Of a stretch of DNA of 23,900 nucleotides, positions 1 through 23,900 are shown piece by piece; positions within the stretch are counted from its first letter, which is position 1, and every line of letters begins with the position of its first letter. Source of the stretch: a virus. The notes beneath the pieces were generated by a model. That model ran no database searches. It saw nothing but the letters and a program-made list of their open reading frames with translations, and was not told the origin of the DNA. The DNA lies in the IMG/VR virus record IMGVR_UViG_3300017782_000225, positions 1-23,900 of that record. One strand, written 5' to 3'. The position numbers and the translations under genes are program-made.

Positions 1-1
1 A

Positions 2-427
2 ATGGCAAGCGAACTTAGAGTAAACACCCTGAAGGATGCCGCTGGGAACAACAGCGTGGGTATGGAGTATGTTGCCAACGGTAGTGCGAAACTTGTAGTG
101 CGTTACACTACAGTGTCTACAACCGCAACCGTAGGTTCACCGCTAAACGTAGCGAGTTTGACAGATAATGGAACTGGAGACACTAGCATTTCAAACACAT
201 CAGCCTTTAGTGATGCCTTATATGCAATCCTTGCGGCGGGTACAGTAAATCACAACTCATCTGGAAACAGCACAGTTGGCCCTTTTAGCACTGGAAGTTG
301 GACAAATAGTTCGTCTAATCAAACAACATCGGTAACTAGGATAGGGCAAAGGTATGTCAGTTCATCATCCTCTGAAAATCTAGATGTTGATATAACAAGC
401 GTTGCGTTAATCGGAGACCTAGCATGA
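2..427 (+). CDS. Virion (tail fibre-associated) structural protein
   Basis: A 141-residue protein, rich in Ser, Thr, Asn and Gly and without membrane segments, as expected for a beta-rich fibre or decoration protein. Its first 25 residues (starting MASELRVNTLKDAAGNNSV) follow a pattern I recognise from fibre and appendage proteins of marine phages, where it acts as a common N-terminal attachment segment followed by a variable part. The ATG lies at the second base of the window, so an upstream start cannot be excluded and no ribosome binding site is visible. The stop overlaps the next start (ATGA), which suggests translational coupling with the tail fibre-like gene. The assignment to fibre rather than another surface structure is inferred from motif and neighbour. 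Confidence 0.75.
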   Translation: MASELRVNTLKDAAGNNSVGMEYVANGSAKLVVRYTTVSTTATVGSPLNVASLTDNGTGDTSISNTSAFSDALYAILAAGTVNHNSSGNSTVGPFSTGSWTNSSSNQTTSVTRIGQRYVSSSSSENLDVDITSVALIGDLA

Positions 428-1470
428 GTAAAGCAGCAGAACTAGCCGCACTGATTGGTTCGCAGACGGCGTTGTCAAACAGGAACCTTGTCATCAACGG
501 TGCGATGACTGTTGCGCAGCGGGGGACGTCACATACACAAAGTCCAAACAGCGGTAATTATCACACAGTAGATAGATTTTCTTACCGCCGCACAGGAACT
601 TGGTCAGGCGTAACAGCGGTTGCTTTGTCACAAGAATCCAGTGGTGCGCCTAGCGGGTTTACTCATTTTCTTCGTTATGCCCCAACTGGTTCAGATTCAA
701 GTACGCCTTCGGATACAGCTATGTACATAGATGCTAAACTAGAAGGAAATAGTGTTTCTTCATTGGCGTTAGGTACGTCTGCCGCTAAATCCTTTACGGT
801 TTCTTTTTACGTTAGAAGTTCTGTTACAGGTACTTTTTCTGTTGGCTTTCAAAACAATGACAGTACAAAACATTCTTATGTAGCGGAGTACACAATAAAT
901 TCAGCGAATACTTGGGAGCAAAAAGAAATAACAGTAGACGCACCAACTTCAGGAACTTTTGAGACAGACACAAGCACTGGGTTAGCTTTTTACTTTATTG
1001 TTTCTGCTGATGCTTCTTCTTCAACTTATAGCACAAGCACTATTGGTTCTTGGTTATCTGCTACAGATGCTAGATGGAGTACCAATCAATCAGACGGTGT
1101 AACAACAGCAGCAAATCAAACCTTTGACATCACAGGCATCCAGCTTGAGGTAGGCGAACAGGCCACGCCGTTTGAACACCGCAGCTATGGCGATGAGTTG
1201 CGTAGGTGTCAGAGGTATTTTGCAAAAATTAGGGCGAATTGGTCAGGAGATACGACTAACGATGGTTCTTATAGAGCAAGTTATCAAAATGCTGTTGAAA
1301 TGAGGGCAACGCCGACAGCTACTTGGACAAATATTTCCCAAGCGGGTTTTGATGCTGCGCACAATTCAGAGCAAATAACTACATACGGTGGTGGAGTATA
1401 TAGACAATGTAATACGACTAGCGATGGTCGTTTATATTGGTCTGATGCAACACTAGATGCGGAGTTATAA
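424..1470 (+). CDS. Tail fibre-like / receptor-binding protein, mosaic
   Basis: A 348-residue protein probably displayed on the virion and involved in host binding. Three parts can be seen. Residues 20-60 carry the NLVINGAM.VAQRG...VDRF pattern typical of phage fibre proteins. Residues 60-235 are a Ser/Thr-rich beta segment resembling a carbohydrate-binding jelly roll. Residues 236-266 hold a strongly conserved block (GIQLEVGEQATPFEHR, then DELRRCQRYF), followed by a variable C-terminal tip. Base composition follows this division: a hand count gives about 58% GC at 1141-1200, in the conserved block, against about 33% at 841-900. That suggests exchange of the central and distal modules. It starts inside the stop of the previous gene (ATGA). 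The fibre role is well supported by motif; the receptor is unknown. Confidence 0.8.
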   Translation: MSKAAELAALIGSQTALSNRNLVINGAMTVAQRGTSHTQSPNSGNYHTVDRFSYRRTGTWSGVTAVALSQESSGAPSGFTHFLRYAPTGSDSSTPSDTAMYIDAKLEGNSVSSLALGTSAAKSFTVSFYVRSSVTGTFSVGFQNNDSTKHSYVAEYTINSANTWEQKEITVDAPTSGTFETDTSTGLAFYFIVSADASSSTYSTSTIGSWLSATDARWSTNQSDGVTTAANQTFDITGIQLEVGEQATPFEHRSYGDELRRCQRYFAKIRANWSGDTTNDGSYRASYQNAVEMRATPTATWTNISQAGFDAAHNSEQITTYGGGVYRQCNTTSDGRLYWSDATLDAEL

Positions 1471-1472
1471 AA

Positions 1473-1649
1473 ATGAATATTACAAACGCACAATATGTTA
1501 ATAAGTTAGAAACAAATGAAATAGACCACATTCACGTTACTGTTGATAGCATTGAAATGGACGTACCCCTTGACCCAGCCAACCGCCACTACGCAGAAAT
1601 CATGCGTCAGGTAGACGCTGGCGAACTAACCATTGCGGATGCTGACTAA
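1473..1649 (+). CDS. Small conserved phage protein (58 aa)
   Basis: A short ORF filling the gap between the tail fibre-like gene and the membrane protein gene. It begins two bases after the previous stop and ends one base before the most likely next start, which fits an operon. The product starts MNITNAQYVNKLETNE and its second half contains VPLDPANRHYAEIMRQVDAG, a segment I recognise from small proteins next to tail genes in marine phages. It has no membrane segment or cysteines and is acidic. The function is unknown. The clean fit between neighbours and the conserved-looking C-terminal half argue that it is real despite its size. Confidence 0.7.
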   Translation: MNITNAQYVNKLETNEIDHIHVTVDSIEMDVPLDPANRHYAEIMRQVDAGELTIADAD

Positions 1650-1650
1650 G

Positions 1651-1881
1651 ATGGAAATGACTAGCTTGATTGATATGCTTATCGGCTTAGTCGTAGCTGG
1701 CGGTGCTTGGTGGGCTAACGGAATGTCACGTGAACAAAAGCGTGTAGAGATACTGTTAAACAAGACACGTGAGGAATACGCTACTCGTGTAGAGATGCGG
1801 GATGACATGCGCCGTGTAATGGAAGCACTTCACCGTGTAGAAGATAAACTAGATAAAGTATTAAGTAGGGAGTCACTCTAA
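1651..1881 (+). CDS. Small membrane protein with coiled coil (holin/spanin-like candidate)
   Basis: A 76-residue protein with one hydrophobic segment (residues 5-22, LIDMLIGLVVAGGAWWA) followed by a charged, strongly helical region (26-74) with heptad-like spacing, probably a coiled coil. Such a layout occurs in small holins, in inner-membrane spanin subunits and in unrelated tail-region membrane proteins, so a lysis role is only possible; no lysozyme or second spanin gene lies nearby. I prefer the ATG at 1651, directly after the preceding stop; two in-frame ATGs upstream (1633, 1639) would overlap the small gene and lengthen the N-terminus by up to six residues. The stop abuts the next ATG with no gap. 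Confidence 0.7.
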   Translation: MEMTSLIDMLIGLVVAGGAWWANGMSREQKRVEILLNKTREEYATRVEMRDDMRRVMEALHRVEDKLDKVLSRESL

Positions 1882-3825
1882 ATGGCAATGTTTAAAGCAT
1901 TCAAGCCAGCCGCAATGAATAAGATTGCACAGGCTATGGGCTATCAAGGTGACATGAACCAGTTTCAACAGTTCATTGAAGGAGACCCTGCCCGTCAACA
2001 ACAAATGAATATGTATACTAATGCTGCAAAACAAATGGCTAAAGGTGGTATGGTTAAGAAATTTGCTGTGGGCGGTACAACAACTAACCCGTCAGGCACA
2101 CAAGCTGCTACACCTACAGTAACACAGCCAACACAAGCACCTGCTGGCACACCCGGTGTAACGCAGTACAGCGTAGAGCAGATGTATACCCCCGGTGTAC
2201 CTGTAGGTGGTACTACAATCGCTGCAGAAACAGCGCAGACAGCACAACAAGACATTGCTGCTGGTACAGGTGCTATTACTGGTCAGGTGGCTGTGCCAAC
2301 AGCTACGGCTGCTACAGCACAAGCAGCACCTATTCAACAAACACAAGCTAATGTGATGCAAGCTGCACAGGCAGCACCTGCAGTAGATGCAGCTATGACT
2401 GCTACTCAAGCTGCTCAAGCTAACCCACAAGACCCACGTGCGCAGATTACTGCAGCACAGCAGACATCTTCTTCTGTAGGTAATCTACAGGCTGCACAGG
2501 GTAATGCAATCCTAATTAACAATCCAGTACAGCGTCAGATACAAACAGGTGAACTTATCACAGGCACAGGTGTTGACGCTACACTAGCTGCACAGACCGC
2601 TGCACAGACACAAGCTGCTGCTGCACAAGCTAACCCAAGCCAGCAGGCAATGGTACAAGATCAATTATCTGGCTTGATGAACCAGTTTGTTGGTGGTGCT
2701 ACACCAGCGTGGGCTGCAGGTGCTATTCGTACTGCTAATGCTACTATGGCTGCACGTGGACTAGGCGCATCTTCTCTTGCTGGTCAAGCAATTGTACAGG
2801 CAGCTATGGAATCAGCTATGCCTATTGCAATGGCAGACGCACAGACAGTAGCTAAGTTTGAATCACAGAACTTATCTAACAGGCAGCAGTCAGCAATGCT
2901 TGCTGCAGAGCAACGTGCTAAGTTTATGGGTCAGGAGTTTGACCAGACATTCCAACAGAAGGTAATGAATGCTAGTAAGATTAGTGACATTGCCAATCAA
3001 AACTTTACAGCAGAACAGCAGGTACAGCTAGAGAATAGTCGTGCTGCTAATACAATGAACCTTAACAACTTGTCTAATTCACAGGCTCTTGTAATGTCAG
3101 AAGCTGCAGCACTAGCACAGTTGGATGTATCTAATCTCAACAACCGCCAGCAGTCTGCGGTACAAAACGCACAGAACTTTTTGCAGGTTGATATGGCTAA
3201 CTTATCTAACCAGCAACAAACTGAATTGTTTAAGTCGCAACAGCGTGTACAGTCTTTGTTTACAGATCAAGCTGCTACAAATGCAGCCGCACAGTTTAAT
3301 GCCTCTAGTCAAAATCAAGTGGACCAGTTTTTTGCTAATTTAGGTTCTCAAGTATCACAGTTTAATGCTACGCAACAAAACGCACAGTCTCAGTTTAACT
3401 CAGGTCAAACTAATACAGTCGCACGTTTTAATGCTGAACTAAATAATCAACGTGACCAGTTTAATGCACAGAACCAGATGGTGATTGCGCAATCTAATGC
3501 ACAGTGGCGTAGACAAATTGCTACTGCAGACACTGCAGCAGTTAATCGTGCTAACGAACTTAACGCTAATGCTATATTGGATATTAGTAAAACAGCGTAT
3601 GATAATCTGTGGAACTACTATGCAGACTCTATGGAGTGGGCATGGGAATCTTCAGATAATGAATTAGATAGACAGGTTCAATTAGCAGTTGCTAAACTAC
3701 AGGCAGATAGCAGTGCCGATTTAGCAAACATCAAAAAAGACTACGAATCAAGTAAGTCTGTTGGTGGTTTTGTAATGGACGTACTTAAACTTGGTTCTAC
3801 AACAGGCTGGTCATTCGGATTTTAA
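1882..3825 (+). CDS. Gln/Ala/Asn-rich virion structural protein with 11-residue repeats
   Basis: A 647-residue protein without recognisable enzyme motifs. Residues 1-65 are a small helical head that includes GGMVKKFAVGG (55-65), a motif common in marine phage structural proteins. Residues 66-260 are low-complexity, rich in Ala, Gln, Thr and Pro. Residues 260-330 are Ala/Met-rich and helical. Residues 330-569 are a regular array of 11-residue units, many starting NLSN, NLNN or QFNA, which should form a long helical rod or bundle. The C-terminus is helical and Trp-rich (W577, W586, W588). The composition, position after fibre genes and repeats suggest an internal or tail-tube-associated protein; the precise place in the virion is not known. 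Translation is probably coupled to the preceding gene (stop and start adjacent). Confidence 0.8.
   Translation: MAMFKAFKPAAMNKIAQAMGYQGDMNQFQQFIEGDPARQQQMNMYTNAAKQMAKGGMVKKFAVGGTTTNPSGTQAATPTVTQPTQAPAGTPGVTQYSVEQMYTPGVPVGGTTIAAETAQTAQQDIAAGTGAITGQVAVPTATAATAQAAPIQQTQANVMQAAQAAPAVDAAMTATQAAQANPQDPRAQITAAQQTSSSVGNLQAAQGNAILINNPVQRQIQTGELITGTGVDATLAAQTAAQTQAAAAQANPSQQAMVQDQLSGLMNQFVGGATPAWAAGAIRTANATMAARGLGASSLAGQAIVQAAMESAMPIAMADAQTVAKFESQNLSNRQQSAMLAAEQRAKFMGQEFDQTFQQKVMNASKISDIANQNFTAEQQVQLENSRAANTMNLNNLSNSQALVMSEAAALAQLDVSNLNNRQQSAVQNAQNFLQVDMANLSNQQQTELFKSQQRVQSLFTDQAATNAAAQFNASSQNQVDQFFANLGSQVSQFNATQQNAQSQFNSGQTNTVARFNAELNNQRDQFNAQNQMVIAQSNAQWRRQIATADTAAVNRANELNANAILDISKTAYDNLWNYYADSMEWAWESSDNELDRQVQLAVAKLQADSSADLANIKKDYESSKSVGGFVMDVLKLGSTTGWSFGF
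2869..3588 (+). repeat. Protein-level hendecad (11-residue) repeat array
   Basis: Residues 330-569 of the 647-residue structural protein can be written as consecutive 11-residue rows: twelve rows from 330 to 461, a 9-residue row (462-470), then nine rows from 471. Position 1 is usually Asn, Gln or Glu, position 2 often Leu, Phe or Ala, position 4 often Asn or Ala, and position 10 usually Val, Met, Leu or Ile. Rows at 330, 396, 418 and 440 start NLSN or NLNN; rows at 471, 493 and 526 start QFNA. The DNA repeats are diverged, so the repeat is constrained at the protein level. Confidence 0.8.
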
Positions 3826-3845
3826 TAAGTAAAAGGTATAATTTA

Positions 3846-4046
3846 ATGGACACAAATCTAATTAAAAATGCTATTATAAATACTAAAGTGAGTATAAATA
3901 GAGAACAGCAAACTGAGCCTCAACCAGTTAGCAATAATATGGGCTTGCTTTCTCGTACTAAAAGTGCTACAATGACAGATAAGCCACAAGAACATGAATC
4001 TATTCGTCTAGCTAAAATGATTAAAGGTAAATTTAATAATGCTTGA
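3846..4046 (+). CDS. Hypothetical small protein
   Basis: A 66-residue basic, hydrophilic protein without recognised motifs, signal peptide or membrane segment (start MDTNLIKNAIINTKVSI). It lies 20 bases after the 647-residue structural gene and overlaps the next start by 8 bases, so it belongs to the same operon. An AAAGGT about 10 bases before the ATG is a possible weak ribosome binding site. It may be a virion component or assembly factor by position only. Confidence 0.65.
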   Translation: MDTNLIKNAIINTKVSINREQQTEPQPVSNNMGLLSRTKSATMTDKPQEHESIRLAKMIKGKFNNA

Positions 4047-4557
4047 ACGTGACGAAAATCCCATAGTAGATGCACCTATTCCCGGACAGTCTTTAACTGC
4101 TCCTTTAGGGGATAGACCTTGGCAGCGTCCTGCTCGTTTTACAAAAGCAGACGAAACTCTTGCTTTTTATATTGAACGAATCACAACGCCACGTGCTGCT
4201 AACCAGATGTTTGACATCTTAGAAATGGGAGTTCCTATTGCTAGTCTTGTTGACGTTATGCAACTAGGCGGTGTAATGGAAGGGTTGCATAGTGTTGATG
4301 TAGGCATAATTATTTCACCTGCTCTTGCTGAAGCAATTGAAGGTATGGCAAAAGCTGCTGAAGTAGAATATTCAGTAACAGGTACAGATGCTAATGATAA
4401 AAAACCAGATGATACGCAAATCTCACTTGCGTTGAGTTCTCTTGCCGAAGAAAAAGTAGAAGAGTCTGGTATTATGGAAAAATTACAAGACGATCAACCT
4501 ACGCAAACTGAAGAGCCTAAAGGTTTAATGGCAAGGAGAAATTCAAATGGCGTTTAG
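4039..4557 (+). CDS. Conserved marine phage structural-region protein
   Basis: A 172-residue acidic protein. Its N-terminus has the pattern PIVDAPIPGQSLTAPLGDRPW (residues 8-28, with substitutions between phages), which I recognise from a widespread family in the structural modules of ocean phages, including cyanophages. Residues 30-110 are mixed helical; residues 110-172 are acidic and low in complexity, and the last residues are basic. No enzymatic motif is seen. It overlaps both neighbours (8 bases upstream, 11 downstream), consistent with coupled translation. A virion or assembly role is inferred from context and from the family's usual location; the biochemical function is unknown. Confidence 0.75.
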   Translation: MLERDENPIVDAPIPGQSLTAPLGDRPWQRPARFTKADETLAFYIERITTPRAANQMFDILEMGVPIASLVDVMQLGGVMEGLHSVDVGIIISPALAEAIEGMAKAAEVEYSVTGTDANDKKPDDTQISLALSSLAEEKVEESGIMEKLQDDQPTQTEEPKGLMARRNSNGV

Positions 4558-5770
4558 TTTTCAGGGATTTGCAACAGGTGTAGCAGAACGCGGTTCTGAA
4601 ATAATTCAAGAAGAGTTTAAAAAAGCAGAAGATTTAGTAGACAACTCTATTAAAATGTGGACTGAAATGGGTCTGCCCGTATACCGTGCTAGAAAAAAAC
4701 AACGCCGTGAATTAGAGCAAGTTGCTGATTTTCTTAAAGGAAAGGGTTTCTCTAACGATCAGATATATACAGCCATGCGTCAGGGTCAGCATAAAAGCGT
4801 TGTTGACTACGTAAAAAAATACGAACTTGATACTAAGAAAAAGTTTGCTGCTCCTATGGCGGCTGATGTAATTAGTTTTTCTGGTGATTATAAAGATACT
4901 GGTATGACTATGGCTCAAGTCCTTGATGGCGTTATGGGTAAAGTAAATTCTGGTATGGGACTAACGGATGCTATTGCCGATACTACAGGAAAAGATATGT
5001 TCGGTCTTACTGGAAAAATTATGCAGCAAAGAGCCGGAGCAATACAATCTACTTTTGGTATTAATCCAGAAGAAATGATGGGATTAGCATCTGGTGACTT
5101 TGAGTACGGTGAAAAACTAGGCGGTACTATTACTTTGCCGGGTACTGGTACAGCTAAACTCACAGGTCAAGCTGGTAGATATGGTCGTTTCTTTAGATTG
5201 TTCGGTAATGAATTAGGGTTTAAAGCAGATTATGACTCTGTTAATAATAGACCTGTTTATCCTGATGAAGCTGCAGACAAAGCAGGTCAGGCCATGATGT
5301 TGGCTACAAGGGGCAATGTTATTGTTGCTAAACTTATGCAAGAGGACCCTTCACTTACCATTGAAGAAGCGGAACAAAAGGCGGCGCAACAAATCTTAAA
5401 AGAATTGCGCACACCGGACGCTGGCGCAGGTGATGACACAGGTGATGGCAATGAAAACTTACCGGGTACGAGAACCGATAAAACTTTATCTGATGAAGAA
5501 GCTGAAAAATTAAACGCACTGACAGAGCAAATAGCAGGAAACTTAGTTCCTGAAATGGGCATACCCAGAACTGCAGAAGACGGACAACAAATGAAACAAC
5601 AGCTAATTGATTTATATATCTCTTTTGGGTTTAATCCAAATGACGCTCAAAAAATGGCAGAGTTTCAATTCGGTTTAATTTTAGATCAAGCAGAAAGCAG
5701 AATAAGAGAACGACAGAGAAATGAGCGTCTTCGCAATATACCTATGATGCCAGACGACCCAGCAGCGTAG
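4547..5770 (+). CDS. Virion structural / internal protein
   Basis: A 407-residue soluble, largely helical protein with no known catalytic motif. Residues 1-95 are charged and helical (KKAEDLVDNSIKMW, RARKKQRRELEQ). Residues 100-230 are Gly/Met-rich. An acidic linker (about 290-312) precedes a helical C-terminal domain ending in a basic helix and PMMPDDPAA. A good ribosome binding site, AAGGAG, lies 8 bases before the ATG inside the end of the previous gene and decides this start. It is followed after 8 bases by the 1085-residue gene. By size and order it could be one of a set of internal or ejection proteins, like the T7 gp14-gp15-gp16 group, but I see no sequence evidence for direct homology. 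Confidence 0.7.
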   Translation: MAFSFQGFATGVAERGSEIIQEEFKKAEDLVDNSIKMWTEMGLPVYRARKKQRRELEQVADFLKGKGFSNDQIYTAMRQGQHKSVVDYVKKYELDTKKKFAAPMAADVISFSGDYKDTGMTMAQVLDGVMGKVNSGMGLTDAIADTTGKDMFGLTGKIMQQRAGAIQSTFGINPEEMMGLASGDFEYGEKLGGTITLPGTGTAKLTGQAGRYGRFFRLFGNELGFKADYDSVNNRPVYPDEAADKAGQAMMLATRGNVIVAKLMQEDPSLTIEEAEQKAAQQILKELRTPDAGAGDDTGDGNENLPGTRTDKTLSDEEAEKLNALTEQIAGNLVPEMGIPRTAEDGQQMKQQLIDLYISFGFNPNDAQKMAEFQFGLILDQAESRIRERQRNERLRNIPMMPDDPAA

Positions 5771-5778
5771 GGGTAATT

Positions 5779-8700
5779 ATGCAGCGCAAATATTCTCAAA
5801 AAGACAACTTAACAAAAGAAGATTTGTTAAAAGACTTTGAGTTTTACGATGATGCTAAAAAATTCTTAGCAGAACGTGAAGGCAAAAAAGATTTAACAAA
5901 ACCTACAGAAGTGTACGATGCTTTTATGGAGCATATGCGCTTTCATAATGTTAATGAAGTAACTACAATACGTGACTTGGAGTATGCGCAAAACGCAAGC
6001 CAAGAAGGTAAACTGCGTTTTGCAAACTTGATTGACGCTTACGACAGACTAGACGGTGAAGTATCTTTAACTTCTGCACTTGACTACGCAGAGGGTATTG
6101 CTACTGCACCGTCTACTTATTTGGGGATTATATCAGGCGGCACAGGTAAAGCTGCAGCATATGGTGCTACACAAGCCACTAAGATGGGTGTGCGTAAAAT
6201 ACTAGCAGAAGCTGCGAAGCGTTCAGCCAAAGCTGCAGCGGTAGAAGGTGCTATTGGCGCAGGTCAAGGTGCAGTACAAGAAGAAGTACGTGTCGAAACA
6301 GGTATGCAAGAAAAAATTAATACAGATAAAGTTGTGCAATCTGGTTTAATTGCGGGTGGCACAGGTGGACTACTTAATTTACCTATACAAGCATTAAATG
6401 TAAAACGTGCCAATAAAGCAAATGAAATGCTGGCTCAAGCAGAATTTAGTCGTGCTAGAAAAGCTAACATAGCTGCGGAAAAAACAAAAGAAACAAAAAA
6501 GAATACTTCTAAAGCTGAATTTAAAAAAGCCACAGAAGTTTTGGATGCACTGCCAGAAGAAAAAGTGAAAGCAGGTAGACGATTAAAACAAATGTCATCA
6601 AAAGCAGACTCAACAGAAGTTGGTCTACCTTTAGAAGTAAAAGAAAACATTGCAGCAGCAGCTATCCGCATACGTGATAAACTTAACCTAGAACCTAATG
6701 AACGAATTACCAGTGGCATTTTTCGTGCTATGCAAGATGGTAAAATTACCGATGAAGTAGATGGTGTAAAAGAAATACTAGAAGAACATAACTTGTCATA
6801 TGATGAGTTTTCATTGCTGTATTTGGCTGAAGTATCTGATGCTGGTAAAACGCTGCAGCAAGTAGGCGCAGTGAAAAAAACTATGCAAGGCACAGCGCAA
6901 GCAGCGCAGAAAGAAGTAGAGAAGTTAGTAGCGGCTGTTGATGGTCTAAACAAAGGCGGTAAATCAGGTATTAATGCAGATCAAGCTAAAGATGTAATAC
7001 AAAGTACAAACAAAGCATATCAAGTTGCACAAGATATAGATAAACTACGTTTAGGTGTGATGACTTCACAGCCAGCAACGACTATGCGTAACAACCTAAA
7101 CGGCGGTTTTCGTGTAGCTATTGATGCTACTACGCGAACATTTGATAATGTATTTAATCTACGTAATCCTATGGATGGCACGTTTGATGTAGCTAAGTAT
7201 ATGCTCAATCCCTATGAAGCAAATGTTGTACAAAAATTATTCAAAGAAACTTTTCCAGAGCAAGGTGCTAAACTGTTTCGTGAGGCAGCAGACATTGAAG
7301 CAGCTAAGTCGGGTGAGACTGTACTTGCTACACTAGGAAGAAAAGTAAACATACTAAATACTGCATCTGATAACTTTTTTAAGAGAGCAGTCATTGCCGC
7401 TTCTTTGCGCCGTAGAGTATCAGATGCTAACTTACCTATGTCAGATAGGTTAAAACAGCTAATGCTACGTAACAGAATGTCGCGTCAGATGAGTGCAGAG
7501 CAAGTTGACGAAGTGTTGTCGAAAGCAAGTAAAGATGACATAGCTAAGTTAATGGACGAATACGGCGATTTAAATTCAAAGAAAACATTACAGCTAGAAG
7601 ATTTGATTGAAACAAACTCATTAGCACAAATGCCGGATGAAATGTTAAAAGATTCAATTGCAGACGCTTATGAGTTTGTATATCAAGCACCAATGACAGG
7701 TAAGAATATGCCAAGTGCATTTGCACGTGGTGTAATTAAAGCGCATCATGCTGCGCCTTTCCTTATCTCTAGTTTCATGCCATTCCCAAGATTTGTAGCT
7801 AATCAATTAAAATTTGTGTATGAACATATGCCACTTGTAGGTATGATGCATCTAGATAGATTGGGTGCAAAAACTGCAAAGGCTCCGGGTTATTACAAAG
7901 ATATGTTTGCCAAGCAAGCAACGGGTGCTGTTATGCTTACCGCTGCATATAACTGGCGGCTAAAACAAGGGGAAACAGAACACTGGTATGAGTTTAAAGA
8001 TAACAACGGCAATGTAATAGATGGCAGACCTGTGTATGGTCCCTTTGCTCCATTTATGCTACTTGCAGACACTATATACAGATATCAGAATGACCAGATG
8101 CCAGCACGTCCTGTACAATATTATGGTAGAGCAATAGGTGAATCCCTGTTAGGTTCAACCCTTAGAACAGGTTTAGGTTTATACACGCTAGATAAATTTG
8201 CAAGTGATCTAGGTTCTGGTGAGTTAGAGAAAACAGGCGGTGAGTTTGTTGGTAATCTAGTAAATACTTTCTTAATACCTGCATCTGCAGTACGCGATTT
8301 ATACGCACAATTTGATAGAGATGCTAGGGGTATACCTGAAACTAGAACGGGTGAATATAATTTTTATGACGTTTTGTACACACGTGGGACACGCTCATTA
8401 CCTAAAAACTTTGTTGGGGATGCAACAGAAGGTTATGCTAAATATTTTGATGAAGCGCAAAGAGCAAGATCACCTTTCCAAACAGGCGAATTAACTCAAG
8501 TCAACCCTCTTGAAAAACAAATGTTTGGTTTATCTAAACGTCCAGCTAAAAATGTATTACAGAATGAAATGGGCAGATTAAATCTGACACCCTATGACTT
8601 GTACAGACGTGACCCAAATGACCAGCTTGATTTTTATATACGTCAAGAACTTTCTAAAGAGGGAAGTCCGTATAATCTAAACGAAGTCATGGAAGGTGTG

Positions 8701-9036
8701 ATTAAATCTGAAAGATATCAGTCTATGAACATAGATGAAAAACGTGCATTGCTTAATGATAGGGCTAAAGCACTTATTACAGATGTTCGTAACTCTGCCA
8801 GAGAACGCATAGAAAGAGAGGCAGGTTCTACAGATGCCAAATATACATCTCTTGACAGAATGAATTGGGAGAAAATGGATAGACTAACCAAGAACAGAAT
8901 TGACAGAGAATATAAAGAAGACTTTGGTGGCGAATCTGTGTCTTCTGACAGAGATAAAACTATTACGTTACCGGATGGAAGTAGAATGAACGTCTTACAG
9001 TGGGCAATATTTAGATCGAAGAGTAAATCAGAATAA
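5779..9036 (+). CDS. Large internal virion (ejection-type) protein
   Basis: The largest protein of the window, 1085 residues. It begins with a charged helical region (1-100), then two Gly/Ala-rich stretches (about 104-168 and 184-206: GIISGGTGKAAAYGA, SGLIAGGTGGLLNLP) that could insert into or lie along a membrane. Long charged helical stretches follow (215-400). An aromatic/hydrophobic segment (near 655-700, AAPFLISSFMPFPRF) may be another membrane-active part, and the C-terminal third is mixed and polar. No lysozyme or transglycosylase motif was found, unlike T7 gp16. Size, helical content, hydrophobic patches and position in the late operon suggest an ejection protein that helps DNA cross the envelope; this is inference. 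The TAA stop shares its last base with the next ATG. Confidence 0.7.
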   Translation: MQRKYSQKDNLTKEDLLKDFEFYDDAKKFLAEREGKKDLTKPTEVYDAFMEHMRFHNVNEVTTIRDLEYAQNASQEGKLRFANLIDAYDRLDGEVSLTSALDYAEGIATAPSTYLGIISGGTGKAAAYGATQATKMGVRKILAEAAKRSAKAAAVEGAIGAGQGAVQEEVRVETGMQEKINTDKVVQSGLIAGGTGGLLNLPIQALNVKRANKANEMLAQAEFSRARKANIAAEKTKETKKNTSKAEFKKATEVLDALPEEKVKAGRRLKQMSSKADSTEVGLPLEVKENIAAAAIRIRDKLNLEPNERITSGIFRAMQDGKITDEVDGVKEILEEHNLSYDEFSLLYLAEVSDAGKTLQQVGAVKKTMQGTAQAAQKEVEKLVAAVDGLNKGGKSGINADQAKDVIQSTNKAYQVAQDIDKLRLGVMTSQPATTMRNNLNGGFRVAIDATTRTFDNVFNLRNPMDGTFDVAKYMLNPYEANVVQKLFKETFPEQGAKLFREAADIEAAKSGETVLATLGRKVNILNTASDNFFKRAVIAASLRRRVSDANLPMSDRLKQLMLRNRMSRQMSAEQVDEVLSKASKDDIAKLMDEYGDLNSKKTLQLEDLIETNSLAQMPDEMLKDSIADAYEFVYQAPMTGKNMPSAFARGVIKAHHAAPFLISSFMPFPRFVANQLKFVYEHMPLVGMMHLDRLGAKTAKAPGYYKDMFAKQATGAVMLTAAYNWRLKQGETEHWYEFKDNNGNVIDGRPVYGPFAPFMLLADTIYRYQNDQMPARPVQYYGRAIGESLLGSTLRTGLGLYTLDKFASDLGSGELEKTGGEFVGNLVNTFLIPASAVRDLYAQFDRDARGIPETRTGEYNFYDVLYTRGTRSLPKNFVGDATEGYAKYFDEAQRARSPFQTGELTQVNPLEKQMFGLSKRPAKNVLQNEMGRLNLTPYDLYRRDPNDQLDFYIRQELSKEGSPYNLNEVMEGVIKSERYQSMNIDEKRALLNDRAKALITDVRNSARERIEREAGSTDAKYTSLDRMNWEKMDRLTKNRIDREYKEDFGGESVSSDRDKTITLPDGSRMNVLQWAIFRSKSKSE

Positions 9037-11153
9037 TGGATAGAAAAGAATATACTTTAGCTTCGCAGTTAGTTGATGCAGACGAGATGCAGTCACCTGA
9101 TGACATGATGTTGTCTGGTCCATCAACAGATTTCAGCTACATGTCACGTAAGGAAACACCTGCCCAAGCTGCTTTACGTAAGGCTGAAGCAGGTAAGCTG
9201 GCTACAGGTCTGGCTGACATGACTGCGGATGTGACACCCTTTGTGGGTGGGGCTAAAGCTGCCACTGAATTGCCTGATGATTTGTCCTACGCCAAGGCAC
9301 TTGTAGCAGAAGGCTACGATGAATCTGACATAAAGAAGATGGGTCTTGGTGGTGCTTACACTGCTCTGTCTATACTTGGTTTATTACCCGGAGTAAAGAT
9401 CGGTACTGATGTAGTCAAGGCTGGTATCAAGTCTTCTGTAAAGGACAGTGTTAAGCCTTCTGTAAAAGATCAGATGGAGAACTTGATTACACCTAAACGT
9501 GCGGAGCAGCTAGAGAAAGCTAAGTCGCTACCTGCAGAAGAACGTAGACGCTACCTAAGAGAAGCTAATAGACCTGCCCCTAAAGTATTTCACGGCGCAA
9601 GAAACATAAGTAAAAAGTCAGATAATTTTTCCTCAATGATGAAAATGGAAGAGTTTCAATACAAGTATATGAAAAACGCAAAAACACTAGCGACTACAAA
9701 TGAATTAAATTTTAAAGCTGCATTTGATAATAAAAAAGAAATGCCCTTAGAAGATTTATTACGTAGTGATAGCAGTTTTGGGGCTATGATTCCTGAAGAA
9801 ATAGCAGAATATAAAGAAGGAGTATTGCCTACATTTGAGCCGTATCCAGCGGATATAAGATTTAGTCCAAGAGTTGTGGACACTAAATCTGCTAATAACG
9901 AGGCGGGTTTTGATGTTATCTATGATGAAAATTACGTAGACCTTATAGACGATACTGATGCTGTAATAGGGGAAGTACCTTTGCGAAACGGTTCCGTAAA
10001 TAGAGCAGATTTAGAATCTGCATTAGAGCGTATCAATAAAGATACGCATAGCAAAGTTAAAGATGTATATGAAACAATAAAATTTGAAAGTAAAGGCGAT
10101 CAACTAGAAAAAGAAGGCTTTGCTCCTTATGAAGCAGCTGGACCACTTTCAGGTGGAAGTAGGCGCACAAAGTTTATGGGAGATTCCTCTGGTTTTGGGA
10201 GCGATAGAACTGGTCAGCATATGGAACTGAGGGGCATAAAAGCCTTGTCTACTTCACGTGATCCTCTTGTGTCAATGAAAGATGCATTTGGTAACAGGGT
10301 ACTTGCCAATTTAGTTTACGCCGACTTACCTAAAGCTGAACAAAGAAATCTATCTGCCGAAGAATACCAATCATTAATAAGACGTGGTGATCCAGAAGGG
10401 GCGGCACTACGAGAAGAAATACTTGGCGGTGAAGGAATACCTTTATCTTTTCCTAAAAGCGCACACGATGAAGCAGAGGTAGCACTGACAAAACCGCAAG
10501 AACTTGATGTAAAAAGATTATCTAGGGATGATAAAAGACTAAACCCCAGCGAGAATATTGAAAAGCTACCCACTAAAGGCACAGGTAAACTACCTCTTGC
10601 TGAACGAGTAGCTGAAGGTCAAAGACTTGTAAACAGACTGTTCTCTCAAGCTGAAAAGTTAAATAAAATTAATCGACATGAGTACCGTAGTGACGCTACG
10701 TTTACTCAGGACTATTACAGCACCCTTAGAAATATGTTTAAGGATGCTCAATCTCTAGGTAAGTATACTGAACAATACGGTGCTAGAGGTACATACGATT
10801 CATTCTTAGAAACAGTAGCGCAAAACTCTAGCTTCAAGGCATCTCTTGATAAAGCAGTAAAACGTATGCCAGATGGCGAAAAGAAAAGAAACATGCAGGT
10901 GTTACATGAAGTTTTAGATACTATGGCATTCGCACCACAAGATGCAACAAAAAGAGCAAGAAGAGAAACTAAAGGAATGAGTGACAAAGACCTAAACAAG
11001 CTTCTATTTGACAGACCTACTATTAAAGGCACTCGCCAGCCAGCCTTAACTATAAAGGAATCACTAGAAGATTTAGGGTACAATGACTATAAACGCATGG
11101 CATTTCTCATAACGCAAAAACTAAATCGTGGTGGACTTATGGTTAAAAAATAA
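9036..11153 (+). CDS. Virion protein with possible ADP-ribosyltransferase-like module
   Basis: A 705-residue protein. Residues 1-180 resemble internal virion proteins (helical, a Gly-rich hydrophobic stretch at 103-128). Residues 183-495 carry motifs like those of ADP-ribosyltransferases, in the right order: KVFHGARN (184-190), ALSTSRDP (403-410) followed by a hydrophobic strand, and HDEAEVALTKPQELDV (477-492) with an ExE at 479-481. ART enzymes use an Arg or His, an STS or Tyr, and a Glu at these places. The spacing between the first two motifs (about 220 residues) is longer than usual, and this interval is AT-rich. Residues 510-705 are helical and basic, ending in LNRGGLMVKK. If active, it could be injected and modify a host protein, as T4 Alt does; alternatively the fold may be catalytically dead. 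It starts inside the previous stop (TAATG). Confidence 0.7.
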   Translation: MDRKEYTLASQLVDADEMQSPDDMMLSGPSTDFSYMSRKETPAQAALRKAEAGKLATGLADMTADVTPFVGGAKAATELPDDLSYAKALVAEGYDESDIKKMGLGGAYTALSILGLLPGVKIGTDVVKAGIKSSVKDSVKPSVKDQMENLITPKRAEQLEKAKSLPAEERRRYLREANRPAPKVFHGARNISKKSDNFSSMMKMEEFQYKYMKNAKTLATTNELNFKAAFDNKKEMPLEDLLRSDSSFGAMIPEEIAEYKEGVLPTFEPYPADIRFSPRVVDTKSANNEAGFDVIYDENYVDLIDDTDAVIGEVPLRNGSVNRADLESALERINKDTHSKVKDVYETIKFESKGDQLEKEGFAPYEAAGPLSGGSRRTKFMGDSSGFGSDRTGQHMELRGIKALSTSRDPLVSMKDAFGNRVLANLVYADLPKAEQRNLSAEEYQSLIRRGDPEGAALREEILGGEGIPLSFPKSAHDEAEVALTKPQELDVKRLSRDDKRLNPSENIEKLPTKGTGKLPLAERVAEGQRLVNRLFSQAEKLNKINRHEYRSDATFTQDYYSTLRNMFKDAQSLGKYTEQYGARGTYDSFLETVAQNSSFKASLDKAVKRMPDGEKKRNMQVLHEVLDTMAFAPQDATKRARRETKGMSDKDLNKLLFDRPTIKGTRQPALTIKESLEDLGYNDYKRMAFLITQKLNRGGLMVKK

Positions 11154-11163
11154 CCCGCCACCA
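11129..11163. terminator. Nested inverted repeat at the convergent junction, possible bidirectional terminator
   Basis: The end of the rightward operon and the 15-base gap before the leftward one hold two nested stems: TGGTGG (11129-11134) pairs with CCACCA (11158-11163), and GGTTA (11141-11145) pairs with TAACC (11151-11155) around an AAAAA loop. There is no clear T-run after the stem on either strand, so a classical intrinsic terminator is not proven. Position exactly between two converging operons is the main argument. Confidence 0.35.
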
Positions 11164-11168
11164 TCTAT

Positions 11169-11495
11169 CTAACGATTGTCACCAGAACCTTGAAGCTGGC
11201 CCCTAGATTTGCGGTCAGCCAGTTTCTCAAGATTGTCTTCCATGACTTTGCCAAGGTTTACTCCTAACTCTTTTGACAGCACAGCAATATACCAACATAC
11301 ATCACCTAACTCCTTTGTAATCTCTGCACGTTTAGCAGGGTTATCGCCATCACGTATCAGCTTCTTAGCCTTGTTAGCAATCTCACCTGCTTCACCCGCC
11401 AGTCCTAACGTCAAGTACGCTAGGGCTGTTTCTTTTGGGAAAATGGCTGTAGTACAGGCTCTGTTCTGATAGTCTGATGCGGTTATGCCACTCAT
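11169..11495 (-). CDS. mazG: MazG-like nucleotide pyrophosphohydrolase
   Basis: A 108-residue member of the MazG family, which hydrolyses (d)NTPs or related nucleotides to monophosphates using Mg ions. The metal-binding signature is clear: GLAGEAGE (ExxE, residues 35 and 38 from the chosen start) and, after a short basic loop, ELGDV (ExxD, residues 62 and 65), followed by the helix YIAVLSKELGV. Phage MazG proteins have been linked to dNTP recycling from host DNA and to alarmone control, but the substrate here is unknown. I chose the ATG at 11495 because AAGGAG lies 6 bases upstream (11502-11507); an earlier ATG at 11543 would overlap the previous gene and lacks such a site. Last gene of the leftward block. 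Confidence 0.88.
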   Translation of the reverse strand: MSGITASDYQNRACTTAIFPKETALAYLTLGLAGEAGEIANKAKKLIRDGDNPAKRAEITKELGDVCWYIAVLSKELGVNLGKVMEDNLEKLADRKSRGQLQGSGDNR

Positions 11496-11501
11496 TTGTT
11501 T

Positions 11502-11507
11502 CTCCTT
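11502..11507 (-). promoter_or_regulatory. Ribosome binding site deciding the mazG start
   Basis: AAGGAG on the minus strand, 6 bases before the ATG at 11495, in the 22-base gap after the Rmf-like gene. It favours the shorter MazG form, whose N-terminus (MSGITASDYQ) matches the usual family start. Confidence 0.6.
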
Positions 11508-11517
11508 CATCCACTGT

Positions 11518-11724
11518 TTAGCTTCTTGCTCTAGCTTCTTCATTACGTTGTACCTTTTGTAAGTTCACATGGTAGGCAGTATCCCAACCTCGCTGCCATT
11601 CCCTTGCTTGCATTGTATTAGGGTCAATGGGGCAGCGTAGCTTGCCCTTCCTAAACGCTTCCTGCCCCCACTCAAACTGAATCCTTAGTGGGGCATCGTA
11701 CTTACTAAGACCATTACGCCGCAT
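11518..11724 (-). CDS. Rmf/CrpP-like small protein
   Basis: A 68-residue protein whose central part matches the ribosome modulation factor (Rmf/CrpP) pattern: an Ala and Gly before the core (A23, G27), then CP (31-32), R41, W43, GW (46-47) and A50, that is CP....(x)R.W..GW..A. Bacterial Rmf dimerises ribosomes into inactive 100S particles in stationary phase; related short proteins of plasmids and phages have other or unknown roles. The flanks are basic (MRRNG, RARS). GGAG lies 7 bases before the ATG, inside the end of the upstream gene, and the genes overlap by 11 bases. Possible roles are redirecting host ribosomes or binding nucleic acid; that is inference, and the family assignment rests on a short motif. 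Confidence 0.75.
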   Translation of the reverse strand: MRRNGLSKYDAPLRIQFEWGQEAFRKGKLRCPIDPNTMQAREWQRGWDTAYHVNLQKVQRNEEARARS

Positions 11725-12247
11725 TCTGCATCTCCTTAATCTGGTAATTGAAAAGTTTGATTGCTGCTACTTTATCAATCTTAAACCACTCTCCTCTACG
11801 TTCATCGGCAAAGTGTTCAAAGATTTTGTGCATCTCACGTTCCTTTGTGTGTCTGTCTTTTGTTGGCATCTTAGCTGCCACTTTGTAGTCACGAAATGGT
11901 GATGATGTTTGATAGCCGTTAAGTCGATCATCAGAATTAACAGCCTTCCCTACCTTAACCCAATCAGGCCAAGCTGTATTGACAATGATGTACACTTCAC
12001 CCTCGTTAACACTTTCAATCTTGTTATGTGACCATGCGTCATCTAGTGATTTGTATCTACCCGGCTTGTGCAGGGGGTGTGATGAAGGAATGTATTTACC
12101 GTTTACAAACATGCGATTAGTATTCTTTGCAGCATGTGTTGACACACGTTGGCGGTATCCGCTAGGGCTATAGTACCACCAATCACCGTCTTCAAACACA
12201 GCTTCAGACTTTATGTAATTTTTATTTACCTTTAGTAAGTCCAACAT
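11714..12247 (-). CDS. T5orf172/MUG113-type GIY-YIG superfamily protein
   Basis: A 177-residue protein. The N-terminal 80 residues contain aromatic and basic residues (DGDWWYYSPSGYRQ), perhaps a DNA-binding or recognition part. Residues 83-156 match the T5orf172 branch of the GIY-YIG nuclease superfamily: GEVYIIV (first half-motif), VKVGKA (97-102, second half-motif), R108 with a following Tyr, Glu residues at 136 and 138 with His at 140, and the terminal GEWF. The family is widespread in phages; a nuclease role is likely but cleavage targets are unknown. I chose the ATG at 12247 because AAGGAG lies 7 bases upstream; an in-frame ATG at 12289 is longer but lacks this. It overlaps its upstream neighbour by 26 bases. 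A free-standing homing nuclease is one alternative. Confidence 0.8.
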   Translation of the reverse strand: MLDLLKVNKNYIKSEAVFEDGDWWYYSPSGYRQRVSTHAAKNTNRMFVNGKYIPSSHPLHKPGRYKSLDDAWSHNKIESVNEGEVYIIVNTAWPDWVKVGKAVNSDDRLNGYQTSSPFRDYKVAAKMPTKDRHTKEREMHKIFEHFADERRGEWFKIDKVAAIKLFNYQIKEMQNAA

Positions 12248-12470
12248 TCTTATTCTCCTTATCTTCTGTTTTAGGAAAGTATTTAACAAGCATCTCTAGC
12301 TTGTCGTGGTAGTTAGCAATCTCTTCTAATTCCGTTTCAATTGCCTCTTGAATATCTTGATGCTCACCAATGCCAACGGGATGCGTCAGCAGGATTTCAA
12401 TGTTGGCCTTATGTTTATTCATATGACCTATTAGATGCGAAGTCTGCGCATCAATCAGCATGTTTCTCAT
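12222..12470 (-). CDS. Small conserved phage protein
   Basis: An 82-residue protein, mostly helical and acidic in the middle, with a conserved-looking core THPVGIGEHQDIQEAIE (29-45) and EIANYHDKLEML (50-61), a pattern I recognise from small proteins of marine phages near nucleotide metabolism genes. No catalytic or binding motif is known to me. Two in-frame ATGs (12470 and 12461) both sit downstream of a tandem AAGGAGAAGGAG, so either may be used. It overlaps the 40-residue ORF upstream and the GIY-YIG gene downstream, as in a tightly coupled operon. Confidence 0.72.
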   Translation of the reverse strand: MRNMLIDAQTSHLIGHMNKHKANIEILLTHPVGIGEHQDIQEAIETELEEIANYHDKLEMLVKYFPKTEDKENKNVGLTKGK

Positions 12471-12573
12471 TCTCCTTCTCCTTCTCTTTTTGTTTTAGTT
12501 TCTGCCATTCTTCATAGCTAGGGTGACTACGTGGGGGGTTGTACTGTACCCAACCATCCCCACGCTTCCACAC
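12451..12573 (-). CDS. Very small ORF (40 aa), GTG start
   Basis: Between the ribonucleotide reductase remnant and the next gene lies a minus-strand frame starting with GTG at 12573 (or TTG at 12603) and ending TGA at 12451. The product starts VWKRGDGWVQYNPPRSHPSY and ends in a Lys/Glu repeat (KEKEKENEK). The aromatic and proline-rich first half looks like true protein rather than chance reading, and the frame fills an otherwise empty 110-base gap. The ribosome binding site is weak (GGTAAG). Function unknown; coding status uncertain. Confidence 0.45.
   Translation of the reverse strand: MWKRGDGWVQYNPPRSHPSYEEWQKLKQKEKEKENEKHAD
12472..12483 (-). promoter_or_regulatory. Tandem Shine-Dalgarno (AAGGAG twice)
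   Basis: Two adjacent AAGGAG hexamers precede the ATG at 12470; the upstream copy has 7-base spacing to that ATG and the nearer copy has 10-base spacing to the in-frame ATG at 12461. The same bases encode the KEKE repeat of the small upstream ORF. Confidence 0.55.
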
Positions 12574-12583
12574 TAACTTACCA

Positions 12584-13147
12584 CTAAGCTGCTGCGATGT
12601 CAACTATTTCACAGACACCAGCAGTACAGGCTAACTCACGCCCACCTGATGTGGTATCTTCCTTTTCAAAGTCACTCAGCTTAGTCCAGTTAACCTTCTT
12701 AGGCATCTTCTTTTGGAACTCAGTGTATTGTTCCGCATCAATGTCCTGATAAGGTGCTTGCTGGTATGTATGTTCACTGAATGGTAGGAAGCTAATGCCA
12801 CTCACCTCATCAAAGTGTTCATATACCCACGCACCTACATCCATCCACTCATTCTCTTTGACTGAGATAGTGACTGAAGGCTTGTGTTCACACCAATGAC
12901 GCTGATAGGTAAGCCACAGTTCAAGCTGTTCAATGGCAGTCATACCAGTACGTGTTACCGCACCTTTGGGTGACTTCATTGGAAAGCTAAACACTGTAGT
13001 GCTATCAGGCTTCATTACGTCAGGCTCCGCTGGGATACCTTCAGCAATCAAGAACTGCGTCAGTGGGTCTTTGTTATCGCCACGTACTGTACGAATGTAG
13101 TACGGATTGTGACGTGCGTGAATACCGCTGGCTGCATCAGTAAGCTG
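12584..13147 (-). pseudogene. nrdJ: Class II ribonucleotide reductase, C-terminal part after an in-frame stop
   Basis: The frame that continues directly after the TAA at 13148-13150 encodes the expected C-terminal part of the adenosylcobalamin-dependent reductase: QLTDAASGIHARHNPYYI and IRTVRGDNKDPLTQF, then KPSVTISVKENEW, and a C-terminus with two cysteines in ACTAGVCEI, matching the CxxxxC redox pair that re-reduces the active site in monomeric class II enzymes. No ATG or GTG in this frame lies between the stop and the TTG at 13051; the first ATG comes later still, and none has a ribosome binding site. Restart is therefore unlikely, and the part is expressed only if the stop is read through, is a sequencing error, or is otherwise bypassed. 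All other conserved features are intact, so decay, if real, is recent. Confidence 0.8.
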
Positions 13148-14515
13148 TTACACAGTACCACTAGGCTTGACACAAGTGACAGCCGTAGACTGTGGGATTT
13201 TAAGCTGCTTAGACATAGCTTCGTTAACAATCACTGCCTCTGCACGTAAGATTTCAAGTGCAGTCTCTAGCTTACCACCAGAAGTAGCAGTCAAAGAATT
13301 GTCCATGATGCCTGTCAGTGACACGCCAAGCAACCGTTCTTCTTCAGTATTCTTCTGCCAAATCTTACGCAGATACTTGAAGTTAGTTAGTGTCGCTTGG
13401 AATGTACCCAAGATTGTAGCCAACCGTACCTTCTCTTTTAGCGTAGCAAGAGTGTCTGACTCACGTACTACTACCTCAGACAAGTTACAGAACTGATATG
13501 GACGCAAGATAATTTCACTACAAGGGTTGCAACCGAAATCATGTTCTGTCTCACGTCTGCCATTCTTAGCTGCTTGCTTCTTAGCTGACTGGCGATTGAA
13601 GATACCACGCTCACCTGACTTGCTGTCGTACAAAGACAACCACTCACGCATGAATGTACCCATTTCAGGCTTAGTCTTGTATGCCACAGAGTTATTAGCC
13701 AACGCACGTTGACCCTCATTCTCCCACCACTGACCTGACTTGGCATGTGCCATCTGGTCATCATTAAGATTAGACAATGAAATCAATGCACTACGGCGTA
13801 CACCACCGACAACTACAACCTCACCAATCTTACACATGATGTCGTGACATTCGATTGGATACAGCCTACGTCCAGCAGCACCCTTGAACTTTTGAATACA
13901 GAACTCAAACAGTTCTACAAGAGGCTGTGGACCTGATGCACGACCACCAAATGTCTTTAGCCGTGCGCCAGCAGGACGTACTTCGCTGACATCGAACTTA
14001 GGTATTTGTCCACTGTACAACATAGCAATCAGTTCTTTCAGTGACTTAGCCCAACCCGGACGTGAATCACCAACTTTAATTACTGTATCTGTATTATGGA
14101 ACTCTTCGCTAACCATCGGTAGCTTCTCAATGCAGTGACGCTCAACGCTGAAGCCAACGCCAGTGCCGCACATAAGAATGTACATAGACTCATCAAAGGC
14201 ACGAGGGCTATCTACAGGCACGTAAGAACAGTTATATCCACCTACGTGGCAGCGGTCTAGTGCTGGGCCAGCAGTCATCAATGCCCTCATAGAAGGCATG
14301 ATAGACTGGTTGAGTACAGCTTCTTCCAGTTCACCTCTTAGTGTATCTGGTAGCTTATAGCCATTGTTAGAAAGCAAATGGCTAGACATATAATCAAAGT
14401 ATCTGGTGACAGTTTCACCCCATGTCTCCCTTCGTTGTTCGTCTTCTTTCCACCTTGCATAGCGTGAAAGTGCTATGAAGTTTTGATAGTCTGTTGGTAG
14501 TGTATTACTGATCAT
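13148..14515 (-). CDS. nrdJ: Class II (B12-dependent) ribonucleoside-triphosphate reductase, catalytic part, truncated by TAA
   Basis: This 455-residue part makes deoxynucleotides from ribonucleotides for phage DNA synthesis, with adenosylcobalamin as the radical source. It resembles the monomeric Lactobacillus leichmannii-type reductase. Catalytic residues are visible with the right spacing: first active-site Cys at 96 (GGYNCSY), N330-x-C332-x-E334 (GCNPCSEI) and C343 (QFCNL), 11 residues after C332 as in that enzyme. GGVRRSA (237-243) is also present. Translation ends at TCVKPSGTV, where relatives continue SQL; the TAA falls in the Ser codon position and the frame continues cleanly downstream. 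Without the C-terminal redox cysteines the product would probably turn over poorly. GGAG lies 7 bases before the ATG, inside the end of the 53-residue gene. Confidence 0.88.
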   Translation of the reverse strand: MISNTLPTDYQNFIALSRYARWKEDEQRRETWGETVTRYFDYMSSHLLSNNGYKLPDTLRGELEEAVLNQSIMPSMRALMTAGPALDRCHVGGYNCSYVPVDSPRAFDESMYILMCGTGVGFSVERHCIEKLPMVSEEFHNTDTVIKVGDSRPGWAKSLKELIAMLYSGQIPKFDVSEVRPAGARLKTFGGRASGPQPLVELFEFCIQKFKGAAGRRLYPIECHDIMCKIGEVVVVGGVRRSALISLSNLNDDQMAHAKSGQWWENEGQRALANNSVAYKTKPEMGTFMREWLSLYDSKSGERGIFNRQSAKKQAAKNGRRETEHDFGCNPCSEIILRPYQFCNLSEVVVRESDTLATLKEKVRLATILGTFQATLTNFKYLRKIWQKNTEEERLLGVSLTGIMDNSLTATSGGKLETALEILRAEAVIVNEAMSKQLKIPQSTAVTCVKPSGTV

Positions 14516-14519
14516 CTCT

Positions 14520-14681
14520 TTACTCCGTTACCGTTCTAATATTTTTGATAGAGGCACCTTCTATGTCATAAAAGTATTCGTTGATGCCATCTTCTAATTC
14601 CTCACCTACTCTTCCATCGGCGGGTATGGGGTATTCGTCTTCGTCTACGTCAAGGGTAATGAACATCTTAACTCTTATCAT
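14520..14681 (-). CDS. Small acidic phage protein (53 aa)
   Basis: A short minus-strand ORF filling the 152-base gap between the DUF3310 gene and the reductase. The product begins MIRVKMFITLDVDEDEYPIP and continues ADGRVGEELEDGINEYFYDI; this layout (acidic, EYP.PADG) is familiar from small proteins of marine phages. Its start overlaps the end of the DUF3310 gene by 14 bases, GAGG lies 8 bases upstream, and its end contains the ribosome binding site of the reductase gene. Function unknown. Confidence 0.75.
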   Translation of the reverse strand: MIRVKMFITLDVDEDEYPIPADGRVGEELEDGINEYFYDIEGASIKNIRTVTE

Positions 14682-14967
14682 GTGCCATTACCTCTTCAAT
14701 CAACTTATCTAGATACCACTGTGCTTTCTTCAAGTCTTCTAGTGGTTTGTCTTTGTAGTCAAAACGCCATAGATACTTCATAATATTGCCTTGCAGGTAA
14801 TACTTAAACCCGTCACCAGTTGCAGCAGAGATAGCATGGATACATTCTATGCCCGTCTGGTTGTAGTGAGGTGGACTATTGACCATATCAACATTGCCCC
14901 AAGCTACTTTACCTGCCTGTTCGTTTTCTTCCATCATCTTTGCTTTCATAAATGCGTCATGCCTCAT
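14668..14967 (-). CDS. DUF3310 protein (T7 gp1.7-related nucleotide kinase family)
   Basis: A 99-residue protein with the DUF3310 signature: VNSPPHY (29-35), GIECIHAI (39-46), then YLQGNIMKYLWRF (57-69) and DLKKAQWYLDKL (78-89). The family is often annotated as nucleotide kinase because T7 gp1.7, which phosphorylates dTMP and dGMP, contains a related domain; activity for short single-domain versions is not established to my knowledge. Location between DNA processing and ribonucleotide reductase genes fits a nucleotide role. A strong AGGAGG stands 6 bases before the ATG, and the start overlaps the previous stop (ATGA). Confidence 0.82.
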   Translation of the reverse strand: MRHDAFMKAKMMEENEQAGKVAWGNVDMVNSPPHYNQTGIECIHAISAATGDGFKYYLQGNIMKYLWRFDYKDKPLEDLKKAQWYLDKLIEEVMAHDKS

Positions 14968-15335
14968 GCGGAACCTCCTGTCTTTGTGTTGAAGGACAAA
15001 TGTACTACATTACCATCATATGTTTTTTCTACACCTGCCTCTTCCTCTAGTTCTACATCAATATCCATCTCTGTGTCAATAACTTTTGACACATATTCGT
15101 GTACAATATTGCGTAGTTCTTCCACCTCTTCCATAACAGGAACAGAAGCACACATCATCTTAGCAAAGTGCATCACTTGATAATAGTCTTCGTCATCCAT
15201 AGGATTGTCTGGCATTGCCATAATAGATATGTCAACTTCACCTGACCACTTACCGTCATCATCAGCGAATGGCCTGACACGGATAAGGAAATCTTCCTCG
15301 CTTACTTCACTAGCTAGTTTCTCCATCATACTCAT
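14964..15335 (-). CDS. Conserved acidic phage protein of unknown function
   Basis: A 123-residue, strongly acidic protein with three methionines near the start (MSMMEKLASEVSEE). Residues 15-45 may form beta strands (DFLIRVRPFADDDGKWSGEV), 48-85 a helix with the FAKMMCASVP segment, and the C-terminal part a second acidic helix and short strands. No known motif. AAGGAG is 6 bases before the ATG, inside the end of the endonuclease gene. Co-transcribed with DNA processing genes; acidity could suit DNA mimicry or protein binding, but there is no direct evidence. Confidence 0.7.
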   Translation of the reverse strand: MSMMEKLASEVSEEDFLIRVRPFADDDGKWSGEVDISIMAMPDNPMDDEDYYQVMHFAKMMCASVPVMEEVEELRNIVHEYVSKVIDTEMDIDVELEEEAGVEKTYDGNVVHLSFNTKTGGSA

Positions 15336-15337
15336 AG

Positions 15338-15793
15338 TTATCTCCTTTTCACCTTTGTGCCGCCAAACTTGATAAACTTTGGATGCTTGTTATTACCCTT
15401 CTCCTTCAACCAATCTTCAGGGATTATCCTGTCATAGTATCTAAAGCCATACTTAATACACCATTCACCGTAGGTAGACTTAGCACCCTTACGTAACTTA
15501 CGTCTGCTGCTTTCAAATACGAAACGAATATCCAATTTAGGATGTTGCTTCTTGATAGCTAGATGCTTGCGTCTATCTGCTGCGGTGAACATACCCTTTG
15601 TTTCAATAATGATTCCGTTGGACAGAACGAAGTCAGGTGTGTAGGTTCTATATGCTAAGTCTTCCCACTCAATCTTAACCTGCTCATACAGAAAGTCAAC
15701 CTTCTGTTCCTTGAGATAGTCAGACACCTTGAGTTCAAGACCACTACGATACCCATATTTCCGTGCTGCCCTAAATTGTTTTGCGTTAGGCAA
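15338..15793 (-). CDS. T7 endonuclease I-type Holliday junction resolvase
   Basis: A 151-residue nuclease of the T7 gp3 family, which resolves branched DNA and helps break down host DNA and mature phage DNA. All active-site residues are present in near-identical positions to T7: E20 (YRSGLE), D54 (YTPDF), E64-x-K66 (IIIETKG). Further family marks are RFVFESS (90-96), KGAKSTYGEWC (102-112) and IPEDWL (124-129). The length equals the family norm. The start is TTG at 15793; an in-frame TAA lies immediately before it and the next Met is at residue 68, after the catalytic residues, so TTG must be used. AGGTG stands 6 bases upstream within the exonuclease gene, which overlaps by 8 bases. Confidence 0.92.
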   Translation of the reverse strand: MPNAKQFRAARKYGYRSGLELKVSDYLKEQKVDFLYEQVKIEWEDLAYRTYTPDFVLSNGIIIETKGMFTAADRRKHLAIKKQHPKLDIRFVFESSRRKLRKGAKSTYGEWCIKYGFRYYDRIIPEDWLKEKGNNKHPKFIKFGGTKVKRR

Positions 15794-16637
15794 TTACATC
15801 ACCTATATAACTTACTGTAGGTGGGTTCTTTGCCTGTGACTTTACAGATGGACGCTCAGTAAGATCAGGCCAACAGTCAAAACGATAGCTACAGAATTTA
15901 CATCCGTTATTAAGGACTTTATTACCTGTGGGCTTGCCACGAAAAGTTTCAAGCACTGGTTCAAAACATCTTTCAAACTTGTTCTCCTTTACTGTCTGTA
16001 CTGTTGTCTTAATCTTGGCAAGTTCAGTGTCCATGTCAAGACCTGTAGCTGGTACATATTTAAAGTGACCATTGGCTTTGTTTATTACCCACCAGCCACC
16101 TGCACGTTTGCCAGATGCTTTTGCATAGCCAGCTAATTGACCTATGTAACCAAACCCATCACCACTGGCAAGGGTGTCAAAGGAATCAAATTTGTTTCTG
16201 TATGACCAGTCTGAAGCTGATTTAATATCATCGACAGCATCGTTAATGACAATATCATATGAGCCGTTAATGCTAGTATCCCCAACGTCAAGAGTAACTT
16301 TTTCAGTATCCTCATACTTAACACCTGCTTCCTTGAGTACGCCTTTGAAGACAGCTTCTACAATGTCTCCAAGCATCATGTTCATCATAAAATTAGTTGG
16401 CATTGGTATCGCTACTTCTGGCTTATTCTTTTCATACCAGAGTTGGCAAGTGGGGCGACCCACATTAGACATTCGTATTCTGAAATCGCCCCGACTTTTA
16501 CCGCTGCCAAACTGCCTACGCAATGCGTCAGCTACATCTGTGGCTACCTGTTGAATGGTATCCTCAGTCATAGCACTGTCACCGCGAACCGCATCAGTCA
16601 TATACTGATGCAGTGTTAGTTCAGCGGGGTGGTTCAT
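15786..16637 (-). CDS. Cas4/RecB-like PD-(D/E)XK exonuclease with Fe-S cluster cysteines
   Basis: A 283-residue protein of the Cas4/AddB-type nuclease group, probably degrading DNA from ends for recombination or host DNA breakdown, taking the place of the T7 gp6 exonuclease. Residues 56-70 contain MSNVGRPTCQLWYE with the first cluster cysteine (C64). Motif II is D128 (NGSYD), motif III D137-x-K139 (DDIKSA), and a QxxxY element lies at 167-171 (GQLAGY). Three more cysteines cluster at the C-terminus, C246, C249 and C255 (GCKFCSYRFDC), giving the C-n-CxxC-n-C set for a 4Fe-4S cluster. The start overlaps the previous stop by one base (TAATG). Neighbours are endonuclease I and a possible ssDNA-binding protein. 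Confidence 0.85.
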   Translation of the reverse strand: MNHPAELTLHQYMTDAVRGDSAMTEDTIQQVATDVADALRRQFGSGKSRGDFRIRMSNVGRPTCQLWYEKNKPEVAIPMPTNFMMNMMLGDIVEAVFKGVLKEAGVKYEDTEKVTLDVGDTSINGSYDIVINDAVDDIKSASDWSYRNKFDSFDTLASGDGFGYIGQLAGYAKASGKRAGGWWVINKANGHFKYVPATGLDMDTELAKIKTTVQTVKENKFERCFEPVLETFRGKPTGNKVLNNGCKFCSYRFDCWPDLTERPSVKSQAKNPPTVSYIGDVIA

Positions 16638-17542
16638 TATGCGGCATCCTCTTCATCAATCTCAATGTCAACGATACCATCTACCACATCTACATCGGCA
16701 TCACTCATTTTTTCAGTAGCTTTTTCTGACCAAGAGTTGAGGATGTAGCTATTGTAGTTATCCACCCAAGAAACGAAGTCAGCAAACAAGTCATGCTGTT
16801 CTTTCATTATGTCCAGCATAGCTGTGGTATCAAGCGAAGCCAAAGGCACGTAGTAAGATGCGCCTGTTGGAATCTTACGCTCATCCGATTTTAAGTGGAT
16901 GACGTGGTTGATTGGAAGAAGTGACATCTTAGCCAAAGTAGCAAAGCTTTTACCTAACTCAGCGAAGGCATCACGGTTATCAATCTCCCACACAACAGGT
17001 GTGTCAGATACGTCTACGGGATTGCCCTTATCGTCTGTAGGGTTAATCATCTCAACAGTACCAAGCACTACACGAACACGCTTAATGGATTTAAGCAGGT
17101 CTTGCATTTTCTCTGGCAATGCCTTGAAGTCTTTGATGTACCCTGCTGGTTTCCCACAATTAAATCCACCATCATTATCCTTGAGGTCAGACTGAAGTTT
17201 AGCATCCGTAGTCATAACACTCTTGATGTAACGGTTAGGACTTTTACCAGAGGCCTGTACAAAACGCTTGTACATGAAGCGTTGCAGGAATGGACGCAGT
17301 TTAATCTCTGAAGCGTAGTAAGTCGGGCCATCTGGAATTTCCATCTTGTATGTACCTGCTTCTACAACCTCAACATTAACTGTCTTACCATTAACTTCGG
17401 CTGGCCCCATAATAGGGGAATGATGTATGCGTAGACGTGCTAGAGAACTGCTGGACGAACCTGTTTGTTTTTCGTTAGCAATACCCATAGCCTCTGCCAT
17501 AGCAGCATAGTTGTTTGTATCAATAGTCGTAAGTTGTGACAT
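16637..17542 (-). CDS. Probable ssDNA-binding protein (acidic C-terminal tail)
   Basis: A 301-residue protein without clear database-type motif in my reading. Its arrangement suits an ssDNA-binding protein: a Ser-rich N-terminal segment, a central region with aromatic and basic residues (RPFLQRFMYKRFVQASG, 83-99) and beta-like segments, a helical region, and an acidic C-terminus (DVDVVDGIVDIEIDEEDAA), as used by T7 gp2.5 and bacterial SSB to contact the polymerase and helicase. It sits directly after the polymerase gene and before the exonuclease, matching the functional set of T7. AAAGGAG precedes the ATG by 6 bases. The identification is inference from tail and context; it could instead be a recombination mediator. 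Confidence 0.6.
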   Translation of the reverse strand: MSQLTTIDTNNYAAMAEAMGIANEKQTGSSSSSLARLRIHHSPIMGPAEVNGKTVNVEVVEAGTYKMEIPDGPTYYASEIKLRPFLQRFMYKRFVQASGKSPNRYIKSVMTTDAKLQSDLKDNDGGFNCGKPAGYIKDFKALPEKMQDLLKSIKRVRVVLGTVEMINPTDDKGNPVDVSDTPVVWEIDNRDAFAELGKSFATLAKMSLLPINHVIHLKSDERKIPTGASYYVPLASLDTTAMLDIMKEQHDLFADFVSWVDNYNSYILNSWSEKATEKMSDADVDVVDGIVDIEIDEEDAA

Positions 17543-17581
17543 ATATTTCTCCTTTCATAAAAACAATGAGACATAGTTATA

Positions 17582-19624
17582 TCATGCTACGTCTTTAACG
17601 TCAAGCCAATTCGGTCCGATTTTTGCCTCTAAAAGTAAAGGCACATTGAACTCTATACCCCATCTAAGGGTAATAAGTTCTAGTAGTTTGTCATTAGTAT
17701 TCTGTATGACGTTGATTACTTGTGACTCTTCGTCAGGATGAATATCAATAACAATACTGTCGTGAACAGAGTTCACTATACATGATTGCATACCCTTTAG
17801 CAACCCCTCTATATACAATAAAGCAATAGGAACAATGTCTGCTGTTGCAAAGGACTGCACAGGGTAGTTTTTGATCTGTGTAAAGTGTGACACACGCCCA
17901 CTAGCTTTACGCACCACATCAGGGAACGAAAACTCACGACCACTAGGCGTGGTTATTTTTTGTGTTTCTATAGCTTCTTTAGCCAGTCGGGAATGCCAAG
18001 CTGCCACCCCTTGGTATTTGCTGTTGAAGTGTTCATAGTACGCTGCTTCCGCTTTTGTTCTACCGAAGCCTGTCGCGCCGTAGAGTGGCGCAAACGTATG
18101 CGCTTTCGCATCCTGCCTACTCGTAGGTTGACCAGCATCGGTAATAACTTTAGCGGTGTATGCATGTACATCAAATCCAGTAGATACTTCTTCAATTGCT
18201 ACCTCGTCTTGTGATAGGTAGGCTGCAGCACGGAACTCCAACTGTGCGAAGTCGGCTTCCATTACCTTACCACCTGCAAATCGTGACACAAATACTTTCT
18301 TGACAGGGAACGTACCGCCACGTGGCATGTTCTGCATATTAGGATTAGCCCCACTAAAACGACCAGTGGATGTGCGATGCTGTAATAGACTTACATGAAG
18401 CTTACCGTCCTGCTTAGTATAGTTACGTATGCCCTCAACAAAAGAAGACAGGTATGTATCTACGGCACTAAGTCGGCGCACCTTGTACAAAAAGTCAACG
18501 GCCTCATCCATACCTTTAGTCTTGGCACCAGCCTCTAGCAATTCAAGGTTTTGCTTACTGGTACTAAAACCGTTTGCACTCAACCACTTAGATGATGGTG
18601 GCTTAAACTTGAAGCCAGCCAAAGTATCAGACGGGATAAACAAAAACCCTTCCGTGTTACAGTCAGCACATCTGCTAGGTTTAGCAAACGGCTCACCATT
18701 CTTTTTGGTCTTGCGTATATAACCTGTGCCATTACAAGTGTGGCACTGTTGTGCTACAGTTTTATACAGACGTTCTGTACCGTAAGATACCATGCTGCGA
18801 AACTCTACGTCATCCATATACGGATCAATCTTACTTGCCCAATCCGCTTTATCAATAACCTTCCTACCATATATAACCCAGCCTAGTTGTTCTGGACTGT
18901 TAAGATTGATAGGAGTATCGCCCATTACATTGCGTACATGAGACTGCAGTGCCTTCTCCAACTCGTCACGTTCCTGTTCAAACTCGCTGCGTACCTCATC
19001 TAACTTAGATAAGTCAACCGCAAAGCCACGCTGATAGATACGTGCAAGTGTAACACATACTTGATTGGTCAGGTCTACTGTGCCACGCAAACCGCTATCA
19101 GTGGGCGTATTCAAACGATACATCAACTTGTCAGACAGTTGCTGCGTAGCGCGAAGGTCAGCAGATAGATACTCAGACAATTCATCGTGAGGTATGTCAC
19201 GTGTGCTGTAGCCCTTTCTAAAATACTCTTTTAGTGTATCCTGTTTCTTAGTCTCCAACTCGTATCGTTCTGCACAAGCCTCAAGAGACAACGGTTCTTT
19301 GTTACCACGCTGCAGTACATATTCAGCAAGCATTGTATCAAAGACAGGGCCATCATAGGTAAAGCCAGACTCCCATAGCCACAGTAAATCGTATGCAGCA
19401 TTGTGACAGATAAGCACAGTAGCCTGATCAAGCCACTTCTGAAGCAGGTTGTGTCCATGATACGTAGGCTCACGCTCATTGTGGTCAAAGGTAATCAAGT
19501 CTTCTTGCCCTTGGTCAGTCAACACACCAACCATAGTCAATGAGTTAGTAGGCTCAAAAGGGTCAAGATGCATCTTACCATCACGCTGCGTTGTTGTGTT
19601 TTCTACATCAAGTGTTAGCTTCAT
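17582..19624 (-). CDS. polA: Family A DNA polymerase with exonuclease and DnaJ-type zinc insertion
   Basis: A 680-residue replicative polymerase. The 3'-5' exonuclease domain has D6-x-E8 (LDVENT), N75/D79 (HNAAYD) and Y152...D156 (YLSAD). Polymerase motifs: A, D458 to R465 (DFAQLEFR); B, R503, K507, F511, Y515-G516 (KAHTFAPLYG); C, H621-D622 (VHDSIV). Between exonuclease and palm lies a zinc-binding insertion with CHTCNGTG (294-301) and CADC (319-322), like half of a DnaJ cysteine-rich domain. This architecture is known from HMO-2011-type phages and marks the group. The residue equivalent to E. coli Phe762 is Phe (F511). It overlaps the helicase gene by 4 bases (ATGA). The insertion's role is unknown; it may bind DNA or a partner. 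Confidence 0.95.
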   Translation of the reverse strand: MKLTLDVENTTTQRDGKMHLDPFEPTNSLTMVGVLTDQGQEDLITFDHNEREPTYHGHNLLQKWLDQATVLICHNAAYDLLWLWESGFTYDGPVFDTMLAEYVLQRGNKEPLSLEACAERYELETKKQDTLKEYFRKGYSTRDIPHDELSEYLSADLRATQQLSDKLMYRLNTPTDSGLRGTVDLTNQVCVTLARIYQRGFAVDLSKLDEVRSEFEQERDELEKALQSHVRNVMGDTPINLNSPEQLGWVIYGRKVIDKADWASKIDPYMDDVEFRSMVSYGTERLYKTVAQQCHTCNGTGYIRKTKKNGEPFAKPSRCADCNTEGFLFIPSDTLAGFKFKPPSSKWLSANGFSTSKQNLELLEAGAKTKGMDEAVDFLYKVRRLSAVDTYLSSFVEGIRNYTKQDGKLHVSLLQHRTSTGRFSGANPNMQNMPRGGTFPVKKVFVSRFAGGKVMEADFAQLEFRAAAYLSQDEVAIEEVSTGFDVHAYTAKVITDAGQPTSRQDAKAHTFAPLYGATGFGRTKAEAAYYEHFNSKYQGVAAWHSRLAKEAIETQKITTPSGREFSFPDVVRKASGRVSHFTQIKNYPVQSFATADIVPIALLYIEGLLKGMQSCIVNSVHDSIVIDIHPDEESQVINVIQNTNDKLLELITLRWGIEFNVPLLLEAKIGPNWLDVKDVA

Positions 19625-20841
19625 ACTGTATACCTCGCTGTTCTATACTCAAGTTCACAGTGTACCACACCATGCCAACCTGACAACTTATTTTTTACTA
19701 CGTTCAAATGACGCTGTGTGTCCTCTTCTTCTTGCCCATCTACGACAGGGTTCTTGGCAATCAAAACCATCAGGTCAGCTTCAGCAGCCTTACCTGTACG
19801 TGAGCCTTCCATCATTGACTGGTTCAAAAGAACCTTACCTTCTGCCTCTGCAGATAGCTGCGACATATAAAAGATAGCACACTCATGCTGCTTGGCAATC
19901 TGCCTTGCGTGTACTGCGTTAGCTTTCAATGACTCGTCTTGTCGAGCGAACCCGCCTTTAGCAAACTTGTCACCCATGTCAAGCAGAACAATGTCAGGCT
20001 TGTATGACTTACAGATTGACTCTACCCAATTCATATCACGCCCTGTTGCATCCTTAATCTTAATGCGGTTCTTGACTGGCTCATACAGTTCACGAGCCTT
20101 GGCAGGGTTACTCTTAATCTCCTGCATAGTCATGCCAGTAGCGGCAGTCAGATACCTAGCACCGACACGGTGATAGCCTTCCTCGTTACATAACACAATG
20201 CAGTTAGCACCCTGCTGGGCGAAGCCGCCCGGACTTGCAATCAAGCTGGCGTGGAAAGATGTCTTACCAGTGTTAGGTCTAGCACCAATCTCAATCAAGT
20301 GTCCAGCATTAACGCCCTCAACCTTACGTGTGAGGCTTGGGATGTTGAAAGTCCAACGTGCCTCAAGATCATTACGTGCTAGTAGAGTGTCCATGTCAAT
20401 GTCATCCCACTCGATATTTAGATCAGGCGTAAAGTCATCTCCATACTGCTCAAGGAGTATGCGTAGTGGCTCAAGACTAGACTTGTCACCATTCACATAG
20501 TCAAATCCAAGATTGGCAATGTCCTCGCCAACAACCTGCTGAAACAGCTTAGACAACACTTCCTGCGCCACATCACCACCCATAGGCTGTTCTGCTTTAA
20601 TCTTGTGGAACAAGGCAGAGTATGCCTGCTTCTGTGCAGTGGTCAAAGTTGGATTGTTAGACATAAACAATGCCTCAATCTCATCAGGTGTCACAGTACG
20701 CTCATAACGATCCATAGCAGTATCAATAGCCTGCTTAATCTTGCGAACATCCTTACTAAACAAACGATCAGGACAACGTGCGCCACGATGGTCTTCGTAG
20801 AACTCCCTATCCATTAAACTTCTAATCAGTGATAATTCCAT
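19621..20841 (-). CDS. DnaB/gp4-type replicative helicase
   Basis: A 406-residue hexameric-type helicase that would unwind the fork for the neighbouring polymerase. Residues 1-150 form a helical N-terminal domain without zinc or TOPRIM motifs. The RecA-like core starts near 175 with Walker A at 187-194 (ARPNTGKT), a catalytic Glu in LCNEE (E220/E221), and Walker B at 283-288 (DIVLLD). FYMSQLS (324-330) matches the helicase motif H3 and a KNKLSG...E loop (383 onward) the C-terminal arm. Unlike T7 gp4, primase is encoded by the separate upstream gene, which overlaps by 20 bases. GGAG lies 7 bases before the ATG. Confidence 0.9.
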   Translation of the reverse strand: MELSLIRSLMDREFYEDHRGARCPDRLFSKDVRKIKQAIDTAMDRYERTVTPDEIEALFMSNNPTLTTAQKQAYSALFHKIKAEQPMGGDVAQEVLSKLFQQVVGEDIANLGFDYVNGDKSSLEPLRILLEQYGDDFTPDLNIEWDDIDMDTLLARNDLEARWTFNIPSLTRKVEGVNAGHLIEIGARPNTGKTSFHASLIASPGGFAQQGANCIVLCNEEGYHRVGARYLTAATGMTMQEIKSNPAKARELYEPVKNRIKIKDATGRDMNWVESICKSYKPDIVLLDMGDKFAKGGFARQDESLKANAVHARQIAKQHECAIFYMSQLSAEAEGKVLLNQSMMEGSRTGKAAEADLMVLIAKNPVVDGQEEEDTQRHLNVVKNKLSGWHGVVHCELEYRTARYTV

Positions 20842-21592
20842 TTAAATTCTCCATATCTGTCGGGTTACGATATTTCAAGTCATCTTTCAATTTGAGTACA
20901 CGAACATCGTTTACGTGTCCTCGTAATTCCTTTGCCATCTGTAACGTCTTAGGTAGCGCATCGGGGTCTAACGCTATTATGGCTGTTGAGAACTGTGTGA
21001 GATACCCTTTATGCGTATCTTGAAGAGATGTACCAAGAAGCGCAACCCCGACAAAGGAACCGTAACCAACAACGGCTGCACTCACACAGTCCTCAACAAC
21101 TATTGCGACTTTACCACAACCATATGTGTATGGCAAGCCACTTTTTCCATATCTTTTCCATTTAGGTAGACGCTTGCCGATAGCGCGGCCTGTTGCATCT
21201 ACAATCTTTCCCTCGTGCATAACAGGAAAAACAATACGATCATCCTTCACATCATACATCACACCCAATTCATCTGGGTCTAGCTTGTAGCGGAAGCAGA
21301 AGCTGAGTACGCTACGCTTATTCCTGTGTGGTACAATGTAATCAGGTAACTCAAATGTTTCATCCGCAAACTTCTCTGCTCCTGCAAAGCCAGCACGAAT
21401 GTCATCTACAGACAGGTGGACAAGTGTACCACCGCTAACAGGACAAGAAACTTTGTAGCAGTTCCATACGAGACTACCCATGTTGTTAGTAACAGTAAAT
21501 GTCTTAGTACCGCCACACTCAGGACAGTTCATGCGTTTAGTTTCACCATTAGATAAGTTTAAATCACTTACTATATTATATATATAATTCAT
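20822..21592 (-). CDS. Primase-like protein (zinc finger plus TOPRIM)
   Basis: A 256-residue protein with the two parts of a T7-type primase. The zinc-binding domain has CPEC (C23, C26) and C45...C50 (NCYKVSC). A linker region includes DDRIVFPVMHEGKIVDATGR (117-136), a conserved start of the RNA polymerase domain. The TOPRIM fold contains E167 (VVED) and D209-x-D211 (ALDPD). It should make RNA primers for lagging-strand synthesis and act with the helicase encoded next. The ribosome binding site is weak (AAAGGAA, 12 bases from the ATG), and the first 16 codons are very AT-rich. An AT-rich repeat region separates it from the integrase gene. Confidence 0.88.
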   Translation of the reverse strand: MNYIYNIVSDLNLSNGETKRMNCPECGGTKTFTVTNNMGSLVWNCYKVSCPVSGGTLVHLSVDDIRAGFAGAEKFADETFELPDYIVPHRNKRSVLSFCFRYKLDPDELGVMYDVKDDRIVFPVMHEGKIVDATGRAIGKRLPKWKRYGKSGLPYTYGCGKVAIVVEDCVSAAVVGYGSFVGVALLGTSLQDTHKGYLTQFSTAIIALDPDALPKTLQMAKELRGHVNDVRVLKLKDDLKYRNPTDMENLNGIITD

Positions 21593-21604
21593 ATTATATC
21601 ACTT
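21563..21604. repeat. AT-rich region with direct repeat ATCACTT
   Basis: ATCACTT occurs at 21563-21569 and 21598-21604, enclosing a 28-base stretch of only A, T and one C-containing spot (TATTATATATATAATTC). The stretch covers the primase start and the 25-base gap to the integrase. It could be an easily melted origin, a promoter, or part of an attachment site beside the integrase; none is shown. Confidence 0.4.
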
Positions 21605-21617
21605 TCCTTTGCGGCAG

Positions 21618-22514
21618 TTAGATGCTTTTACCATGTATTTTTCTAGCTGTCAATGCATTATTTGCACTGGCATACGTATTTTTCATGTAAGGCTTGACAG
21701 ATTGTGGGTTAGCATGTCCTGTAACCGACATAATTTGTGCCATACCGACACCTGCCTCTACCATTTCTGTTGTGCCTGTCCTACGCAAGTCAGATAAACG
21801 TAGTTCTTTGGGTAATCCCGCAGCATCCATCACCTCACGTGCGTATTTAGGCAGTTTATGTAGCGTATAGGGTCTGTATTCACCCGCAATAGGATTAGGG
21901 CGAGGTGCGACATATTGCTGAAAGCCAAAGTCTTGTTCTTGTTGTACTAGCATATCTAACAAATCATCTTCGATAGGCAGATGTACCTCTGCTTTACGTT
22001 TAGACTGCTCAATAAACACACGAGCGTTGTCGAAGTCGATGGCATCCCATGATAGTAGTCGCATGTCACCAATCCTTTGACACCAAGCATATGCCATGTG
22101 TGCAATCAAACCAATGTTCCTAGTCTTAAAATCGCCGTATGCTGTGTCTAAGAACATCTGTATATGTTCCCTAGCCCATACTGTCTTGCGCCTCTCAGCG
22201 GCTCTCCTACGCACCGTAGAGAAAGGATTTATGTGTATGTGTTCCATACGCACAGCGTAATTGAAAAGTATACGAGCAACAGCCATGATGTGATTGGCAA
22301 AAGGTATACCTCTTTCACACCAAATATCATACGCAATCTTAGCACGTTTACTTGACACCTGACGATACTCTATGTTACCCAATACTTTATCATCTATATT
22401 TGTGTCCATCATAACACCTAGAAAGTATTGATACTGTGCCTTAGTGTCATCACGTAAGTTCTTGTAATCAATAGAAGAATAATAATTCTGAGATAGTACG
22501 TTTACTGTTGTCAT
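21618..22514 (-). CDS. int: Tyrosine recombinase / phage integrase
   Basis: A 298-residue site-specific recombinase that would integrate phage DNA into the host chromosome. The N-terminal part (1-110) is a SAM-like core-binding domain. In the catalytic domain, counted from the chosen start: R147 (CQRIGDM), Lys near 172-174 (SKRKAEVHLP), R244 in SDLRRT, H267 (TGH) and the nucleophile Y276 (VKPY), 9 residues after the His as usual. The HxxR box has Ser (S241) instead of His; this position varies in the family. The ATG at 22514 follows the DraG stop by one base; an in-frame TTG at 22544 is less likely. No repressor or attachment site could be identified nearby. Related integrases occur in some HMO-2011-like and other marine phages. 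Confidence 0.9.
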   Translation of the reverse strand: MTTVNVLSQNYYSSIDYKNLRDDTKAQYQYFLGVMMDTNIDDKVLGNIEYRQVSSKRAKIAYDIWCERGIPFANHIMAVARILFNYAVRMEHIHINPFSTVRRRAAERRKTVWAREHIQMFLDTAYGDFKTRNIGLIAHMAYAWCQRIGDMRLLSWDAIDFDNARVFIEQSKRKAEVHLPIEDDLLDMLVQQEQDFGFQQYVAPRPNPIAGEYRPYTLHKLPKYAREVMDAAGLPKELRLSDLRRTGTTEMVEAGVGMAQIMSVTGHANPQSVKPYMKNTYASANNALTARKIHGKSI

Positions 22515-22515
22515 G

Positions 22516-23370
22516 TCACTTGTTTCCCATGTAATATAAGTCAATTGCCAACTGCTGTAATTTATCGTACCACATTAGTTCTTGTGTAAACTTTTTAGGT
22601 ATATTATATATACCATAATGTGCGCCAGCTATCATGCCAGCTACTGCGCCTGTCGTGTCACTGTCGTGACCCCGATTGACTGCAGCGATTACGCAGTCCT
22701 CAAAATTGTTTGTTGTCTGAAATGCCCACATAGCTGCCTCATATGTTTCTTTTACATACCCACCAGACATAACATTTTTTCTATCTATATCAATAGGATG
22801 CCTGAATGATGTGTAGTTTTGTAGTGGGCTACCCGCATACAATTCCTCTGCAAACATTCTGCTATACAACACACACATTTCAGTGCCGTGGGTAAGCAGT
22901 GTCTGCTGCGTAGCAAGCTGAACCAAATGCTCCCTAGACTTAGCACATAAAACAATAGGTGCAATACGCATCAGCGCACCATTACCAGAGTTTTTAGGGT
23001 CAGTTGAGCCAGCGTAGGGTCTTGATGGGTCATCTGCATATTTACGCAAGGCATTTACAGTGGTAGTGCCTATGTCAAAACAAACGCCGCGAGGAATAAA
23101 CGCACCATCTAACCACCATTTGCAAAAGTTTTGCATGATTACGTCTGCATCAAACGCCCCTTCTGCGCGAATGGCACTACCCATAGCAAAAGCCATAGCT
23201 GTATCATCTGTCCACTCACCCTTCTCTACGTTCCATATACCACCTGTGTGATATTTAGTTATATAATCATCGGGTTCTCTCGCGTCTTGAAACTCTAGGG
23301 GTGCGCCAAGCGCATCACCCACAGCAAGTCCGACTAACATACCCATTGCATTGTCTACTGTACCTTGCAT
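22516..23370 (-). CDS. ADP-ribosylglycohydrolase (DraG/ARH family)
   Basis: A 284-residue complete enzyme of the family that removes ADP-ribose from proteins or nucleic acids. Family marks: GLAVGDALGAP (14-24), the Mg-binding TDDT at 54-57 (GEWTDDTAMA), GTTT (101-104), SGNGALMRIAP (128-138) and the second metal site NRGHDSDTTGAVAG (232-245; D236, D238, T239). Its length is normal. AAGGGG lies 7 bases before the ATG. It is transcribed with the integrase and early replication genes. In a phage, it could reverse modification by host ADP-ribosylating toxins such as DarT-type defence, or undo modification by the phage's own ART-like virion protein; both are inference. Regulation of host nitrogenase, the classical DraG role, is unlikely. 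Confidence 0.92.
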   Translation of the reverse strand: MQGTVDNAMGMLVGLAVGDALGAPLEFQDAREPDDYITKYHTGGIWNVEKGEWTDDTAMAFAMGSAIRAEGAFDADVIMQNFCKWWLDGAFIPRGVCFDIGTTTVNALRKYADDPSRPYAGSTDPKNSGNGALMRIAPIVLCAKSREHLVQLATQQTLLTHGTEMCVLYSRMFAEELYAGSPLQNYTSFRHPIDIDRKNVMSGGYVKETYEAAMWAFQTTNNFEDCVIAAVNRGHDSDTTGAVAGMIAGAHYGIYNIPKKFTQELMWYDKLQQLAIDLYYMGNK

Positions 23371-23391
23371 AGCACACCCCTTTCGTTATAG

Positions 23392-23900
23392 TTAAGCCGC
23401 AACAGCCTGAAACTGTGGCGTATTTACCCAATTAGCTACCTCAATTTCCCGCATAAACAATGACTTAGACTGTGTGTCGCTGCCAGTGTTACGCAGGGCA
23501 AAGCCATTACGCTCGTCTGCATAGGTAGCATAGTTAGTGAAGGCAGAGTATAATGCCCACAGATTGCGTCCACGTGTGGCTACCTCTTGATTGTATAAGC
23601 CATACATCTTCTCTGACTTGCGATCCGACTTCATAATGCCTTCAAGCATAGCCTTGACATCAACGTGCATCAGGCTTGTGTTAGCCCAGCGTTGCATCTG
23701 TTCTGCCTGTGCAGTGAAGTCTTGTTGTGACTTGTGCAGTTCAGTGATGAACCTGTCTAGGCTAAAGTTGCTAGTGTTCTTACGCATAACTTTATTGTGA
23801 TCGCCTGTGATCTGCCCATTGAGACAGAAGAAGTCGATAGCACCAAAGATAGTGGTGTTAGAACAAGTGCCATTGACACCATGCAGCGCAATGATACGCT
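23392..23900 (-). CDS. DUF932-like phage protein, N-terminus outside window
   Basis: The reading frame runs open to the right window edge, so this is the C-terminal part. The ATG at 23787 is internal: upstream codons in the same frame read ALHGVNGTCSNTTIFGAID then FFCLNGQITGDHNKV, a conserved-looking segment. The CxNG followed by a stretch with GD and KNTSNF resembles DUF932 (phage/plasmid-like) proteins, which are common early proteins of unknown function. The C-terminal 130 residues are helical with an aromatic Tyr/Trp-rich part (NLWALYSAFTNYATYADERN) and end QFQAVAA. It precedes the ADP-ribosylglycohydrolase by 21 bases. Family assignment is tentative. Confidence 0.7.
   Translation of the reverse strand, partial: RIIALHGVNGTCSNTTIFGAIDFFCLNGQITGDHNKVMRKNTSNFSLDRFITELHKSQQDFTAQAEQMQRWANTSLMHVDVKAMLEGIMKSDRKSEKMYGLYNQEVATRGRNLWALYSAFTNYATYADERNGFALRNTGSDTQSKSLFMREIEVANWVNTPQFQAVAA

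What the first reader, a model, noticed from the sequence alone, without database searches (positions are those of the whole stretch)
9585..10515. Possible ADP-ribosyltransferase module in a virion protein
Residues 184-190 (KVFHGARN), 403-410 (ALSTSRDP) and 477-492 (HDEAEVALTKPQELDV) match, in order, the three motif regions of ART-fold enzymes. T4 injects the ART Alt with its DNA; a marine short-tailed phage with an ART-like domain fused into an internal virion protein would be a similar takeover device. First-strand residue (His in FHG) and long spacing make the subclass unclear.
Basis: partly seen in the sequence, partly recalled or inferred. Interest (0 to 1): 0.7.

Follow-up and report, generated by a model that had tools for sequence, protein, structure and literature searches.

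The report
Marine phage ejection-module ADP-ribosyltransferase-fold protein
A short-tailed ocean phage of the abundant HMO-2011 group carries, next to the gene for a large protein thought to be ejected into the host, a previously unrecognised enzyme-like domain with the ADP-ribosyltransferase fold, probably injected with the DNA to modify a host protein; several of these phages also encode an enzyme of the kind that removes such marks.

Summary
In detail: the three motifs are in ORF 9036-11153 (P0001, 705 aa). In 29 distinct relatives S405, E479 and E481 are invariant, and H186 is kept in all but one lineage, while the ~160 residues between motifs I and II fall to 14-23% identity in distant relatives. 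That stretch is an insertion: relatives L020, L051 and L018 have a compact core. AlphaFold2 models of the window domain and of the compact form both match ART folds. For the window model, all of the top 26 VIA-align rows are ARTs (Z 4.3-6.3; next row 3.3). For the compact model, every Foldseek and VIA row shown is an ART-fold match, including the cyanophage A4 pre-ejectosome. No sequence database recognises the family. Virion location is inferred: P0001 follows a 1085-aa protein with TAATG overlap in a tail/structural operon, and the two are one polypeptide in three relatives. The triad is unusual (His, Ser-x-Ser, Glu-x-Glu): neither classical H-Y-E nor R-S-E. A DraG-type ADP-ribosyl hydrolase lies 11.4 kb away; it accompanies the gene in 5 of 12 records that reach the integrase locus. 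Best reading: an injected mono-ADP-ribosyltransferase. Activity, target and injection are untested.

The parts
9036..11153 (+). P0001, 705-aa ART-fold protein, last gene of the structural operon
   Evidence: start codon overlaps the stop of the preceding gene (TAATG)
9342..9428 (+). conserved glycine-rich hydrophobic stretch in the N-terminal region (GLGGAYTALSILGLLPGVKIGTDVV), possible membrane hairpin
   Evidence: conserved in A1; membrane role is inference
9582..9596 (+). motif I, strand 1, KVFHG with H186
   Evidence: strand in model (residues 40-44 of the model)
9621..10100 (+). insertion between motifs I and II (about residues 196-355): long helices plus antiparallel beta strands, most variable part
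   Evidence: (pLDDT about 90 over much of it), identities of 14-23% in distant relatives, absent in L020/L051/L018
10212..10265 (+). motif II, GQHMELRGIKALSTSRDP (H395, E397, L398, S405, S407, D409)
   Evidence: invariant or near-invariant columns
10452..10487 (+). motif III, PKSAHDEAEVAL (H477, E479, E481)
   Evidence: invariant or near-invariant columns
10716..11150 (+). C-terminal region with YTEQYGARGTYDSFLE and terminal NRGGLM; function unknown
   Evidence: invariant columns in A1
5779..9036 (+). P0003, 1085-aa presumed ejection/internal virion protein; fused to the P0001 homologue in L020, L051 and L018
22516..23370 (-). P0002, DraG-type ADP-ribosylglycohydrolase with TDDT and GHDSDT motifs; possible reversing partner
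   Evidence: PF03747 E=2.3e-61; motifs; 5 records
21618..22544 (-). tyrosine integrase, overlaps the end of the DraG gene
   Evidence: PF00589 E=5.3e-17

Best explanation
P0001 is a mono-ADP-ribosyltransferase of a new phage family. Inferred steps: it is packed with the ejection protein P0003 and leaves the head with it; its N-terminal hydrophobic region meets the membrane; its ART core, with an inserted variable domain, reaches the cytoplasm, binds NAD+, and uses H186, S405/S407 and E481 to transfer ADP-ribose to a host protein early in infection. E-x-E suggests arginine as acceptor (analogy with Arg-specific ARTs). In some phages the DraG-type hydrolase may later remove the mark. Shown computationally: the motifs and their conservation, the ART-type fold prediction, the insertion, the operon position, the fusions and the DraG gene. 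Not shown: packaging, injection, catalysis, target.
For: Conservation of H186, S405 and ExE with a hypervariable insert. Fold: window model, top 26 VIA rows all ART (ExoA, cholix, tankyrase, PARP2, ParT, MbcT, RES; Z 4.3-6.3), next unrelated row Z 3.3. Compact relative: Foldseek best 6gw6 RES E=3.8e-3, prob 1.00, all 50 rows ART; VIA Z up to 7.4, all 50 rows ART-fold proteins. The aligned starts put model residue 43 (H186, or the L020 His) on the known catalytic His of ExoA (H440), cholix (H460), tankyrase-1 (H1184), tankyrase-2 (H1031) and diphtheria toxin (H21) if no gap lies between (residue numbers from general knowledge). Injection: TAATG junction with P0003; one-ORF fusions in L020, L051, L018; fusion to a further large protein in L025/L036; a putative transglycosylase/internal-virion-type gene a few genes upstream of the P0003 homologue in CRP-13; a match to the solved cyanophage A4 pre-ejectosome protein 9k3a_B = A4L_27, which carries an H-Y-type ART motif. 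Partner: DraG in 5 of 12 records reaching the integrase locus.
Against: No Pfam, PHROG or PDB sequence match, and no hhalign similarity to the A4 ART domain. Foldseek finds nothing convincing for the window model. Model confidence is moderate, and Z under 8 can be a common arrangement. The strand-1 His is Phe in the L018 lineage, so some members may be inactive or use another residue. No Tyr in motif II. No proteomic evidence of packaging.
Confidence: 0.62

Rival explanations
1. The ART fold is real but serves as a structural or docking domain of the ejection complex, without catalysis.
For: The L018 lineage has lost the strand-1 His and the motif III His (FFGG, PKNMFAEAE). The cyanophage A4 pre-ejectosome protein matches the same fold. 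The motif II Tyr of H-Y-E enzymes is absent.
Against: S405, E479 and E481 are invariant in 29 sequences while the insertion falls to 14-23% identity in distant relatives; a purely structural domain would not need an intact Ser and ExE pair.
Confidence: 0.2
2. It is an NAD+-consuming enzyme (NADase or RES/ParT-like) that depletes NAD+ or makes ADP-ribose derivatives rather than modifying macromolecules.
For: RES-type (6gw6) is the best Foldseek hit of the compact model; ParT, MbcT and RES are among VIA hits.
Against: ExE with STS resembles transferases more; a phage that must replicate, and is probably able to lysogenise (integrase), gains little from NAD+ loss; the DraG partner fits protein modification better.
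Confidence: 0.12
3. The motifs and fold match are coincidental; P0001 is an unrelated virion protein.
For: No sequence-profile support in any library; moderate model confidence.
Against: Two models of different length and composition both retrieve ART folds, with the conserved His at the catalytic His register.
Confidence: 0.06
4. The DraG-type hydrolase is unrelated to the ART and belongs with lysogeny or counter-defence (a rival to the pairing only, not to the ART reading).
For: DraG overlaps or abuts the integrase start in the records examined; seven integrase-bearing records with the ART gene lack it (G013 has little sequence left at that site).
Against: The combination of ART and hydrolase in five phages fits a reversible mark; DraG is otherwise of unclear function in this group (PMC9038755).
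Confidence: 0.5

Closest known systems
Polyvalent-protein ARTs of phages (Iyer et al. 2017, PMC5512222; Tox-ART-HYD2 clade; example Roseovarius Plymouth podovirus 1)
   Same: ART in a large virion-linked phage protein predicted to be injected; His in strand 1
   Different: That clade has Tyr in strand 2 and Asp in strand 5; here Ser-x-Ser and Glu-x-Glu, plus a large insertion; no detectable sequence similarity in the libraries searched
T4 Alt
   Same: Concept: ART packaged in the head and injected with DNA
   Different: Alt is R-S-E (Alt/VIP2 clade) in a myovirus; here His replaces Arg and no Alt-family profile matches
Cyanophage A4 pre-ejectosome protein A4L_27 (PDB 9k3a_B)
   Same: Ejection-complex protein of a short-tailed phage that matches the compact model (VIA Z 6.7, rmsd 3.6, 114 aligned) and carries LYHGT ... 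GTYFSKS
   Different: H-Y type motif, within one 1717-aa protein, no hhalign similarity
H-Y-E ARTs: diphtheria toxin, exotoxin A, cholix, tankyrase, PARP2
   Same: Best structural matches; strand-1 His register
   Different: No Tyr at motif II; ExE instead of single Glu; here in a phage virion-type protein
HMO-2011-type phages with a DraG-like ARH (PMC9038755)
   Same: Same phage group; DraG-like gene reported in five metagenomic genomes
   Different: The passages read discuss the hydrolase only and call its role unclear; whether those genomes carry this ART gene was not checked

Membership tests
ART superfamily | Split beta-sandwich ART fold | tested here: met
   By prediction only: VIA rows 1-26 ART for the window domain; all shown rows ART for the compact relative. 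Moderate model confidence.
ART superfamily | Detectable sequence/profile similarity to a known ART family (usual for members, not required) | tested here: not met
   Pfam, PHROGs and PDB sequence searches negative; hhalign with the A4 ART negative
H-Y-E (PARP/diphtheria) class | His in strand 1 | tested here: met
   H186; kept in 28 of 29 distinct relatives
H-Y-E (PARP/diphtheria) class | Tyr in motif II | tested here: not met
   Ser405-x-Ser407 in its place
R-S-E class (T4 Alt, C3, VIP2) | Arg in strand 1 | tested here: not met
   His186
R-S-E class (T4 Alt, C3, VIP2) | S-T-S and (E/Q)-x-E | tested here: met
   LSTS and EAE conserved
Polyvalent-protein ART (Tox-ART-HYD2) | H, Y, D active site | tested here: not met
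   H, S, E here; definition from PMC5512222
Injected virion protein | Present in virions and ejected | not testable with these tools
   Only operon position and fusions
Active ADP-ribosyltransferase | NAD+-dependent transfer to a target | not testable with these tools
   No assay possible
HMO-2011-type phage | Family A DNA polymerase with a partial DnaJ CXXCXGXG domain between exonuclease and polymerase | tested here: met
   PF00684 at residues 289-327 between PF01612 and PF00476; definition PMC9038755
ADP-ribosylglycohydrolase (DraG/ARH), for P0002 | PF03747 match and metal-binding motifs | tested here: met
   E=2.3e-61; TDDT and GHDSDT

The most novel reading that the evidence does not exclude
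HMO-2011-type phages inject an ART with a hybrid His / Ser-x-Ser / Glu-x-Glu active site through the ejection complex, and some encode the matching DraG-type hydrolase, giving a phage-run reversible ADP-ribosylation cycle: on at entry, off by early gene expression.
Probability: 0.25. Interest if true: 0.75.

Novelty: new variant of a known kind. Interest (0 to 1): 0.55.

Why it matters
HMO-2011-type phages are reported as dominant and widespread in the ocean (PMC9038755). ARTs are reported as rare in podoviruses (3% encode one; PMC9503650). This family was not recognised by any searched library, so such counts may be low. It gives a concrete partner to test for the DraG-like hydrolase whose role in this group was called unclear, and it adds to the hint from cyanophage A4 that ejection complexes of short-tailed phages carry ART-fold domains.

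Tried and rejected
Pfam, PHROGs and PDB sequence searches for P0001, its domain and alignments: nothing. tblastn of four family types against isolated phages: nothing. Bacterial and archaeal genomes: no relative. Foldseek PDB with the window model: no credible hit, probably because the insertion dominates; the VIA second look was informative. Alignment A6 with separate motif I fragments misaligned them, so A7 was used for the second model. hhalign with the A4 ART domain and with the L011 insert: no useful similarity. Test of whether DraG occurs without the ART gene: DraG contigs are too short to reach the ART locus. The paper on the A4 pre-ejectosome is not held. The insertion domain was not folded alone, so its fold is untested.

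Full report
Observation. ORF 9036-11153 encodes P0001, 705 aa. A loose ART pattern occurs in under 1% of shuffles of P0001 and in no other of the 25 window ORFs of at least 120 aa. The strict pattern, written after seeing the family, occurs in 0 of 20,000 shuffles. This is modest evidence on its own.

Family and conservation. Close relatives are few, but relatives of the upstream protein P0003 and an alignment search gave a family of 29 distinct proteins covering the region. S405, E479 and E481 are present in all; H186 in all but the L018/L057/L058/L059 lineage, which has FFGG and also lost the motif III His. The Gly after H186 is Ala in L033 and S407 is Ala in L006. Further invariant columns are H395, E397, L398 and D409. 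The region between motifs I and II falls to 14-23% identity in seven of nine pairs, against 52-61% around motif III in those pairs.

The long spacing explained. In L020, L051 and L018 the core is compact: His to STS about 32 residues, STS to ExE about 75. The window version therefore has an insertion of roughly 160-200 residues, predicted with good local confidence as long helices plus antiparallel strands.

Fold. AlphaFold2 on the window domain with 20 homologues gave pLDDT 78.9, pTM 0.56. Foldseek against PDB found nothing credible, but VIA-align on its candidates put ART folds in all of the first 26 rows, Z 4.3-6.3, with the first unrelated row at 3.3. A second model, of the compact L020 domain (pLDDT 63.4, pTM 0.52), gave only ART folds in Foldseek's top 50 (best E=3.8e-3, probability 1.00) and only ART-fold proteins in VIA's top 50 (Z up to 7.4). 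The models share part of their alignments, so they are not fully independent. In both, the first aligned residues place the conserved His on the catalytic His of several H-Y-E enzymes if no gap intervenes; those residue numbers are from general knowledge. One VIA row is 9k3a_B, the pre-ejectosome of cyanophage A4; its sequence is A4L_27, which contains LYHGT and GTYFSKS. The aligned range there (470-1603) is wide, so which residues pair was not seen. The best BFVD hit of the window model is a protein named for a large polyvalent protein associated domain (E=3.1e-4).

Virion association. P0001 is the last gene of the plus-strand operon that also encodes tail fibre proteins. Its ATG overlaps the P0003 stop as TAATG. 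In L020, L051 and L018 both are one ORF, and in L025 and L036 P0001 is fused to another large protein with glycine-rich and, in L036, weakly Hint-like parts. P0003 is related to the last structural-side gene of Roseobacter phages CRP-13 and CRP-2, which have no P0001 gene after it; in CRP-13 a putative lytic transglycosylase/internal-virion-type gene lies a few genes upstream. Packaging and injection are inferred.

Active site class. His in strand 1 belongs to the H-Y-E type, Ser-x-Ser and Glu-x-Glu to the R-S-E type. Polyvalent-protein ARTs are H-Y-D and T4 Alt is R-S-E (PMC5512222). P0001 therefore fits none of these as defined, and no sequence library recognises it.

DraG. P0002 (22516-23370, minus) matches ADP_ribosyl_GH at 2.3e-61 and has TDDT and GHDSDT. 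It overlaps the integrase start. Among ART-bearing records that reach the integrase (12 of 14 tested), five have DraG: the window and those holding L016, L030, L032 and L044; in each it lies about 11-12 kb downstream of the ART gene. The other seven lack a match, though G013 has little sequence left there. A published survey noted the DraG-like gene in five metagenomic genomes and called its role unclear (PMC9038755). A functional pair is possible, not shown.

Verdict. It is a new variant of a known kind (injected phage ART). What is missing is proof of packaging, activity and target.

Noticed in passing
window 12584-14515 (-): The adenosylcobalamin-type ribonucleotide reductase is split into two ORFs (13148-14515 and 12584-13051), whereas L002 has one 643-aa ORF: a frameshift or an assembly error.
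   Followed up: no
window 17582-19624 (-): DNA polymerase A carries a DnaJ CXXCXGXG insertion, the hallmark of HMO-2011-type phages.
   Followed up: yes
L011:7642-8178: An extra insertion between motifs II and III looks like a second, R-S-E-like ART (VYRVG ... SSFT ... DEAEVII), with no database match.
   Followed up: partly
L036:1842-6197: The ART-fold protein is fused to another large protein ending in a Hint-like domain (Pfam Vint E=0.073, below cut-off).
   Followed up: partly
window 1882-3825 and 9036-11153: Short glycine motifs (MAKGGMVKKFAVGG, NRGGLM) recur at ends or junctions of presumed virion proteins in this phage group.
   Followed up: no
window 11714-12289 (-): T5orf172/MUG113 (GIY-YIG-like) domain protein near the MazG gene.
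   Followed up: no
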